Origin: Myxococcaceae bacterium JPH2
GTDB taxonomy: Bacteria > Myxococcota > Myxococcia > Myxococcales > Myxococcaceae
Length of the DNA stretch: 64,000 nt
Direction: 5' to 3'
NCBI GenBank assembly: GCA_016458225.1
Contig: JAEMGR010000017.1
Location: 62,001-126,000 of the forward strand
Every line of letters starts with the position of its first letter. The stretch's first letter is position 1. The notes under the pieces are model-generated. The model was not told the DNA's origin, did no database searches, and was given only the letters and a program-made list of their open reading frames with translations. A program made the translations under genes and the position numbers. This document shows, in pieces, positions 1-64,000 of the stretch.

Positions 1-324
1 CTGGAGCTGGTCGTCGTCTCCACGAACATCGCGCGCCAACTGGGCGGCAACATGGCGGAGATGTTCGAGACCATCTCCGCGGTGATTCGCGAGCGCTTCC
101 GTCTGGAAGGCAAGATCGACGCGCTCACGTCCCAGGGCAAGTTGCAGGGATGGATTGTGGCGGCCATGCCGGGCGTGCTGGGCATGGTGCTCAACTACAT
201 GCGTCCGGACCTGATGGAGCCGATGATGAACCACATCTTCGGCTACGTGCTGGTGACCATCATCGCCATCATGGAGATCCTCGGGATCTTGATCATCCGG
301 CGCATCGTCAACATCGACATCTGA
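1..324 (+). CDS. tadB: TadB-like type II secretion F-domain protein (3' end)
   Basis: The gene enters from the left edge and is open from base 1. It encodes the C-terminal half of a type II secretion system F (T2SSF) domain: an amphipathic cytoplasmic helical stretch, then two hydrophobic segments (around GWIVAAMPGVLGMVLNYM and YVLVTIIAIMEILGILII) and a short basic tail. T2SSF proteins form the inner-membrane platform of Tad pilus and type II secretion machines. The next gene, 10 bases downstream, encodes a second T2SSF protein, the usual tadB-tadC order. TadB rather than TadC is inferred from that order. The N-terminus lies outside the window. Confidence 0.8.
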   Translation: MELVVVSTNIARQLGGNMAEMFETISAVIRERFRLEGKIDALTSQGKLQGWIVAAMPGVLGMVLNYMRPDLMEPMMNHIFGYVLVTIIAIMEILGILIIRRIVNIDI

Positions 325-334
325 GAGGCGCACC

Positions 335-1225
335 GTGCAGGACATCCTCACAGTCATCCTGATCATCGGCTCGGCGCTTCTCACCGCGGCGGCGGTGGCG
401 TTCCTGGGCATCGGTCTGTACCAGAACGTCTTCGAGCGCTTCTTGTCGGAGGTCCGCGACGAGTCGGGCGGCGGCATGAAGGGCGCCGGCTCGGTGGCCA
501 TCCGCAAGCTGGGCGTCATCAACCGGCGCTTCATGTGGCCGTCGTATGAGGCCAAGGCGCGGCGCAAGCTCATCAAGGCGGGCGAGCCCCAGGGCTACAA
601 GCCGGAAGACATCATGGCCATGCAGGAGGTCAGCGCCGTGCTGGCGCTCATCTTCGGCCTGTTCGCCTGCAATGCCTTGAACGCGACGTTCGCGTGGGCG
701 CTGCTGGTGATGTTGATCGGCCTCTACTACCCGCTCTTGTGGCTGAACGATCAGGTGAAGAAGCGCCACCTGGCCATCAGCCGCGCGCTGCCGTACAGCC
801 TGGACCTGCTGACGCTGTCGGTGGAGGCCGGTCTGGACTTCACGGGCGCGCTCGCGAAGGTGGTGGAGAAGGGCAAGGCGGGCGCGCTGCGCGAGGAGCT
901 GCAGCTGGTCCTCAAGCAGCTCAAGATGGGCAAGACGCGCGAAGAGGCGCTCAAGAGCATGATCGTCCGCGTGGACCTGCCGCCGCTCACCACGTTCGTC
1001 ACGGCGCTCATCCAGGCGGACAAGATGGGCACCAGCTTGGGCAAGGTGCTGCGCATCCAGTCGACCCAGATGCGCATCGACCGCACCCAGCGCGCTGAGA
1101 AGCTGGCCGGCGAGGCCCCCGTGAAGATGCTCTTCCCGCTCATCGCGTGCATCTTCCCCACGGTCTTCATGGTGCTGTTCGGCCCCATCGTGTTCCAGTT
1201 CTTCTTCGGCGAGCTCGCGGGGTAG
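335..1225 (+). CDS. tadC: TadC-like type II secretion F-domain protein
   Basis: A 296-residue inner-membrane protein starting at GTG. It has an N-terminal membrane helix (ILTVILIIGSALLTAAAVAFL), a cytoplasmic stretch, two central hydrophobic segments near residues 100-135, a T2SSF domain (LPYSLDLLTLSVEAGLDF onward) and a C-terminal membrane helix. Length and layout fit TadC, partner of TadB in the platform that extends Tad pilins or related secreted filaments. It follows the TadB-like gene by 10 bases and precedes an FHA gene by 4, so all are probably one transcript. No ATPase (TadA) lies in the window; it would be expected upstream. Confidence 0.8.
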   Translation: MQDILTVILIIGSALLTAAAVAFLGIGLYQNVFERFLSEVRDESGGGMKGAGSVAIRKLGVINRRFMWPSYEAKARRKLIKAGEPQGYKPEDIMAMQEVSAVLALIFGLFACNALNATFAWALLVMLIGLYYPLLWLNDQVKKRHLAISRALPYSLDLLTLSVEAGLDFTGALAKVVEKGKAGALREELQLVLKQLKMGKTREEALKSMIVRVDLPPLTTFVTALIQADKMGTSLGKVLRIQSTQMRIDRTQRAEKLAGEAPVKMLFPLIACIFPTVFMVLFGPIVFQFFFGELAG

Positions 1226-1229
1226 TCCT

Positions 1230-2717
1230 CTGCCTATCCGGCTCACCATTACCCAGGGGCTCCAGCAGGGGCGGGAGCTCGTTTTCGAGTCGGCCGAGGT
1301 GAAGATCGGTCGGACCTCGGAGAACGACCTGGTCCTGCACGACCACGGGGTGTCGCGGCGACACGCGAACCTCGTGGAGCGGGGAGGTCAGTACTTCGCC
1401 AGCGACCTGGGGAGCTCCAACGGCACCCTGGTCAACGGACTGAAGCTGGCGGCGGAGCAGCAGCTTCGCGACGGCGACCTCATCACCGTGGGGCCCGTGT
1501 CGTTCACCTTCGTCTGGGTCCCACCCGAGGGAGACGAGGACGCCACGCGCCCCATCCGGCGCGAGCTGCTCCGCGCCCATGTGTCTCCCGCGGGGAAGGG
1601 GACCGCGGAGCTGGCCGCGCTGGAGTCGGCGCCCACCGGCTTCCGGCCCGCGCTCGTGATTCCCGATCCGCCCGCCGCGGTGAGTGGCGGCGCCAGTGCG
1701 AGCCCCAGCGCGCTCGACAAGGTCGCGCCGAGCCCCGCCCCGGTCCGAGCCACGGGGGCGAAGGAGCCGCTGTCCGCCGCGGAGCGCGCGCGCCACCGCC
1801 GGGAGCTGCAGGGCTCGGTTCAGGGGCAGGTGCGCCTGTGGTGGGAGGGGATGCCTCGGGTGGCCCGATGGGGCGCCGCGAGCGTCGCCGGCCTGGGCCT
1901 GCTGTCGCTCGTGGCCGTGGTCGTCTGGGCCGTGGTGTTCCGCTCGGAGGGCGGCATCGGGCGGGGCGCGGAGCCCTCATTGGTGGGGGCGGAGGCGCTG
2001 GCGGACTCCTTCGGTCTGGGGAAGGACGTCACGTGGGAGCGGGTGGACCAGAAGGCGTTCGATTTCACCTTCGTGTCCCCCACGCGCGCGCTGGCGGTGC
2101 TGCACTACCAGGCGCGAGACATCTCGAAGGAAGAAGTGAACCTGGTGCTCAACGGCGTGGAGGTGGGCTGGGTGCCCGCGGACACGAACGCCACGGCGGA
2201 GCGGGAGATCGAGCAGCTCCTCCCGGTGGGCGTGCTGCGCCGGGGCCAGCACAACCAGATCCTCTTCGACAACGTCCGCAACCCACCGGGCCATGAGACG
2301 TGGCGCGTGTGGAACCTGCGGCTGGAGGTCATCCCCGTTCCCGAGCTGCCGCCGGATCAGCTCCTGGCGAGCGCGCGCCAGTACGCCTCGGCGGGCAAGA
2401 AGTTCTACGAGCTGCGGGACGTGGGCGCGGAGAACCTGTTCAAGGCGTGGCAGCAGTACCGCTTCGCCTGGGTGACGTTGGAGGCGCTGGAGACCAAGCC
2501 CGACCTGTACGAGGACGTCCGCGACCAGCTGGGCATCATCGTGTCGGAGTTGGATCAAAAGTGCGCCCAGCTGATGCTGGAGTTCCAGCGCCACGTGCAG
2601 TACCGGAACCGGAAGAAGGCCAAGGCGGCCCTGGAAGACGTGCGGCGGCGCTTCCCTACCACCGACCATCGCTGCCACAATCTGGCCCTGGAAAAAGCAT
2701 ACGAGCACGAGCTGTGA
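1230..2717 (+). CDS. membrane-anchored FHA-domain protein (Tad operon)
   Basis: About 495 residues. The N-terminus is a forkhead-associated (FHA) phosphothreonine-binding domain, with GR at the first loop, SRRHANL and SSNGTLVNG visible. A proline/alanine-rich linker, one membrane helix (AASVAGLGLLSLVAVVVWAVVF, about residues 213-240) and a helical C-terminal part follow. The first ATG/GTG in frame is the GTG at 1299, but starting there would delete the first FHA strand (PIRLTITQG). A CTG at 1230, four bases after the tadC stop, restores it and is proposed as the start. FHA proteins read Thr phosphorylation, so this one may link Tad machinery to a Ser/Thr kinase. The function is otherwise unknown, and the non-standard start is an inference. 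Confidence 0.75.
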   Translation: MPIRLTITQGLQQGRELVFESAEVKIGRTSENDLVLHDHGVSRRHANLVERGGQYFASDLGSSNGTLVNGLKLAAEQQLRDGDLITVGPVSFTFVWVPPEGDEDATRPIRRELLRAHVSPAGKGTAELAALESAPTGFRPALVIPDPPAAVSGGASASPSALDKVAPSPAPVRATGAKEPLSAAERARHRRELQGSVQGQVRLWWEGMPRVARWGAASVAGLGLLSLVAVVVWAVVFRSEGGIGRGAEPSLVGAEALADSFGLGKDVTWERVDQKAFDFTFVSPTRALAVLHYQARDISKEEVNLVLNGVEVGWVPADTNATAEREIEQLLPVGVLRRGQHNQILFDNVRNPPGHETWRVWNLRLEVIPVPELPPDQLLASARQYASAGKKFYELRDVGAENLFKAWQQYRFAWVTLEALETKPDLYEDVRDQLGIIVSELDQKCAQLMLEFQRHVQYRNRKKAKAALEDVRRRFPTTDHRCHNLALEKAYEHEL

Positions 2718-2753
2718 AGCCCGTGCCCACTTTGTAGGAAGCGGTGAACTCCC

Positions 2754-4514
2754 ATGTCGAACGGCTCCCCTCCTGCGCGCCGCAGGCCCACATCCGGGAC
2801 GCCCTCGGGCGGGACCGGCCAGCGCCCCGCGGCCAGACGTCCGGCGTCCGGCGCGTCGGGTGCTCGTCCCTCGGCGGCCCCTCGCTCCTCTCCTCGCCTC
2901 GTGGTGACCGCGGGGCCCAAGGAAGGCGAGGAGTTCGTCCTCGATGGCACCGAGTACGTCATCGGTCGCTCCACGGATAACCCCATCTGCATCGCCGACA
3001 CGTCCGTGTCGCGCCGGCACATCTCCGTGCGCAACGACGGCTCGGGCTGGATGGTCAGCGACCTGGGCTCGGGCAACGGCACGATGGTCAACGGCGAGCC
3101 CATCTCCGAGGAGACGTTGCTGGCCAACGGGGACACCATCACCCTGGGCGACACGGAGCTGTCGTTCCAGGACGCCGCGAACTCCACGGCGATGGTGGCG
3201 CCCCCGGCACCTTCCCGGCCGCGTCCGACCGCGGGCGGGCGTCCCGCGGGGGGCGTGCCGCCTCGGCCTGGTGCTCGTCCCGAGGGCCGGGTGCGTCCGC
3301 AGGCGCGTGGAACCAACGTCGAGCAGCTCAGCCCCGAGGCGCAGCGCAAGCGGACCCGGCTGAAGCTCTTGGCCGCGGGCGTGGTGGTGGTGCTCTTCGC
3401 GGGCCTGGGCGTGGTGCGCATGCGCGTGCGCCAGCAGGAGTCGCTGGAGGCTCAGCGCGCGATGGCGGAGAAGGGCCGCCGTGAGGAACTCAGCTCCTTC
3501 TTCCAGGATGCGAAGAACCTGGTTCGCGAAGGGCGCTGGCAGGAGGCCCGCACGAAGCTGGAGGAACTCCAGGCGCAGGCGCCGGACTACCCCGGCGTGG
3601 CGGACTACCTGAAGGCCGCCGACAAGGAGATCCCCAACCAGACGCACCTGACCGCTGTCACCGAGGCGGTGAAGAAGGGGGAGCTGGCCAAGGCCACGGC
3701 CGAGCTGGCGAAGGTGGGCTCGGACACGCAGCTCTACGAGCAGGTGAAGACCGCGCGCAAGTCGCTGGTCGAGGCCGCCGACAAGCGCGCTCGCGAGGCG
3801 CGGGCGCTGCAGGACTCGAAGGCGCTGGAGAACATGGAGAAGGCGAAGGCCATCACGGACGACGTGCTGGCGGCCTTCCCGGAGCACCGCGACGCCAAGC
3901 TCATCAACGATGAAGCCGTGGTGGCCATCCGCATCGCGAAGGAGCCCAAGCCCACGGGGCCCGTCATCACACCCAAGCCCTGGGAGCCCGCGGTGGATCG
4001 CTTCCGCGATGGTGACCTGTCCGGCGCGGTGGCCATCCTCAATGCCTGCTCCGCTCGGCAGCCGCGCTGCAAGGGGTTGATGGGGCAGATGACGGAGTTC
4101 GGTGGCCTCTACAAGAAGCTGGAGGACCTGGACGCCAAGGGACTGTCGCGCCTGCTCTCGCTCGACAAGGACATCACCGACGGCAAGGGCAGCAAGATGG
4201 CGCGCAACGCGGGCACGCGCGCGGCCACCATCTTCTACAAGAGCGCCAGCGCGGCGAAGGCGTCGGGGCAGTGGGCTCGGGCCATGGAGTACGCGCGCAA
4301 GGCGCTCCAGGCGGACCCGGGACACGCGGGCGCGTCCAACATCGTCAACGACCTGAAGACGAAGGCCCGCGACCTGTACCTCCAGGCCTACTCCATCAAG
4401 GACTCGAGCCCCGAGGACGCGTTGCCCAAGTTCAAGGACGTCGTCTCGATGACGCCCGCGGACGACGAGTTCCACACCAAGGCGCAGGGCTGGGTCGAGA
4501 AGCTGTCGCGATGA
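2754..4514 (+). CDS. FHA-domain protein with membrane helix and TPR-like C-terminus
   Basis: A 586-residue protein preceded by a TAGGAAG-type ribosome site. It has a basic, proline/serine-rich N-terminus (about residues 1-45), an FHA domain (about 46-140; GRSTDN, SVSRRHISV and GSGNGTMVNG visible), a proline-rich linker, a single membrane helix near 203-225 and a long alpha-helical C-terminal region with TPR-like helices. It is the second FHA protein after the Tad platform genes and shares the FHA-linker-helix plan of its neighbour. Its stop overlaps the start of xseA (ATGA), so it may be cotranscribed with the DNA-repair/isoprenoid operon. A phosphopeptide-reading role is known for the domain; the partner is unknown. 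Confidence 0.8.
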   Translation: MSNGSPPARRRPTSGTPSGGTGQRPAARRPASGASGARPSAAPRSSPRLVVTAGPKEGEEFVLDGTEYVIGRSTDNPICIADTSVSRRHISVRNDGSGWMVSDLGSGNGTMVNGEPISEETLLANGDTITLGDTELSFQDAANSTAMVAPPAPSRPRPTAGGRPAGGVPPRPGARPEGRVRPQARGTNVEQLSPEAQRKRTRLKLLAAGVVVVLFAGLGVVRMRVRQQESLEAQRAMAEKGRREELSSFFQDAKNLVREGRWQEARTKLEELQAQAPDYPGVADYLKAADKEIPNQTHLTAVTEAVKKGELAKATAELAKVGSDTQLYEQVKTARKSLVEAADKRAREARALQDSKALENMEKAKAITDDVLAAFPEHRDAKLINDEAVVAIRIAKEPKPTGPVITPKPWEPAVDRFRDGDLSGAVAILNACSARQPRCKGLMGQMTEFGGLYKKLEDLDAKGLSRLLSLDKDITDGKGSKMARNAGTRAATIFYKSASAAKASGQWARAMEYARKALQADPGHAGASNIVNDLKTKARDLYLQAYSIKDSSPEDALPKFKDVVSMTPADDEFHTKAQGWVEKLSR

Positions 4515-6271
4515 AGAAGCGCAAGGGCGCGGGCGCCGAGTCGCCCCCACCAGTCGACCCGAACCAGGGCGACCTCTTTGGCACGTCGCTCCTGCCTCCG
4601 CTGCGTCCGGCACCGCGCGCGGCCTCGAAGAAGGCCGCCAAGGCGCCCACTCCAACGCCCGTGGCGAGCGCGGAGGAGGCGCCGCCCGCGGTGTCCGTGG
4701 CCGCGCCTGTCGTGGCCGTGCCCGTGGTGACGGCGGCGCCTGTGCCGGTGTCTCCTCGGGCGGAGCGCGTGGTGCTGTCGGTGGGCGAACTCACTCGACA
4801 GCTCAAGCATGCGCTGGAGTCTCGCTTCCCTCGCGTGCTGGTGCGCGGCGAGGTGTCTGGCTTCCGGGGCGCCAACGCGCGCGGCCACTGGTACTTCACG
4901 CTCAAGGACGCCGATGCGTCCATCGACACCAAGGTCTGGGCGTCGATGGCGGGTCGGCTGCGCTTCGCGCTGCGCGACGGCATGGAGGTGCTGGCCGAGG
5001 GCAGTGTGGACCTGTACGAGCCGCAGGGCCGCTACAGCCTCATCGTCCATCGGCTGGAGCCGGTGGGCGAGGGCGCGCTGGCGCTGGCCTTCGAGCAGCT
5101 CAAGGCGCGCCTTGCCGCCGAGGGGTTGATTGGCGACCGGCGCGTGCGGCTGCCTCGCCCGCTTCCGTTCCTGCCCCGGCGCGTGGGCGTGGTGACGAGC
5201 CGCACGGGCGCCGCGCTCCAGGACTTCCTGCGCGTGCTGCACTCGCGCAACCCGCGCATGGGCGTGCTGCTCGCGGACGCTCGGGTGCAGGGCGAGGGCT
5301 CGGCGGAGGAGGTGGCTCGCGCCATCGAGCGGCTGGGCCGCACCGACGTGGACGTCATCGTGGTGACGCGCGGCGGAGGCTCGGTGGAGGACCTCTGGAC
5401 GTTCAACGAGGAGCGGGTGGCTCGGGCCATCTTCGCCTCGCGGGTCCCCGTGGTCTCGGCCATTGGCCACGAGATTGACTTCACCATCTCCGACTTCGTG
5501 GCGGACTGGCGCGCACCCACGCCCAGCGCGGCGGCCGAGCGGCTGTCCCCGGTGCTCGCGGACCTGGAGCTGAGCCTCGCCACGCAGGCGGGCCGGCTGC
5601 GGCGGGCCATGGAGCGCCGCGTCCTGGAGCTTCGTGAGCGACAGGGCTCGCTCGGGGCACGGCTGGCGGATCCCCGCCGCGCCATCAACCAGCAGCGCCT
5701 CCACTTGTCCGAGCAGGTGGAGTCGATGATGCGCGTGCTGCGCCCCTCCGTGCGAGAGCACCGCGAGCGCCTGCGCGCCCTGCACGAGCGGCTCCAGCGC
5801 GCCCGGCCTCAGGCTCGCCTGAGCGAGCAGCGCGCCCATCTGCACAAGCTGTCCCGCCGGCTGGCCGAGGCGGCGCGCGCGGGGGTGGCCCAGCGGCGCG
5901 GGGCCTTGGCGGATGCTCGGCTGGGGCTGGAGCGAGCGTCACCCACCGCGCAGGTGGCTCGCGAGCGGATGCGGCTTGCGGCCCAGCATGCCCGCCTGGT
6001 CGCGCTCCCGCGTCAATCGCTCTCCGAGGCGCGGAGGCGTTTCGAGACGCTGAGCGGGCGACTGGATGCGATGAGCCCGCTGAAGGTGATGTCGCGCGGG
6101 TACGCGGTGGCCTTCCGGCAGCGCGATGGTGCGGTGGTGCGCGCCGTCTCCGACGTGCAGGTGGGGGAGACGCTGGGTATCAAACTGGCCAACAACGGGG
6201 CGCAAACGTTGGGTGGCTGTGAGGAAATCGAAGCCACGGTCACGGCCGTGAAAGGGCCGGTGGACTGCTAG
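4511..6271 (+). CDS. xseA: exodeoxyribonuclease VII large subunit
   Basis: 586 residues. Exonuclease VII degrades single-stranded DNA from both ends; XseA is the catalytic subunit and acts with several XseB copies in the cytoplasm. The N-terminal OB-fold nucleic-acid domain is clear (LSVGELTRQLKHALES, then GEVSGF and HWYFTLKD), followed by the catalytic core (VVTSRTGAALQDFLRVL, VVTRGGGSVEDLW, ISAIGHEIDFTISDFVADWRA-like region) and a long coiled-coil tail. An alanine/proline-rich extension of about 85 residues precedes the OB fold and carries the pentapeptide QGDLF at residues 19-23. The start overlaps the previous stop (ATGA). The family assignment is secure; the extension is unusual. Confidence 0.95.
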   Translation: MKKRKGAGAESPPPVDPNQGDLFGTSLLPPLRPAPRAASKKAAKAPTPTPVASAEEAPPAVSVAAPVVAVPVVTAAPVPVSPRAERVVLSVGELTRQLKHALESRFPRVLVRGEVSGFRGANARGHWYFTLKDADASIDTKVWASMAGRLRFALRDGMEVLAEGSVDLYEPQGRYSLIVHRLEPVGEGALALAFEQLKARLAAEGLIGDRRVRLPRPLPFLPRRVGVVTSRTGAALQDFLRVLHSRNPRMGVLLADARVQGEGSAEEVARAIERLGRTDVDVIVVTRGGGSVEDLWTFNEERVARAIFASRVPVVSAIGHEIDFTISDFVADWRAPTPSAAAERLSPVLADLELSLATQAGRLRRAMERRVLELRERQGSLGARLADPRRAINQQRLHLSEQVESMMRVLRPSVREHRERLRALHERLQRARPQARLSEQRAHLHKLSRRLAEAARAGVAQRRGALADARLGLERASPTAQVARERMRLAAQHARLVALPRQSLSEARRRFETLSGRLDAMSPLKVMSRGYAVAFRQRDGAVVRAVSDVQVGETLGIKLANNGAQTLGGCEEIEATVTAVKGPVDC

Positions 6272-6312
6272 CGGGGCACCCTCTAGATTCCCGCGCCCCA
6301 CAGGGGAGGTGG

Positions 6313-6663
6313 ATGGCCGTGGCGAAGTCGGACAAGGCACCGAAGGTGGATGCATCCGCGGAGGCGGCGGTGCCGGAGCAATACGGGGATGTGGTGGCGC
6401 GCCTGGAGGAGACGGTGGCGCGGCTGGAGAGCGGGGACCTGTCCCTGGAGGCCTCGCTGAAGGCCTTCGAGGAGGGCATCCGATTGGTGCGCCGCGGCGA
6501 GAAGCTGCTCACCGAGGCCGAGCAGCGCATCGAGCAACTCCTGGTGGACGAGGACGGCAAGGACGTGGCGGCGCCGCTGGCGGTCGCGTCGCGCGCGGCC
6601 TCGGCGGTGGCCCCTCGGGCTCCCGCGGCGAAGCCCCCTCCCGAGGACGATGTTCCGTTCTAG
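6313..6663 (+). CDS. xseB: exodeoxyribonuclease VII small subunit
   Basis: 116 residues, starting at ATG behind a GGGGAGG ribosome site. The XseB helical hairpin is recognisable (YGDVVARLEETVARLESGDL, then LEASLKAFEEGIRLVRR and LLTEAEQRIEQLL). This small subunit binds the coiled-coil arm of XseA and is required for activity. It is longer than usual because of a low-complexity C-terminal tail (alanine/proline/valine-rich, ending EDDVPF). It sits 41 bases after xseA, the standard arrangement. Confidence 0.93.
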   Translation: MAVAKSDKAPKVDASAEAAVPEQYGDVVARLEETVARLESGDLSLEASLKAFEEGIRLVRRGEKLLTEAEQRIEQLLVDEDGKDVAAPLAVASRAASAVAPRAPAAKPPPEDDVPF

Positions 6664-6684
6664 GTGGAGCGGGTGGACGCCGGA

Positions 6685-7074
6685 ATGTCGAAGCTGAAAA
6701 TCACCATCGTCGACGACGACCGGGACACGCGCGACATGCTGTCGGTGGCCCTCGAGGAAGAGGGCTTCGACGTGACGTCGGCCGCCAACGGATTGAGGCT
6801 GATTGCCTCGCTCCAGTTGCACCGGCCGCACGCCATCCTCCTGGACGTGAACATGTCCTGGATTGACGGCTTCGAGCTGTGCCGGGCCGTGAAGAAGAAC
6901 GAACACTTCCGGGACATCCCCATCATCTTCATCAGCGGGCGGGGAGACCCGGAGGACAAGCGGCGCGGCATGGAAGCAGGTGCCGCGGATTACTTCGTGA
7001 AGCCGCTGGACCTGGAGACGCTCGTGCGCCGCATCCGCGCGCTCATCCCGTCCCAGTCGGCAGAGGAGCCGTGA
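6685..7074 (+). CDS. stand-alone response regulator (receiver domain only)
   Basis: 129 residues forming a single CheY-like receiver domain and nothing else. The acidic pocket (VDDDRDTRD), the phosphoacceptor Asp in LLDVNMSW, the conserved Ser in IIFISGRGD and the Lys in YFVKPLD are all present. A GTG at 6664 directly after the xseB stop would add seven residues; the ATG at 6685 is preferred because the receiver fold begins at once. It lies between xseB and ispA in a housekeeping operon with no adjacent kinase. Such single-domain regulators pass phosphate by protein contact, not DNA binding. Its kinase and target cannot be read from the sequence. Confidence 0.88.
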   Translation: MSKLKITIVDDDRDTRDMLSVALEEEGFDVTSAANGLRLIASLQLHRPHAILLDVNMSWIDGFELCRAVKKNEHFRDIPIIFISGRGDPEDKRRGMEAGAADYFVKPLDLETLVRRIRALIPSQSAEEP

Positions 7075-7079
7075 GGCCC

Positions 7080-7967
7080 ATGTTCCCACTGGATTCGTTC
7101 CTTCGCGCGCAGCAGGAGCGCGTGGAGGCGCTGCTGAACGACCGCTCCGAGCGGCTCCGCCCGGCGGGGACACCTCCCCGCCTGTTGGAGGCCATGCGCT
7201 ACTCCCTGATGGCGGGAGGCAAGCGTCTGCGGCCGGTGTTGTGCCTCACCTTCGCGGACACCGTGGCGCGCGCGAGCGTCGCCGCGCCCGCGGCCGAGGA
7301 TGCGGCGTGCGCGCTGGAGTACGTGCACACGTACTCGCTCATCCATGACGACCTGCCGGCCATGGACGACGATGACCTGCGCCGGGGCCGTCCCACGAGC
7401 CACAAGGTGTACGGAGAGGCCATGGCCATCCTGGCGGGCGACGCGCTGCTCACCGAGGCGTTCACCCTGGTGGCCTCGGGGACCGAGCCCATGCGGGCCG
7501 CGCTGTGTGCCGAGCTGGCGCAGGCGGCCGGAGCGGCGGGCATGGTGGGCGGACAGGTGCTGGACATCGCCGAGGACCGGCCCGCGGAGCTGGACTACCT
7601 GCTGCGGCTGCATCGGCTGAAGACGGGCGCGCTCATCCGGGCCTCGTGCCGCATGGGCGTGCTGGCGGGCGGCGGTGATGCGCAGGCGTTGGCGCGCGCG
7701 GACATCTACGGCTCGGCGGTGGGGCTGGCGTTCCAGATCGCCGACGACGTGCTCGACGTGACGAGCAGCGCGGAGGTCATGGGCAAGCCGGTGGGCGCGG
7801 ACGCCGAGGCCGGGCGCTTCACGTTCCCTGCCGTGCTGGGGCTGGAGGCCTCGCGGCGCATGGCGCGCGAGAAGGTGGACGAGGCGGTGGAGGCGGTGCG
7901 CTTCCTGGAGGGCGAGGACGGGCCGCTGGCGGCGCTGGCTCGCTTCACGGTGGAGCGGTCGTCCTGA
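7080..7967 (+). CDS. ispA: polyprenyl (farnesyl/geranylgeranyl) diphosphate synthase
   Basis: 295 residues, an IspA-type short-chain trans-isoprenyl diphosphate synthase that condenses isopentenyl diphosphate with allylic diphosphates. The GGKRLRP motif, the first Asp-rich motif (DDLPAMDDDDLRRG) and the second (FQIADDVLD) are intact. It sits 5 bases after the response regulator gene and overlaps dxs, so precursor supply and chain elongation are encoded together. A GTG at 7071 overlapping the previous stop is an alternative start. Product length (C15 or C20) cannot be decided by eye. Confidence 0.92.
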   Translation: MFPLDSFLRAQQERVEALLNDRSERLRPAGTPPRLLEAMRYSLMAGGKRLRPVLCLTFADTVARASVAAPAAEDAACALEYVHTYSLIHDDLPAMDDDDLRRGRPTSHKVYGEAMAILAGDALLTEAFTLVASGTEPMRAALCAELAQAAGAAGMVGGQVLDIAEDRPAELDYLLRLHRLKTGALIRASCRMGVLAGGGDAQALARADIYGSAVGLAFQIADDVLDVTSSAEVMGKPVGADAEAGRFTFPAVLGLEASRRMAREKVDEAVEAVRFLEGEDGPLAALARFTVERSS

Positions 7968-9721
7968 TGGCGGGGGTGCTGGCGCGGGTCGCCTCTCCCT
8001 CGGACGTGCGCGCGCTGCCCGAGGCGGAGCTGCCTCGGCTGTGCGAGGAGCTGCGCGAGGCCATCATCACCATTTGCGGCCGGGTGGGTGGACACCTGGG
8101 CGCGTCGCTGGGCGCGGTGGAGCTCATCGTCGCGCTGCACCGCGTGTTCCATTCGCCCTCGGACGCGCTCCTTTTCGACGTGGGCCATCAGGCCTACGCG
8201 CACAAGCTGCTCACCGGGCGCGCCGAGCGAATGCACACGCTGCGGCAGGAAGGGGGCATCGGCCCGTTCCTGGATCCGCGCGAGAGCCCGCACGACGCGT
8301 TGCTCGCGGGACACGCGTGCACGGCGGTGTCCGCGGCGCTGGGGTTGTTGGAAGGGCGCCGGCAGCTGGGCCATCGAGGCCACGTCGTGGCGGTGGTGGG
8401 CGATGGCGCGCTCACGGGTGGCCTGTCCTTCGAGGGGCTCAACAACGCGGGGGGCAGCCACCTGCCGCTCGTCGTCGTGGTGAACGACAACCAGATGTCC
8501 ATCAGCGCCAACGTGGGCGCGGTGCCCGCGCTGCTGCGCACCCGCAACGCGCGGGCCTTCTTCGAGGCGCTCGGCTTCACGTACCTGGGGCCCGTGGATG
8601 GTCATGACCTGAGCGCGCTCGTGCCGGCCTTGCGTGAGGCTCGGTCCGCGTCCCGCCCCGTGGTGGTGCACGCCATGACGCGCAAGGGGCGCGGCTTTCC
8701 TCCCGCCGAGGCGGATGAGCAGACGCGCGGCCACGCCATGGGCCCATATGAGTGGCGCGACGGCAAGCTCGTGCGCTCGCGTGGAGGCCACCGCACGTTC
8801 AGTGAGGCCTTCGCCGCGGCGCTCGAGGACGCGATGGCGAAGGATCCTCGGGTGGTGGCGGTGACGCCGGCCATGCTGGAGGGCTCGGCGCTCACGGGGC
8901 TCAAGCGGCGCTTTCCGGACCGGGTCCACGACGTGGGCATCGCCGAGCAGCACGCCGTCACGTTCTGCGCGGGGCTGGCGGCGGCGGGCGCTCGGCCCGT
9001 GTGCGCCATCTACTCGACGTTCCTCCAGCGCGCGTACGATCAGATCATCCACGACGTGTGTCTCCCCGGGCTGCCGGTCGTCTTCGCGGTGGACCGCGCG
9101 GGGTTGGTGGGCGCGGACGGGGCCACGCATCAGGGGGCCTACGACGTGGCCTTCCTGCGCCCCATTCCGGGCCTGCGGCAGTGGGCGCCCGTGGTGGGAG
9201 AGGACCTGGGGCCCATGCTCCAGTCCGCGCTCGACGGCGGAGTCCCCGCGGTGCTGCGCTTCCCGCGCGGCACGTTGGTGCCCCTGCCGCCGGAGTTGAG
9301 CGCCGAGCCGACTGCGCCGACGGGCGCGCGGTGGCTGCGCCGCGTTCCGGACTCGCGCCTGACGCTGGTGACGCTGGGGCCTCTGGGGCTCGCGGCATTG
9401 GAGGCGGCGCGCGAGGAGCCCACGTGGAGCGTGCTGGATGCGCGGTGCGCGTGGCCGCTCGATGAGGCCGCGCTGCTCGAAGCCGCCGCGGGAGGCCACG
9501 TGGTGGTGGCCGAGGAAGGCACGGTGCGCGGAGGTCTGGGCAGCGCGGTGCTGGAGCTGTACGCGGCGGCGGGCGTGACGCCGCGCGTGCGCCTGGTGGG
9601 CCTGCCGGACCAGTTCATTCCCCACGGTGACGCACGCGTTCAGCGAGCGGAGCTGGGGTTGGATGCCGCGGGGCTGCGGCGCGCGGGCCAGGCCCTGCTG
9701 CGCGGAGAGGTCCTTCGATGA
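7967..9721 (+). CDS. dxs: 1-deoxy-D-xylulose-5-phosphate synthase
   Basis: 584 residues, somewhat shorter than the usual 620-640. Dxs makes 1-deoxy-D-xylulose 5-phosphate from pyruvate and glyceraldehyde 3-phosphate, using thiamine diphosphate, as the first step of the MEP isoprenoid pathway. The N-terminal GGHLGASLGAVEL, DVGHQAYAHKLLTGR, the thiamine-binding GDGALTGGLSFEGLNN and NDNQMSIS, and the central GIAEQHAVTFCAGLA are visible, followed by a transketolase C-terminal domain. It overlaps ispA by one base (TGATG) and tlyA by four (ATGA). The shortness reflects trimmed loops; no active-site motif appears missing. Confidence 0.93.
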   Translation: MAGVLARVASPSDVRALPEAELPRLCEELREAIITICGRVGGHLGASLGAVELIVALHRVFHSPSDALLFDVGHQAYAHKLLTGRAERMHTLRQEGGIGPFLDPRESPHDALLAGHACTAVSAALGLLEGRRQLGHRGHVVAVVGDGALTGGLSFEGLNNAGGSHLPLVVVVNDNQMSISANVGAVPALLRTRNARAFFEALGFTYLGPVDGHDLSALVPALREARSASRPVVVHAMTRKGRGFPPAEADEQTRGHAMGPYEWRDGKLVRSRGGHRTFSEAFAAALEDAMAKDPRVVAVTPAMLEGSALTGLKRRFPDRVHDVGIAEQHAVTFCAGLAAAGARPVCAIYSTFLQRAYDQIIHDVCLPGLPVVFAVDRAGLVGADGATHQGAYDVAFLRPIPGLRQWAPVVGEDLGPMLQSALDGGVPAVLRFPRGTLVPLPPELSAEPTAPTGARWLRRVPDSRLTLVTLGPLGLAALEAAREEPTWSVLDARCAWPLDEAALLEAAAGGHVVVAEEGTVRGGLGSAVLELYAAAGVTPRVRLVGLPDQFIPHGDARVQRAELGLDAAGLRRAGQALLRGEVLR

Positions 9722-10458
9722 AGTCGAAGAAGGAGCGCCTGGACGTCCTGGTGGTGGAGCGCGGGCTGGCCGAGTCGCGCACCAAGGCGCATGCCCTCAT
9801 CCTGGCCGGGCAGGTGGTGGTGGATGACCAGCGCGTGGACAAGCCCGGAGCGCAGGTGTCCGTCAGCGCCGAGCTGCGCCTCAAGGGCGAAGTGATGCCC
9901 TATGTGTCCCGAGGCGGGCTGAAGCTGAAGGCCGCGCTGGAGCAGTTCCAGCTTGACGTCACGGGGCGCGTGGGCGCGGACATCGGCGCGAGCACGGGCG
10001 GCTTCACGGACTGCCTGCTTCAACACGGTGTCGTGCGCGTGCACGCCATCGACGTGGGCTATGGCCAGCTTCACGAGAAGCTGCGCAAGGACCCTCGGGT
10101 GCGCTCGCGCGAGCGCGTCAACGCGCGCTACCTCACGGAAGAGGACCTGCCGGAGAAGGTGAGCGTCGTCGTCATCGACGTGAGCTTCATCTCGCTCACG
10201 CAGGTGCTGCCCTCGGTGCTGCCCTACCTGGAGTCGGGTGGCCTGCTCGTCGCGCTGGTGAAGCCGCAGTTCGAGGTGGGCCCGGACAAGGTGGGCAAGG
10301 GCGGGGTAGTGCGAGACGCCGTCGCGCGCCAGGAGTGCATCGACGCGATGACGGCGTTCGTGGGCACGCAGGGGCTCGCCGTGCGCGGGTGGATGGACTG
10401 CCCCGTCCCCGGGCCCGCTGGCAACGTGGAAGCGCTCCTCGTCGCCGAGCGGGCCTGA
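9718..10458 (+). CDS. tlyA: TlyA-family rRNA (cytidine-2'-O)-methyltransferase
   Basis: 246 residues. It has an N-terminal S4 RNA-binding domain (ERLDVLVVERGLAESRTKAH, about residues 5-65) followed by an FtsJ-like SAM methyltransferase (GADIGASTGGFTDCLLQHG; VVIDVSFISL; LVKPQFEVG). TlyA proteins 2'-O-methylate rRNA; many are annotated as haemolysins for historical reasons. It is the last gene of the xseA-xseB-ispA-dxs-tlyA unit, a gene order known in other bacteria. It converges on the lipoprotein gene 11 bases downstream. Whether it modifies 23S alone or both 16S and 23S rRNA is not decided here. Confidence 0.9.
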   Translation: MKSKKERLDVLVVERGLAESRTKAHALILAGQVVVDDQRVDKPGAQVSVSAELRLKGEVMPYVSRGGLKLKAALEQFQLDVTGRVGADIGASTGGFTDCLLQHGVVRVHAIDVGYGQLHEKLRKDPRVRSRERVNARYLTEEDLPEKVSVVVIDVSFISLTQVLPSVLPYLESGGLLVALVKPQFEVGPDKVGKGGVVRDAVARQECIDAMTAFVGTQGLAVRGWMDCPVPGPAGNVEALLVAERA

Positions 10459-10469
10459 GGGCCGACCCG

Positions 10470-12026
10470 TTACGGGTGGACCTGGCGGTACTGGGACAGC
10501 TTGAGGGCCTGGACCAGCTTGTTGCCCACGCGGATCCACAGGCGGCCGTCGTCATCCACCGAGGCGGCGAGGCTGCTGGCCACCTCGTAGCGGAAGACCT
10601 CGCCCAGCTCGGCCGAGTCCACGCCGACAATCTCCACCGGCAAGGTGGCCGGGCCCGTCGCGCTGCGGGCCGGGCCGTTCAGCAAGTAGAACTCGGAGCT
10701 GGTGGAGCGGCTCGTCTGGACCTGGAGGATGCGCAGCGAACCGCTGGCGTCCACGGAGAGCCCGCCCTTGTTCTTGATGGTGCCGCTGGCGGTGTCGAGG
10801 AACCAGACGCGCTGGGCGCTGATGACGGCCAGTCGCGTGCCGGCGGCGTAGGGGATGAGGGCCGAGATGGTGCCGGGCAGGGTTCCACGGGTCCACTTCT
10901 GGTTGGTGCCCGCGCAGCCGTCCTGGCTGGTGATGCAGGCCATGACCTTGGACTGGTTGTTGGCCTGCACGAAGCCGATGTAGGCGACAGCGCCATCGGG
11001 ACTGAAGGCCACGGTGGGGACGTTCTCCAGCTTGCCATTGTACTCAGCGAGGGCGTGCTCGGTGACGACGGCGCCCGTGGCACCGTTGAGCTGCGTGACG
11101 ACGACCTGGAGGATGTCGGTGGTGCCCTTCTGTCGGGAGACCCCGAAGAGCACGTCGGCGCCGCGCTCGATGGGCAGCGCGGCCGTCTTATCGAAGAGGG
11201 TGGGTGCGTACGTCCACGTGAAGCTGCCGCTCGAGGCGGTGTGCTGCAGGCGCGAGACGCGGGTGACGCCCTCGGTGATGAGCGCGTCGCCGTTGGACAT
11301 GACGGACAGTCCCTCGATGTCGAGGCCCGAGGACGTGCGCCCGGTGATGACGAAGTTGTCGTCCACCGCGAGCGCGCCCGAGCCCGGCGTCCACACCCAG
11401 CGCTTGCCGGAGGCCTCGTTGCGCGGCGTGACGACGGTGTCCGGGTTGCAGACGATGTCCATGTCCACCGTCTTGAGGACGGTGCCCGCCGAGTCCACGC
11501 GGTAGAGCGTGGACTGCCCCGTCGCGGGATTGCCGCAGCCGATGAAGTTGACCTTGGTGCCCCGGCCCTCGGCGAGGAACAGGTCCGTGACGACCTGCTC
11601 GCCCTTGGGGTCGGTGATGAGCTGCTCCACCGGGAAGAACGTCGCGGACTGGGGCTGCGAGACGTTCTTGCGCCCGTCCGAGCAGGTGGCCTGCGCCTTG
11701 AGGGCCAGGCTGGCCGCGATGCCGCTGGTGTACTTGATGTCGTTGGAGGCCAGCTCCAGCGGCGTATCCGGGCCCGAGTAGGTGAACGTCTTGAGGAACG
11801 TGTCGCGGTCGTAGAGGGACAGCTCCGCCACCTTGTCGCAGCCGGACACGGTGACAGTGACCTTCAGCGAGCGGGCCGCCGTGTTGGGCTCGGGGATGGT
11901 GAGCGAGACCTGGGGCGGGTCCGGCTGGGCAGGCGGCTTGGGGTCACCGCAGGCGGTGGCCCCCACCAGGGCGAGGCTCAGGAGCGAGGTGCGCAGCGCG
12001 CGACGGGATAGGAGTGCGGGGTGCAT
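10470..12026 (-). CDS. predicted lipoprotein of unknown function
   Basis: 518 residues. The N-terminus is a lipoprotein signal (basic start, LLSLALVGATAC, Cys at about residue 26) followed by a proline-rich segment, so the protein is probably anchored in the outer or inner membrane. The rest is beta-rich. An Ig-like stretch (VSLTIPEPNTAARSLKVTV) comes first, then a region with repeated VxxDxxG-type strands that suggests a propeller-like fold (for example ALIPYAAGTRLAVISAQRV and DASGSLRILQVQT). No enzyme motif is visible. It is convergent with tlyA and lies 36 bases downstream of the OmpA-family gene on the same strand, so the two may be cotranscribed. Confidence 0.75.
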   Translation of the reverse strand: MHPALLSRRALRTSLLSLALVGATACGDPKPPAQPDPPQVSLTIPEPNTAARSLKVTVTVSGCDKVAELSLYDRDTFLKTFTYSGPDTPLELASNDIKYTSGIAASLALKAQATCSDGRKNVSQPQSATFFPVEQLITDPKGEQVVTDLFLAEGRGTKVNFIGCGNPATGQSTLYRVDSAGTVLKTVDMDIVCNPDTVVTPRNEASGKRWVWTPGSGALAVDDNFVITGRTSSGLDIEGLSVMSNGDALITEGVTRVSRLQHTASSGSFTWTYAPTLFDKTAALPIERGADVLFGVSRQKGTTDILQVVVTQLNGATGAVVTEHALAEYNGKLENVPTVAFSPDGAVAYIGFVQANNQSKVMACITSQDGCAGTNQKWTRGTLPGTISALIPYAAGTRLAVISAQRVWFLDTASGTIKNKGGLSVDASGSLRILQVQTSRSTSSEFYLLNGPARSATGPATLPVEIVGVDSAELGEVFRYEVASSLAASVDDDGRLWIRVGNKLVQALKLSQYRQVHP

Positions 12027-12062
12027 GGCCTCGCACTCTATCGCCGCGCCGCGTGGCCGGCA

Positions 12063-14165
12063 TCACCGGTCCAGGATGAGCAACTCCACGCGGCGGTTCA
12101 GCTCCCGGCCCCTCGGGGTGAGGTTGGGTGCCACCGGCCGGCTGTCGCCGTAGCCCTCCGACTCCAGGCGCGTCGCGTCGATGCCCGCCCGAGCCAGCGC
12201 GCTCACCACGGCCTTCGCCCGGTCCTTGGAGAGCTGGAGGTTGGCATCCTTGTCGCCCTGGTTGTCCGTGTGGGCCTCCACCCGCACGCGGTGGTTGCCC
12301 GCGCGCACGAGTACGTCCACCACCTGGGCCAGCACCGCGTCGTTGTCCGGCAGGAGCAGGGCCTTTCCGTCCGCGAAGTGCAGCGGCTGGAGCAGCTCCA
12401 GCTTGTTGTCCTTGATGCTCACGAGCCGCTTCTTCGGCTCCGGCTCCAGGTCGAACGCGAGCGACAAGGGCGTGCCCTCCGCCACCTGCACGGTGCGCGT
12501 CTGCGCCAGGTAGCCCGGCGCGGTGACGACGGCCACGTAGGTGCCCGCAGGCAGCTCCGCGACACTGGGGCTGGAGGCGGACTCGGACATGGCGAGCTGC
12601 GCCGGCTTCGGGCCTTGGAGCGCCACGGTCGCCGTCACGGGCTTCTTCTTCGACGCCACCGAGACGGAGACCTGGGCGGGGCGTGCCTCACGCTGCAGCG
12701 TCAGCTCCACCACGGACTTCTCTCCGGGCTGCAGGATGAGTTCACGCGTCAGCGGGTGGTAGCCCTCCTTGCGCACGAGCAGCTTCACCGCGCCGGGCGT
12801 CAGCTCGTACGTGAGGAACCGGCCGGCCTCGGTGTCCGTGGCCACGGGCGGCAGGCCCGCCACCGCGACGAGGACGCCGCCCACCGGCTTGTGGGTTTCC
12901 GCATCCATCACCGTCCCCGACACCTGCGCGAGCTTGGGCGCGGGCGGTGCCACCTTTCGCTCGCGAACCTGCTCCACCACCTTCGTCGGCTCATGCCCCA
13001 GCACGTCCACCGTGTAGGCCGCGCCCACCACGAGGTTGAACGGCGGCACGGGCGCCACGCCCATGCCCACGTTTCGCTGGAGGCCGAATTCGGCGGCAGC
13101 GGTGAACGAGAGGTCCTTGAGGGCGGTGACTCGGGCGCCCAGGCCGAGCACCTGGGGCGCGACGCTGCCGGAGGACAAGGTGCGCCCATCCGGGGAGACG
13201 AGCGGACCGCCCGTGCCGAGCGGCTGCGCGCGGCTGTACTCCAGGAAGGGTGTCACCCCGGGGAGCGGCACCTCCACGCCGAGCGCGAGCGCCAGCCGGC
13301 TGTACCGGTTGATGCCCAGCGCGTACTCCTCCGAGGCGTTCAGCTTCGCGTCGTCCGCCAGACTCTGGGTGCCGTCGAACAGCAGGCCCAGGTTGGCGTG
13401 CACGCGCAGGGGCAGACGCGCATCGACCTCGTGCAGGTCATATGTGCCCACCAGCCTGGGCGCGAAGCCCCACGCGGTCTTGTCCACGGACGCATCCCCC
13501 ACGCCCGAGAACGTCATCATGCGCACGTCGATGCCAGCCCAAAGTCCCGGCATCCACTGGCGCGAGGCGCGCGCTCCGAAGGTCACGTCGCCGAGCGCCT
13601 GGATGAGGCGCGGCGAGGTGCGCGAGTTGGTGTTGGCGGAGGCCGAGTAGGCCGCGAAGGCCTGGAGGAACTCCACGGGGGTGTACGCCAGCGAGAACGT
13701 CCCGGACGTGCGCGAGTTCGTCGCGTCGCGGACCGGGAAGTCGCTGCCGTGGGAGTACTCGCCCACCACGCCGAAGCGGAGCAGTCCGGGCGACCCCAGA
13801 TCGGCGCCGGCGATGCGCAGCAGACCCACCCCGCCCGTGCTGGTGGAGCCTCGGCGCAGGTTGCGCGGATCCGTCCAGGCGTTGTGAAGGGTGGCCGGGC
13901 TGTGAGGTTCGTTGCCGGCGACGACGACCTCTCGCGTGGAGATGATCTCCGCGTCGTTCTCGGTGCGGGCGCTCGCGGGGAGCGCGCCGGGGGATTGGCT
14001 GGATGCCCGGCGGCCGGGCGACCCAGCAGCCTGGGCTTGGGTGGGGAAGGAAGTCGTCTCGTCGACGTTCTGGGCCCGAGCCGGGCCCGCCGTGCAGACG
14101 ACCGAGGCCGTCAGGCACAAAGAGGGCACGACGAGACCCTGACGAAGGATTCTAGGGACACGCAC
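12063..14165 (-). CDS. OmpA-family outer-membrane protein with carboxypeptidase-like repeats
   Basis: 700 residues from a GTG start. A signal peptide (LCLTASVVCTAGPARA) is followed by a region with alternating strands that looks like a beta-barrel (about residues 100-370). Next come carboxypeptidase-regulatory/PEGA-like beta domains (VSGTVMDAETHKPVGGVLVA and two more) and, at the C-terminus, an OmpA peptidoglycan-binding domain (LHFADGKALLLPD, RVEAHTDNQGDKDANLQLS, LSKDRAKAV and a final NRRVELLIL). It probably ties the outer membrane to peptidoglycan. The plan recalls TraB of Myxococcus outer-membrane exchange, but no TraA-like gene is adjacent, so that identity is not claimed. Confidence 0.82.
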   Translation of the reverse strand: MRVPRILRQGLVVPSLCLTASVVCTAGPARAQNVDETTSFPTQAQAAGSPGRRASSQSPGALPASARTENDAEIISTREVVVAGNEPHSPATLHNAWTDPRNLRRGSTSTGGVGLLRIAGADLGSPGLLRFGVVGEYSHGSDFPVRDATNSRTSGTFSLAYTPVEFLQAFAAYSASANTNSRTSPRLIQALGDVTFGARASRQWMPGLWAGIDVRMMTFSGVGDASVDKTAWGFAPRLVGTYDLHEVDARLPLRVHANLGLLFDGTQSLADDAKLNASEEYALGINRYSRLALALGVEVPLPGVTPFLEYSRAQPLGTGGPLVSPDGRTLSSGSVAPQVLGLGARVTALKDLSFTAAAEFGLQRNVGMGVAPVPPFNLVVGAAYTVDVLGHEPTKVVEQVRERKVAPPAPKLAQVSGTVMDAETHKPVGGVLVAVAGLPPVATDTEAGRFLTYELTPGAVKLLVRKEGYHPLTRELILQPGEKSVVELTLQREARPAQVSVSVASKKKPVTATVALQGPKPAQLAMSESASSPSVAELPAGTYVAVVTAPGYLAQTRTVQVAEGTPLSLAFDLEPEPKKRLVSIKDNKLELLQPLHFADGKALLLPDNDAVLAQVVDVLVRAGNHRVRVEAHTDNQGDKDANLQLSKDRAKAVVSALARAGIDATRLESEGYGDSRPVAPNLTPRGRELNRRVELLILDR

Positions 14166-14271
14166 GGCGAGCGAGTATATGTCGCGCCCCTTCTCTCACA
14201 ATTCCCGCCAGGGAGGATCCGCCCGCATGCTGGCTCGCGGACGGGTTAGACGGCATGATCCGGATTCGACC

Positions 14272-14343
14272 ATGACGCCTTACGCACCCACAGGGTTTCA
14301 GCAGCGCTCCCATCTGGCCCGCGCGGGCGGGGAGGCGCCGTGA
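14272..14343 (+). CDS. possible 23-codon leader ORF upstream of the hybrid kinase
   Basis: An ATG at 14272 opens a 23-codon frame whose TGA overlaps the GTG start of the hybrid kinase gene (GTGA at 14340-14343). The geometry is that of translationally coupled genes elsewhere in this window. There is no strong Shine-Dalgarno sequence before the ATG and the peptide has no recognisable feature, so it may be a chance frame. Confidence 0.2.
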   Translation: MTPYAPTGFQQRSHLARAGGEAP

Positions 14344-16850
14344 GGATTGACCTCCTGGCGGAGCAGCGCGGCCGTGTCCTGGTGCTGGCGGAGAAGGGCC
14401 CGGGCGCCGCGTTGCTGGAGCGGCTCACCGCGAGTGGCTACCAGTGCGCCGCCGCCGAGAAGGCCACGGGCCTGGAAGAGGTGGTGGATCAACTCCAGCC
14501 CGAGGTGGTGCTGCTCGCGGTGACGGCCAAGCGGGCCGCGGCGCTGCTGGAGTCGGTGCGCAAGGTGGACAAGCTCCAGCGCTTGCCGGTGCTGGTGGAC
14601 CAGGGGCGCACGCGCTCGGCGGGGGCGTTCAAGGAACTGGCGGTGGACGACTTCGTTCGCGGCGCGGACGAGCTGGTGCCTCGGCTGGAGTCCGCCCTGC
14701 GCGCGTGGCGGCTGCGGGAGCGCGAGGAGCGGATCCGCCTGCGCATGGGCATGCTGCTGGAGATCACCCAGGCGGCGACCAGCTCGCTGGAACTGGAGGA
14801 GATCCTCCGCATCGCCGTGGAGAAGGTGGGGCGGGTGACGGGCACGGACCGCTGCTCGGTGGTGCTCGTGGAGGGCAGCCACGCGCGCACCGCCACGGTC
14901 GTCGCCACGCAGGAGGATCCGAGCCTCGTTCAGCTCGACATCGAGGTGGCTCGCTATCCCGAGCTGCGGCGCGCGCTGGAGACGCGGCAGCCCGTGTTGA
15001 TTGAAGAGGCCCAGCGGGATCCTCTGATGGCCGAGGTGCGGACCTCGCTCTTGCCCCTGGGCGTGAAGTCCATCCTGGTGCAGCCGCTCATCTGTCAGGA
15101 CGACTTGTTGGGCGCGCTCTTCCTGCGCGTGTCGCGGGTGGACGCGTCGTTTGGTCGGGACGAGCAGGAGTTCGCCCAGGCCGTGGCCGGAGTGCTGGCC
15201 AACTCCATCCGCAACGCGCGCCTGCACACCGCGGTGAAGAAGAAGCGCGAGGACCTGGAGCTGGCGTACGTCGAGCGCTATCGCGAACTCAACGAAGCCA
15301 ACCGGCGCCTGAAGGAACTCAACCGGCTCAAGGATGAGATCATCGCCGTGTGCAGCCACGACCTGCGCGCGCCGCTGCAGGTGCTGCTGGGCCACGGCCG
15401 TTTGTTGCTCGAGGGCCCCCTGGAGCCCCAGCAGAAGCAGTCCGCCGAGGCGATGATTCGCCAGGGCCGCAAGATCCTCACGCTGGTCGAGTCGCTGCTG
15501 GAGAAGGGGAAGGGCGAGGCGGCGCGCTTGTCCATCGAGCCGCGCGTGCTGGACGTGGCGCAGCTGTGCCGCGACGCGGTGAGCGAGCTGGAGATCCTCG
15601 CGGCCGAGCGTGGCGTGTCGTTGCGCTCCGAGTGCCCGGACAGCCTCATGCTCATCGGCGATGAGATGAAGCTGCACGAGGTGCTCCAGAACCTCATCAG
15701 CAACGCCATCCAGCACGCGAGCGCCTCGGGCGAGGTGGTGGTGCGCACGCAGCGTCTGTCGCGTCCGGATGGCGACGCGGTGCGGGTGATGGTGTCCGAC
15801 GACGGCGTGGGCATTCCGCCGGACGAGCTGCACCTCGTGTTCGACCGCTACCGCCACGGCCCGAAGGGGACGGGGCTGGGGCTCGCCATCTGCAAGGAGT
15901 TCGTCGAGCTGCACGGCGGAGAAATCTGGGCGGAGAGCCCGACCGAGGGCGGCTGCACGTTCGTCTTCACGCTGCCGCTGGCCCAGGAGGCGGCGCGCAA
16001 CCCTCGGCCGCAGCCCGCGCCAAGCGCCGTGCCCGAGCAGCCGCGCGTGCTCGTGGTGGAGGACGAGCCGGAGATCGCCGCGGTGCTCACGGAGGTGCTG
16101 CGCTCCAAGTACCGCGTGGAGGTGGCGCGCGATGGCGCGGAGGGCCTGGCCAAGGCTCGCGCGACGCGGCCGGACCTGGTGGTGATGGACGTGTTCCTGC
16201 CGAAGCTGGACGGCCTGGACGCGGCCATGCACCTGAAGTCCTCCTCGGACACGGCGCACATCCCCGTCATCCTGTTGTCTGCCCACCAGGGCGTGGCCGA
16301 CAAGGTCCGCGCGCTCAACCTGGGCGCGGTGGACTACATGAGCAAGCCGTTCAACGCGGTGGAGTTGCTCAGCCGCACCGAGCGCGCGCTCAAGCTGCGC
16401 CAGGGCGAGAAGGAGCAGCAGGAGAAGGCCTCCGCGCTGCAGAAGCGCACGGGGAGCGACCCCTCCACGGGCCTGCACGATCGACGCGGCCTCTTGCTGC
16501 GGCTGGAGCAGGAGGTGGCGCGCAGCCGTCGCTACCACCGCGCGCTCAGCCTGGCGGTGCTGCGGCCGGACCGGCTGGTGGACACGCTGCCCTCGAACAT
16601 GGGCGACGTCATGCGCAAGCGCGTCCGCCACCCCGACGCAATCGCCCACCTGGGCAGCGGCGTCTTCGCGGTGGTGTTGCCCGAGTGCAACGCCGAGGCC
16701 GCACGCACCGTCATCGGTCGGCTGCTGCCCGATGTCGAAAAGGTGACGTCCATCGAGTACCGCTCGGCGGTGGCGGACGTTAGCCAGGACAGCGACCCGG
16801 TGGAGAAGCTGCTGGAGAAGCTGGGCGCCCCGCCGCTCGAGGTGGTCTGA
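14340..16850 (+). CDS. hybrid sensor histidine kinase with degenerate receiver and GGDEF-like ends
   Basis: 836 residues, GTG start behind GGAGG, no membrane helix. Domains: a receiver-like N-terminus (about 1-120) in which the expected phosphoacceptor strand reads VVLLAVTAK, without Asp; a GAF sensor (about 140-290); a HisKA dimerisation helix with His in CSHDLRAPLQ (about residue 340); a HATPase (NLISNAIQHAS, DDGVGIPPDE, KGTGLGLAICKEF); a canonical receiver (about 569-690) with Asp in VVMDVFLPKLDG; and a C-terminal GGDEF-like domain (about 704-830). In the last, the TGLxNRR motif survives as TGLHDRRG but the GGDEF signature is HLGSGVF. It probably phosphorylates its own receiver. The C-terminal domain should not make cyclic di-GMP. 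Confidence 0.88.
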   Translation: MRIDLLAEQRGRVLVLAEKGPGAALLERLTASGYQCAAAEKATGLEEVVDQLQPEVVLLAVTAKRAAALLESVRKVDKLQRLPVLVDQGRTRSAGAFKELAVDDFVRGADELVPRLESALRAWRLREREERIRLRMGMLLEITQAATSSLELEEILRIAVEKVGRVTGTDRCSVVLVEGSHARTATVVATQEDPSLVQLDIEVARYPELRRALETRQPVLIEEAQRDPLMAEVRTSLLPLGVKSILVQPLICQDDLLGALFLRVSRVDASFGRDEQEFAQAVAGVLANSIRNARLHTAVKKKREDLELAYVERYRELNEANRRLKELNRLKDEIIAVCSHDLRAPLQVLLGHGRLLLEGPLEPQQKQSAEAMIRQGRKILTLVESLLEKGKGEAARLSIEPRVLDVAQLCRDAVSELEILAAERGVSLRSECPDSLMLIGDEMKLHEVLQNLISNAIQHASASGEVVVRTQRLSRPDGDAVRVMVSDDGVGIPPDELHLVFDRYRHGPKGTGLGLAICKEFVELHGGEIWAESPTEGGCTFVFTLPLAQEAARNPRPQPAPSAVPEQPRVLVVEDEPEIAAVLTEVLRSKYRVEVARDGAEGLAKARATRPDLVVMDVFLPKLDGLDAAMHLKSSSDTAHIPVILLSAHQGVADKVRALNLGAVDYMSKPFNAVELLSRTERALKLRQGEKEQQEKASALQKRTGSDPSTGLHDRRGLLLRLEQEVARSRRYHRALSLAVLRPDRLVDTLPSNMGDVMRKRVRHPDAIAHLGSGVFAVVLPECNAEAARTVIGRLLPDVEKVTSIEYRSAVADVSQDSDPVEKLLEKLGAPPLEVV

Positions 16851-16894
16851 GCGACCTGCGCACGGGCGCCGGGCGGAGTAGAGTTCGGGGCAGC

Positions 16895-18775
16895 GTGCGC
16901 CCCGTCCTGCTCTCCGCCCGTGTCGTCCTGCTGCTCTGTGTCCTTGTCGCCGATGGTGCGTCGGCGGCGGGCCGCGCGAAGCCGCCCCGAGTGGACCGCG
17001 AGGCCATGCGCGAGGCGATGGACGCGGCCGCCGCGGACGACGGCTCGACGGCTTCGTCCGCCAGCTACGCGCACTTCCTGCAGTCCCGACTGATGCACTG
17101 GGACGGCGACCACCGTGGCTCGGTGGACGAGCTGCGGCTGGCCCTGGCCACGGATGAGGGCAACCCGCTGCTGCTCACCCGCTTGGGCGAGGAGTACGCG
17201 CGCGCGGGAGATCTCGACCGCGCCGAGCGCGAGCTGAAGCGCGCCGTGGAGAAAGCTCCGACGTACTACGCGGCGCACGTGATGTTGGGGCGGGTGCTGC
17301 TCGAAGGAGGGCGCCTCACGCGCGCGCGCCAGCACCTGCGTCGCGCCATGTCGCTGCGCCCTCGCGACCCAGAGGCCTATCTGGTGCTGGCGCAGCTCGA
17401 GCTGGAGGGCGGCGCGCCCGCCGAGGCCGTGAAGGTCGTGGATGCGCTCGCGGTGGCGCTCCCGGGCGAGGCCTCGGGATATCAGCGCCTGGGGTTGGCC
17501 CTGGCCGAGCGCGGCGACTCGGCCCGCGCCGAGCGCCTCTTGCAGAAGGCCACCGAGCGAGACCCGGGCGACGTGGACTCGTGGACCGCGCTGGCGCACC
17601 TGTACGACGGGACGGGCCGCGCGGCCGAGGCGGAAGAGGCGTTGGCGAAGGCGCTTCAAGGGGATCCGGATCGCCAGGACGTCTTGCTGGCCGCGGGTCG
17701 CGCGGCGCTCAAGGCGGGCTCCCCCGTTCGGGCGCGCGCGTACTTCGACCGCTTGCTGTCGCTGACGGACGAGCCGGAGACGGCGGTGCGCGTGGCGTTC
17801 AGCTACTTGTCCGCGAGGCAGACGGACGCCGCCGCCGAGGTGCTGGACACCGCTCACAAGGTGGCTCCGAGCGAGCCTCGGCTCCCGTACTATCTGGGGC
17901 TGGTCTTGGAACGTCAGCGCCGCTTCAGCGCCGCGGCCAGTGCCTTCGCGGAGGTCCCCGCCAGCGCCGAGGTCTTCGTCGATGCCCGCACGCGCCGGGC
18001 CCGCTGCCTCTCCCTGGCCGGGGAGCACGCGCGGGCGCTCGCGCTGTTCCGCGCCGCGCAGCAGGACGCGCCGGAGGACCTGGACCTGCGCGTGCTCCAT
18101 GCCCGCGCGCTGGAGCGGGGTGGGGCGCCCGCCAAGGCGGAGGCCTTGCTGCGCGAGGCGCTGGCGACCGCGCCCACTCCGCTCGTGTACGACGCGCTGG
18201 CCGCGACGCTGGAGCGGCAGGGCAAGGGGGCCGAGGCGCTGGCGCTCTTGGGCGCGGCGCTCGCGAAGTCGCCTCGAGATCCAGGGCTGCTCTACTCGCT
18301 GGCCACGGTGCATGAGCGTCAGGGCCAGCTCGACGCCGCACGGGCTCGGATTCGTGAGCTGCTCACGGTGGAGCCGGACCACGCCTCGGCGATGAACTTC
18401 CTGGGCTATCTCCTGGCGTCCTCGGGGCGCGAGCTGGACGAGGCCGAGCGCCTCGTCGCCCGCGCGCTCCGGCTGCGCCCCGACACCGGGGCGTTCCTCG
18501 ACTCGCTGGGGTGGGTGTACTTCCATCGAGGAGAGACCCAGCGAGCCGTGGACGCGCTGGAGCGCGCCTCCGAGTTGGCTCCGGATGAGCCCGTCATCCT
18601 CGAACACCTCGGCGATGCCTACGCGCAGGCTCGGCGCGCCGCGGACGCAGCCCGGGTCTGGCGCCGCGCGGTGGAGGTGCTGGCCTTGGAGCCCGAAGCG
18701 GCGGAGCCGGCAGATCAGCGTCTGGGCCTCGAGCGGAAGTTGAAGGCGCTATCCACCGCCGCCACGGGCCGCTAA
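16895..18775 (+). CDS. secreted or periplasmic TPR-repeat protein
   Basis: 626 residues, GTG start. A signal peptide (LLSARVVLLLCVLVADGASA) is followed by a nearly continuous array of tetratricopeptide repeats running from about residue 60 to the end (for example LGEEYARAGDLDRAERELKRA, AHLYDGTGRAAEAEEALAKA and LGWVYFHRGETQRAVDALERA). TPR arrays are protein-binding scaffolds. The gene starts 44 bases after the hybrid kinase and ends 12 bases before the hydrolase gene. No partner is identifiable. Confidence 0.85.
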   Translation: MRPVLLSARVVLLLCVLVADGASAAGRAKPPRVDREAMREAMDAAAADDGSTASSASYAHFLQSRLMHWDGDHRGSVDELRLALATDEGNPLLLTRLGEEYARAGDLDRAERELKRAVEKAPTYYAAHVMLGRVLLEGGRLTRARQHLRRAMSLRPRDPEAYLVLAQLELEGGAPAEAVKVVDALAVALPGEASGYQRLGLALAERGDSARAERLLQKATERDPGDVDSWTALAHLYDGTGRAAEAEEALAKALQGDPDRQDVLLAAGRAALKAGSPVRARAYFDRLLSLTDEPETAVRVAFSYLSARQTDAAAEVLDTAHKVAPSEPRLPYYLGLVLERQRRFSAAASAFAEVPASAEVFVDARTRRARCLSLAGEHARALALFRAAQQDAPEDLDLRVLHARALERGGAPAKAEALLREALATAPTPLVYDALAATLERQGKGAEALALLGAALAKSPRDPGLLYSLATVHERQGQLDAARARIRELLTVEPDHASAMNFLGYLLASSGRELDEAERLVARALRLRPDTGAFLDSLGWVYFHRGETQRAVDALERASELAPDEPVILEHLGDAYAQARRAADAARVWRRAVEVLALEPEAAEPADQRLGLERKLKALSTAATGR

Positions 18776-18787
18776 GGTCTCGCCTCT

Positions 18788-19624
18788 ATGCCGCGTCACG
18801 ACGAAGGCTTCTTCACCGCGAAGGATCAGACCCGGCTCTTCTGGACGCTGGACCTGCCCGAAGGTGAGCCGAAGGCCCATGTCGCCGTGCTCCATGGCTA
18901 TGGCGACCATGTGGGCCGCTACCGCCCGGTCATCGACGCGCTCGTGGCGGACGGCTTCGCGGTGCATGGCGTGGACTATCGCGGGCACGGCCGCGCGGAC
19001 GGTCGCCGCGGGTACTGCGCGAAGTGGCCGGACTACCTGGACGACCTGGACGGCTTCTGGCAGCGCGTGCGTCGCGAAGCGGGGACGAAGAAGTCCTTCC
19101 TCCTGGCGCACAGCCACGGCGGCCTGATGGCGGCGCACCAACTGGCGCGCGGCATGGAGGGCCTGTCCGGCGCGGTCCTGTCAGCCCCGTACCTCAAGCT
19201 GGCCATCACCCCGCCGGCCCTCAAGGTCCTGGCCGCGCGCGTGGTGGGGAAGGCCGTGCCGTGGTTGCAGCTCAAGACGGAACTCAAGCCGGAGGACCTG
19301 AGCCGCGACGTCCAGGTGCAGAACGCGGTCCGTGAGGACCCGCTCTACAACCCGACGGTGACGCCGCGCTGGTTCATCGAGTCCACCCAGGCCCAAGGCC
19401 AGGTGGCGCTGCTGGCGCCGAAGATTCAAGTACCGCTGTTCGTGCTGTGTGGCTCGGAGGATGGGGTGGCGGCGCCGACGGCGGCGCGGGCCTTCTTCGA
19501 GGCGGCGGGTACAGCGGACAAGAAGTTCAAGGAGTATCCCGGCATGCGCCACGAGCCTCTGAACGAGGTGGGGCGCGAAGAGGTGTTCCGGGACATCTCC
19601 GGCTGGATCTCCGCGCATCTCTGA
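18788..19624 (+). CDS. alpha/beta-hydrolase, monoacylglycerol-lipase-like
   Basis: 278 residues, no signal peptide. The oxyanion segment (VLHGYGDHVGRYR), DYRGHGRADGRRG and the nucleophile elbow AHSHGG (Ser109) are visible, with later Asp (CGSEDGVAAP) and His (MRHEPLNE) completing the triad. This is the serine-aminopeptidase S33/Hydrolase_4 class, which includes monoacylglycerol lipases. The elbow starts with Ala rather than the usual Gly (A-x-S-x-G), which is seen in some active members. It follows the TPR gene by 12 bases. The substrate is not predictable. Confidence 0.85.
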   Translation: MPRHDEGFFTAKDQTRLFWTLDLPEGEPKAHVAVLHGYGDHVGRYRPVIDALVADGFAVHGVDYRGHGRADGRRGYCAKWPDYLDDLDGFWQRVRREAGTKKSFLLAHSHGGLMAAHQLARGMEGLSGAVLSAPYLKLAITPPALKVLAARVVGKAVPWLQLKTELKPEDLSRDVQVQNAVREDPLYNPTVTPRWFIESTQAQGQVALLAPKIQVPLFVLCGSEDGVAAPTAARAFFEAAGTADKKFKEYPGMRHEPLNEVGREEVFRDISGWISAHL

Positions 19625-19630
19625 CATAAT
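19625..19630 (+). promoter_or_regulatory. candidate -10 element before the bactofilin operon
   Basis: CATAAT, five of six matches to the sigma-70 -10 box, is the only AT-rich hexamer in the 54 bases between the hydrolase stop and bacN. The sequence 16-18 bases upstream has no good -35 match, so this is tentative. Confidence 0.22.
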
Positions 19631-19678
19631 CAAGGCGCCCGGCTCCCGACGGAGCAGGCGCTTGGCGAGGGTCACCGC

Positions 19679-20020
19679 ATGGCAACGGGTGAGACGGGCA
19701 TCATCGGCAAGGGCATCGTCATCAAGGGCAACCTCACGGGTGGAGGTGACCTGGTCATCGAGGGGCGGGTGGAGGGGCAGATTGCCCTGAAGAACCACCT
19801 CACCATCGAGGGCACGGGTCGCGTCCAGGCGGACATCCGCGCGGAGGAGTTGACCATCAATGGCGAGGCCAGCGGCAACATCGACGCGTCCACGCGCGTG
19901 GCCATCAACGCCTCGGCGAAGGTGGCGGGCGACATCAAGGCGCCGCGCGTGGTCATCGAGGATGGCGCCGTGTTCAATGGCTCCATCGAGATGGACGTGA
20001 AGTTGCCGGACGACATCTAG
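19679..20020 (+). CDS. bacN: bactofilin, BacN-like
   Basis: 113 residues. It is a compact bactofilin (DUF583) right-handed beta-helix with repeating short strands and glycines (GKGIVIKGNLTGGGDLVIEG, GTGRVQADIRAEELTI, KVAGDIKAPRVVIEDGAVF) and short disordered ends. Bactofilins polymerise without nucleotide into cytoskeletal filaments. This is the first of three bactofilin genes followed by a ParB/Srx-domain gene. That order matches bacN-bacO-bacP-padC of Myxococcus xanthus, where the filament positions ParAB and chromosome origins near the poles. The individual letter is assigned from gene order. Confidence 0.88.
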   Translation: MATGETGIIGKGIVIKGNLTGGGDLVIEGRVEGQIALKNHLTIEGTGRVQADIRAEELTINGEASGNIDASTRVAINASAKVAGDIKAPRVVIEDGAVFNGSIEMDVKLPDDI

Positions 20021-20080
20021 CATCCACCGGCCCAACCGGGCTCCCAGGCGCACCACCTTCAAGAGGGGCGGACAACACTC

Positions 20081-20404
20081 ATGGCGAATACGGTCATTGG
20101 TTCGAGCATCGTCATCGACGGTGAGATCTCCGGCGACGAGGACCTGGTCATCCAGGGCACCGTCAAGGGGAAGATCTCCCTGAAGGAGAGCCTCTTCGTG
20201 GAGGGCTCCGGCGTCGTCGAGGCGGACATCGAGACGCAGAACGTCGACATCGCCGGGCGCGTGACGGGCAACATCGTCGCCAGCGACAAGGTCGAGCTGA
20301 AGACGGACTGCCGCGTGGTGGGCGACATCAAGGCCCCGCGCATCCTCATCGCCGATGGTGCCTCCTTCAAGGGCAACGTCGACATGGACATGAAGGAGCG
20401 CTGA
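20081..20404 (+). CDS. bacO: bactofilin, BacO-like
   Basis: 107 residues, preceded by an AAGAGGGG ribosome site. The bactofilin beta-helix core is clear (GSSIVIDGEISGDEDLVIQG, GVVEADIETQNVDI, RVVGDIKAPRILIADGASF), and the protein ends in MDMKER with almost no tail. It is second in the bactofilin trio, 3 bases before the BacP-like gene. In M. xanthus, BacN, BacO and BacP copolymerise, with BacP most abundant; this is known for the species and inferred here from homology and synteny. Confidence 0.88.
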   Translation: MANTVIGSSIVIDGEISGDEDLVIQGTVKGKISLKESLFVEGSGVVEADIETQNVDIAGRVTGNIVASDKVELKTDCRVVGDIKAPRILIADGASFKGNVDMDMKER

Positions 20405-20407
20405 TTC

Positions 20408-21103
20408 GTGGCCACCGCGAAGGATCTGGGAGCGAGCAACACCGTCGACAACACCGTGGTGGGGCCTTCCATCCTCATCAGCGGCCGTCTGACGGGTGAC
20501 GAGGACCTCACGGTCCGCGGGCGCGTCGAGGGCGAGCTGACGCTCAGCCGGACCCTCATCGTCGAGCCCTCGGGCGTGGTGAAGGCCAACGTGGCGGTGA
20601 GGAACGCCATCGTCAGCGGCGTGGTGGTGGGCAACATCAACGCCACCGAGAGCGTGGAGCTGACCCGCGAAGGACGCATGGTGGGCGACATCCGCGCCCC
20701 GCGCGTCATCATCGTGGACGGCGCCAGCTTCCGCGGTCGCGTGGACATGGGCGATGTGGAGCCGGGCCGTCTGCCGGCCGAGCGCCCCGTGGTGGCCCGT
20801 CCGACCACGACCACTCGCCCGACCATCCGCCCGGGCGCCACGCCGCCGCGGCCGCCGGTTCCGCCCGCGCGCCCCGCGCCGACGCCGCCTTCGGCTCCGC
20901 GCGCCGCGCCCGCTCCGACGGTCGTGAGCCGCCCGGCCGCCAAGCCGCTGCCTCCGCCTCCGCCTCCGGCCCCCGCTGCGCCGCGGCTCCCTGAGCCCCG
21001 TCCGGCGCCAACTGAGCAGGCTGGCGGTGCCAACGCCCCAACGCCCATGCTGATGGGTGCTGGTGCGAAGAAGAAGGTCGTGGTGAAGAAGAAGACCCGC
21101 TAG
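20408..21103 (+). CDS. bacP: bactofilin with long proline-rich tail, BacP-like
   Basis: 231 residues, GTG start. The bactofilin core spans about residues 18-120 ([39 protein letters not shown]). It is followed by an approximately 100-residue proline/alanine-rich linker and a sharply basic end ([11 protein letters not shown]). The tail distinguishes it from its two short neighbours and matches BacP of M. xanthus, which also contributes to polar placement of motility GTPases. The basic terminus could bind membrane, DNA or an acidic partner; this is inference. PadC follows 58 bases downstream. Confidence 0.9.
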
Positions 21104-21161
21104 AGCCTGCCCGCGCCGCGGACACATGCGGCGCGGCGGCAGGCAGACGAGGGGTGCCACC

Positions 21162-22172
21162 ATGGACGCCGAGCACAGGGTTGAGGGACAGGAAGGGATG
21201 ACGGGCACGCCAGAGGGAAGTCCGCCGTCGACCTCCCCCGAGGCGGCGGCCGTGCCGCATTCCCCGGGGGAGTCGCCGCGTCCGGAAGAGACCGCGCAGC
21301 CACCACCGGAGGCCGTGCAGGCCTCTGCTGAGGCTGGGCAGCCATCCGCCGAGGCTGGGCAGCCGCCCCTGGGCGAGGGGATGGCCGCGCCGTCCTCCGT
21401 CACGGAGGCCGCGGCGAGCGCGCTCACGGAGGCTGCCAGCCAGGGCTCGGAGTCCGTGGGTGACTCAGGGCCGACCGTGCCCGAGGAGCCCGCGCGCTCC
21501 GAGGAGACGCCGGCTTCGTCCGAGTCCGTGTCCGACACAGAGTCCTCTCGGGGCGAGCCGCGCCGGGTGGGGCGGGTCTCCACGGTGATGCTCGCGCTGG
21601 AGAAGCTCGAGGATGCGCCTCGGTTCCGGTTGCGGCCGGAGGGGGACATCTCCGGGCTGGCCACGGACATCGCGCGGCTGGGGCAGCTCTTCCCGGTGGA
21701 CGTGCGTCCAGTGGGAGAGGACCGCTACCAGCTGGTGTGCGGCTTCCGCCGGGTGGCGGCGCTGCGCTTCCTCAAGCGCGACGAAGTGCAGGCGCGCGTC
21801 CACGAGCATCTCTCGGACGAGGACGCGCTGCTGCTGTCGCTGGCCGAGGCCATCCACTCGGAGCCGCTGGACCTGGAGGTCCTGGAGGCCAAGCGCGAGG
21901 CGCTGGAGTCCGAGGGCCGGCTGACGGCGCCGGTGCGCGACATGCTGGAGAAGGCGCTCGCGACCGATGAGTCGCTGGCGCCCGAAGGCGTCGAGGAGGA
22001 AGTCGACGCGGATGAGCTGGCGGGGGAGGTCGCGCAGCGGATGGGCGCGCTCAACCAGGATCTCTCGCTGCTCGCGGATGTGTTCGCCGCGCTGGATGAG
22101 TCGCGCAAGGCGGAGCTGTTGATGCAACTGCGGTACGCGTCCGAACTCGTGGCGTACCTGGAGGGTCTGTAG
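21162..22172 (+). CDS. padC: PadC-like ParB/Srx-domain adaptor
   Basis: About 336 residues. The ATG at 21162, behind GAGGGG, is preferred to the in-frame ATG at 21126. The N-terminal 125 residues are low-complexity (Pro/Glu/Ser/Ala). A ParB/sulfiredoxin (Srx) fold follows ([56 protein letters not shown]), with CGFRR occupying the nucleotide-binding box that in ParB is GERRxR. No helix-turn-helix DNA-binding domain is evident; the C-terminal third is helical and acidic. M. xanthus PadC has this architecture, binds CTP, and links ParA to the bactofilin scaffold. Direct position after three bactofilin genes makes the assignment strong. Confidence 0.87.
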
Positions 22173-22174
22173 TC

Positions 22175-22741
22175 ATGGCGGAGCCACTCGCGCGCGATCG
22201 CACCCGTTTGCTGGAGCTGCTCACGGAGCGCTCCTTCGAGCGCCGGCGCGTGGTGCTGTCGTCGGGCAAGGAGTCGGACTTCTACATCGACTGCAAGCGC
22301 ACGGCGCTGCTGGCCGAGGGACACTTCCTCATCGGCCGGCTGTTCCTGGACGCCATCCGTCGCGAGGCCCCCACCGCGGTGGGCGCGGGCGGCCTGACGT
22401 TGGGCGCGGATCCGCTGGCCTCGGCGGTGGCGCTCTCCAGCTATCTGGCGGGCCAGCCGCTGCACGCGTTCATCGTCCGCAAGGAGCCCAAGGGGCACGG
22501 CACGGGCCAGTGGATTGAAGGGCTCGCGGCCCTGGGCCCGGGCGCACCGGTCGCCATCCTCGAGGACGTGGTGACGACGGGCGGCTCCACGCTCAAGGCC
22601 ATCGAGCGCGCCCAGTCCGAGGGCCTGAAGGTGCTCGGGGCCTTCGCGCTCGTGGATCGCCTCGAAGGGGGACGCGAGGCCGTGGAGGCCACCGGCCACC
22701 GGCTCACCACGCTGTTCACCCGCAAGGACTTCATTCCGTGA
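22175..22741 (+). CDS. pyrE: orotate phosphoribosyltransferase
   Basis: 188 residues. PyrE joins orotate to PRPP to make orotidine 5'-phosphate in pyrimidine synthesis. The substrate-binding FYIDCKR, the flexible KEPKGHGTG loop and the PRPP motif VAILEDVVTTGGST are intact. It begins 2 bases after padC and overlaps the next gene by four (GTGA), so it is very likely cotranscribed with the bactofilin operon. That is an odd pairing of metabolism with cell architecture, but UTP/CTP supply and the CTP-binding PadC are at least biochemically adjacent (speculative). Confidence 0.93.
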   Translation: MAEPLARDRTRLLELLTERSFERRRVVLSSGKESDFYIDCKRTALLAEGHFLIGRLFLDAIRREAPTAVGAGGLTLGADPLASAVALSSYLAGQPLHAFIVRKEPKGHGTGQWIEGLAALGPGAPVAILEDVVTTGGSTLKAIERAQSEGLKVLGAFALVDRLEGGREAVEATGHRLTTLFTRKDFIP

Positions 22742-23364
22742 GAAGGCTGCTCGTCGCGGTGCTGGTGGTGCTGTCGGGGGCTTGTGCCAGCACGCCACCG
22801 CTCGTCGGTGAGCCCGCTCCCACGCTGGATGACCCCAAGGCCGAGGCGGCGTACCGCACGGTGTTGGACCGCTACTCCGCGCGCGACGAAATCTACGATG
22901 GCTTCGACACGCGCATCTTCACGGGCGCGACGCTCCTGACGCCGGCCTTCCGCGAGGCGCGCGTGCGCCGCCAGGGGCTCTTTCAGGTGCTGCCCCCCGC
23001 GAAGGTGGAGTCCCTGCTCGCGGACGAACTGGCGGACGCGGCCAAGTTCCACGAGTTCTTCCTCGGCGTTCACGTCAACGACTACCGCTACGACGACTTC
23101 GCGCAGAAGCGCTCCATCTGGCGGCTGGCGCTGGTGACCCCCACCGGGGAAGTGACTCCGGTGGAGGTGCGTCGCGTGGGCCGCGCGGACCTCAACCTCC
23201 GGGCGTACTACCCGTACACCAGCGTGTTCTGGGTGGGCTACCGCGTGCGCTTCCCCACCACGTTCGCCAATGGTCAGCCAGTCATTCCGCCCGGCACCGA
23301 GAACGTCATGCTCCGCGTGGCCTCCACGCTGGGGCAGGCTGAGCTGAAGGTCTCCGCGCGCTGA
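22738..23364 (+). CDS. predicted lipoprotein, unknown function
   Basis: 208 residues from a GTG overlapping the pyrE stop. It has a short lipoprotein signal (LLVAVLVVLSGACAS, Cys at about residue 16) and a soluble domain with no known motif. Aromatic-rich strands are visible (VNDYRYDDFAQKRSIWRLAL, AYYPYTSVFWVGYRVRF). It is at the 3' end of the bactofilin-padC-pyrE unit and converges on the LOG gene 15 bases away. Similar single-copy lipoproteins occur in myxobacteria, but I cannot assign a role. Confidence 0.75.
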   Translation: MRRLLVAVLVVLSGACASTPPLVGEPAPTLDDPKAEAAYRTVLDRYSARDEIYDGFDTRIFTGATLLTPAFREARVRRQGLFQVLPPAKVESLLADELADAAKFHEFFLGVHVNDYRYDDFAQKRSIWRLALVTPTGEVTPVEVRRVGRADLNLRAYYPYTSVFWVGYRVRFPTTFANGQPVIPPGTENVMLRVASTLGQAELKVSAR

Positions 23365-23379
23365 GTCGCGGCGCTGCTC

Positions 23380-23991
23380 TCAAGTCTGCTCGGGCCGCCG
23401 CAGCCACTTCTCCACGGGGGGCAGGGCCGGGCCTTGCAGCAGCCGCTCCACCAGCGCGCGAGGCTCGGGGCTCACCGCGTAGGGAACCGCCTGGGCCTCG
23501 GGGACGAAGCCCGCGTCCACCATGCCGCGCACCATCGCCAGCAGTGGCTGGAAGTAGCCGCCCACGTCCAAGAGCCCCATGGGCTTCTGGTGCAGGCCGA
23601 GCTGGGCCCAGGTGGTGATCTCGAACAGCTCGTCCAGCGTCCCGAAGCCGCCGGGCATCGCGATGAAGGCGTCGGAGCGCTCGGCCATCAGCGCCTTCCG
23701 CTCGTGCATCGAGTCCACGAAGATGAGCTCGCCCAGGTTGCCGTGCGCCAGCTCCTTCTCGCGCATGAAGCGCGGCAGCACGCCCACCACGTGCCCGCCC
23801 GACTTCACCACGCCATCGGCCACCGCCCCCATCAGCCCCACGCGCGCGCCGCCGTAGACGAGCGTCAGGCCGCGACGCGCCAGCTCCTCGCCTAGCGCAG
23901 TGGCGGCCTCGCGGAACTCGGGCCGCGCTCCCGGCCGAGAACCACAAAAGACGCAGACGCTGCGGAGGCTGCCAGCCACGGACTTCGTCAC
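23380..23991 (-). CDS. LOG-family protein (TIGR00730, nucleoside-monophosphate phosphoribohydrolase-like)
   Basis: 203 residues. The fold begins VCVFCGSRPGARPEF and contains YGGARVGLMGAVADG and the diagnostic PGGFGTLDE. LOG proteins cleave the N-glycosidic bond of AMP or N6-substituted AMP to release the base; plant and some bacterial members make cytokinins. The GTG start overlaps the rhomboid stop (GTGA), so the two are translationally coupled. Lysine-decarboxylase labels for this family are a misannotation. The physiological substrate here is unknown. Confidence 0.88.
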   Translation of the reverse strand: MTKSVAGSLRSVCVFCGSRPGARPEFREAATALGEELARRGLTLVYGGARVGLMGAVADGVVKSGGHVVGVLPRFMREKELAHGNLGELIFVDSMHERKALMAERSDAFIAMPGGFGTLDELFEITTWAQLGLHQKPMGLLDVGGYFQPLLAMVRGMVDAGFVPEAQAVPYAVSPEPRALVERLLQGPALPPVEKWLRRPEQT

Positions 23992-24710
23992 GGAACGCCT
24001 CGTCGCTCGGGGTGGGCCGCCAGGAGCGCCACCACCGCGGTGATGAACAGGATGAGCGGCAGCGCGCGGGCATACACGCGCGGGCCCATGCGCAAGGCCA
24101 GGCCGCACGGGAGCCCGAAGAGGAAGCCGCCCAGATGGCCGGCCCAGCTCACGCCGGGCAGCAGGCTGATGACGGCCACCTGTGCCAGCCAGAAGCCCAG
24201 CTCGCGCCGCCCCTGGCGAGTGGCCACGGGCAGCATGGCGCCGCCCCACCCGAGGATCATCCCCGAGGCGCCCACCGTGACGATGTTGAAGTTGAAGTAG
24301 AGGGACGACGCGGCGGCCCCCAGCGCGGTGACGAGCGACAGCCCGAGGAAGCGCAGGCTCCCGATGCCGCGCTCCAGCGTGAACCCCAGCGTCACCACCA
24401 CCGACATGTTGAACAGCAGGTGCATGGCGCCGCCGTGCTCGAACACGGCCCCGAGCATCCGCCAGTACTCGCCTCGCTGGACCACCGGGCCAAAGAGCGC
24501 CAGCGGCTGGAGCGAGCCGACCATCGTCCCGTTCGCGTCCACGATGGGCCGGGCCAGGAAGCGGTCCAACAGGAACATCGCCACCGCGCCCGCGATGATG
24601 CCGTAGCACACCCAGGGGCGAGGCCGCGGCCCGGGCGGGGGTTCCGGTGGCGGCGGCTCGCCCGGGGCACCCCCTCCGGGCTCATCAAGGATGCGGCGCG
24701 GGCGCGACAT
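23988..24710 (-). CDS. rhomboid-family intramembrane serine protease
   Basis: 240 residues. A proline-rich cytoplasmic N-terminus (about 1-32) is followed by six or so membrane helices. The rhomboid signatures are present: EHGGAMHLLFN, the catalytic Ser in VGASGM (Ser149) and the catalytic His in GHLGGFLFG (His192). These proteases cleave substrate helices within the membrane. The gene is 6 bases downstream of nadB and overlaps the LOG gene; all three are on the minus strand. No substrate is obvious nearby. Confidence 0.9.
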   Translation of the reverse strand: MSRPRRILDEPGGGAPGEPPPPEPPPGPRPRPWVCYGIIAGAVAMFLLDRFLARPIVDANGTMVGSLQPLALFGPVVQRGEYWRMLGAVFEHGGAMHLLFNMSVVVTLGFTLERGIGSLRFLGLSLVTALGAAASSLYFNFNIVTVGASGMILGWGGAMLPVATRQGRRELGFWLAQVAVISLLPGVSWAGHLGGFLFGLPCGLALRMGPRVYARALPLILFITAVVALLAAHPERRGVP

Positions 24711-24716
24711 GGGCGC

Positions 24717-26306
24717 TCACAGCCCTCGGGACAGGACGGTGTCCCGCTGCCCGAGGTGGTCGTCCGAGTGGGGATAGTCGAGCGTGAAGTGCAGGCCGCG
24801 GCTCTCCTTGCGGCGGCTGGCGCAGTCGACGATGAGGTGCGCCACCTCGGCGATGTTGCGCAGCTCGATGACGTCGCGGGTGACCTTGAAGCGCCAGTAG
24901 TAGTCGCGAATCTCCTCGCGCAAGAGCTCCAGGCGGCGGCGGGCGCGCATGAGCCGCTTGTCCGTGCGAACGATGCCGACGTAGTTCCACATCAGCCGGC
25001 GAATCTCGTCCCAGTTGTGGCTCACCACGACGCTCTCGTCCGAGTCCACCGCGCTGCCCGAGTCCCAGGGCGGCGGCTCCTCCTTCGGGTGGGGCAGGGT
25101 GGCGAGCTCTTCCGACGCGGCCACTACCGCGCGGTGGCCGAACACCAGGCCCTCCAGCAGCGAGTTGGACGCGAGGCGGTTGGCGCCGTGCAGGCCCGTG
25201 CTGGCCACCTCGCCCACGGCATACAGCCCCGGCACCGAGGTGCGCCCGCTCAAGTCCGTCACCACGCCACCGCACTGATAGTGGGCCGCGGGCACGACGG
25301 GAATGGGCTGCGAGGCCATGTCGATGTTGAAGGCCTTGCACGTGGCGTAGATGTTGGGGAAGCGCTCGGTGAGGAACGCCCGTCCCAGGTGCGTCATGTC
25401 CAGGTAGACGCACTCATCGCCGGTGCGCTTGAGCTCCGCGTCGATGGCGCGCGCCACCACGTCACGCGGGGCGAGCGCGCCCATGGCGTGGTAGCGCTCC
25501 ATGAACGTCTGGCCGCCCTTGAGGCGCAGCTTGCCGCCCTCGCCGCGCAGGGCCTCGCTGATGAGGAAGCTCTTGGCCTCGGGGTGGTACAGGCAGGTGG
25601 GGTGGAACTGGTAGAACTCCATGTTCGCCACCTGCGCCCCGGCCCGGTACGCCATGGCCACGCCGTCGCCCGTCGCCACGTCCGGGTTCGTCGTGTACAG
25701 GTACACCTTGCCGGCGCCGCCCGTGGCCAGCACCGTCACGCGCGCCAGGAAGCGCTCGATGCCGCCGCCCTCCAGGAGCGCGTACACGCCCAGGCAGCGG
25801 CTTCGCCCATGGGACGACGCGCGCGCGTCCAGGATGAGGTCGATGGCCGCCGTGTGGGGGAAGAACGTGATGTTGGGCTGCTCGTCGCACGCGGCCAGGA
25901 GGGCGCGCTCCACCTCGCGGCCGGTGATGTCCCCCGAGTGGATGATGCGCCGGGCGGAGTGGCCGCCCTCGCGGGTGAGGTCGAACTCGCCGCCCGCGTG
26001 CCGGTTGAACTCCGCGCCGAGCGCCACCAGCTCCTTCACCCGGTCCGGCCCCTCGCGCACCGTCACCTCCACGGCATCGCGGTGGCAGAGGCCGGCGCCG
26101 GCCACGAGCGTGTCCTCGATGTGCGCGTCGAACGAGTCCGACGGCGCGAGCACGCTCGCGATGCCTCCCTGGGCGTAGGCCGTGTTGCCCTCGCCGCGCG
26201 CCCGCTTGGTGAGCACCGCGACCGTCCCATGCCGGGCCGCCTGCAGGGCGAACGAGAGTCCAGCAACACCACCACCCAGGACCAGGAAGTCGAAGCGATG
26301 AGGCAT
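24717..26306 (-). CDS. nadB: L-aspartate oxidase
   Basis: 529 residues, close to the usual NadB length. It oxidises L-aspartate to iminoaspartate, the first step of de novo NAD synthesis, using FAD. The FAD-binding N-terminus (FLVLGGGVAGLSFALQAA), NTAYAQGGIA, the substrate region EGGHSARRIIHSGD, a second FAD motif (VLATGGAGKVYLYTTNPD) and AVGEVASTGLHGANRLASNS are all clear, as is the C-terminal helical domain. The ATG at 26306 is chosen because the Rossmann strand starts five residues later. The open frame continues upstream into the next divergent gene, but that part is non-coding. No nadA or nadC is adjacent. Confidence 0.94.
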   Translation of the reverse strand: MPHRFDFLVLGGGVAGLSFALQAARHGTVAVLTKRARGEGNTAYAQGGIASVLAPSDSFDAHIEDTLVAGAGLCHRDAVEVTVREGPDRVKELVALGAEFNRHAGGEFDLTREGGHSARRIIHSGDITGREVERALLAACDEQPNITFFPHTAAIDLILDARASSHGRSRCLGVYALLEGGGIERFLARVTVLATGGAGKVYLYTTNPDVATGDGVAMAYRAGAQVANMEFYQFHPTCLYHPEAKSFLISEALRGEGGKLRLKGGQTFMERYHAMGALAPRDVVARAIDAELKRTGDECVYLDMTHLGRAFLTERFPNIYATCKAFNIDMASQPIPVVPAAHYQCGGVVTDLSGRTSVPGLYAVGEVASTGLHGANRLASNSLLEGLVFGHRAVVAASEELATLPHPKEEPPPWDSGSAVDSDESVVVSHNWDEIRRLMWNYVGIVRTDKRLMRARRRLELLREEIRDYYWRFKVTRDVIELRNIAEVAHLIVDCASRRKESRGLHFTLDYPHSDDHLGQRDTVLSRGL

Positions 26307-26393
26307 GGACGACAGCCTTAATGGTGGTAAGTGCTGGAAACAAGGCGTTTTCTTGAGGACTTTCCGGCCCTTGTCTAAGGTTCGGGCGCTGCC

Positions 26394-27080
26394 ATGCGTG
26401 CCATCCCCGCGCTCATCGCCATGGTCCTCTTCGTCGCGCCTGTCGCGTCGGGGGCGGAGTCCATCTACCGCTACGTCGAGAAGGACGGGACCATCGTCTA
26501 CACGAACGTCCCGCCCGCCAGTGGGCGCAAGGCTCGGCGGATGCAGGGCTCGTTCGCGCCCGCACCCTCCAAGAGCGCGCCGGTGCAGGCCCGGTCGAAG
26601 GCCCCGCCGGAGTTGGATCCGCACATCGCCGCGGCGGCCCTGCGCTATCGCATCCCCACGGCGCTGGTGCGCGCCATCATGCACACCGAGAGCAACTACA
26701 ACCCGAACGCGCTGAGTTCCAAGGGCGCCAGCGGGTTGATGCAGCTCATGCCGGCGACCGCGTCGGACATGTACGTGAAGGACATCTTCGACTCGAAGGA
26801 CAACATCGAGGGCGGCGTGCGCTACCTGCGCGTGCTCGCCAACATGTTCGACGGGGACATGGTGAAGATGATTGCCGCGTACAACGCGGGGCCGGACGCC
26901 GTGCGCAAGTATGGCGGGAAGGTGCCCCCGTACACCGAGACGCAGGAGTACGTGCGCAAGGTGCTCCAGCTCTATTACCACTACAAGGAGCGCGAGCGGC
27001 CCGCCCAGGCCGGGGGCCGCGAGCTCACACCCGAGAATGACGACGCGCGCGAAGGGACGGGGGGAGACGAGCCCCGCTGA
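26394..27080 (+). CDS. lytic transglycosylase with DUF4124-like N-terminus
   Basis: 228 residues. A signal peptide (LIAMVLFVAPVASGAES) leads into a short DUF4124-like strand motif (YRYVEKDGTIVYTNVPP), then a soluble lytic transglycosylase (SLT) domain. The catalytic Glu lies in MHTESNYNP (Glu99), with SSKGASGLMQLMPATA and AAYNAGPDAV conserved. It should cleave peptidoglycan glycan strands non-hydrolytically in the periplasm. The last 44 bases appear to overlap the following TPR/AIM24 gene in a different frame. It is divergent from nadB with an 87-base spacer. Confidence 0.9.
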   Translation: MRAIPALIAMVLFVAPVASGAESIYRYVEKDGTIVYTNVPPASGRKARRMQGSFAPAPSKSAPVQARSKAPPELDPHIAAAALRYRIPTALVRAIMHTESNYNPNALSSKGASGLMQLMPATASDMYVKDIFDSKDNIEGGVRYLRVLANMFDGDMVKMIAAYNAGPDAVRKYGGKVPPYTETQEYVRKVLQLYYHYKERERPAQAGGRELTPENDDAREGTGGDEPR

Positions 27081-28626
27081 AGACGAGTTCCTCCAGCAGA
27101 TGCACCGAGGGGGCGAGCTGCTCGCCGCCAACAAGGTCATCGAGGCGAAGGCGTTCCTGGAGCGGGCCCACCAGCTCCAGCCCCGCAACGAGAAGGCGCA
27201 GAACCTGCTGGGCCTGACGTACTTCAAGCTGGGCCTGTTCGACCGCGCGGCCGAGCTTTACGAAATGCTCGTGCGCGACAACCCGGTGGACCCCACGCTC
27301 AGGGTCAACCTGGGCCTCGTGTACCTGAAGACGAACGCGCTCCAGCGCGCCGCGCGCGAGTTCGAGACCGCGACGGACCTGGCGCCGGACCACCAGAAGG
27401 CCCACAACTACATGGGCCTGACGCTCGCGCAGATGGGCGAGTACGGCCGCGCCCGCGAGCACTTCCTCCTGTCCGGCAGCGACGCCATGGCGGAGAAGAT
27501 GACGCGCGCCATCGCGGGCGAGGCCTATGCCCGCGCGCCCACCCCCGCGCCCACGCGCGCCCGTCCCACGCCCGCCCCCGTCGAGCCGCCGGCCCCCGCC
27601 CCGCGTGGCGCCTCGGGAGGAAGCGCGGGCGAGGGCGACTGGGGCGCCCAGTTCGGTCTGGACGAGCGGGCCTCCGCCAGCCCCGCCCCCGCCCCCGCCC
27701 CGGTGGAGGAGGAGATCCGCTTCGCCGAGGACGAGGGGCCCAGTGCCCTCGCGGAGACCGACAGTACGCAGGCCGAACCGGTGGACGACCTGGGGCCCGC
27801 CGAGGACATCTCGGTGGCCGATGACGAGCAGGGCCCGGACGTCACCTTCGAGGAGACCTCCGCGGCGCTCGGAGGGAGCCAGGCGCTTCCGCCGCCCGAG
27901 CCCCCCGTCGCGTCTCCGCCTGAGCCCCCCGTCGCGCCGCCGCCCGCGGTGGACGGCATGCCGCCCCCGGTTGTTCCGGGCCCGGCGATGGTCCTGGCCG
28001 AGCTGGCGCCTCAGGTCGCGCTGGAGGAGGGCGAGGCGGGGAACCCGTTCGTCCTCGGATCGCATGGGTTCTCCGTGCGGGTGGAAGGGGAGCTGCTGAC
28101 CCGACTGGAGGGGCTCATCGCCTGGCGGGGGACGCTTGCCTTCCAGCCGGAGGTGAAGCGCTTCCGCGGCCGGGCCACCGACAAGCCGTTTGGCGAGGGG
28201 CCGTCCCGGATGGTGCGCGCGAGCGGCCAGGGCGTCCTCTTCATCGAGCCCATGGCGCAGCGGGCGTTCCTCGCGGTGGACCTGGGCGAGGAGTCCGCCT
28301 ACTTCCGCGACGAGTGCGTGTTCGCCTTCGAGGAGCCGGTGATGTTCGAGAACGGGCGCGTCCCGTCGGACATCGCGCCGGACCTGGACCTGGTGCACCT
28401 GCGCGGGCAGGGCCGGGTGCTGCTGAGCCTGGGCGGGCCGCTGCGCTCGGTTCCCGTGCGGCAGGAGGCGGCGGTGGCGGTGCCCCTGTCGCACCTGGTG
28501 GGCTGGCAGGGCAACCTCACGCCGCGCATCGTGCCGCTGCTCAAGTCCCCGTCGGGGGAGACGCTGCGGACCGCGGTGGAGTTGAGCGGTGAAGGTTTTG
28601 CCCTCATCGCGCTCGGTGTTCGCTAG
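27037..28626 (+). CDS. TPR and AIM24-domain protein
   Basis: About 529 residues if it starts at ATG 27037, inside the 3' end of the transglycosylase gene; an internal ATG at 27100 (MHRGGELL) is the next choice. The N-terminus is a TPR block (KAQNLLGLTYFKLGLFDRAA, LRVNLGLVYLKTNALQRAAR, AHNYMGLTLAQMGEYGRAR). A long proline/acidic low-complexity linker follows (about 180-330), then an AIM24-like beta domain (FSVRVEGELLTRLEGLIAW onward). AIM24 domains occur in mitochondrial and bacterial proteins of ill-defined function. The overlapping placement suggests coupling to the transglycosylase. The exact start is uncertain. Confidence 0.78.
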   Translation: MTTRAKGRGETSPAEDEFLQQMHRGGELLAANKVIEAKAFLERAHQLQPRNEKAQNLLGLTYFKLGLFDRAAELYEMLVRDNPVDPTLRVNLGLVYLKTNALQRAAREFETATDLAPDHQKAHNYMGLTLAQMGEYGRAREHFLLSGSDAMAEKMTRAIAGEAYARAPTPAPTRARPTPAPVEPPAPAPRGASGGSAGEGDWGAQFGLDERASASPAPAPAPVEEEIRFAEDEGPSALAETDSTQAEPVDDLGPAEDISVADDEQGPDVTFEETSAALGGSQALPPPEPPVASPPEPPVAPPPAVDGMPPPVVPGPAMVLAELAPQVALEEGEAGNPFVLGSHGFSVRVEGELLTRLEGLIAWRGTLAFQPEVKRFRGRATDKPFGEGPSRMVRASGQGVLFIEPMAQRAFLAVDLGEESAYFRDECVFAFEEPVMFENGRVPSDIAPDLDLVHLRGQGRVLLSLGGPLRSVPVRQEAAVAVPLSHLVGWQGNLTPRIVPLLKSPSGETLRTAVELSGEGFALIALGVR

Positions 28627-28635
28627 AAGGCGCCC

Positions 28636-29322
28636 ATGGCCATAGACCGAGCGACCCGGAAGCAGCGCAGGGAAGAGCGGGCTCGGCGGCGCGCGGAGCG
28701 CCGTCCCAGCGTGCTGGTGCAGGAGTTCTGGAACCTGCCCAACATGCTCACCCTGGGGCGCATCCTCCTCATCCCGGTCTTCGTCTGGCTGACGTACGAC
28801 GCGGATCCGCTCCACTCGCTGGCCGCCGCCGCCGTGTTCGCCGTGGCCTCCATCACGGACGTGATTGATGGCTATCTGGCCCGCCGGTGGAACCTCATCA
28901 CCGTGGTCGGCAAGTTCATGGACCCCCTGGCGGACAAGCTCATCGCCATGGCGGCCCTGGTGATGATGGTCCGGCTGGGGCGCATCGCCGCCTGGGTCGT
29001 CATCGTCCTGCTGGCCCGCGAGTTCATCGTCAGCGGCCTGCGCACCATCGCGGCCAGCGAGGGCATGGTCATCGCGGCGGGGCAGGAGGGGAAGTGGAAG
29101 ACGTCCCTCCAACTGGTGGGCATCATTTCACTGTGCGTCCATTACGTGCACCCGTTGGACCTGGGGTTCCGCACGGTGCCTGTCGACTACAACCAGGTGG
29201 GGAAGGTGCTCGTGTATCTCTCGGGCGCGTTTTCACTCTGGAGCGCAGTCGTCTACTTCCGTGCGTTCCTCGCCATGCTCGCCCGCCGTGGCGGGGCGGC
29301 GGCGGATGCGAAAAGTGTTTGA
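28636..29322 (+). CDS. pgsA: CDP-diacylglycerol-glycerol-3-phosphate 3-phosphatidyltransferase
   Basis: 228 residues. A basic N-terminus (about 1-28) is followed by NLPNMLTLGRILLIPVF and a set of membrane helices. The CDP-alcohol phosphotransferase motif is complete: Asp75, Asp78, Gly79, Ala82-Arg83, Gly92, Asp96 and Asp100 (within SITDVIDGYLAR and GKFMDPLAD). PgsA makes phosphatidylglycerophosphate, precursor of phosphatidylglycerol and cardiolipin, at the inner membrane. The start follows the TPR/AIM24 stop by 9 bases. Its stop codon overlaps the -35 element of the tRNA-Gly promoter. Confidence 0.92.
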   Translation: MAIDRATRKQRREERARRRAERRPSVLVQEFWNLPNMLTLGRILLIPVFVWLTYDADPLHSLAAAAVFAVASITDVIDGYLARRWNLITVVGKFMDPLADKLIAMAALVMMVRLGRIAAWVVIVLLAREFIVSGLRTIAASEGMVIAAGQEGKWKTSLQLVGIISLCVHYVHPLDLGFRTVPVDYNQVGKVLVYLSGAFSLWSAVVYFRAFLAMLARRGGAAADAKSV

Positions 29323-29347
29323 CGTGTCGGAAGCAGCTCTGTATACC
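29319..29347 (+). promoter_or_regulatory. sigma-70-type promoter for tRNA-Gly
   Basis: TTGACG (29319-29324) and TATACC (29342-29347) are separated by exactly 17 bases, a close match to the housekeeping consensus and striking in such G+C-rich DNA. The -35 box overlaps the pgsA stop codon. Transcription would start near 29354, leaving a leader of about 55 bases before the tRNA. Confidence 0.72.
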
Positions 29348-29409
29348 CCATCTCACTTCCGGCGCGGCGCTGCCGAGCGGAAGCGGCGGGCAGCAAGGCA
29401 GTACCTGAT

Positions 29410-29484
29410 GCGGGAATAGCTCAGCGGTAGAGCATCGCCTTGCCAAGGCGAGGGTCGAGGGTTCAAATCCCTTTTCCCGCTCCA
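29410..29484 (+). tRNA. tRNA-Gly (anticodon GCC)
   Basis: A 75-base cloverleaf is readable. The 7-bp acceptor stem GCGGGAA/TTCCCGC is followed by T and an encoded CCA. The D-arm is GCTC-AGCGGTA-GAGC. The anticodon stem CGCCT/AGGCG closes the loop TGCCA region with anticodon GCC (29441-29443). The T-arm is GAGGG-TTCAAAT-CCCTT. The anticodon reads GGC and GGU glycine codons, GGC being abundant in this genome. It has its own promoter upstream and a terminator 7 bases downstream, so it is probably a single-gene unit. Confidence 0.96.
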
Positions 29485-29490
29485 AAAACG

Positions 29491-29526
29491 AAGGCCCCCT
29501 GGGAAACCAGGGGGCCTTTTTGTTTT
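29491..29526 (+). terminator. intrinsic terminator of tRNA-Gly
   Basis: A perfect 12-bp stem, AAGGCCCCCTGG (29491-29502) against CCAGGGGGCCTT (29507-29518), has a GAAA loop and is followed by TTTTGTTTT. This is the clearest Rho-independent terminator in the window. Confidence 0.92.
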
Positions 29527-29731
29527 CCGGGGGATGGGTCAACGCCGCGGGTCGGGCGAGCCTGTCTCTGAAATCAAAAGGTGTGGCAGGGAAGCGAAGC
29601 AGGCGACGCGGGGTTCGATGGCCTGCGTGGTCCCTGGGGAGACGGGCCGGTCCCCAGCGGGAAGGGCGAAGCGCGGGGTCCCCCTGTTGCCTCGCATCCT
29701 GGCTTCGCCCTGCTATATGAAGGCCGCTCTC

Positions 29732-30514
29732 ATGATCCGCCTCGTCCGTGAGCTGTACCAGTACCGGGGCCTGCTGCTCAGCCTCGTCCAGCGCGAGCTG
29801 AAGGCGCGCTACCGTGGCTCGTTCCTAGGGTTCTTGTGGACGTTCCTGAACCCCATGCTGCACATGATGGTGTACGCGCTGCTGTTCACCGTCGTGATGC
29901 GCAACAACACGCCCAACTACGCCTACTTCATGTTCGTGGGCCTGTTGCCGTGGATCTGGTTCAGCAGCTCCATTGGTGGAGGCGCCAGCGCCATCAGTGA
30001 CCGCCGGGACCTGATGACCAAGGTCCGCTTCCCGGCCCAGGTCCTGCCCACCACCGTGGTGGTCACCAACCTGTGCAACTACGTGCTGTCGCTGCCCCTC
30101 ATGTTCCTCATGGGGGCGCTCTACGGCCAGTGGCCCACCTGGCACATCATCGTCTTCCCCGTGGTGGTCATCATCCAGCTCTGCTTCACCACGGCGCTGA
30201 CGTACATCCTCGCCGCGGTGAACGTGACGTTCCGGGACCTCCAGCACATCGTCATGAACCTCATGACGCTGTGGTTCTTCGCCACGCCGGTGCTGTTCCA
30301 GCTCTCCACCATCCAGAACGAGCGGATGCGGATGCTGGTGGGCCTGGTCAACCCGATGTCCATCATCATCACGTCCTACCAGGCCATGTTCTACGAGCAC
30401 CGCCTGCCGGATGGTGAGCCCTTGTTGATCCTGGCCGTGTTCTCGGTCGCGCTCCTCTGGGCTTCTTCCTCCATCTTCGAAGCCCGCCGCGAGGAGTTCG
30501 CGGAGTCGATTTGA
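29732..30514 (+). CDS. wzm: O-antigen ABC exporter permease
   Basis: About 260 residues. The ATG at 29732 has GAAGG eight bases upstream; an in-frame ATG at 29717 lacks this. It is an ABC-2 type permease (RELKARYRGSFLGFLWTFLNP, six membrane segments, then PMSIIITSYQAMFY). Wzm/TagG-type permeases export completed polysaccharide on undecaprenyl diphosphate across the inner membrane. The gene overlaps or abuts the ATPase gene, and a giant glycosyltransferase follows. The trio matches wzm-wzt-wbgA (rfbABC) of M. xanthus, needed for O-antigen and gliding or development phenotypes there. About 200 bases between the tRNA terminator and this start show no clear element. Confidence 0.9.
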   Translation: MIRLVRELYQYRGLLLSLVQRELKARYRGSFLGFLWTFLNPMLHMMVYALLFTVVMRNNTPNYAYFMFVGLLPWIWFSSSIGGGASAISDRRDLMTKVRFPAQVLPTTVVVTNLCNYVLSLPLMFLMGALYGQWPTWHIIVFPVVVIIQLCFTTALTYILAAVNVTFRDLQHIVMNLMTLWFFATPVLFQLSTIQNERMRMLVGLVNPMSIIITSYQAMFYEHRLPDGEPLLILAVFSVALLWASSSIFEARREEFAESI

Positions 30515-30525
30515 GTCCCCCCGCC

Positions 30526-31848
30526 ATGCAGATGCCGCCATCCACGGACGCCATCGTTCTGCGCGATGTCGTCAAGAGCTTCAAGAAGCGCACCATCCGG
30601 GGCGAGTACACGACCTTCAAGTCCGAGTTGCTGCGGTGGCTGCGCGGCGAGCGGTTGCCCAAGGAGAAGGGGCTCATCACCGCGCTGCGCGGCATCAACC
30701 TCGTCATCCCCCGGGGGAAGACGGTCGGCATCATCGGCCGCAACGGCTCCGGGAAGAGCACGCTGCTCAAGCTCATCACCGGCATCTACGCCCCCACGTC
30801 CGGGGAGATGCAGATCAACGGTCGCATCTCCGCGCTGTTGGACCTGGGCGCGGGGTTCCATCCGGACTTCTCCGGCCGGGAGAACATCCTCATCAACGGC
30901 ATCATCCTGGGGATGTCTCGCGCGGAAGTGCGGGCGCGCATGGATGAGATCATCGCCTTCAGTGAGCTGGGCGAGTTCATCGACGAGCCGGTGCGCACCT
31001 ACTCCAGCGGCATGTACATGCGCCTGGCGTTCTCGGTGGCCACGCACGTGGATCCGGACATCCTCATCATCGACGAGATCCTCGCGGTGGGTGACGAGCA
31101 CTTCGCCAAGAAGAGCCTCGCGAAGATGACGGAGTTCAAGAAGCAGGGGAAAACCATCGTCCTGGTGACGCATGACCTGGGCACGGTGGATCGCTGGTGT
31201 GACCTGGTCGCGTGGATTGATGGCGGCTACATGCGCCGCGTGGGCCCCCCTGCGGAGATCACCCGGGAGTACAAGCAGGCCATCGCCCTGGCCGAGGCCC
31301 AGTCGGTGGTCTTCACGCCGCCCGCGCTGACCGAGGGTGGCGGTGCCCTGCCGCAGGTGAACCCGACGCCGGAGTCCGCTCCGGTGGCCGCGCCGTCGCC
31401 GGTGCGCATCACGGGCGTGTGCTGGAAGGGGGCGACTGGCGAACTCGTGGAGGCGCTGACGCCCGAGCAGGGCGCGGAAGTCTGCGTGGAGTACGCGGCG
31501 GACGCGGGCTGCGCGGATGCCGAGTTCGAGCTGTCGCTGCTGTCCGCGGATGGCCGCACGCTCTATGAGACGAGCACGCGGCTGGAGTCCGTGGCGCTGC
31601 CTCAGCACCTGCCGCCCGAGGGGCGCCTGCGCTTCGTGATGGAGCGGGTGGGGCTGCTCGCGGGCGAGTACGTGCTGCGCGTGACGGCGCGCAGCTCGGG
31701 CGCCACGGTGGTGGAGCGCCGCACGTTCCAGGTGACCGCGCCGCAGGTGGATCGCGGCGTGTTCCGGCCAGTGCATCGGTGGGTGGTGGAGGACGCGGCC
31801 GTGGCGAATCGCCCGGCCTCGACGCAGGCCAACAGCGTGGCCTCGTGA
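30526..31848 (+). CDS. wzt: O-antigen ABC exporter ATPase with C-terminal extension
   Basis: About 440 residues. The ATPase domain (1-260) has Walker A GRNGSGKST, signature YSSGMYMRLAFS, Walker B DILIIDEILAVGD and the H-loop VTHD. An approximately 170-residue extension (from about 265) contains beta strands typical of Wzt C-terminal carbohydrate-binding domains (VRITGVCWKGATGELVEAL; GRLRFVMERVGLLAGEYVLRV). Such domains recognise the finished O-antigen before export. ATG 30526 is preferred; a TTG overlapping the wzm stop is possible. It powers Wzm. The presence of the domain suggests the polymer carries a recognised terminal modification, consistent with the methyltransferase domain encoded downstream. 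Confidence 0.92.
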   Translation: MQMPPSTDAIVLRDVVKSFKKRTIRGEYTTFKSELLRWLRGERLPKEKGLITALRGINLVIPRGKTVGIIGRNGSGKSTLLKLITGIYAPTSGEMQINGRISALLDLGAGFHPDFSGRENILINGIILGMSRAEVRARMDEIIAFSELGEFIDEPVRTYSSGMYMRLAFSVATHVDPDILIIDEILAVGDEHFAKKSLAKMTEFKKQGKTIVLVTHDLGTVDRWCDLVAWIDGGYMRRVGPPAEITREYKQAIALAEAQSVVFTPPALTEGGGALPQVNPTPESAPVAAPSPVRITGVCWKGATGELVEALTPEQGAEVCVEYAADAGCADAEFELSLLSADGRTLYETSTRLESVALPQHLPPEGRLRFVMERVGLLAGEYVLRVTARSSGATVVERRTFQVTAPQVDRGVFRPVHRWVVEDAAVANRPASTQANSVAS

Positions 31849-31879
31849 GTCTGGGGCGGCCGTAGCAGGGGAGGGCGCG

Positions 31880-34800
31880 GTGAAGACGATTCTGGAGAGG
31901 CTGGCCGGGGAGCCGGTGGCGCCCGACGCGCCGCCGGACGCGGGGGACCTGGCGCGGATGGTGGCGGTGGTGCGGAGGCTGCTCGACGAGCGCCGGCCGT
32001 GTCTCCCTGAGCGGTGTGAGGAGGTCACGGCCCTGGAGGCCACGCTGCGCCTGCTCACCCAGGCGCTGCATCAGGCTCGGCCTTCGGGCTCCCTCCCGCT
32101 GTCGCCGCTTCAGGAGGCCGCGCGCCTGTCGGTCCCGCACGAGTTCGAGGTGCCCGCGTCCCATCGCGCGCGTCTCGGACGGGTGGTGACCGCCACCAAG
32201 CGCGCCTTCGTCGACGGGCTTCGCCCGCTCCACGTCGAGGCGCTGCGCCCCCAGGCGGACTTCAACAAGGCCGCGGTGCGCGTGCTGGAGCACCTGTCCG
32301 TGCATCGCGGGCTGGGCCTGCGCGAGACGCTGGTGCCGTGGATCCGCCAGCAGTTGGAAGCGAAGGCGGACCCCACGCGCTGGCAGGTGGTGCGCTCGCA
32401 CCGAGGGGGCGCGCTGGGCTCCGTGGTTCAGGCGGCGAAGCGCTCGTATCTCTCCGCGGTGGGGCCGGTGCTGGAGGCGCTGCTCGAGCGTCAGCGGAGC
32501 TGGAACATCGCGCTGGTCGAGGCGCTCGTCACCGCGGCGGGGCCCGTGCCTCCGGATGAGGCCACCTCGGCGCGGCTCATCGCGGAGCTGTGCGGCCAGG
32601 TGGATCCGCTGCGTGCGGACGCGCTTCCCAAGGTCCTGCAGGCCACCTCGCCCTTGTGGGGCGAGTTGCTGCGCCGCCAGTCCCGATTCAACGAGCAGGT
32701 GGTGCTGGCCCTGGCGGGCGTGCTGGGGACCCGTACCCCCGCGCCCCAGCCTCCGGAGCTGGGTGACTTCGCGGGATGGTGTGCCCGACGTGAGCCAGGG
32801 GAGATTGCCGCCGCGCGCGAGGGCGTGGCCCGGCTGGAGCGCCGGCCGCTCGTCTCGCTCGTCACGCCGGTCTACGACACGCCCGAGCCGTACTTCCGAG
32901 AGTGTCTCGCGTCCGTGCGGGCGCAGCTCTATGCCGAGTGGGAGTGGGTGCTCGTCGATGACGCGAGCCCGGCGCCGCATGTCGCGCGGATGCTTCGTGA
33001 GGCCGCCGCGAGCGACTCGCGCATTCGCGTGGTGTCGCTGGAGCGCAATGGCGGAATCGCCCGCGCCACCAACGCGGGACTCGCCGACGCGCGGGGCGAG
33101 TTCGTGGGCTTCCTCGACCATGACGACACGCTGGCGCCTCATGCGCTGGCCGAGGCCGTGCTGGCCTTCGCGGCGGAGCCCTCGTTCGATGTCGTCTACA
33201 GCGACGAGGACCGGTTGGACTCGGAGGGGCGGCGCACCGCGCCCTTCTTCAAGCCCGACTGGTCGCCGGACCTGCTGCGCTCGGTCAACTACATCTGCCA
33301 CTTCGTGGTGGCGCGCCGAAGTCTCCTGGAGTCGGTGGGCGGACTGCGCGAGGGCTTCGACGGCTCGCAGGACTACGAGCTGTTGCTGCGCCTGAGCGAG
33401 GCCACTCGGGGCATCGGGCATGTGCCTCGGCTGCTGTACCACTGGCGCGCCAATCCGGCCTCGTTCTCCAGTCAGTCCGCGGGGCTGGCTCGGGCCACGG
33501 AGGCGGGCGTGCGCGCGCTGCGCGAGCACCTGGGCCGCACCGGCGAGTCCGCCGAGGTGTCGAGCCCCGTGCCCACGCAGTATCGGGTGCGGTACGCCGT
33601 GCGGGGTGCGCCCAAGGTCTCCATCGTCGTTCCGTTCAAGGACCGGCCGGACCTGCTCGACACGCTGGTGACGTCGCTGCTGGGGCTCACCGCGTATCCG
33701 AACTACGAGGTGCTGCTCGTCTCCAACAACAGCACGAAGCTGGAGACGTTCGCGCTGCTGGAGCGCCTCACGGATCCACGTCTGGTGAAGCTCACGTGGG
33801 ACCACCCCTTCAACTACCCGGCCATCAACAACTGGGCGGCGAAGCAGGCGACGGGGGAGCTGCTCCTCTTCCTCAACAACGACATGGAGGTGGTGGACCC
33901 CGGCTGGCTGGAAGAGCTGGTATCCCAGGCCCAGCGCCCCGAGGTGGGCGCGGTGGGCTGCAAGCTGCTCTTCCCCGAAGGGACGGTGCAGCACGCGGGC
34001 TGTGTCGTGGGGCTCACCGGCTTCGCGGGCCATCCGTTCTGGCGGCTCCCGGACGCGCCCGTGGCCACGCCCTTCGGCCATGCGCAGTGGACGCGCAACT
34101 GGCTGTCCGTCACCAGTGCCTGCGTGATGGTGCGCCGGGCCGTCTGGGAGGAGTTGGGCGGCTTCGACGAGCGCTTCCAGGTGTGTGGCAGTGACGTGGA
34201 GCTGGGGCTGCGGTTGAACCGCCGGAGCCTGCGCGTGGTGTACACGCCGCACGCGCGCCTCATCCATCACGAGTCCGCCAGCCGTCGCGCGGACGCCATT
34301 CCCGAGTCCGACTACTGGTGGTCCTTCGTGGCCTACCGGCCTTGGTTGGGCCCGCGCGGGGACCCCTTCTACAACCCCAACCTCACGCTGCGAGGCACGG
34401 ACTGCGTGCTGCGCGAGCACGATGAGGACGGGGAGGCGTTCGCCGTGCGCACCCTGGGCCGCGACGTGCCGAGCGCTCAGGACCCCGCGCTGGAGGAGCG
34501 TGCCCGCCAGCAGCGACACCTGGTGGAGCACCTGAGCGAGCTGGACTTCACTCCGGAGGAGGCGCGCCGCTCGCGTGACGAGGCGCCTGGAGCGCTGGCT
34601 TCGCTGCGTGCTCGGGGCCGGGTGGAGACGGCCACGTGGTTCGTGCCCGCCTTCGGCCATGTGTACGCGGGCGTTCAGACCCTCTTCCGCTTCGCGGACC
34701 TGATGCATCGGCGCCATGGCGTGCGCAACGACTTCGTCATCTACGACCGGCCGGGCGCGCGTCCAGGGGACTTCGAGTCGCGCGTGGCCGCGACGTTCCC

Positions 34801-35686
34801 CTCTGTCGCCGGTGCGTTCCGGGTGCTGTCCGGGCCCGCGGAGCTGGCCTCGCTGCCCGCGTGCGACCTGGCCGTCGCCACGTATTGGACGTCCGCCTAT
34901 CAAGTCCTCCGGCACCCGCGTGCCTCCGTGCGCGCGTACTTCGTGCAGGACTACGAGCCGATGTTCTTCGCCGCGGGGACCCAGTGGGCGCTGGCCGAGC
35001 AGACGTACCTGCTGGGCTTCCAGGGCCTCTTCAACACGCCGGGCCTGCGCGACCACGTGGCCGCGCAGCACGGAATGGGCGGGTTCGCCTTCGAGCCGGC
35101 GGTAGAAGGCGACGTGTTCCACGCGCGGCGCCCGGCCCGCTCGGGGCCTGTGCGCGTGTTCTTCTACGGACGCCCTGGGAACGAGCGGAACGGGTTCGAG
35201 CTGGGGCTCGCCGCGCTGGCTCGCCTCAAGCGCGAGCTGGGCTCGGCCGTGGACATCGTCACCGCGGGGGCGGAGTGGAACCCCGAGTCCTATGGCGTCC
35301 GAGGGCTGGTGACGAACCTGGGCGTGCTGCCCGCGGAGCGCACGGCCGCGCTCTATCGCGAGTGCGACGTGGGCCTGTGCTTCATGTTCACGAAGCACCC
35401 GTCCTATCTGCCGCTGGAGATGATGGCGTGCGGCGTCTGCGTGGTGACCAATGACAATCCCGCCAATCACTGGTTGTTGCGAGATGGGGACAACTGCCTG
35501 CTGGCCGCGCCGACCGCGAGTTCGGTGCTCGGCCAGCTGCGGCGCGCGGTGAGTGATTCCTCGCTTCGCCAGCGATTGGGCGTGAGCGCCGCCGAGCGCG
35601 TGCGCCGCACGACCTGGGAGTCAGAGGCGGATCGGATGATGGACCATCTTCTCGGGCGCACGCTTCAGGACCGCGGGGCCGCTTGA
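31880..35686 (+). CDS. wbgA: giant multi-domain glycosyltransferase, WbgA/RfbC-like
   Basis: 1268 residues, GTG start behind GGGGAGGG. Residues 1-300 contain three copies of a KR...QxxF/WN module (about 107-140, 187-219, 251-281). A first GT2 domain begins near 321 (LVSLVTPVYDTPE, VDDASP near 360, DHDDTLAP, SDEDRLDS). A second GT2 domain starts near 576 (KVSIVVPFKDRPD, NNDMEVVDPGWLEEL, VCGSDVELGLRLN). A C-terminal GT-B-like transferase follows at about 920-1240 (YFVQDYEPMFFAAG, SYLPLEMMACGVCVVTND). Size, domain set and position after wzm-wzt match the large transferase of the M. xanthus O-antigen locus. It probably adds several sugars in sequence; the sugars are unknown. Confidence 0.88.
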   Translation: MKTILERLAGEPVAPDAPPDAGDLARMVAVVRRLLDERRPCLPERCEEVTALEATLRLLTQALHQARPSGSLPLSPLQEAARLSVPHEFEVPASHRARLGRVVTATKRAFVDGLRPLHVEALRPQADFNKAAVRVLEHLSVHRGLGLRETLVPWIRQQLEAKADPTRWQVVRSHRGGALGSVVQAAKRSYLSAVGPVLEALLERQRSWNIALVEALVTAAGPVPPDEATSARLIAELCGQVDPLRADALPKVLQATSPLWGELLRRQSRFNEQVVLALAGVLGTRTPAPQPPELGDFAGWCARREPGEIAAAREGVARLERRPLVSLVTPVYDTPEPYFRECLASVRAQLYAEWEWVLVDDASPAPHVARMLREAAASDSRIRVVSLERNGGIARATNAGLADARGEFVGFLDHDDTLAPHALAEAVLAFAAEPSFDVVYSDEDRLDSEGRRTAPFFKPDWSPDLLRSVNYICHFVVARRSLLESVGGLREGFDGSQDYELLLRLSEATRGIGHVPRLLYHWRANPASFSSQSAGLARATEAGVRALREHLGRTGESAEVSSPVPTQYRVRYAVRGAPKVSIVVPFKDRPDLLDTLVTSLLGLTAYPNYEVLLVSNNSTKLETFALLERLTDPRLVKLTWDHPFNYPAINNWAAKQATGELLLFLNNDMEVVDPGWLEELVSQAQRPEVGAVGCKLLFPEGTVQHAGCVVGLTGFAGHPFWRLPDAPVATPFGHAQWTRNWLSVTSACVMVRRAVWEELGGFDERFQVCGSDVELGLRLNRRSLRVVYTPHARLIHHESASRRADAIPESDYWWSFVAYRPWLGPRGDPFYNPNLTLRGTDCVLREHDEDGEAFAVRTLGRDVPSAQDPALEERARQQRHLVEHLSELDFTPEEARRSRDEAPGALASLRARGRVETATWFVPAFGHVYAGVQTLFRFADLMHRRHGVRNDFVIYDRPGARPGDFESRVAATFPSVAGAFRVLSGPAELASLPACDLAVATYWTSAYQVLRHPRASVRAYFVQDYEPMFFAAGTQWALAEQTYLLGFQGLFNTPGLRDHVAAQHGMGGFAFEPAVEGDVFHARRPARSGPVRVFFYGRPGNERNGFELGLAALARLKRELGSAVDIVTAGAEWNPESYGVRGLVTNLGVLPAERTAALYRECDVGLCFMFTKHPSYLPLEMMACGVCVVTNDNPANHWLLRDGDNCLLAAPTASSVLGQLRRAVSDSSLRQRLGVSAAERVRRTTWESEADRMMDHLLGRTLQDRGAA

Positions 35687-35788
35687 GCAGGGTGTGCTGA
35701 CCGGGGGAAAAGTCATATTGACCCGAACATTCCAGATGCCCGAGACTCGGTCGGCGGCCTCGCTTGAAGCGCGCAGGCACTCTCCATC

Positions 35789-37828
35789 ATGTCCGATACG
35801 AACAAGAGCACGGGCCACGAGGGGGGCTCTGCTCCGAGCACCCCAGAAAGCCTTCTTTTCTGGAAGAAGACCAGCGGCTACTCCTACCGCGAGATGATCC
35901 GAAGCCGCGAGGCGAAGGGTAACCCTGCATATCGGCAGCAAGAGCAGGTGCTGACCCAGCTTGTGCAGGCTGAGCAGCAGAGACAAGAGCGCGCCCTGGA
36001 TGTTCTTGAGTTCGGCTGCGGCTTCGGTCGCCATGCGGCCTACCTCAGTGGGCTCCCTGGCGTCCGCTACCACGGATACGACATCTCTGAGGCGATGCTC
36101 GCTCCCTTGCGAGCCAGTCCTCCGAAGTCGCTCGTCCCGCTCGAAGAGCGGCTCTTCGTGGGTGAAGACCCGCTGCGGGCCACGGGGGGGCGCCAGTTCG
36201 ATGTCGTCTTCACCGTCTCGGTCCTCATCCACAATCCGATCGAGCAGCTCCCGAAGATCCTTGAGTCGATGGGGCGGATGCTGCGTCCGGGTGGGCTGCT
36301 GGTGCTCATCGAGAACCAGCTGGTGCCCTTCAGCCTGTGGGACAACACCTGGCATGAGGGGTGTTGGCTGCATGCCTTCCAGGACCTGGTTCCGGATGGC
36401 TGGGACCTTCACCACGGCTCGGGGCTCGTGACCACGCACGATGTCTACGTACTCAAGCGGAATGGTACCGAGCAGGGCGGTCGACGGTTCTTCCACTTGA
36501 TGGGTCCCGATCGTGCCCGCGACGAGGTGCAGCCGATTTCCCGTGAGGCGTTGTGCCTGCAAGCCTTGCCGCGCGCCCAGCAGTGGGCGACGCAGGCGGG
36601 GGCAGCTCTGCAGCACGCCACGCGGAGTGGGGATGTTCGGGTCGCGGAGCTGACGGAGCGCCTCTCCACAGAGACGGAGCGCTTTCAGCGTCGACAGCGG
36701 CTGTTCTCGCTGGCGGACGACCTGGCTGGACTGCGGGGGCGCCGTCACGTGAGCGGGGCAGAGGCCACCGCGCTGGAGCCTGCCCACGCGCACCCCCAGA
36801 CGCCTCCTGCCGTGCTCTTTGACGATGCGCTCGATACTCGCTGGGCGAATTCATTCCCCCAGTTCGGGCGACTGATGCACGTCTTCCACCAAGAGTGGCA
36901 TGGCATTCGGGCCGCCGCTGGGTACCTGCCAGGCCACAAGCTGGCCATCACCTCCGAACGGCCGCTGTCCGTCGCGGATCTCCGCAACGTCATCGAGACG
37001 ATCTCTGGGAGCTTGTGCACCCAGGTCATCGTCCATGGCTATTCGCCCAATGCTCATGAGCTGTTGGTCGCCACGCGCAAGGCGCTTGGCTCCTCGGTCC
37101 GGTTGCTGTGCGTGTGGCATGGCTCGACGGCGCAGTTTCATCACTCCTTCGAGCTGGAGTGCTTCGCGCAGTTGCTGGAGCTGTGCCGTCGCGGTGTCGT
37201 GGACCGGGTCGGCTCCGTCAAGCCTGGGATGCATCGGTTTGCGACGGAACTCTTTCCCAAGACACTGCTCAACCTTCCTCCGAAGGTGGCTGCCTCTGCG
37301 CAGCAGGTGCCGGGAACCCGCGCGAGCCGGACGGCGCTCATTCCCACGCCCAACGACTGGCGGAAGAACTTCTACACGAACCTCTTCGCCTTCACCGCGT
37401 CGCCGCGGCTCGATGACGTCTACGTGACGGCGGACTTCAAGCTGCCGCCAGCGCTCAAGCCGACCAAGCGGATTCACCGGGTCCGGCGGCCGAGCCGCAC
37501 CGAGTTCTTTGACCTGGTCCGCAAGTCGGATGTGGTTCTCAATGCATCCCTGTCGGAGTGTCAGCCGATGACCGGGCTGGAATCGCTGTCGCTCGGGGTG
37601 CCGTGTGTCTCGGGGCCGCTCAGTCTTGGGGCCTTGGACGCACATCCCTATCAGCGGCTTGCCCAGGTCGCGGGAGTCGACACCGTGGAGGTCGTGGAGG
37701 CTGCCATCGAGCAGCTGCTGGCCCTTCGCGAGCGGGCACCCGTGGAGTTGTCGCAGATGATGGCGGACTACGCGAAGTGCCTGTCCTCCGACGCCGTCCA
37801 AATTCTTGAGGATTTCGTGCAGCCATGA
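35789..37828 (+). CDS. methyltransferase-glycosyltransferase fusion
   Basis: 679 residues. The N-terminal half is a class I SAM methyltransferase (VLEFGCGFGRHAAYL at about 72-86, GYDISEAML, FDVVFTVSVLIHN, LRPGGLLVLIE). A central helical linker (about 245-330) leads into a GT-B-like transferase with the EX7E-type motif SECQPMTGLESLSLGVPCV near the end. It overlaps the next gene by four bases (ATGA). A methyltransferase joined to a glycosyltransferase suggests capping or modification of the growing O-antigen. A 102-base spacer separates it from wbgA. Codon use is less G+C-biased than in wzm-wbgA, hinting at a different origin. Confidence 0.82.
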   Translation: MSDTNKSTGHEGGSAPSTPESLLFWKKTSGYSYREMIRSREAKGNPAYRQQEQVLTQLVQAEQQRQERALDVLEFGCGFGRHAAYLSGLPGVRYHGYDISEAMLAPLRASPPKSLVPLEERLFVGEDPLRATGGRQFDVVFTVSVLIHNPIEQLPKILESMGRMLRPGGLLVLIENQLVPFSLWDNTWHEGCWLHAFQDLVPDGWDLHHGSGLVTTHDVYVLKRNGTEQGGRRFFHLMGPDRARDEVQPISREALCLQALPRAQQWATQAGAALQHATRSGDVRVAELTERLSTETERFQRRQRLFSLADDLAGLRGRRHVSGAEATALEPAHAHPQTPPAVLFDDALDTRWANSFPQFGRLMHVFHQEWHGIRAAAGYLPGHKLAITSERPLSVADLRNVIETISGSLCTQVIVHGYSPNAHELLVATRKALGSSVRLLCVWHGSTAQFHHSFELECFAQLLELCRRGVVDRVGSVKPGMHRFATELFPKTLLNLPPKVAASAQQVPGTRASRTALIPTPNDWRKNFYTNLFAFTASPRLDDVYVTADFKLPPALKPTKRIHRVRRPSRTEFFDLVRKSDVVLNASLSECQPMTGLESLSLGVPCVSGPLSLGALDAHPYQRLAQVAGVDTVEVVEAAIEQLLALRERAPVELSQMMADYAKCLSSDAVQILEDFVQP

Positions 37829-40083
37829 AGCCGCGTCGCGTCTGTTTCGTCACCTCAGAGATCTATCCCGCCACCGCCGGCGGCATCGGCCGCATCATCC
37901 ACAATCTCATCGAGGAGTCGCTCCGACGGACGGATGCCGTGGAGTTTCATCTCCTCCTGTGCACGGAGTCGGGGGCGGATCCGCTCGTCGTCTCGAATCA
38001 CTTCGGGGGCAAGGTGACGGTGCATGCCACCCCTCCGCGCGAGCCGTGGAGCCAGGCATTCGACGAGCAAGGCGTCTATGCTCCTCGCGAGTCTTTCACC
38101 GATTCGTATTGGCATGGCGAATCGATGGGGATCCTGCTTCACCTCCGCAAGCTTGCCAGCCAGGGACTCCACTTCGATGTGATTGAGTTCCCGGACTACA
38201 CAGGTGTCGCATTCTGCACCCTGCAAGACAAGCTGCTGGGGTGCGGTTTCCAGGACACGGAGATCGCGGTTCGCTTGCACTCGACGTCCGGCGTGTTGGT
38301 TCCGCACGAGCCGAACCTCCTGAATCGGGACTACCTGGGCGAGTTCGAGCTGGAGCGGAAGGCGCTCCTCGATGCCGACCGCGTCATCTCGCATCTCCCT
38401 GGCGTGGCGGAGCACAACCGCCAGTTCTATGGGTTTCCAGAGTCCTGGCTGACGAAGGTGGTGCAAGAGTTTCCGCCGGTGGCCCCGCGGATGGCGTCCC
38501 GTCCCGAGCTGTATACCGGTGAGCGGGACGTGCTCTTCGCGACGAAGATCCAGACGCTCAAGCGGCCGGACCTCTTCGTTCGTGGGGTCAGTGCGTTCTT
38601 GCGCAGCTGCCCGGAGTATCGAGGGCATGCCGTTTTTTCCTGCCACGCGCCCTCGGAAGATACGCTGAGCGCCATCAAGGCGCTCATCCCGCCGGACCTG
38701 CGCCGGCGGTTCCGTTTCGTCCCGCCAGGCCCAGACCGGGACGAGCTCCTGCGAAAGAGCATCGTCGTCATTCCGTCTGACTACGAGTCGCTCAACCTCA
38801 CAGCCTATGAAGCCTCCGTTGCGGGTGCGACGCTAGTCCTCAACGGTGCCTGCCCTGCCTTCGCCCCAGGGACTCCCTGGGCGGATGGCAAGAATTGCTA
38901 CACGTTTGACGGCTCCGTGGAGTCCCTCGCGGCCGCGCTCCAGCGCGCGTGGCAGACGCCCGTGACGACCCCGGTGGAGTGGTCGGTCGACGTGCCCTAC
39001 TGGGAAGGTGCGCTGCGCCACGCTCCGCCGGAGCCCGCCCCACGCTCGACTCGACCGCTGGTCAGCGTGCTCATCACCAACCACAACCTGGCGCGCTACC
39101 TGCCCGAGACGCTGGCCAGTGTGGCCGCCAGCAGCTATCCCGAGATTGAAATCATCATCGTCGATGATGCGTCGACGGAGGCTTTCGATCACGAAGTGCT
39201 GCAGCGGATCTCCGAGGATATCGCCAAGGGCGACTCGGGGGTGCGGTTGGTCCGCAACACTGTCAATCGAGGTCTCCCGGCTTCGCGCAACATTGGCATC
39301 CGGGCCGCGAAGGGCGCTTACATCCTCCCGCTCGACGCGGACGACTGCATCAGCCCGACCTTTATTGAGATGGCGGTGAATGCGCTGGAGCGCCATGCGG
39401 AGTTCGACGTGGTGGTTCCTTCGACGGGCTACTTCCCGGACGATGCCGCGCTCGAGGCTCGCAGGTTCTCGGACTACGCGCTGTTCATTGGCGACTGTCC
39501 CACCATGGGAATGGTGGCCAATCGTCTGTCTTGCGCGACATCCCTCATGCGGCGCTCTCTCTTTGACCGGTTCAAGTACAACGATCGGTTGACGAGCTAT
39601 GAGGACTGGGACCTCTATTTGCGCCTGTCCCACGCCGGGCACCGGTTCCTCGTGACCAATGCGATTCACTTTCACTATCGCAAGCGCCCGGGCTCCATGA
39701 TTTCGGGAGTGAATCCCCGTCGTCATGTCGAACTGCTTCGCCAGATGCACATGAGCCTGCCGCGGCCCATGACTGCCGCAGCCCACGCCTGGGCCTTCTT
39801 CTCGGTCGCGGAGCCCGCGCGTCCTCATGCGGCGGCCCCCGTGATGACTTCCACGGATTTGCCCGCGCTTCGCTATGAGTTTGCGGATGCCCTCAATGGC
39901 GCGCTGAAGCGCGTGCCCCTGGTGCATACCTTGCTCAAGCAGGCGGCGAGTGGCTTGGGGGATGGTGCTGACAAGCCCAGGCGCCATGAGCTGATGGACA
40001 TGCTCAATAGCACCCTCAAGCGACTGCCGGGCGTCCACTCCACGCTGAAGCGGGTGGTGAAGCCCGGGGGCCGAGGCGCCTGA
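37825..40083 (+). CDS. GT4-GT2 fusion glycosyltransferase
   Basis: 752 residues. The N-terminal GT4 (GT-B) domain starts RVCFVTSEIYPATAGGIGR and has the EX7E motif in ESLNLTAYEASVAGA. A GT2 (GT-A) domain begins near 408 (LVSVLITNHNLARYLPETL, IIIVDDAST, LPLDADDCISP, SYEDWDLYLRLS). The tail carries a duplicated 23-residue helix (684-706 and 721-743) sharing DxLNxxLKRxPxVHxxLK. It should transfer two different sugars to the O-antigen. Hand-counted G+C at 39481-39600 is 66 of 120 bases, far below the flanks. Confidence 0.85.
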   Translation: MKPRRVCFVTSEIYPATAGGIGRIIHNLIEESLRRTDAVEFHLLLCTESGADPLVVSNHFGGKVTVHATPPREPWSQAFDEQGVYAPRESFTDSYWHGESMGILLHLRKLASQGLHFDVIEFPDYTGVAFCTLQDKLLGCGFQDTEIAVRLHSTSGVLVPHEPNLLNRDYLGEFELERKALLDADRVISHLPGVAEHNRQFYGFPESWLTKVVQEFPPVAPRMASRPELYTGERDVLFATKIQTLKRPDLFVRGVSAFLRSCPEYRGHAVFSCHAPSEDTLSAIKALIPPDLRRRFRFVPPGPDRDELLRKSIVVIPSDYESLNLTAYEASVAGATLVLNGACPAFAPGTPWADGKNCYTFDGSVESLAAALQRAWQTPVTTPVEWSVDVPYWEGALRHAPPEPAPRSTRPLVSVLITNHNLARYLPETLASVAASSYPEIEIIIVDDASTEAFDHEVLQRISEDIAKGDSGVRLVRNTVNRGLPASRNIGIRAAKGAYILPLDADDCISPTFIEMAVNALERHAEFDVVVPSTGYFPDDAALEARRFSDYALFIGDCPTMGMVANRLSCATSLMRRSLFDRFKYNDRLTSYEDWDLYLRLSHAGHRFLVTNAIHFHYRKRPGSMISGVNPRRHVELLRQMHMSLPRPMTAAAHAWAFFSVAEPARPHAAAPVMTSTDLPALRYEFADALNGALKRVPLVHTLLKQAASGLGDGADKPRRHELMDMLNSTLKRLPGVHSTLKRVVKPGGRGA

Positions 40084-40091
40084 GGGCAGGA

Positions 40092-40120
40092 GGCCCGGGC
40101 GCCCGCGGGGGGCCCGGGCT
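40092..40120. terminator. G+C-rich hairpin between convergent genes
   Basis: GCCCGGGC (40093-40100) is repeated at 40112-40119; the sequence is self-complementary, so the two copies can pair around an 11-base loop. It lies between two convergent genes but has no U-tract, so termination is only a guess. Confidence 0.3.
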
Positions 40121-40165
40121 CACTCGACCGCGCGCCCGAGTTCCCGGAGGCGCGCGGGTCTGGCC

Positions 40166-42046
40166 TCAAGCCGCCGGAGTCGAGGTGGGGGCGGCAGGTG
40201 CAGCGGCGGTCCCGGCATTCGCTGCGGGGCGAGAGGCCCGAGTGCCGGCGAGCCACGTGGGGACCAGCATCAGGGCAATCAGGAAGACCGGATACTGGTA
40301 GCGCATGTCTGGCGCCGGAATGAGCAGGACCAGTGCCGCGGTGTGCATCAGCAACGGGAGAAGGATCGCCCCGTGTCGCCAGTTCCGTTGCCGAACGCAG
40401 GCGACCGCGCAGGCAAGGAGCGCGAGGTAGAGCGGGAGGGCCGGACGCCAGAACAGCCAGGACATGTCGGGCTGAAGGGAGCGCACAATCCATTGCAACA
40501 TGCGTGCGCCAAAGTTCGGCAGCACGGGCTCGGCGCGAACCTCGGCTTCCACAGGGTCAATGGTCTTGGGCGGCTGATCGTAGGGGATCCAGAGTGCGAG
40601 CGCGTAGAGGGGATCCCGTCCCTGCTCGATCTTCCACATCAAGCTGGTGACGCAGGCCACGTGGGCCAGCGTCGCGGAGGGGTTCCTCCAGGTGAGTCGC
40701 GCGAGCAGTCCCGGGAGCGCCCGGGAGTGACGCGCGGTCGCCGCATACGAGAAGCGACCGTCCCAGAGCGTCGGGACGTTGGAGAAGCAGTTGTAGTGCC
40801 ACTTGTCATCGAGCGGGTGGATCTCGCTCAGGATGGTCTGCTCCTCCGGCAGCAGCTCGGTTCCAGCCGCGACATGGGCCCCCAGGTGGCCTGCGAGCAC
40901 GAGCGCGCCTGACGACATGGAGGTGGCGGAGTAGGCGCGAAACAAGGCGGTACGCGTCCCCGCCGCGAGCACGAAGGTCGCGCAGACGAGGGCCATGACG
41001 GACACGTACTTGCGCGGCCTCAAGACCCACAGCGCGAGCGCCACGCCGAGGACCGCGGGGACGCCGTTGTGGCGGAAGAGCATCGTCATGGCCCCCAGAA
41101 CGGCCAGTCCCGCCCAGAAGGGCCAGCGCCAGGGCTCGTCCGGGTTCGCGGATGCACGGAAGAGCATCAGCGTCATCATGAGGATGCACAAGCTGAAGGG
41201 GATGTCCTTCCAGAGCGTGATGAGCATTGCTCCGTTGACGGGTGCCAAGGCCATCAAGCCCGCCGTCACCGCGATGACGACGCTTGATACGCCCGCTCGC
41301 GCCAAGGTCGCGCACCCGAAGGCGACCACGGCAGCCAGTCCCAGGATCTGGGCAATGCCAACCATGGCGGGGGATGCCCAGAGCTTCTGGAGGAGCCGGA
41401 TGGTGTAGGTGTGGAACACGGGATGCGCATCCGCGAACTGATCTCCGCGAAGCGCCTGGTGCCACTGATCCGATGAGTCCGAACTCATCATTCCGGGGAA
41501 CAGTGCCAGCAGCCATACCGTGCCCATCACCACCAGCGGGATGGCGTGAATGAACCCGGCCCCGCGAAGGGGAACTGAAGCAGCGGTCGAGGGCGCGCGC
41601 GTGGAGCAAACCAAGCCCAGCGACAGAAGCACAGCTCCCAGCGTGAGCCAGTGCGCGCTGTGGAATGCGAGGTTCCACACCGACGAATCGCTCCCAAGCG
41701 GGAATGCGTCAGGCGCCGCGGGAGCGTGGAGCGGGAGGGCGCGAAGCAACAGGAACGACAGACCGCCGCAGGCGCTCAACCACAGCCCTCTCCCTCGAGG
41801 CGTGAAGTGCTCCATGGCCTTGGAGAGTCGCGGGAGCAGCCAGCGGTAGCTCAGGAATCCCAGGGCCGCCGTGCCCAGCAGCAGCAGGCTCCAGTCTGCA
41901 ATCGTCCACGGAGCCGCGACCGCGTGGACCGCCACCACAAAGCTGGCTGCCAACGAGAGGAGCAGGCTGCTACCGCCGCGCCAGGAGGCGAATCCTCGGG
42001 AGGGTGTGTCGGCTGGCGCTGGTGGGGCGATAGGAGAGGATTCCAT
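40166..42046 (-). CDS. polytopic membrane protein, DUF6020/GT-C-like
   Basis: 626 residues with roughly 12-14 hydrophobic helices. Between the first helices is a conserved-looking acidic loop, PGMMSSDSSDQWHQALRGDQ, followed by DAHPVFHTYTIRLLQKLW and, later, LWKDIPFSLCILMM. This arrangement (acidic loop after an early helix, multiple helices, small C-terminal soluble part) resembles DUF6020 and other GT-C membrane glycosyltransferases that use lipid-linked sugars. It is the only minus-strand gene in the first half of the O-antigen region. Possible roles are adding a lipid-carried sugar to lipid A or O-antigen; the assignment to a sugar is not possible. Confidence 0.72.
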   Translation of the reverse strand: MESSPIAPPAPADTPSRGFASWRGGSSLLLSLAASFVVAVHAVAAPWTIADWSLLLLGTAALGFLSYRWLLPRLSKAMEHFTPRGRGLWLSACGGLSFLLLRALPLHAPAAPDAFPLGSDSSVWNLAFHSAHWLTLGAVLLSLGLVCSTRAPSTAASVPLRGAGFIHAIPLVVMGTVWLLALFPGMMSSDSSDQWHQALRGDQFADAHPVFHTYTIRLLQKLWASPAMVGIAQILGLAAVVAFGCATLARAGVSSVVIAVTAGLMALAPVNGAMLITLWKDIPFSLCILMMTLMLFRASANPDEPWRWPFWAGLAVLGAMTMLFRHNGVPAVLGVALALWVLRPRKYVSVMALVCATFVLAAGTRTALFRAYSATSMSSGALVLAGHLGAHVAAGTELLPEEQTILSEIHPLDDKWHYNCFSNVPTLWDGRFSYAATARHSRALPGLLARLTWRNPSATLAHVACVTSLMWKIEQGRDPLYALALWIPYDQPPKTIDPVEAEVRAEPVLPNFGARMLQWIVRSLQPDMSWLFWRPALPLYLALLACAVACVRQRNWRHGAILLPLLMHTAALVLLIPAPDMRYQYPVFLIALMLVPTWLAGTRASRPAANAGTAAAPAAPTSTPAA

Positions 42047-42383
42047 GGGCAGCCTAGTAACGTAGGCCGGAGCTTCGAGTCCAGGTTTGGTCCCGGCTCC
42101 TCAGCAGGTGCTCGTCTGGTGCTTGTGACCTCATGGGTGAGACGTCTTGAGACGCCGGTCGATGACCGAGCGGCCTCGAACCGCAGATGCCTGATTGGCG
42201 CCCTTGGGCATGCTCCGCCTGAACTCTGCCCGCGGGATGGGGCGGGGGATTGCGCCACGATGCCTGGTGCCGTAAGGAGGGCGGATTCAATGTGGGATGG
42301 ACAGCGGTGCACGGACCGCCTTTCCCTTTCACCCACGCGCCTCCCTCGTGACCGGACGATGGGGGCTTGAGGAGCACTCCAAC
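42047..42383. other. 337-base divergent intergenic region
   Basis: This lies between the minus-strand membrane protein and the plus-strand GT2 gene. It contains an 8-bp palindrome (AGACGTCT near 42140), a possible weak promoter (TTGCGC at 42250, 17 bases, TAAGGA at 42273) and a 26-codon ORF with a strong ribosome site at its right end. No other element is visible. It probably holds promoters for both flanking genes. Confidence 0.4.
42290..42370 (+). CDS. 26-codon upstream ORF with strong ribosome site
   Basis: An AAGGAGG at 42274-42280, the best Shine-Dalgarno in this part of the window, sits nine bases before an ATG that opens a 26-codon frame (starting MWDGQRC). Its stop at 42368-42370 partly overlaps the GAGGAG ribosome site (42369-42374) of the GT2 gene. 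Ribosomes finishing the short frame would land on the GT2 ribosome site. It could be a leader peptide, or chance. Confidence 0.35.
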   Translation: MWDGQRCTDRLSLSPTRLPRDRTMGA

Positions 42384-43484
42384 GTGTCGCTGCTATTCAT
42401 CTGCGTGGCCGTGGCTTTCTTTGGGTGGATCTTCTCCCAGTTCGGCTCGTGGCTGGCGGCTCGGCATGCCGTCACCTGGTACCTGGTCAGTGGCTTCATC
42501 CTGGTCGCGGCCATCCGTCCGGATTGGCTGCTGCCGGTGGCGCACCTGCTGGGCATCACCCTGGTCAGCAACATGGTGCTCGCGGGACTGACCATGTTCC
42601 TGTTCGTGCAGATGCTCGAGCAGTACGCGGAGAACAACGGCCTGCGCCGGCAGATGGTGCGCATGGTCTCCTCGCTGGCGGCGGACACGTTCCCGTCGCG
42701 TGAGGCCTCGGACACGCGGACGCGCGTGCTCGTCGTGCTGCCTTGCTACAACGAGTCGGAGAGCCTCCCCGTGCTCGTGCCGCGCCTCACGGCGCTCCAG
42801 CGCGCGACGCCCGAGCTGGACCTGGACTTCTGCATCGTCAATGACGGCTCGGTGGATGCCACGCCCGCCGTGCTGCGGCGGCTGGCTCCGCAGAACCACG
42901 TGACGCACCACACGAACATCGGTGTGGCGGGCGGTCTGCGCACGGGCTTTCTCATCGCGCAGCGGACGGGCGCGCACTTCGCGGTGCAGTGTGACTCGGA
43001 TGGCCAGCATCCCATCGAGTCCATCCCCGAGGTGGTTCGCGTGGCTCGCGAGCGCTCCGTGGATCTGCTCATCGGCTCGCGGTTCGCGGGCGGCGGCGCG
43101 GAGGGCAATGACACGCTGGCCAGCACCACGCGCATGCGCCGCGCGGGCGGCATCGTGGTCAGCACGCTCCTGGGCCTCTTCGGCCGCGGCGCTCGCGTGT
43201 CGGATCCGACGTCCGGTTTCCGCGTCTACTCGCCGCGCGCCATGGCCACGCTGCTGCGCTGGATGCCGGATGAGTACCCGGAGCCCGAGTCCATCGCGCT
43301 GGTGGCGCTGAATGGACTGCGCGTGGAGGAGACCGCGGTGGTGATGAGCCCGCGCACGACGGGCACCTCCAGCCTCAGCGGCATCAAGAGCCTGCGCTTC
43401 ATGACGAAGGTCGCGTCCGCGCTCCTGGGGCTGCGCCTGCGCTCCATGCCGCAGGCGACCCCGGTGTCCGTCCCCACGGAGTGA
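42384..43484 (+). CDS. membrane-anchored GT2 glycosyltransferase (DUF2304 fusion)
   Basis: 366 residues from GTG 42384, chosen because GAGGAG precedes it by nine bases; an in-frame ATG at 42297 lacks a well-spaced site. The N-terminus has three or so hydrophobic helices of DUF2304 type (LLFICVAVAFFGWIFSQFG, WYLVSGFILVAAI, LVSNMVLAGLTMFLFVQML). A GT2 domain follows from about residue 115 (VLVVLPCYNESESLPVLVP, IVNDGSVDATP, QCDSDGQHP, SDPTSGFRVYS), like dolichyl-phosphate mannose synthases. It probably charges undecaprenyl phosphate with a sugar for the GT-C-like protein encoded divergently. Confidence 0.83.
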   Translation: MSLLFICVAVAFFGWIFSQFGSWLAARHAVTWYLVSGFILVAAIRPDWLLPVAHLLGITLVSNMVLAGLTMFLFVQMLEQYAENNGLRRQMVRMVSSLAADTFPSREASDTRTRVLVVLPCYNESESLPVLVPRLTALQRATPELDLDFCIVNDGSVDATPAVLRRLAPQNHVTHHTNIGVAGGLRTGFLIAQRTGAHFAVQCDSDGQHPIESIPEVVRVARERSVDLLIGSRFAGGGAEGNDTLASTTRMRRAGGIVVSTLLGLFGRGARVSDPTSGFRVYSPRAMATLLRWMPDEYPEPESIALVALNGLRVEETAVVMSPRTTGTSSLSGIKSLRFMTKVASALLGLRLRSMPQATPVSVPTE

Positions 43485-43501
43485 AGCGGGAGGGACGCGG
43501 C

Positions 43502-43963
43502 TCAGCGCTTCGTCGCGCCGCGTGCCTTCGCGCCAGGTTCGAGGCGCGCGAGTCGTGCCTCCACGTCTCGGCGCCACTGGGCCTGCGTGCGCGCGTGCTC
43601 CCGCTGGTTCTCGATGACGGTGGCGAGGGCGTCGAGGATGGACTCGTTGAACTCCACCTGACGCCGCAGCATCTCGTTGATGAAGGGCTGGAACGTGAAG
43701 CGGAAGGCGCGCTTGACGGCCACCAGCACCGGGCCCACGCCGGGACGGTGGGACGTGGCGGGCTCGGCGTGGCGCGAGTCCATCTTCCCGCGCGCCTCTT
43801 GGAGCAGGGTCGGCCACTCGGCGGCCACCGGCGTCCGCGTGGAGGACTCCAGCGCTTCTCTCAGGGCCTGTTTCGCCTTCGGGTCGGGCTCGGGGAGCTG
43901 ACGCGTTTGGGCGGCGACGGCCTCCGCCGTGGGCGACTGGGTCAGCAGATCATCCGCGTTCAT
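43502..43963 (-). CDS. small protein carrying the KR...QxxFN module
   Basis: 153 residues. No enzyme domain is present. Residues 83-119 hold KRAF...QPFINEMLRRQVEFNESILDAL, the module also found three times in the 1268-residue transferase. The C-terminus (about 120-145) is heptad-like and charged, probably a coiled coil. The ATG at 43963 overlaps the 3' end of the GT4 gene by 14 bases, so the two are cotranslated. It may be an assembly or scaffold subunit for O-antigen transferases; that is inference. Confidence 0.7.
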   Translation of the reverse strand: MNADDLLTQSPTAEAVAAQTRQLPEPDPKAKQALREALESSTRTPVAAEWPTLLQEARGKMDSRHAEPATSHRPGVGPVLVAVKRAFRFTFQPFINEMLRRQVEFNESILDALATVIENQREHARTQAQWRRDVEARLARLEPGAKARGATKR

Positions 43964-45584
43964 GCAGGGGGCCGCCTCGGGAAGAGAGGGATTGGAACAG
44001 GGCTTCGACCGTGGACTCGATGTGCTCGGGCGCAAGCTCGAACAGGCGCGCTCCCAAGCGATGGGATGCGTCGCCCTCCGCGCGCGCCTCGCTGGTGGCT
44101 CGCACACCCCACGCTGGCGCGGAGGTGAGAGGCAGCAGCGTTGACGCGACCTCGGTGTCCACGCCCAGGTAGACATGGGGCGCGGACGATGCGCGTGCGG
44201 CGGTCTCCAGCGCGGAGGAGCCGGGCAGGGGCTCCGCGGGGAGTCCCACGGGTTGATCCGCCGTGAAGTGCCACACGGGTGGTCCCTCGACGTCCTCGGG
44301 ACCCGGTGCGGCGCGCGGCGCGACGGTGCGGGGACGCAGGGCCAGCACGCGCGCCTCGGGCACGCGCGATGCGAGCGCGCGGGCCAGCCGTGACATGGGC
44401 GCGTCGGGCCGCAGGGAGTAGCCGGGGCAGATGAGTTCGATGCGGGCGGGCGCGGGAGGCGAGGGGAGGGCCGGCATGCGCCCCTCGAAGCAGTCGGACA
44501 GGGCCTCGCGCACCTGCTCGGCGACGGTGTCCTGGGAGAACGCGGCCACGCGGGCCCGCTGCGCGTCAATGACCTGGGTGCGGAGGGCTCCCGAGCGCTC
44601 CAGCACGGCGAGGAGCTGCGCGACCTCCATCGGATCTCGCGAGAACGTCGCGATGCCCGCGCCGCCCATCGTCTCGGGCACGGCGGCGGCGGCATGGGCC
44701 ACGACGGGGACGCCTCGGTACATGGCCTCCAGGAGGGGCACGCCGAAGCCCTCGTGGCGGCTCATGGACACGTAGGCCGTGGCCACGGAGAAGCACGCGG
44801 AGAGCTGCGCGGCGCTCACGCGGCCGAGGAAGTGGACGCGCTCGGGGCCCAAGAGGTCCTTGAGGCCCAGGAGGAACGCGCCGTAGGGCGAGTCCCGGTT
44901 GAGCGCGCCCGCGATGAGCAGGCGGCTTCGGGGTTGGTACAGGCGCTGGTACGCGGTGAAGACGCGCAGCACGTCGTCCATGCGCTTGCTGGGCACGGCT
45001 CGGCCCACGAAGAGGATGTTGGCGCAGCCGTCATCCAGCTCGGCCTGGAGCGTGGCATCCGGGGGCGTGTCGAAGCTGCTCCAGTCGATGGCGAAGGGCA
45101 GCACGGCGACGTGGCGGTATCCCGCGGCGGCCAGCTCCTCGGCGCTGAAGCGCGAGTAGGCGAAGGCCGCGTCCATGTGCTCGCGCATGGCGAGCAGCTC
45201 GGCGCGGGCCGCGTCGCAGGCGATCGCCACCTTGCGCTCGAAGCCCTCGAAGAGCCGGGCGGGCGTGACGTTGTGGTACACGAGAAGCTTGCGGCCGGGC
45301 GACCGGGCGATCATCGGCACCATGCGCGACTCGAAGCTGTGGTGGACGATGAGCACCGAGTCTCGCGAGGCCTCGCGGGGATAGTCACGCGCGGGGCGGA
45401 CCTGATCCCGGCACGTGTCGTCCCACTGCTCCGCGTAGATTTCCGAGACATGGCCCCAGGAGCGCAGCAGGCTCTGCAGGTAGCGGACCTGGTTGCCGAC
45501 CGCATCTCCCCAGGCCAGCCGGGCAACGAACTGGTGGATGTGTCGGGGCCCGTTGGTCCCCGCCGCCTCTGGCCGAGTCTTCAC
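43950..45584 (-). CDS. GT4-family glycosyltransferase
   Basis: About 544 residues. The GTG at 45584 has AAGGG eight bases upstream, so it is preferred to the GTG at 45593. The protein is GT-B: IHQFVARLAWGDAVGNQVRYL at the start, NILFVGRAVPSKRMDDVLRVF in the linker, then HEGFGVPLLEAMYRGVPVV with the EX7E motif. An approximately 160-residue C-terminal extension (from about 385) is unlike the core. Members of this class transfer mannose, galactose or rhamnose from nucleotide sugars. It diverges from rfbB and probably uses dTDP-rhamnose made by those genes. Confidence 0.86.
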   Translation of the reverse strand: MKTRPEAAGTNGPRHIHQFVARLAWGDAVGNQVRYLQSLLRSWGHVSEIYAEQWDDTCRDQVRPARDYPREASRDSVLIVHHSFESRMVPMIARSPGRKLLVYHNVTPARLFEGFERKVAIACDAARAELLAMREHMDAAFAYSRFSAEELAAAGYRHVAVLPFAIDWSSFDTPPDATLQAELDDGCANILFVGRAVPSKRMDDVLRVFTAYQRLYQPRSRLLIAGALNRDSPYGAFLLGLKDLLGPERVHFLGRVSAAQLSACFSVATAYVSMSRHEGFGVPLLEAMYRGVPVVAHAAAAVPETMGGAGIATFSRDPMEVAQLLAVLERSGALRTQVIDAQRARVAAFSQDTVAEQVREALSDCFEGRMPALPSPPAPARIELICPGYSLRPDAPMSRLARALASRVPEARVLALRPRTVAPRAAPGPEDVEGPPVWHFTADQPVGLPAEPLPGSSALETAARASSAPHVYLGVDTEVASTLLPLTSAPAWGVRATSEARAEGDASHRLGARLFELAPEHIESTVEALFQSLSSRGGPLHERG

Positions 45585-45641
45585 GGGCGGCACCCTTACA
45601 ATCCTCCTGTCCCGACGTACAGGGGCGCCTCTCGCGGCGCC

Positions 45642-45670
45642 TTGACGGGGGGGACCCCCTCCAGTACGCA
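45642..45670 (+). promoter_or_regulatory. candidate promoter of rfbBDAC
   Basis: TTGACG (45642-45647), a 17-base spacer and TACGCA (45665-45670) lie 40 bases before rfbB. The -35 is good and the -10 poor. The spacer itself is G7-A-C5, able to form an inverted repeat. The region also serves the divergent GT4 gene. Confidence 0.3.
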
Positions 45671-45709
45671 GGCTCGTCTTCTCACGTGGCGGGCCCTCGG
45701 GAATTGGGA

Positions 45710-46738
45710 ATGAACGTTCTGGTGACAGGCGGCTGTGGCTTCATCGGCTCCAACCTCGTGAAGTACCTGCGCCGCGAGCGACCGGACTGGAAGGTCGTCA
45801 ACCTGGACCGGCTCACCTACGCGGGCAACCTGGAGACGCTCGCGGACCTGGAGGGTGACCCCGGCCACGTCTTCGTTCGCGGCGACATCGGCAACCGCGA
45901 GCTGGTCGAGCACCTGATGGCGCAACATTCCATCGACGCGGTGATGCACCTGGCGGCCGAGAGCCACGTCGATCGCTCCATCCTCGGGCCCGAGGTGTTC
46001 ATCACCACGAACGTGCTGGGCACCCAGCGGCTGTTGGAGGCATCTCGTGCGCGGGGCGTGCGGCGCTTCCTGATGGTGTCCACCGACGAGGTCTATGGTT
46101 CGCTCGGCCCGACGGGCGCCTTCACCGAGTCCTCGCCGCTGCAGCCCTCCAGCCCCTACTCGGCTTCGAAGACGAGTTCGGACCTGGTGGCGCTCGCGTA
46201 CCACCACACGTTCCAGCTCGACGTGGTGGTGACGCGCTGCTCGAACAACTACGGGCGCTATCAGTTCCCCGAGAAGCTGATCCCCTTGATGGTCGTCAAT
46301 GCGCTGCACGACAAGCCGCTGCCCGTGTATGGCGATGGCGGCAACGTGCGCGATTGGTTGCACGTGGAGGACCACTGTCAGGCATTGCTGCTCGCGCTGG
46401 AGAAGGGGCGGGCGGGCGACGTCTACAACATTGGCGGGGGCGCGGAGCGCCGCAACCTGGAGATCGTCCGGAGCATCCTCGCGCTGCTGGGCAAGCCCGA
46501 GTCCCTCATCCGCTTCGTGACGGACCGGCCGGGGCACGACCGGCGCTATGCCATTGACCCGTCGAAGATTCGCGCGGAGCTGGGCTGGAAGGCGGCGCAC
46601 ACCTTCGAGCAGGGCCTGGAGCAGACGGTGCGCTGGTACGTGGACAACCCGGCGTGGTGGGAGCGCGTGATGAGCGGCGCGTATCGGCAGTACTTCGACA
46701 CGCAATACCAGACGCGGCTCCACGGCCGGGGAGCCTGA
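45710..46738 (+). CDS. rfbB: dTDP-glucose 4,6-dehydratase
   Basis: 342 residues, an extended short-chain dehydrogenase. NAD binding is shown by VTGGCGFIGSN and the active site by MVSTDEVYG and YSASKTSSD. It converts dTDP-glucose to dTDP-4-keto-6-deoxyglucose, step two of dTDP-L-rhamnose synthesis. The ATG at 45710 is chosen because the Rossmann strand starts there; a GTG at 45686 would add eight residues. First of four genes in the order B-D-A-C, all within 3.4 kb. Confidence 0.94.
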   Translation: MNVLVTGGCGFIGSNLVKYLRRERPDWKVVNLDRLTYAGNLETLADLEGDPGHVFVRGDIGNRELVEHLMAQHSIDAVMHLAAESHVDRSILGPEVFITTNVLGTQRLLEASRARGVRRFLMVSTDEVYGSLGPTGAFTESSPLQPSSPYSASKTSSDLVALAYHHTFQLDVVVTRCSNNYGRYQFPEKLIPLMVVNALHDKPLPVYGDGGNVRDWLHVEDHCQALLLALEKGRAGDVYNIGGGAERRNLEIVRSILALLGKPESLIRFVTDRPGHDRRYAIDPSKIRAELGWKAAHTFEQGLEQTVRWYVDNPAWWERVMSGAYRQYFDTQYQTRLHGRGA

Positions 46739-46745
46739 GGCCACC

Positions 46746-47654
46746 ATGCGCTTTCTCGTCACGGGCTCGAACGGACTGGTAGGGCGGCGGGCGTGCGCGC
46801 AGCTGGCCCACGAGGGACACGAGGTGGTGGGGTTGGGCCGAGGCCCGCGCCGCGCCGCCGGTGACTTCCGCTACGCGTCGGTGGACCTGACGCGCGAGGC
46901 GGAGGTGGTGGAGGCCGTCAGCGCGGCCTCGCCTGAGGTCATCCTCCACTGCGCCTCCATGACGGAGGTGGACGCGTGCGAGAAGGACCCCGAGGCGGCG
47001 TACGCCGGCAATGTCTCCGCGACAGCCTTCGTGGCGCGGGCCGCGCGCAAGGCGGGGGCGCACCTGGTGCACGTGTCCACGGACTACGTCTTCGATGGAG
47101 ACGCGGGGCCGTATGACGAGGAGGCGGTGCCCAACCCGCGTGGCGTGTATGCCATCACCAAGCACATGGGCGAGCAGGCCGCGCGGGTGCTCGCGCCGGG
47201 CTGTGCGATTGCGCGTACGGCGGTGGTGTATGGCTGGCCCGCGGTGGAGGGCCGGGTGAACTTCGGCGCGTGGCTGGTGGGCGCACTGGAGAAGGGGCAG
47301 CCCGTGAAGCTCTTCGAGGACCAGGTGGTGTCCCCGAGCCTCGCGGACAACGTGGCGGCCATGTTGGTGGAGCTGGGAGCACGGCGCCTGGGCGGCGTGT
47401 GGAACACGTGCGGCGCCGAGGTGTTGGACCGCGTGGCCTTCGGGCGCGCGGTGTGCGGGGTGTTTGGCTTTGACCCCGCGTTGATTGTCCCGACGCGGAT
47501 GGCCGACCTGAAGCTCCCGGCGCCGAGGCCTCTGCGCAGTGGCTTGAAGACGGACAAGGCGCGGGCGCAGCTGACGCAGCGACCGATGGCGCTCGGAGAT
47601 TCCCTGTCGCGCTTCCACGCGGCATGGAAGGCGGCGCGCGAGGTGCGGCCATGA
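46746..47654 (+). CDS. rfbD: dTDP-4-dehydrorhamnose reductase
   Basis: 302 residues. RmlD-type SDR fold: [16 protein letters not shown] for cofactor, [10 protein letters not shown], and the [10 protein letters not shown] Tyr-x3-Lys catalytic pair. It performs the last, NAD(P)H-dependent step to dTDP-L-rhamnose. It starts 7 bases after rfbB and overlaps rfbA by four (ATGA). The reductase gene lying before rfbA and rfbC is a less common order than BACD or BDAC in enterics, but the gene set is complete. Confidence 0.9.
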
Positions 47655-48532
47655 AGGGAATCGTCCTCGCGGGGGGCTCGGGCACGCGCCTGTACCCGCT
47701 GACGCGCGTGGTGAGCAAGCAGCTGCTGCCCGTACACGACAAGCCGATGATCTACTACCCGGTGTCCACGCTGATGCTGGCGGGCATCCGGGAGCTGCTC
47801 ATCATCTCCACGCCGCAGGACCTGCCGCGCTTCCGCGAGCTGTTGGGGGACGGCTCTCAGTGGGGCGTGTCCTTTCAGTACGCCGAGCAGCCGCGACCGG
47901 AAGGTCTGGCGCAGGCGTTCGTGATTGGGCGCGACTTCGTCGGGAAGGATCCGGTGTCGCTCATCCTGGGCGACAACATCTTCTACGGGCACGGCCTGAG
48001 CGAGCAGGTGCAGCGCGCGGCGCGGCGGGCCTCGGGCGCGACGGTGTTCGGGTACTACGTGAAGGATCCGGAGCGCTACGGCGTGGTGGAGCTGGATGCC
48101 CAGCAGCGCGCGCTGAGCATCGAGGAGAAGCCGGTCCGGCCCAAGTCGAACTACGCCGTCACGGGCTTGTACTTCTATGACAACCAGGTGGTGGAGATCG
48201 CCCGCGACCTGAAGCCGAGCCGCCGAGGCGAGCTGGAGATCACCGACGTCAACGCGGAGTACATGCGTCGGGGCCAGCTCACCGTGGAGTTGATGGGGCG
48301 CGGGTATGCGTGGCTGGACACGGGCACGCATGAGTCGCTCATGCAGGCGTCCAACTTCATCCAGATCATCGAGCAGCGGCAGGGCCTGAAGGTGGCGTGC
48401 CTGGAAGAGATTGCCTTTCGCATGGGGTACATCGACGCGGCGCAGCTCGCCCGTCTGGCCGAGCCCATGCGAAAGAACGAGTACGGCCAGTACCTGCTGG
48501 CGCTCAGCGAGAATCGAGGAGCGGTGTCGTGA
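47651..48532 (+). CDS. rfbA: glucose-1-phosphate thymidylyltransferase
   Basis: 293 residues. It makes dTDP-glucose from dTTP and glucose 1-phosphate, the first step of the pathway. The nucleotide-binding motif [55 protein letters not shown] and [13 protein letters not shown] are all present. The start is the ATG at 47651, overlapping the rfbD stop. It overlaps rfbC by four bases (GTGA). Confidence 0.95.
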
Positions 48533-49080
48533 AGGTGATTCCCACCGAGCTTCCCGGAGTGTTGCTCCTGGAGCCGAAGGTGTTTGGCGATGACCGGGGC
48601 TTCTTCCTGGAGACGTTCCACGCGGGCCGCTACGCGGACGCGGGCATCCCGGGGCCCTTCGTGCAGGACAACCTGTCGCGCTCGGTGAAGGGCACGCTGC
48701 GCGGGCTGCACTTCCAGGAGCCGCAGGCGCAGGGGAAGCTGGTGCAGGTCCTCGCGGGCGCGGTGTGGGACGTGGCCGTGGACATCCGCCGAGGCTCGCC
48801 GCACTTCGGCCAGTGGATGGCGGTGGAGCTGTCCGCGGACAACAAGCGCCAGCTCTGGGTGCCTCCGGGCTTCGCGCACGGCTTCTGCGTGCTGAGCGAC
48901 TCGGCGGACTTCTCTTACAAGTGCACGGCGCTGTATGCGCCGAACTGCGAGCACGGCATCGCGTGGAATGATCCGGACCTGGGCATTCCCTGGCCGGTGA
49001 ATCCGCCGCTCCTGTCGCCCAAGGATGCTCGGGCGCCTCGGCTGAAGGATGCTCCGTTGCTGCCGGTGTTCGCGGGCTGA
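48529..49080 (+). CDS. rfbC: dTDP-4-dehydrorhamnose 3,5-epimerase
   Basis: 183 residues, a cupin-fold Rml[34 protein letters not shown] (with the catalytic His) and [14 protein letters not shown] are intact. It epimerises the 4-keto sugar to the L-configuration. The GTG start overlaps the rfbA stop. It closes the dTDP-rhamnose set and is convergent with the kinase gene 11 bases away. Note that wzm-wzt-wbgA are sometimes also called rfbABC in myxobacteria, so symbols can confuse. Confidence 0.93.
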
Positions 49081-49091
49081 GTGACTGCCTC

Positions 49092-51026
49092 TCAGGGAGC
49101 GATCTCGGGAGGCAGGTCGGCCTTGCAGCGCGAGATGGCGGACTGGGCATCGCGCGCCTTGGGGAACAGCTTCAGGACCTCGCGATACGTGCGGATGGCG
49201 GACTCGCAGGCTCCATCGCGGGCCTGGGTGTTGCCTCGGTTCATCAGCGCGGTGGCCTTCGAGACGTTCGCGCGCAGCTCCTCCAGTCGAGGCTCCGCCG
49301 CCGCCAGCTCCGGCGCGCTGTCGAGGATGGCCTGCGCATCGCCCAGCTTGCCTGTGGCCAGCTCGAGGTTGGCGCGGAAGAGCAGCTCACGCGCCTGACG
49401 TTGTTCATCAGGTGTCGCGGGGCTCGGAGGTCGGGGCACGGCGTCCGTAGGCGGTGGAGCGGAGTCCGTTCCTGCGCCGACCACGGGCGTCGCGATGGCG
49501 GGTACCGTTCCGGTCGGGGGCGCGGCAGTCCCATCTGGAGTCGGTGATTCGGTTCCCGCCGAGGGCGGTGCGGCGCCGCTCGGGGTTGTCGCGCCCACCG
49601 AGGGTGCTGTCCCGCCAGTGGCGCCGAGCGCGGGCTGCTGTGGGGACGTAGCGCCGCTTCCTTCCGCTGGAGGGGTGCGCAGATGCACGACGCCCAGTCC
49701 CGCGGCCATCATGATGCCGCCCACCACGATTGCGCTCAGCAGACCGCTCCGTCGGTTCGAGGGCGCGGCGTACGGCGATGCCGGCAGCGCGGTCTTGTCC
49801 AAGCCGTCGGAGAGGGGACGCGCGCCAGGCGCAGGCTGGGGGAGCGAACTCGGCGCTGCGGGCGTGGCAGCCGTTACTGGCTGCGTGCGCGCAGCGGGCG
49901 TTGCACCTGGCGCGGGCTGGGTGAGTTGAATGGGCACCGCGGGCGTGGCGGCGGCGGGCGTGGCGCCTCGAATGAGCGTGGCCTCGGTGCCGTCTCCGTA
50001 GAGGAGGGTGCCGGGGGCCTGGGGCGCAGCGGGCGCGCCTCCTGGAACCGGAGTGAGGCTGAGCGCGGAGCGCCCCGTCAGCGTGGGCAGCGCGTTGCTC
50101 AGGTCCGAGGCGAAGGCCTCCATCGTCGCGTAGCGCTCGACCCGATTCTTCGCGGTGGCCTTCTGGATGACGGTGTCGAGCGCGGGCAGTTGAAGATCCG
50201 GGCAGAGGTCCGCCAGCCGGGGCATGGGCTGGTGCACCTGCTTCTGCATGATCTCCGGGATGGTGGTCCCATCGAAGGGCTGCCGGCCGGTGAGCATCTC
50301 GAACAGGACGATGCCCACCGCGTACACGTCCGCGCGCGCGTCGGCGTCCAGGCCCAGCACCTGCTCCGGTGCCATGTAGCGAGGCGTCCCCGCCACCGCG
50401 CCTTGCACCGTGAGGCGCGGCGCGCCGTCCGCGATGCGTGCGATGCCAAAGTCGAGCACCTTCACATGGAAGCCGCGCAGTCCCTGGCGGACCATGATGT
50501 TCTCGGGCTTGAGGTCGCGGTGGATGACCTGTCGCGCGTGCGCATACGCGAGCACGTCCGCGACCTGGAGCATGATGTCGCCCGCTTCGTGCGCGGGCCG
50601 CCGCCCCGCCGCGTGCAGCAAGCGCTTGAGGTCGTCTCCCTCCACGTACTCCATGGAGATGTAGAGGCCGCCTTCCTCGTCCTGACCGAAGTCGTGCAGC
50701 ATCACCGCGTTGGGGTGCGCCACGCGCGCGTAGCTCTTGGCCTCGTTGAGGAAGCGCCGCGCTACATCCGGATCCATGGACAGGCCGCTGTTGAGGAACT
50801 TGAGCGCCACCTGCTGGCCAATGCCCACCTGCTCGGCCAGATAGACGGAGCCCATGCCGCCCTGGCCCAGCCGCCGCAGGATGCGATAGCGCCCGGCCAC
50901 CACGCGGCCCGGCATCCGGTCCTCGGTGGGCGTGAGCGTGAGCAGCTGGGTGCCGCCGCATGCAGGGCAGGCGCCGTTCCAGGTGTCGTGCTGGGCCTCG
51001 CAGCGCTGGCAGATGTGGATGGCCAT
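49092..51026 (-). CDS. Ser/Thr protein kinase with N-terminal zinc ribbon
   Basis: 644 residues. Starting at ATG 51026, residues 5-24 form a zinc ribbon (CQRC and CPAC pairs). A Hanks-type kinase domain follows at about 45-310 (LGQGGMGSVYLAEQ, VALKFL, VIHRDLKPENIM, VLDFGIA, GTPRYMAPEQ). A proline/alanine-rich linker, one membrane helix (SAIVVGGIMMAAGLGVVHL, about 430-450) and a periplasmic helical/TPR-like C-terminus complete it. It is the third gene of a unit after a PEGA/barrel protein and a TPR protein. FHA proteins at 1-4.5 kb are possible readers of its phosphorylation, though they are far away. Confidence 0.9.
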   Translation of the reverse strand: MAIHICQRCEAQHDTWNGACPACGGTQLLTLTPTEDRMPGRVVAGRYRILRRLGQGGMGSVYLAEQVGIGQQVALKFLNSGLSMDPDVARRFLNEAKSYARVAHPNAVMLHDFGQDEEGGLYISMEYVEGDDLKRLLHAAGRRPAHEAGDIMLQVADVLAYAHARQVIHRDLKPENIMVRQGLRGFHVKVLDFGIARIADGAPRLTVQGAVAGTPRYMAPEQVLGLDADARADVYAVGIVLFEMLTGRQPFDGTTIPEIMQKQVHQPMPRLADLCPDLQLPALDTVIQKATAKNRVERYATMEAFASDLSNALPTLTGRSALSLTPVPGGAPAAPQAPGTLLYGDGTEATLIRGATPAAATPAVPIQLTQPAPGATPAARTQPVTAATPAAPSSLPQPAPGARPLSDGLDKTALPASPYAAPSNRRSGLLSAIVVGGIMMAAGLGVVHLRTPPAEGSGATSPQQPALGATGGTAPSVGATTPSGAAPPSAGTESPTPDGTAAPPTGTVPAIATPVVGAGTDSAPPPTDAVPRPPSPATPDEQRQARELLFRANLELATGKLGDAQAILDSAPELAAAEPRLEELRANVSKATALMNRGNTQARDGACESAIRTYREVLKLFPKARDAQSAISRCKADLPPEIAP

Positions 51027-51042
51027 GTCCGGGCGCGCCTCG

Positions 51043-52032
51043 TCAGCGGGTGGGGGCGGTGGCGTAGCGCTGGAAGAGCAGTCGCTCCAGCTCACGCGCA
51101 CCGGCTTCGGGTGACTGCGACTGCGCCGTCGCCGCGCGCAGCACGTCCGTGCGCGAGTCCTGTGGCAGCTCCGCCTCCATCACCGCGAGCGCGCCCGGCA
51201 GGTCTCCCGCCTGCTGGAGCGCGGAGGCGCGCCACACGCGGTACTCGGGACGCGAGGGCGCCGCCGCGGCGGCCTGGGCGAACAGGGCCTGGGCCTTGCG
51301 CGCATCTCCCGCGCGCAGCGCCCCCTGTCCCTCCAGGAACGGGAGCTGAGAGGCCGCCTGGGCCGCGGGCTCGCCCGTATCTCGCGCGAGGTCGAACAGT
51401 GCGCGGGCCTCGCGCAGCCGCTCGGGCTCCACGGCCTCTCCCGCGAGCGCGTTGCCATGGAGCGTCTCGGTGGCCGCTCGACACGCGGCGCTCAACCGAC
51501 TCCCCATCTCTCCGAGGTCCACGCCCAGGTAGCCCTGCGACACGAGCGTGGTCAGCAGATCTCCCGCCGAGCCGGTCCCCACGAGCTTGCCCGCCTCCAG
51601 CGCGGTGAAGAACGCGGACTTCAGCTCCACGTGGCGCGCGGTGAGATCGGCCGGTGCCTTCTTCTTGCGGTACGCCGCCTTGAACTGCCGCTCACACAGC
51701 TCCAGCTCGCGCTTGGCCTTGCCTCGGTCCTGGATGTCCGGAGCGCTGCGAAGATAGGCGCGATACGCGACGCACGCGCCCGCCACGTCCTTCGCCCCGA
51801 GCCGCGAGCGCGCCAGTCCCAAGTAGGCCGGCAGCGTGGCGGGGCTGGCGCGGGTGGCCTGGAGGAACAGGCGCGAGGACTCCGCATACTTCTTCTTGTT
51901 GTAGAGCCGCTGGCCCTCGGCCACGAGCCCGTCGCCATTGCCCACCGAGGGGCCGACCAATGGCTCCGCGAGGCTCGCGGTGGACAGCGCGAGGACAGCG
52001 AGGAGACACACGCGGCGCAGGTCAGAACGCAT
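51043..52032 (-). CDS. periplasmic TPR-like protein
   Basis: 329 residues. A signal peptide (LLAVLALSTASLA) precedes helical repeats: EGQRLYNKKKYAESSRLFLQA near residue 38, then AYLGLARSRLGAKDVAGACV and, later, ALQQAGDLPGALAVMEAEL. The C-terminus is unremarkable. It overlaps the PEGA gene by 11 bases and precedes the kinase gene by 16, so the three are one transcriptional unit. As a periplasmic scaffold it could bridge the barrel protein and the kinase's outer domain; this is inference. Confidence 0.78.
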   Translation of the reverse strand: MRSDLRRVCLLAVLALSTASLAEPLVGPSVGNGDGLVAEGQRLYNKKKYAESSRLFLQATRASPATLPAYLGLARSRLGAKDVAGACVAYRAYLRSAPDIQDRGKAKRELELCERQFKAAYRKKKAPADLTARHVELKSAFFTALEAGKLVGTGSAGDLLTTLVSQGYLGVDLGEMGSRLSAACRAATETLHGNALAGEAVEPERLREARALFDLARDTGEPAAQAASQLPFLEGQGALRAGDARKAQALFAQAAAAAPSRPEYRVWRASALQQAGDLPGALAVMEAELPQDSRTDVLRAATAQSQSPEAGARELERLLFQRYATAPTR

Positions 52033-53560
52033 AGCCGAATCCTCCGCGGAAGTTGCTGGTGCCCGAGATGTTCTTCGTCAGCGAGAAGCTGTGCTGGTAC
52101 CCGGCGGAGGCGTAGAGCCCCTCGTAGAGGAACACGCGCAAGGTGGCCTGCCCCATGGCGTGCACGTCCAGCGTGTAGAGCCCGTCGGAGAAGAGCTGTC
52201 CTTCTCCGCGCTCCTTGAGCAGCACGCCTTGCAGCTCCAGTCCCGCCTGCGCGGACAGGGCCACGGGGCCGAGCACCCATCGCAGCTGCGGCTGGAGCGC
52301 GCGCACGCGCAGGAACTGCGCCTTCACGTCCAACGCGCCGCGGCTCTTCACCGCGTCCACGCTCTCGCCGGTGGCCTCGTCTGGCACCGTGACGCCCAGG
52401 GTCCACGTGTCGCCGGTGGTGTAGTAGCTGCCGCCCACCAGCATCACGCCGAAGAACTTCCCGTAGCGCCCGTACTCGAGCCCGAACCCCTGGACGCGCT
52501 GCCGGCCCGGCGCGCGCACGTCCTGGGTGCGGAAGGACTTGAGCGGATCCGGCGAGTTGACCGGGCGCGTCTCCACGGAGGAACCGGTGAGGCGGTTCGC
52601 TTCGAGGGAGACCTCCAGGTAACTCTTCAAGTCGTACGTGGCTTCCTGCCGCGCGCGCATGGCGAGCTTGAAGGACTGGAACCCCGTCGGCTTCAGGGCC
52701 TGCTCCAGGGTGAAGGTCTCTCCTGGCTGGATGACGGCTTGGACTTCGTGGGGCAGGTAGCCCTCCTGCGCCAGCGTGAGCGTGTGAGTCCCTGGCTGGA
52801 TGCCCTGGTCCACCGCGTTGGTGCCCACGCGCTGTCCGTCCACGAGGATCTCGGTGCCCACGGGCGCGGCCTTCACCACCAGCCGCGCGGGAACCTTCTC
52901 CAGCGCGCGCTCGACCTTCACCTTCTCGCGCGAGCCCACCTGTCGCGTGACCTCCCAGGGCAGGTGCGACGCGAGTTCAAAGCGGAAGGTGTGCTCGCCC
53001 GGGAGCAGCTCGGCGGTGAAGGGGCTGGTGCCCACCTTCACGCCGTCGATGAAGACGGTGGCGCCCGAGGGCTGACTCACCGCTTCCACGGTCGCGTTGA
53101 TGGAGAGGAACTTCACCAGCGCGCCCGCGAGCGCTTTCTCGAAGACGGGGTTGGCGGCCTCGGCTTGCGTGCGCGCGCCGGTGTCCGTGCGCACGCTGAC
53201 GGCGCGGAAGCGATAGCCCGCGTCATCCTGTCCGCCTTGCACCAGCACCACGCGCTCGATGCCGAGCGAGGCGACGTAGGTCTCGAAGGGCTCGCGGCAG
53301 CGCGTCGTGCTGGAGACGCAGCGCAGATCGCCGCGTCGTCCTTTGAGCCAGGTGGTCAGCGCGTCGCGTCCCACGCGCTGCGCGTCGCGCGTTTCGGGAG
53401 GGAGCAGGGCGGTGATGCCGGACTCGGTGCGCTGCACGAGCGCGTCTTGTCCGGGATAGAGCGGTTGCACGAGCCACACCGTGGCGGGCTCGGCGGGGGA
53501 GCTGGGCGTGGCGCCAGCAGCAAGCGCCAGGCTGACCGTCAGGAGGCATGAGACGAACAT
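52022..53560 (-). CDS. PEGA-domain protein with C-terminal beta-barrel
   Basis: 512 residues from ATG 53560, preceded by GAGGA. Signal peptide (FVSCLLTVSLALAAGA); a domain of unknown type (about 20-165); two clear PEGA domains (QPSGATVFIDGVKVGTSPFT and PVGTEILVDGQRVGTNAVDQ, each followed by GxHT-type strands); and a C-terminal set of alternating strands ending in Gly-Tyr-Ala-Phe. The terminal Phe is the usual outer-membrane barrel signal. It is thus likely an outer-membrane protein with periplasmic PEGA modules. It is the first gene of the three-gene unit and lies divergent from the YihY gene. Confidence 0.8.
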   Translation of the reverse strand: MFVSCLLTVSLALAAGATPSSPAEPATVWLVQPLYPGQDALVQRTESGITALLPPETRDAQRVGRDALTTWLKGRRGDLRCVSSTTRCREPFETYVASLGIERVVLVQGGQDDAGYRFRAVSVRTDTGARTQAEAANPVFEKALAGALVKFLSINATVEAVSQPSGATVFIDGVKVGTSPFTAELLPGEHTFRFELASHLPWEVTRQVGSREKVKVERALEKVPARLVVKAAPVGTEILVDGQRVGTNAVDQGIQPGTHTLTLAQEGYLPHEVQAVIQPGETFTLEQALKPTGFQSFKLAMRARQEATYDLKSYLEVSLEANRLTGSSVETRPVNSPDPLKSFRTQDVRAPGRQRVQGFGLEYGRYGKFFGVMLVGGSYYTTGDTWTLGVTVPDEATGESVDAVKSRGALDVKAQFLRVRALQPQLRWVLGPVALSAQAGLELQGVLLKERGEGQLFSDGLYTLDVHAMGQATLRVFLYEGLYASAGYQHSFSLTKNISGTSNFRGGFGYAF

Positions 53561-53641
53561 GGCGTCCTCTTCAGAAGACACTTCAGACAGGGAGGCTTCG
53601 AGCCCCAGGCCACCGTCCCCCCACCAGGGTCTAACGTCCAA

Positions 53642-53672
53642 GCACGGCACCCTGCCTAGGGGAGCACCGTGC
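53642..53672. repeat. inverted repeat in the PEGA-YihY divergent spacer
   Basis: GCACGG (53642-53647) and CCGTGC (53667-53672) flank 19 bases that include a CCTAGG palindrome. It lies within the 261-base spacer between divergent genes. It could be an operator; nothing else in the spacer stands out. Confidence 0.25.
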
Positions 53673-53821
53673 GCATGGCACCTTCCTGGGAGGGATAACA
53701 TGTTTTGCTTTGCGGGTGGCACGGTGGGCCGGCGACCGGGCGGCCGGGGGCTCGGGGCCGAGGGGGCAGACTGAGCGGCGGGTGATGCCCATGCTCTTCC
53801 AGGTCACTCGGAGGAGGCCCC

Positions 53822-54835
53822 ATGGTCCTGCCCGGCAAGGGAATCGGGTGGAAGTCATTCCTCGTGGAACTCAAGAACGAGTGGACACGGGACAATGTCA
53901 GCGACGTCGCGGGCTCTCTGACGTTCCGCGGCATCCTGGCCCTCTTTCCGTTCCTCCTGTTCCTGGTCTCGCTCGCGGGGGTGCTCATTGACCCGCATCA
54001 AGCCCAGACACTCATCCATGAGCTGTCACGGGTGGCGCCCAAGGAGGTGACGGCCATTCTCAGCCAGCGCATCCAGTCGCTCGCGGACAGCAATCCGGTG
54101 GGGCTCTTGACGGTGGGAGGCGTGGGCGCGGTGTGGGCGGCGTCCGGCGGGATCTCCGCGTTGATGACGGCGCTGAACACGGCCTATGGCGTGCGGGAGA
54201 CGCGGCCCCTTTGGAAGACGCGAGGCATCGCGGTGACGACGACGCTGGTCACCGCGCTCGTGGCCATCCTCGCGGCGGCGGTGGCGGTGGCGACCCCCGC
54301 TCTCGCGGGCAAGCTGGGGGGGCGAGCGGAGTCCGTGGTGCTGTGGCTGCGCCTGCCGGTCGCGGGCGTGCTGATGATGTTCCTGTGGGCGGTGCTGTAT
54401 CACGTGCTGCCCAACGTGACGCAGCGCTTCCGCCTCATCACCCCGGGCTCGGTGGTGGGCGTGCTCATCTGGATCCTCGCCTCGTGGGGGTTCTCCACGT
54501 ACGTGGCCAACTTCGGCAAATACGACGTGAACTATGGCGCCATTGGTGGCGTCATCGTGTTGCTGCTGTGGATGTGGATCTCCGCGCAGGTCGTGCTGTT
54601 GGGCGCGGAGATCAACGCCATCCTCGACAGGCCCTCGCAGGAGTCTGGGAGCCCCGCCACGCCCCGCTCGAATCCGCGGACGCCTGTCACGGAGCCGCCC
54701 CAGGACGGCCGCGTCCCGGACGAGCCCGAGCCGCACCCCGTCGCCCTCGCGCGGACTCCGCTGGCCGCGGCGGCGAAGTGGGTGACGGGTCTGGGAGTGG
54801 GTCTGTTCCTGTTCCGGCGGGGAGCGAGCCGCTGA
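53822..54835 (+). CDS. YihY/BrkB-family membrane protein
   Basis: 337 residues with six or so membrane helices. The family hallmarks are visible: AGSLTFRGILALFPFLLFLV, a conserved-looking VWAASGGISALMTALNTAYG, VLYHVLPNV and GGVIVLLLWMWISAQVVLLGAEINA. It was long called ribonuclease BN by error; the true function is unknown, possibly transport. A proline-rich C-terminal tail ends in a short hydrophobic stretch. The gene starts ATG 53822 after GGAGG at 53811-53815. Confidence 0.86.
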   Translation: MVLPGKGIGWKSFLVELKNEWTRDNVSDVAGSLTFRGILALFPFLLFLVSLAGVLIDPHQAQTLIHELSRVAPKEVTAILSQRIQSLADSNPVGLLTVGGVGAVWAASGGISALMTALNTAYGVRETRPLWKTRGIAVTTTLVTALVAILAAAVAVATPALAGKLGGRAESVVLWLRLPVAGVLMMFLWAVLYHVLPNVTQRFRLITPGSVVGVLIWILASWGFSTYVANFGKYDVNYGAIGGVIVLLLWMWISAQVVLLGAEINAILDRPSQESGSPATPRSNPRTPVTEPPQDGRVPDEPEPHPVALARTPLAAAAKWVTGLGVGLFLFRRGASR

Positions 54836-54971
54836 CTCGTGTGGCGTGGAATCCAAGGTGTTGAGCGCTGACGGGGTTCGGTGAGAGGCTGGCGCGCCCC
54901 TGTCTGGCGCGCGGAGCATGCAAGGCGTTGCGCTGGGCTGGGGCGAAGCAAACCGCTCTCCCGGAGATGTG

Positions 54972-57900
54972 ATGCCTCGCCCGTTCGCCGTTCGACTCCT
55001 TCCCGTCTGGGCGCCTCTGGTGCTCCTGTGTCTGGGTGGTTGTGGTGGCAAGAACGAGCCGCCGCCTCCCTCCGAGCCTTCCGATACGAGCGCGCCGAGC
55101 ACGCACGCCAATCCGACCGGCGGCACCTACTCGAACCAGGTCTCGGTCGAGCTGACCTGCAATGACGGCAGCGGCAGCGGGTGCGCGGCCACGTACTACA
55201 CGAGCGATGGCTCGACGCCCTCGGCGCAGTCGTCCAAGTATCAGGCCGCCATCGTGGTGCGCGCGGACACGACGCTGCGCTTCTTCTCGGTGGACAAGGC
55301 GGGCAACGCCGAGGCCGCGCGTCAGGAGCAGTACGCCATCGTGCAGAAGCCCGTCGACACGGTGGCGCCGGTGACGAGCGCTTCGCCCCCAGGCGGCGCC
55401 TTCAATGGCTCGCGCTTCGTGTCGCTCGACTGCCGCGACCAAGGGGGACTCTGCGCGGCCACGTATTACACGGTCGATGGTTCGACCCCGTCGAAGCAGT
55501 CGCCTCGGTACACCGCGCCGCTCATCGTCGGTCAGTCGATGCAGCTCCGGTTCTTCTCCGTGGACCCGGCGGGCAACGTGGAGCAGGTGAAGACGGAGTC
55601 GTATGTCATCGATACGGCGGCGCCCTCGGTGACGGCCTCACGCCCTGGTGGGAAGTTCCAGGGCACGCTCTCCCTGACGCTGTCCTGCGATGACGGCCAG
55701 GGTTCCGGGTGCAAGGACATCTACTTCACGCGCGATGGCTCCACGCCGACCACGGCTTCGGTGCGCTACACCGCGCCGCTCTCGCTGTCCGCGACCACCA
55801 CGGTGCGCTTCTTCGCGACGGATGTGGCGGGCAACGCCTCGGCCCCGGTGACCGAGGCGTATGTGTGGGAGGCGCCCGTGCCGGAGGCCGCGGCGAGTCC
55901 TCGGGGCGGGGTGTTCAAGGACGGGCCGCAGGTGATGCTCACGTGCGTGGACGGACCGGGCCTGGGGCCCTGCGCCTCCATCCACTACACAGTGGATGGT
56001 ACGACTCCCACCTCGGCCTCCACGAAGTACACCGCGCCGATTCAACTCACGAGCAGCACGCAGCTGCGGTTTCTCGCGGTGAGCACCACCGGCAAGCCGG
56101 GCGCCGTGGTCAGTGAGATGTACAACCTGGACACGGTGGGCCCTGTCACGCAGGCGAGCCCCGCGGGCGCGATGTTTCGAGACGCGGTCGATGTGAAGCT
56201 CACGTGCACGGACGCCAACGGCTGCCAGGCGACCTACGTCACGCGGGATGGCAGCATTCCGACGACGACCTCGCCGCGCTACACCGAGCCGCTGCACCTG
56301 ACCGAAGAGACCACGCTGCGCTTCTACTCGGTGGATGTGGTGGGCAACGTGGAGGCGGTTCGCAGCGAGCACTACGCGTTCGATCGCATCCCGCCGACGA
56401 CCCAGGCGAACCCCGGGGGCGGCACCTACGTGGCACCCCTCTTCGTCGCGCTCGGCTGCGATGACGCCGTGGGCAGCGGCTGCGCCACCACGCGCTACAC
56501 GCTGGATGGCTCGGATCCGAACACCAGCGCCACCGCCGTGGCGTACAGCAACCCCATCTCGATTCGCGGCACCGTGCAGCTTCGGTATGCCTCGGTGGAC
56601 AAGCTGGGCAACATCGAGTCCGCGGGCTCGCAGTCCTATACGGTCCACGATTCGCCGGGTGCGGTCTCCACGCAGATCGCCGCCATCCGGACCACGGCCA
56701 GCGGCACGGGACTGAAGCTGCACATCGGAGGCGCCTTCGTCACGGGCGTGACGCCGCAGGGTGGCAACACCAGCAACGATCCCGCGGGCTTCTTTCTCCA
56801 GGCGAGCCAGGGAGGCTCGGCGCTCTTCGTCGCGGTGGATCCGTCCACGCTGTCGCCACCCCTGGCCGTGGGAGACCTCGTGGGGCTGACGGTCACCGCG
56901 AAGACGGTCGTCAACGGGATGCAGCGCGCGGTGTCTATCTCCGACCTCCAGGTCTTCGCGCGCAACCAACCCCTGGTGTCGCTCGTTCAGGACGTGAGCG
57001 CGGTGGACCTCATGGCTTCAGCGGCCAGCTACGAGGCGAAGCTCATCACTGTGCGAGGTGACATCACCGGAGACTTCGGCAATGCGGGGCAGGGCTTCGT
57101 GCAGGCCAGTTTCTCCACGGCCGGAACGCCGCAGGGCTCCGCGTCCACCAGCAACCTGCGCCTGCGGATGCTCGCGTCCGTCCAGGCCACGCATGCGCTC
57201 GGCGCGGGGTGCACGGTGTCTGTCCAGGCCCCGCTGTGGTTGTACTCGGCCCCGTCCAGTTCAACGGTGGTCCAGCCCTCGGCCTGGGATGTCTCGGCCG
57301 TGTCTTCGATTGCGTGTCCCGCGCCGCGCGTGGTGTCGGCACGAGGCACGGGTCCAGGCGAGGTGACGGTCCGCTTCGACCGCGCGCTGGCTCCCGACAG
57401 CGTGGAGGCGGACGGCAGCCAGTTCTCCTTGGGGGACGTTGGCATCCCGGTGACCTCCGCCACGGTGAACGGCCGCGAGGTGAAGCTGACCACGGGCGAG
57501 CACGTTCCGGGGACGCACTACGCGCTCTCCGCGAGTCGAGCCCTGCGCGACACGCGGGGCACGCCGATGGCGCAGGACGGCAGCGCGAGCTTCCTGGCGT
57601 ACAGCCTCCCGGCCCGGCTGCGCCTGACGGAGGTCGCCCCCAATCTGTACGCAGGTCGCGACCTGTTCGAACTCGTCGTGTTGAATGAGGGCAGCGTGGA
57701 CGGGATGACCCTGGTTGATGGCAACAGCACGTTGGCCACGTTGCCGGGGGCCTATGTGCACGCGGGGGACGTCATCGTCATCCACATGATGCCCGGCGCC
57801 CTGTCTGGCTTTGAAGCCCCGCAGTCGGAGACCCTGTTCCCTCAGGAGTATGCGTCGGCGAACTACCCCGGGAACTACGACTCCGCTTGGGACTTCCTGG

Positions 57901-58250
57901 GCGGTCCCATCAACGTCGTCTATCCGGGCAGTCACCTGTTCCGCGTCAATGACCCCAAGGGCGTCACGCAGGACGTGCTCGCGGTGATGAGTCCAGGCAG
58001 TCAGTACGCGCCCTATCCGGGCTTCTTGCAGGCGGCGCAGGCCCAGGGACTCTGGTCCCCCGCTGACTGCGCCGGCATGCCTTGCACCTCCGCCACCGAC
58101 CCGAGCGTGGTCGACGTCTCGGTGAACTGGAGCGCGTATCCGATGCCGGACAGCGTCAGCTACACGCTCCAGTCTCCCCTCGCTGCGGACAACGACACCG
58201 CGTCGGGCTGGCTCATCACGTCGGGCACGATGGGCTTCGTGGCCAACTGA
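54972..58250 (+). CDS. large repeat lipoprotein with chitobiase-C-terminal-like repeats and lamin-tail-like domain
   Basis: 1092 residues from ATG 54972 (GGAG upstream). Lipoprotein signal VLLCLGGC with Cys near residue 23. Six tandem repeats of about 85 residues (about 43-558) share xPxGGxF, a Cys pair, YTxDGSTPxxxS, YTAP and LRFFSVDxxGN, the chitobiase/beta-hexosaminidase C-terminal (CHB_HEX_C) pattern. Next come an OB-like region (about 560-780), an Ig-like SbsA-type domain (VTVRFDRALAPDSVEADG) and a C-terminal lamin-tail-like domain (RLRLTEVAPNLYAGRDLFEL). The paired Cys in each repeat suggest disulfides. Probably a surface adhesion or scaffold protein. Confidence 0.82.
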   Translation: MPRPFAVRLLPVWAPLVLLCLGGCGGKNEPPPPSEPSDTSAPSTHANPTGGTYSNQVSVELTCNDGSGSGCAATYYTSDGSTPSAQSSKYQAAIVVRADTTLRFFSVDKAGNAEAARQEQYAIVQKPVDTVAPVTSASPPGGAFNGSRFVSLDCRDQGGLCAATYYTVDGSTPSKQSPRYTAPLIVGQSMQLRFFSVDPAGNVEQVKTESYVIDTAAPSVTASRPGGKFQGTLSLTLSCDDGQGSGCKDIYFTRDGSTPTTASVRYTAPLSLSATTTVRFFATDVAGNASAPVTEAYVWEAPVPEAAASPRGGVFKDGPQVMLTCVDGPGLGPCASIHYTVDGTTPTSASTKYTAPIQLTSSTQLRFLAVSTTGKPGAVVSEMYNLDTVGPVTQASPAGAMFRDAVDVKLTCTDANGCQATYVTRDGSIPTTTSPRYTEPLHLTEETTLRFYSVDVVGNVEAVRSEHYAFDRIPPTTQANPGGGTYVAPLFVALGCDDAVGSGCATTRYTLDGSDPNTSATAVAYSNPISIRGTVQLRYASVDKLGNIESAGSQSYTVHDSPGAVSTQIAAIRTTASGTGLKLHIGGAFVTGVTPQGGNTSNDPAGFFLQASQGGSALFVAVDPSTLSPPLAVGDLVGLTVTAKTVVNGMQRAVSISDLQVFARNQPLVSLVQDVSAVDLMASAASYEAKLITVRGDITGDFGNAGQGFVQASFSTAGTPQGSASTSNLRLRMLASVQATHALGAGCTVSVQAPLWLYSAPSSSTVVQPSAWDVSAVSSIACPAPRVVSARGTGPGEVTVRFDRALAPDSVEADGSQFSLGDVGIPVTSATVNGREVKLTTGEHVPGTHYALSASRALRDTRGTPMAQDGSASFLAYSLPARLRLTEVAPNLYAGRDLFELVVLNEGSVDGMTLVDGNSTLATLPGAYVHAGDVIVIHMMPGALSGFEAPQSETLFPQEYASANYPGNYDSAWDFLGGPINVVYPGSHLFRVNDPKGVTQDVLAVMSPGSQYAPYPGFLQAAQAQGLWSPADCAGMPCTSATDPSVVDVSVNWSAYPMPDSVSYTLQSPLAADNDTASGWLITSGTMGFVAN

Positions 58251-58306
58251 GCGCCAGCCGCGCGGACCGCTCGGGCGTCGTGGACCGACGCTCGAGCGGC
58301 GCGGTG

Positions 58307-59905
58307 CTACCGGCGCTTGAGCGCCGCGTCCGCGTGCTTCTCCCGGAACTCGGAGTAGGGGCCGTTGAAGTCGAGCACTTCCTTGCCCAGCTCGAGGCTC
58401 CACACGCGGGTGGCCACCTCGGAGATGAGTTCCTGGTCGTGCGTGACGACGATGACCGTGCCCTCGTACTTCTGGAGGCCCTCGGCCAGGGCGGCGATGG
58501 ACTCGAGGTCCAGGTGGTTGGTCGGCTCGTCCAGCACGAGCACGTTGTCCTGCATGATCATCAGCTTGGACAACAGCAGGCGCACCGTCTCGCCACCGGA
58601 GAGGGTGTCCGTGTTCTTCATGCGCTCCTCACCGGAGAAGAGCATGCGGCCCAGCACGCCGGAGATCTCCTCGTTGGTGAGCTTGTCGTGCAGGTCGCGC
58701 AGCCAGCCGAAGCAGGTGGTCCCCTTGCGCACGACGCCGTGGTGGTCCTGCGGCAGGTAGCCCACGGATGCCTGGTGCCCCCAGGTGAGCTTGCCGGAGT
58801 CGGACTCGAGCTGGCCGGCGATCATCTTCACCAGCGTGGACTTACCCACGCCGTTGCGGCCGATGACGCAGATCTTCTCGCCCTTGCACACGAGCGCGTT
58901 GAACGGGCGGATGACGGGCGTGCCGTCGAAGCTCTTGCTGATGCCTTCGATCATCAGCGTCTGCTTGCCGCTCACGACCTTCTGATCGAACCGGATGAAC
59001 GGGCGCGCGATGTTGGAGCGCTTCAAGTCCTCCGTCTTCAGCTTGTCGATCTGCTTGATGCGGCTCTGCACCTGCGAGGCGCGCGTGCCGGCGTGGAAGC
59101 GGGCGACGAAGTCCTGGAGCTGGGCGATCTTCTTCTTCTTCTCCGCCGTCTCCGACTCGACGCGCGTGCGCAGCTGCGCCTTCTGCCGGACCATGTCGTC
59201 GTAGCCACCCGTGTACTGGATGATGGCCTCGTAATCGATGTCCGCGATGTGCGTGCAGATGGAGTTGAGGAAGTGCCGGTCGTGGCTGATGGTGATGAGC
59301 ACGCCCTCGTACTCGTGGAGGAACGTCTCCAGCCAGCGGATGGAGTCGATGTCCAGGTTGTTCGTGGGCTCGTCGAGCAGCAGCCCCTCGGGCTTGCCGA
59401 ACAGCGCCTGCGCGAGCAGCACGCGCAGCTTCAGGCCACCGGTGAGCTGGCGCATGGGGCCCTCGTGGAAGGCCTCCTCGATGCCAAGGCCCGCCAGCAG
59501 CGTGGCCGCGTCGCTCTCCGCCGAGTACCCGTCCTCCTCGGCGATGACGCCCTCCAGCTCACCCAGCCGATTGCCGTCCTCCTCGGTGATGTCGGACTTG
59601 GCGAGCAGCTGGTTCTTCTCGTGCATCGCGGCCCACAGGCCCTGGTTGCCCATGAGCACGACGTCCAGCACGCGGTCGTTCTCGTAGCGGAAGTGGTCCT
59701 GGCGCAGGATGCCCAGCTTGCGGGGGCGGATGATGTTGCCCATGTCCGCTTCCTCGTCTCCCGCGAGGATCTTCATGAAGGTGGACTTGCCAGCCCCGTT
59801 GGGACCGGTGAGGCCGTAGCGGCGCCCGGGCGAGAAGGTGACGTTGACCTCCTCGAAGAGCTTCTTGGGCCCATAGGCCTTGGAGACGTTGATGACGTTG
59901 AACAT
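58307..59905 (-). CDS. ABC-F family ATPase, YbiT-like
   Basis: 532 residues, two ABC domains in one soluble chain with no membrane part. Walker A GPNGAGKST and GRNGVGKST, signatures LTGGLKLRV and LSGGETVRL, Walker B LLLDEPTNNLD and LVLDEPTNHLD; the long linker between domains is charged and helical (KKKKIAQLQDFVARF). Length and linker match E. coli YbiT. ABC-F proteins act on the ribosome (translation or antibiotic protection), not transport. It is divergent from tgt with a 199-base spacer. Confidence 0.92.
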   Translation of the reverse strand: MFNVINVSKAYGPKKLFEEVNVTFSPGRRYGLTGPNGAGKSTFMKILAGDEEADMGNIIRPRKLGILRQDHFRYENDRVLDVVLMGNQGLWAAMHEKNQLLAKSDITEEDGNRLGELEGVIAEEDGYSAESDAATLLAGLGIEEAFHEGPMRQLTGGLKLRVLLAQALFGKPEGLLLDEPTNNLDIDSIRWLETFLHEYEGVLITISHDRHFLNSICTHIADIDYEAIIQYTGGYDDMVRQKAQLRTRVESETAEKKKKIAQLQDFVARFHAGTRASQVQSRIKQIDKLKTEDLKRSNIARPFIRFDQKVVSGKQTLMIEGISKSFDGTPVIRPFNALVCKGEKICVIGRNGVGKSTLVKMIAGQLESDSGKLTWGHQASVGYLPQDHHGVVRKGTTCFGWLRDLHDKLTNEEISGVLGRMLFSGEERMKNTDTLSGGETVRLLLSKLMIMQDNVLVLDEPTNHLDLESIAALAEGLQKYEGTVIVVTHDQELISEVATRVWSLELGKEVLDFNGPYSEFREKHADAALKRR

Positions 59906-60104
59906 GGCGGCGGCGTTGTAGCGGAAATGGCGCGGCGATCAACGGCGCGCGGTGAGAGCGTCACCGACAGGATGGCGGTGGACTCCCTGTAACCGCCCGA
60001 AGGGGCCGGAAAATGCCGGCCGGGCGCCGCGCCGGGGGGCGGACAGGGAGGCGGATGACAGGAAGCGGGTGTCCGATGGGCAGGGGCAGGTATAAGGCGC
60101 GGCA

Positions 60105-61274
60105 ATGGCCGTCCGCTTCGAACTGCTCTCCACCGACCCCACCGGCGCCCGCGCGGGCATCCTCCACACCCGGCGGGGCTCGTTCCCCACGCCCATGTTC
60201 ATGCCGGTGGCCACGCACGCCGGCTTCCGCCACCTGTCCATGGAGGAGGCCAAGGAGGCGGGCGCGATGATCCTCCTGGCGAACACCTACCACCTGATGC
60301 TCCGGCCGGGTGCCCAGGTGTTCAAGCGCTTCGGGGGCATCCATCCCTTCATGGGCTGGCAGGGCGGGGTGCTGACCGACTCGGGCGGCTTCCAAATCTT
60401 CTCCCTGCCGGAGGACCGCCTCATCACGGAGAAGGGCGCCCACTTCCGCAGCTTCCACGACAACAGCCGTCAGCTCCTCAGCCCCGAGTCGAGCATCGCC
60501 ATGCAGCAGGCGATCAACTCGGAGATCATGATGGTGCTGGACGTGTGCATCGACTCGCGCACGGACGAGGCGGGCACGCGCGAGGCCATGGAGCGCACCC
60601 ACCGTTGGGCGGTGCGCAGCCTGGAGGCCAAGGCCAAGGTGGACACCGGCCAGGCCCTCTTCGGCATCGTCCAGGGCGGCGTCTTCCCGAACCTGCGCGA
60701 CGAGAGCGCCGCCTTCCTCACGAAGCTGCCCTTCGACGGGTTCGCCATTGGCGGGCTCGCCGTGGGTGAGACGAAGGCCGAGCGCGAGACGATGACGGCG
60801 CGCGCCACCGAGTCCCTCCCGCGCGACAAGCCCCGCTACCTCATGGGCGTGGGCACCCCCACCGACCTCATCGAGGCGGTGCTGCGCGGGGTGGACATGT
60901 TCGACTGCATCATCCCCACGAAGATGGCCCAGCAGGGCTATGCCTACACGTTCCAGGGACTGGTGCGCATCACCCGCTCCGTGTTCCAGCTCTCGGACGA
61001 GCCGCTCGACGCGACGTGCGACTGCTACGTCTGCAAGGGCTACACGCGCGGCTACCTCCAGCACCTCATGCGCGGCAAGCACCACCTGGGCTCGCGCATG
61101 CTGTCGGTCCACAACGTCCGCCACTACCAGATGCTCATGGCCCGGCTGCGCGCCGGGATCCTCCAGGGCACCTATGCCGAGGTCGCCCGGGAGCTGAAGG
61201 CCGCCATCGCCACCCCCAAGGACCTCAAGGACGAGGCGAGTGTTGCAAATGCGACACTCAAGGAAGTCGGCTAA
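60105..61274 (+). CDS. tgt: tRNA-guanine transglycosylase, variant
   Basis: 389 residues. Tgt swaps G34 of Asp, Asn, His and Tyr tRNAs for preQ1. Catalytic Asp92 (LTDSGGFQ), Asp146 (in LDVCID), GIVQGG, GGLAVGE and nucleophile Asp267 (DMFDCIIPT) are present; the zinc set is Cys305, Cys307, Cys310 and His336. After Asp267 the usual PTRNARNG is PTKMAQQGYAYT, and the DECTP motif is DVCIDS, so this is a divergent member. The RNA contact loop thus differs. ATG 60105 has AAGG seven bases before it, overlapping a TATAAG box. Confidence 0.88.
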   Translation: MAVRFELLSTDPTGARAGILHTRRGSFPTPMFMPVATHAGFRHLSMEEAKEAGAMILLANTYHLMLRPGAQVFKRFGGIHPFMGWQGGVLTDSGGFQIFSLPEDRLITEKGAHFRSFHDNSRQLLSPESSIAMQQAINSEIMMVLDVCIDSRTDEAGTREAMERTHRWAVRSLEAKAKVDTGQALFGIVQGGVFPNLRDESAAFLTKLPFDGFAIGGLAVGETKAERETMTARATESLPRDKPRYLMGVGTPTDLIEAVLRGVDMFDCIIPTKMAQQGYAYTFQGLVRITRSVFQLSDEPLDATCDCYVCKGYTRGYLQHLMRGKHHLGSRMLSVHNVRHYQMLMARLRAGILQGTYAEVARELKAAIATPKDLKDEASVANATLKEVG

Positions 61275-61323
61275 AAGTCGTGCAAATGAAATAACCAGCA
61301 ACGATCGCCTCTCAAGTTCCGAT

Positions 61324-61350
61324 AAACGGGAGTGTTCTTTCCCGTTTTCC
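61324..61350 (+). terminator. hairpin after tgt, upstream of the CHAP gene
   Basis: AAACGGGA (61324-61331) pairs with TCCCGTTT (61340-61347) around an 8-base loop, followed by a short T run. It may terminate tgt, or fold in the leader of the next gene, whose GGAGGGG ribosome site begins five bases later. Confidence 0.5.
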
Positions 61351-61363
61351 TGGAGGGGTAGTC

Positions 61364-62203
61364 ATGTCGGTTACTTCTGCTTCCCGAGCCCAGTCCAAGA
61401 CGATCACCACGCTGGGCAAGACCCCGGCCGCGACGAACAAGACGGCGACCTCGCCCTTGCTGAAGTCGGGCAGCCACGGCGCCAAGGTGTTGGAACTCCA
61501 GAAGGAACTGAAGGCGGCGGGCTTCAACCCGGGGGCGCTGGACGGCAAGTTCGGCCCGAAGACGAAGGCGGCCGTGGTGGGCTTCCAGAAGGCCCACCGC
61601 TTGACGCAGGACGGCGTCGTCGGGCCCAAGACGTGGGGTGCCCTCAAGGGTGACCGGTTCGAGCCCGCGCACAACAAGCCGCCCAAGACGGGTGGCAGCC
61701 ACGGCGCGGGCGGCTCCACGGGCGGCAGCCAGGGCGCGGGCGGCGTCACGCAGCCCTCGAACGCGCCGCCGGGCGAGAAGGTCAACAAGATGCTGGCCGA
61801 GGCGGCCAAGCACATCGGCTTCCACGAGGGCGCGGGCAACGCCAACCCGTTCTCCAAGTTCTTCGGGCGCCCGGGCGAGGCGTGGTGCGCGGACTTCGTG
61901 AGCTACGCGGCCACGAAGGCGGGCCTGCACATGAACACGGCGTCCGCGCAGGGCGTGCAGGACGCCATCGCGAAGAAGGGCAACTGGAAGGGCCGCAACA
62001 ACCCGCAGCCGGGCGACGCCATCACCTTCGACTGGCAGGGCAAGAACGGCCATGCCGACCACGTGGGCCTGGTGGAGAAGGTCTACACGAAGGGCGGCAA
62101 GACCTACGTCCAGACCATCGAGGGGAACTCGAGCGACCAGGTGCGCCGCAAGACCTACCTGGCGACCGATCCGGTCATCAAGGGCTACGGGAAGATCACC
62201 TGA
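61364..62203 (+). CDS. peptidoglycan-binding and CHAP-domain amidase-like protein
   Basis: 279 residues, no obvious signal peptide. A PG_binding_1 domain at about 33-95 (GSHGAKVLELQKELKAAGFN, GALDGKFGPKTKAAVVGFQK), a glycine-rich linker with repeated GGS-like units (about 108-135), then a CHAP cysteine peptidase domain with Cys175 (EAWCADFVSYAA) and His (NGHADHVGLVEKV). CHAP enzymes cut peptidoglycan cross-bridges or stems. Without a signal sequence it may act in lysis or be exported by a non-Sec route. The layout resembles phage endolysins, but no phage genes adjoin it. Confidence 0.85.
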   Translation: MSVTSASRAQSKTITTLGKTPAATNKTATSPLLKSGSHGAKVLELQKELKAAGFNPGALDGKFGPKTKAAVVGFQKAHRLTQDGVVGPKTWGALKGDRFEPAHNKPPKTGGSHGAGGSTGGSQGAGGVTQPSNAPPGEKVNKMLAEAAKHIGFHEGAGNANPFSKFFGRPGEAWCADFVSYAATKAGLHMNTASAQGVQDAIAKKGNWKGRNNPQPGDAITFDWQGKNGHADHVGLVEKVYTKGGKTYVQTIEGNSSDQVRRKTYLATDPVIKGYGKIT

Positions 62204-62253
62204 GCGGCCCTCGCGCCCGTAGAATGGCGCGACATGTCACCTCTGAAGTCGAG

Positions 62254-62272
62254 CCCTCCCCACGGGGGAGGG
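62254..62272 (+). repeat. perfect short hairpin before the MnmC-like gene
   Basis: CCCTCCCC (62254-62261) and GGGGAGGG (62265-62272) pair across a 3-base loop, lying 38 bases upstream of the methyltransferase start. It may end the CHAP transcript or mask a leader; there is no U-tract. Confidence 0.35.
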
Positions 62273-62309
62273 TGCACCAGCGCGGGCCTGGCCCGGGTGG
62301 CCCCGCGCC

Positions 62310-63155
62310 ATGGCTGAGTCCGAGAATCCCCGCGACGGTGAGTTCGAACTCGTCACCCTGAGGAATGGCTCCCGCGCCGTGCGCCACCTGGGGCACGGCG
62401 AGGTGATGCACCCCTCGGTGGGACCCTGGAAGGAGGCGCTCGGCCTCTACGTGGATCCGCCGCGTCTGGCGGACCGCCTGCGCCAGCCCGGCGCGCCCCT
62501 GGTCATCCTGGATGTGGGACTGGGGGCGGCCACCAACGCCGTGGCCGCGCTCACCCGCGCCAGGGAGCTGGGCGGCGAGCGGCGGCGCGAGCTGCACCTC
62601 GTCAGCTTCGAGGTGGACCTCGCTCCGCTGCGGCTGGCCCTGGCGGATCCGCAGGGCTTTCCCTTCCTCCAACCCTTCCGAGAGGCCGCCGAGGCCCTCA
62701 TCCGGGACGGCCGGTGGGAGGAAGACGGCCTGCGCTGGGAGCTGAAGCTCGGGGAGGCCCGGGCGCACCTGCGCGGCCCGTTGCCGGTGGCCGACCTGGT
62801 GTTCTTCGATCCGTTCTCTCCGGCCTCCAACCCGGACATGTGGACCGAGCACGCGCTGGCCGAGGTGCGCCGCCACTGCCGCGAAGAGGGGGAGGGGGCC
62901 CTGCTGATGACCTACAGCGCGGCCACGCCCACGCGGGTGACGCTGCTGCTGGCCGGCTTCTACGTGGGAGCGGGGGCCGCCACGGGCACCAAGGGCGAGA
63001 CGACGGTGGCCTCCACCCGGCGCGAGTCCCTGGACGCCCCCCTGGGAGCCCGGTGGCTGGAGCGTTGGAAGCGCTCCTCCTCCCGGGCTCCGCACGGCGC
63101 GGACCTTACGCCCGAGGTCGAGGCGCGCCTTCTGAGCCACCCCCAGTGGCGCTGA
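62310..63155 (+). CDS. MnmC-like SAM methyltransferase (DUF752)
   Basis: 281 residues. SAM binding is shown by VILDVGLGAATNAV and the catalytic region by VFFDPFSPASNPDMWT, both typical of the MnmC methyltransferase domain, which finishes 5-methylaminomethyl-2-thiouridine at U34 of tRNA. The oxidase domain that is fused in E. coli MnmC is absent, as in other free-standing members. Its last 50 bases overlap the DUF2378 gene on the other strand. Being just beyond tgt, it fits a second tRNA wobble-modification gene in the neighbourhood. Confidence 0.82.
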   Translation: MAESENPRDGEFELVTLRNGSRAVRHLGHGEVMHPSVGPWKEALGLYVDPPRLADRLRQPGAPLVILDVGLGAATNAVAALTRARELGGERRRELHLVSFEVDLAPLRLALADPQGFPFLQPFREAAEALIRDGRWEEDGLRWELKLGEARAHLRGPLPVADLVFFDPFSPASNPDMWTEHALAEVRRHCREEGEGALLMTYSAATPTRVTLLLAGFYVGAGAATGTKGETTVASTRRESLDAPLGARWLERWKRSSSRAPHGADLTPEVEARLLSHPQWR

Positions 63156-63723
63156 GGGCCGCCTCGCTGGGCAGCTCGGACCAGCGCACGTGGTAGGTGG
63201 CGGACGTGCCGTCGAACTCCTCGGGTAGCGACACCACGCGCTGCCCGCCGCAGAGCTCCACCGCGCGGGCCAGCAGCCCGGCCGCGAAGGTGGGCTGATC
63301 CGCCAGCACGTCGTTCATCCAAAGCTCCAGCGACGTGGGGCTGCGCTCAACGATTTTGACCTCACTGAAGTTGTTGCCGGCGCGAAAGCCGAGTCCCGAG
63401 CGCAGCAGGGCTCGGCGCGGCCCGGCGAGGCGAACGACGCCGAGCAGGGCGCGGCCGAAGAACGTCCCGAAGTAGGCGTCCATGAAGCGCTCGCCCAGCG
63501 AGTAGTACGCCGCCTCGGCGGGGACGCCGCCATAGACGTGGCCCGCGGCGATGCGCAGGAACTCGCGCCACTGCTCCAGGGTGTAGGCGCGCTCCAACTT
63601 TTGATCGAGGTCCAGGCCCGCCCGCCGCAGGTGCTCCCGACACGCGGGAGTCAGGCGGTTCTCGAGGGCGCGAACGAAGAGCGCCTCCACGGTTTGGGCG
63701 AAAACAAGCTTCTCTGGATTCAT
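63106..63723 (-). CDS. DUF2378/TIGR02265 family protein
   Basis: 205 residues. It begins NPEKLVFAQTVEALFVRAL and has the family layout with AGLDLDQKLERAYTLEQWREF and FMDAYFGTFFGRALLG in the middle. This family is known almost only from Myxococcales, where many paralogues exist, and its function is unknown; it is useful as a taxonomic marker. The ATG at 63723 is preferred; the frame continues upstream but has no good start. The C-terminal tail (GGSEGAPRPRA) lies antisense to the 3' end of the methyltransferase gene and may be a recent extension. Confidence 0.83.
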   Translation of the reverse strand: MNPEKLVFAQTVEALFVRALENRLTPACREHLRRAGLDLDQKLERAYTLEQWREFLRIAAGHVYGGVPAEAAYYSLGERFMDAYFGTFFGRALLGVVRLAGPRRALLRSGLGFRAGNNFSEVKIVERSPTSLELWMNDVLADQPTFAAGLLARAVELCGGQRVVSLPEEFDGTSATYHVRWSELPSEAALSATGGGSEGAPRPRA

Positions 63724-63803
63724 ATCGCGCCACCCTACACCGAGCCGCCCATGCGATGCGCCCCCACCGGAGAACTTCCGTTCAGCGGCACTGGATGGGA
63801 GTG

Positions 63804-64000
63804 TCAGGAAGACTGCGTGATGCGGACGGGGCGTGAGGCTCGGGGCGTCCGAGACGCACCGGGATTCACACCCACGGCACGGGCCATGAGGCCGCGCAGC
63901 CACCGGTGGGCCGGGTCGTTCTCGAACCGCTCGTGCCACACCTGCCGGACGTCGAAGGTGCGGATGGGGATGGGCGGCGGGAAGACGTCGAGGGCGTGGT
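63804..64000 (-). CDS. LysR-type regulator (C-terminal end)
   Basis: The frame runs off the right edge. The visible 64 residues include IRTFDVRQVWHERFENDPAHR, then WLRGLMARAV and a basic unstructured end. The H-x-R-F-x-x-D-P-A-H-x-W-L-R pattern is typical of the C-terminus of LysR substrate-binding domains. The DNA-binding half and any target are outside the window. Confidence 0.7.
   Translation of the reverse strand, partial: HALDVFPPPIPIRTFDVRQVWHERFENDPAHRWLRGLMARAVGVNPGASRTPRASRPVRITQSS

What the first reader, a model, noticed from the sequence alone, without database searches (positions are those of the whole stretch)
49092..53560. PEGA/barrel, TPR and zinc-ribbon kinase cassette
Three minus-strand genes overlapping or 16 bases apart encode an outer-membrane-type PEGA/barrel protein, a periplasmic TPR protein and a transmembrane Ser/Thr kinase with a cytoplasmic zinc ribbon and periplasmic tail. 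Together they could carry a signal from the surface across periplasm and inner membrane into phosphorylation. I do not recognise a described system with this composition.
Basis: partly seen in the sequence, partly recalled or inferred. Interest (0 to 1): 0.55.

Follow-up and report, generated by a model that had tools for sequence, protein, structure and literature searches.

The report
Envelope-spanning three-gene Ser/Thr kinase cassette
Three neighbouring genes in a myxobacterium encode an outer-membrane barrel protein, a periplasmic adaptor and an inner-membrane protein kinase that are mostly kept or lost together across relatives, so they probably form one sensor that tells the cell interior about the state of its outer surface.

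Summary
Minus-strand genes A (52022-53560: alpha/beta domain, two PEGA, predicted 8-stranded OmpA-like barrel), B (51043-52032: secreted TPR protein) and C (49092-51026: zinc ribbon, intact Ser/Thr kinase, one TM, TPR-like tail) form a conserved unit of the order Myxococcales. In 195 genomes of the phylum B and C occur in the same 51. A is in 48 of these; in the other 3, B lies at a contig end. One further genome has A alone. A-B-C is contiguous in 32 of 35 loci read; an 11-nt A/B overlap is kept in 32 of 35. In five relatives read without the cassette, rmlC or rmlD abuts brkB. One Cys pair is invariant in A (35 of 35), in B (35 of 35) and in C's tail (30 of 30), as expected of periplasmic parts. 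Deeper relatives extend the operon with an Fpg gene and an LpxL-type acyltransferase. 16 of 29 other PEGA frames of this genome hold a kinase domain. Best reading: a split, envelope-spanning receptor kinase, working like TagQRST-PpkA but built of other parts. Contacts, signal and substrate are inferred.

The parts
52022..53560 (-). Gene A: PEGA/outer-membrane barrel protein, 512 aa, ATG, signal-like N-terminus, ends in GFGYAF
53105..53482 (-). A residues 27-152: N-terminal alpha/beta domain with invariant Cys81 and Cys88
   Evidence: model; Cys in 35 of 35
52685..53095 (-). A residues 156-292: two PEGA repeats
   Evidence: Pfam PEGA, two stretches; strands 156-288 in the model
52025..52624 (-). 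A residues 313-512: predicted 8-stranded beta-barrel with aromatic C-terminus
   Evidence: OmpA 1qjp Z 12.8, OmpW 8qxp Z 12.9
52022..52032 (-). 11-nt overlap of A stop and B start
   Evidence: an ATG at this place in 32 of 35 loci
51043..52032 (-). Gene B: secreted TPR protein, 329 aa, invariant Cys87 and Cys113
49092..51026 (-). Gene C: transmembrane Ser/Thr kinase, 644 aa, ATG at 51026
50958..51011 (-). C residues 6-23: CxxC...CxxC zinc ribbon, LapB/rubredoxin type
   Evidence: four Cys in 30 of 30; Zn_ribbon_LapB in 21 of 23 at E<=0.1
50169..50888 (-). C residues 47-286: Ser/Thr kinase domain; K76, E95, HRD 169-171, DFG 192-194 invariant
49686..49742 (-). C residues 429-447: single hydrophobic (transmembrane) segment
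   Evidence: one such segment in 23 of 23 homologues scanned
49125..49376 (-). C residues 551-634: weakly TPR-like tail with invariant Cys607 and Cys634
48529..49080 (+). Flank: rmlC, convergent with C; one edge of the empty site in relatives without the cassette
53822..54835 (+). Flank: BrkB family protein, divergent from A; other edge of the empty site

Best explanation
A-B-C is one functional unit: a receptor Ser/Thr kinase whose sensing half is spread over separate proteins so that it spans the whole envelope. A sits in the outer membrane by an 8-stranded barrel and exposes an alpha/beta domain and two PEGA domains to the periplasm. B is a periplasmic TPR adaptor, its gene overlapping that of A. 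C is an inner-membrane kinase with a short TPR-like periplasmic tail. A change in the outer membrane or its LPS alters A, B carries this to C's tail, and C changes its dimerisation or autophosphorylation and phosphorylates unknown cytoplasmic targets through a kinase domain preceded by a zinc ribbon. Shown by sequence: gene order, overlap, co-inheritance, domain make-up, intact catalytic residues, Cys pairs. Inferred: topology (from prediction), translational coupling, A-B-C contact, the outer-membrane/LPS signal, direction of signalling, and the targets.
For: Co-occurrence: of 195 phylum genomes, B and C at E<=1e-115 (threshold set, after the single-sequence scores) are found in the same 51; A in 48 of these, the other 3 having B at a contig end. 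In G019 the kinase lies on another contig than A-B, yet all three are kept. Contiguity: A-B-C in 32 of 35 loci read. 11-nt A/B overlap in 32 of 35. Empty site: rmlC and brkB matches 122-149 nt apart in 4 genomes of two genera, rmlD and brkB 115 nt apart in a fifth, while brkB itself is in 10 of 10 genomes searched, nine of them without the cassette. Cys pairs invariant in A (35 of 35), B (35 of 35), C tail (30 of 30). Fusions: 16 of 29 other PEGA frames of this genome hold a kinase domain, 15 of the 16 with a hydrophobic segment after it; one is kinase-PEGA-TPR in one chain. Envelope context: a lipid A acyltransferase gene downstream of C in 18 of 20 readable loci outside the window's own lineage. 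Precedents: TagQRST-PpkA senses outer-membrane damage through an OM lipoprotein, a periplasmic protein and an inner-membrane kinase (PMC11881912, passages); truncated PknS without its periplasmic TPR region does not complement (PMC13147305, passages).
Against: No contact between the proteins was tested; comparing profiles of C's tail and B gave only weak, generic TPR similarity. G161 has A without B or C, so A can exist alone. In G155 the one kinase above threshold is on another contig and scores like a paralogue. The Fpg gene at the operon's head in deeper relatives is a DNA repair gene and does not fit an envelope story. C's tail is the least conserved part (mean pairwise difference 0.71), unlike a tightly fixed interface. 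The A model rests on a shallow alignment (pTM 0.45). The genomes are related, so the counts are not independent events.
Confidence: 0.5

Rival explanations
1. A and B form a structural or maintenance device of the outer membrane (barrel plus periplasmic TPR partner), and C regulates that device or co-expressed envelope steps such as lipid A acylation by phosphorylation. The kinase is then the controller or a co-regulated neighbour, and A-B is not its sensor.
For: A-B is the tightest pair: it stays together where C is elsewhere (G019, G155). A alone is found in G161. A lipid A acyltransferase gene in deeper relatives and the rml genes in the window's lineage lie next to it.
Against: B and C are in exactly the same 51 of 195 genomes. 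Kinase-PEGA frames in the same genome put PEGA on the sensing side of kinases.
Confidence: 0.3
2. The three genes are an operon of envelope proteins inherited together without physical or functional contact; the kinase senses something else with its own tail.
For: Myxobacterial genomes hold very many kinase candidates (over 100 in the first look in most of the genomes listed), so a kinase beside envelope genes is easy to get; no interaction was tested.
Against: Retention of all three when split over contigs (G019), and joint absence of all three with the flanks left intact.
Confidence: 0.12
3. The cassette is a contact or damage sensor that triggers a defensive or predatory response, as TagQRST-PpkA triggers the H1-T6SS.
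For: Same layout as the Tag system (PMC11881912, passages); Myxococcus is a predator (recalled).
Against: The immediate neighbours identified are rml, brkB, fpg and acyltransferase genes, none of a secretion system; other neighbours were not annotated and the genomes were not searched for secretion systems.
Confidence: 0.15

Closest known systems
TagQRST-PpkA threonine phosphorylation pathway (Pseudomonas aeruginosa H1-T6SS)
   Same: An outer-membrane component, a periplasmic component and an inner-membrane Ser/Thr kinase relay an outer-membrane signal inward (PMC11881912, passages).
   Different: TagQ is a lipoprotein, not a PEGA barrel. A P. aeruginosa kinase with a von Willebrand domain is listed in PMC1262709 (passage); that it is PpkA is recalled. 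C has a TPR-like tail and a zinc ribbon instead. The Tag system includes the ABC pair TagS/TagT and a T6SS; the genes flanking this cassette in the window are rmlC and brkB.
PknS of Xanthomonas citri
   Same: Cytoplasmic kinase, one TM helix, periplasmic TPR region (PMC13147305, passages).
   Different: PknS has an 83-aa N-terminal extension, three TPRs and a sigma-factor target; the words PEGA, TagQ and outer membrane do not occur in that paper's main text.
PEGA-tailed Ser/Thr kinases of the same genome (e.g. G000:C23, L203)
   Same: Kinase, TM, PEGA and TPR modules, here in one chain.
   Different: One protein instead of three; no barrel; no zinc ribbon among the Pfam hits at E<=0.001.
OmpA/OmpW-type 8-stranded barrels
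   Same: A's C-terminal domain has this predicted fold.
   Different: A carries an alpha/beta domain and two PEGA repeats before the barrel; OmpA has a peptidoglycan-binding domain after it (recalled).
LapB zinc ribbon (rubredoxin type)
   Same: C's N-terminal CxxC pairs match Zn_ribbon_LapB in 21 of 23 at E<=0.1.
   Different: LapB joins this ribbon to TPRs in the cytoplasm (recalled); here it precedes a kinase domain.

Membership tests
TagQRST-PpkA pathway | Outer-membrane lipoprotein component | tested here: not met
   A has a predicted barrel; the only Cys columns conserved are the internal pair 81/88, no conserved lipobox Cys
TagQRST-PpkA pathway | Kinase with periplasmic von Willebrand domain | tested here: not met
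   window C: 13 Pfam families at E<=0.1, none VWA; among 23 homologues no VWA in the 25 families shown of 30
TagQRST-PpkA pathway | TagS/TagT ABC pair and T6SS genes in the cluster | not tested
   direct flanks in the window are rmlC and brkB; other neighbours were clustered but mostly not annotated, and no genome was searched for these genes
TagQRST-PpkA pathway | Outer-membrane signal activates the kinase | not testable with these tools
   needs experiment
Hanks-type Ser/Thr kinase | Pkinase domain with catalytic Lys, HRD and DFG | tested here: met
   Pkinase in 23 of 23; K76, HRD, DFG invariant
PASTA kinase (NF033483) | Whole-protein score above 450 bits | tested here: not met
   304.1 bits, match ends with the kinase domain
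PknS-like receptor kinase | Kinase, one TM, periplasmic TPR | tested here: met
   one TM in 23 of 23; TPR weak: TPR_16 in 12 of 23, best 2e-04; TPR_19 in 8, best 1.1e-05
PknS-like receptor kinase | Partner ECF sigma factor | not tested
   genome not searched for it
PEGA domain family (PF08308) | Score above the curated cut-off | tested here: met
   71.4 bits against 20.8, two stretches; a PEGA match in 25 of 25 homologues
OmpA/OmpW-type barrel | Eight-stranded transmembrane barrel | tested here: met
   eight strands in the model, Z 12.8 to 1qjp; prediction only

The most novel reading that the evidence does not exclude
An integral outer-membrane beta-barrel with PEGA domains is the receptor of a eukaryotic-like Ser/Thr kinase: barrel, periplasmic TPR relay and kinase together form a trans-envelope receptor complex, old within the order Myxococcales, kept in Myxococcus and close relatives and absent as a block in others. 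It would be the distributed counterpart of the one-chain kinase-PEGA-TPR receptor found in the same genome.
Probability: 0.42. Interest if true: 0.7.

Novelty: new variant of a known kind. Interest (0 to 1): 0.5.

Why it matters
Myxobacteria hold very many Ser/Thr kinases (recalled; one search lists over 100 first-look candidates in most genomes shown), and for most the signal is unknown (recalled). This cassette names a concrete candidate receptor and relay for one of them, in a tractable genus (Myxococcus), and makes outer-membrane-to-kinase signalling testable by deleting three genes. It would add a second, unrelated design to the Tag-PpkA way of sensing the outer membrane. The kinase-PEGA frames suggest that the same parts are widely used as kinase sensors.

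Tried and rejected
Homology between C's tail and B: both have a Cys pair 26-27 residues apart in TPR-like sequence, which suggested a shared stapled module; profile comparison aligned only generic TPR positions and not the cysteines, so this was dropped.

A gap in L039: an earlier search missed the kinase domain there; it is present.

Chance neighbourhood: rejected on co-occurrence, joint absence and the conserved overlap. In the five relatives of the empty-site comparison the absence is not an assembly gap, since the flanks lie next to each other on one contig. In one genome each of g15, g8 and g12, 5.1-7.1 kb of other sequence lies between rmlC and brkB, with no A, B or C match at E<=1e-10.

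A second cassette of this make-up in the own genome: 13 of the 29 other PEGA frames lack a kinase domain; I put 11 loci with 12 of these 13 through a simple gene caller and saw no barrel-TPR-kinase set (only profile hits to A, B and the kinase were looked for). L213 (kinase gene, then PEGA gene) and L215 (PEGA, Cys-rich and kinase genes) are partial parallels. Standalone acyltransferase homologues (8 of 8 genomes) were not pursued.

Fold searches: that for A tested residues 302-512 mainly; the N-terminal alpha/beta domain has no assigned fold here. B gave only generic TPR matches, Z near 10. A solved-structure sequence search with A found nothing at E<=1. A consensus scan of 48900-53850 found no promoter or terminator.

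Literature: nine answered searches of open-licence papers listed no paper on this cassette; subscription papers are not covered, so absence from print is not shown. Locus tags of Myxococcus xanthus DK1622 were not found.

Dropped rows: alignments A2, A3, A4 used 25 (A), 27 (B) and 23 (C) of the 32, 32 and 31 genes listed, leaving out near-identical rows, contig-cut rows and rows with a doubtful start. One search repeated the Cys count on 35, 35 and 30 sequences, leaving out C of L044, L054 and L060 (cut) and the separate kinases of G019 and G155. The distance comparison used the 19 loci present in all three alignments. Of 55 genomes matched, 6 match only the PEGA repeats and were not counted.
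Full report
WHAT IS THERE. The window lies in a 9.0-Mb genome of the same genus as Citreicoccus inhibens, whose A is 95% identical. On the minus strand are A (52022-53560), B (51043-52032) and C (49092-51026). A and B overlap by 11 nt, B and C are 16 nt apart. A has PEGA repeats at 71.4 bits (cut-off 20.8); B has TPR_16 at 1.9e-08; C has Pkinase at 9.7e-50.

ANATOMY. A: the predicted model (12 sequences, mean pLDDT 74.9, pTM 0.45) shows an alpha/beta domain (27-152), two PEGA sandwiches (156-288) and eight long strands (313-511). The strands align with the OmpA transmembrane domain (Z 12.8, 132 residues, 2.4 A) and OmpW (Z 12.9, 160 residues, 3.9 A). 34 of 35 A homologues end in Gly-Tyr-Ala/Gly-Phe; L062 has one residue more. 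B: a hydrophobic signal-like N-terminus and an all-helical model, mean pLDDT 76.2. C: invariant CxxC pairs at 6/9 and 20/23 (30 of 30), matched by Zn_ribbon_LapB in 21 of 23 homologues at E<=0.1; invariant K76, E95, HRD 169-171 and DFG 192-194; one hydrophobic segment in 23 of 23; a tail with weak TPR matches (TPR_16 in 12 of 23).

CYSTEINES. Each extracytoplasmic part has one invariant Cys pair: A 81/88 in 35 of 35, B 87/113 in 35 of 35, C tail 607/634 in 30 of 30; no further column outside the zinc ribbon reached 60% Cys. This fits disulphides in the periplasm and supports the topology, but does not prove it.

CONSERVATION. A was sought by profile in 195 genomes of the phylum: 55 match at E<=1e-20, of which 6 match only the PEGA repeats (E about 1e-21 to 1e-23) and are not counted; 49 are taken as relatives (46 of the family, 3 of other families of the order). 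B: 51. C, ribbon plus kinase domain at E<=1e-115, a threshold chosen before but after the single-sequence scores: 51. The B and C lists name the same 51 genomes. A is missing in three of these (G056, G059, G156), where B runs into a contig end. G161 has A alone. So, at these thresholds, 48 have all three, 3 have B and C with A unseen, 1 has A only and 143 have none. The genomes are related, so these are not independent counts. In the family sample of 76 genomes A is in 34 and B in 36, in the same 13 of 26 genera.

GENE ORDER. 35 loci with A were read: A-B-C are same-strand neighbours in 32 (C is cut by a contig or locus end in L044, L054 and L060). Exceptions: G019 (A-B on one contig, C with an acyltransferase gene on another), G155 (A-B; the kinase found is on another contig, E 3e-130, where a second kinase of G157 scores 1.7e-136), G161 (A alone). 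An ATG that overlaps A's end by 11 nt is present in 32 of 35. Some named loci are the same genomes as some G handles, so the loci are not all distinct species. Pairwise distances of A, B and the kinase domain agree (Spearman 0.87-0.91 over 19 loci; A and B with the tail 0.71-0.75), as inheritance as a block would give.

EMPTY SITE. In the window's lineage (window and 11 named loci) A is divergent from a BrkB gene in 12 of 12. In four genomes read of genera g26 and g16, without A, B and C, the rmlC and brkB matches are 122-149 nt apart, and in one of g9 rmlD and brkB are 115 nt apart. In one genome each of g15, g8 and g12, 5.1-7.1 kb of other sequence lies there, without A, B or C. BrkB is in 10 of 10 genomes searched, nine of them without the cassette. 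The cassette is thus present or absent as a block at this site. Since deeper relatives carry it beside other genes, loss after a move and transfer into this site are both open.

OLDER OPERON. In 20 of 20 deeper loci of the family (L046-L065) a formamidopyrimidine-DNA glycosylase gene precedes A on the same strand (18 within 85 nt), and a lipid A acyltransferase gene (Lip_A_acyltrans 1.3e-51 for the member scanned) follows C in 18 of 20 loci where this can be read (17 of L046-L065 plus L124, L126, L127), 16 directly and 2 after two small genes. The two without are L048 and L051 (only 0.9 kb visible). The acyltransferase gene also follows C in G019, where C is apart from A-B. This points to the outer membrane or its LPS; the glycosylase does not fit and is unexplained.

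FUSIONS. The own genome has 36 PEGA matches in 30 open frames; of the 29 frames other than A, 16 carry a kinase domain, and in 15 of these a hydrophobic segment follows the kinase domain. These are stop-to-stop frames, not checked gene models. The one at G000:C23 has Pkinase, a hydrophobic segment, PEGA (4.3e-10) and TPR_16 (2.5e-06, below Pfam's own cut-off) in one chain. So PEGA and TPR modules serve as the outer half of kinases here; the cassette spreads similar modules over three proteins and adds a barrel.

HOW IT MOST LIKELY WORKS. A change at the outer membrane is felt by A, B relays it, and C's tail receives it; C then phosphorylates cytoplasmic targets. Shown: gene unit, domains, catalytic residues. 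Inferred: location of A, contacts, signal, direction, targets. I give 0.5 to this whole reading, and hold the narrower claim that the three are one functional unit to be clearly likelier.

COMPARED WITH THE KNOWN. In P. aeruginosa TagQ (outer-membrane lipoprotein), TagR (periplasm) and PpkA (inner-membrane kinase) sense outer-membrane damage (PMC11881912, passages seen). This cassette works alike if the reading is right, but it is not a member: no lipoprotein and no von Willebrand domain were found; TagS/TagT and T6SS genes were not searched for. PknS of X. citri has a periplasmic TPR region that is needed in vivo (PMC13147305, passages). A 2005 survey lists TPR kinases in several bacteria and does not hold the word PEGA (PMC1262709, passages). 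Nine answered paper searches listed no description of this set. Hence: new variant of a known kind.

Noticed in passing
L041 (BNCN01000007.1): A record titled Comamonas sp. KCTC 72670 carries the cassette at 64% identity in A; its contig length (519574) equals that of a contig of G041, genus g23, which also holds the contigs of named Myxococcus loci, so the name looks wrong.
   Followed up: no
G000:C23:28000-35500 (L203): One protein with kinase, TM, PEGA and TPR: a one-chain receptor kinase with modules like those of the cassette.
   Followed up: partly
G000:C41 (L005, L214): A kinase-like protein with two PEGA repeats has HGD in place of HRD and no DFG: probably a pseudokinase receptor.
   Followed up: no
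G019:C339:1-8000 (L125): A zinc-ribbon kinase paralogue (56% identity) is divergent from two PEGA genes, with one small gene between: a second pairing of the same parts.
   Followed up: partly
L215 and L213 (own genome): PEGA, Cys-rich and kinase genes on one strand (L215), and a kinase gene followed by a separate PEGA gene (L213): other split kinase/PEGA sets.
   Followed up: no
window:54918-58250: Protein with six chitobiase C-terminal-type repeats beside the cassette; as called, its relatives vary from about 650 to 1593 aa, L041 and L044 have more than one, and none was called in L037, L042 and L045.
   Followed up: no
L046-L065: A DNA glycosylase (Fpg) gene heads the operon in 20 of 20 deeper loci; why a DNA repair gene is kept there is unexplained.
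   Followed up: partly
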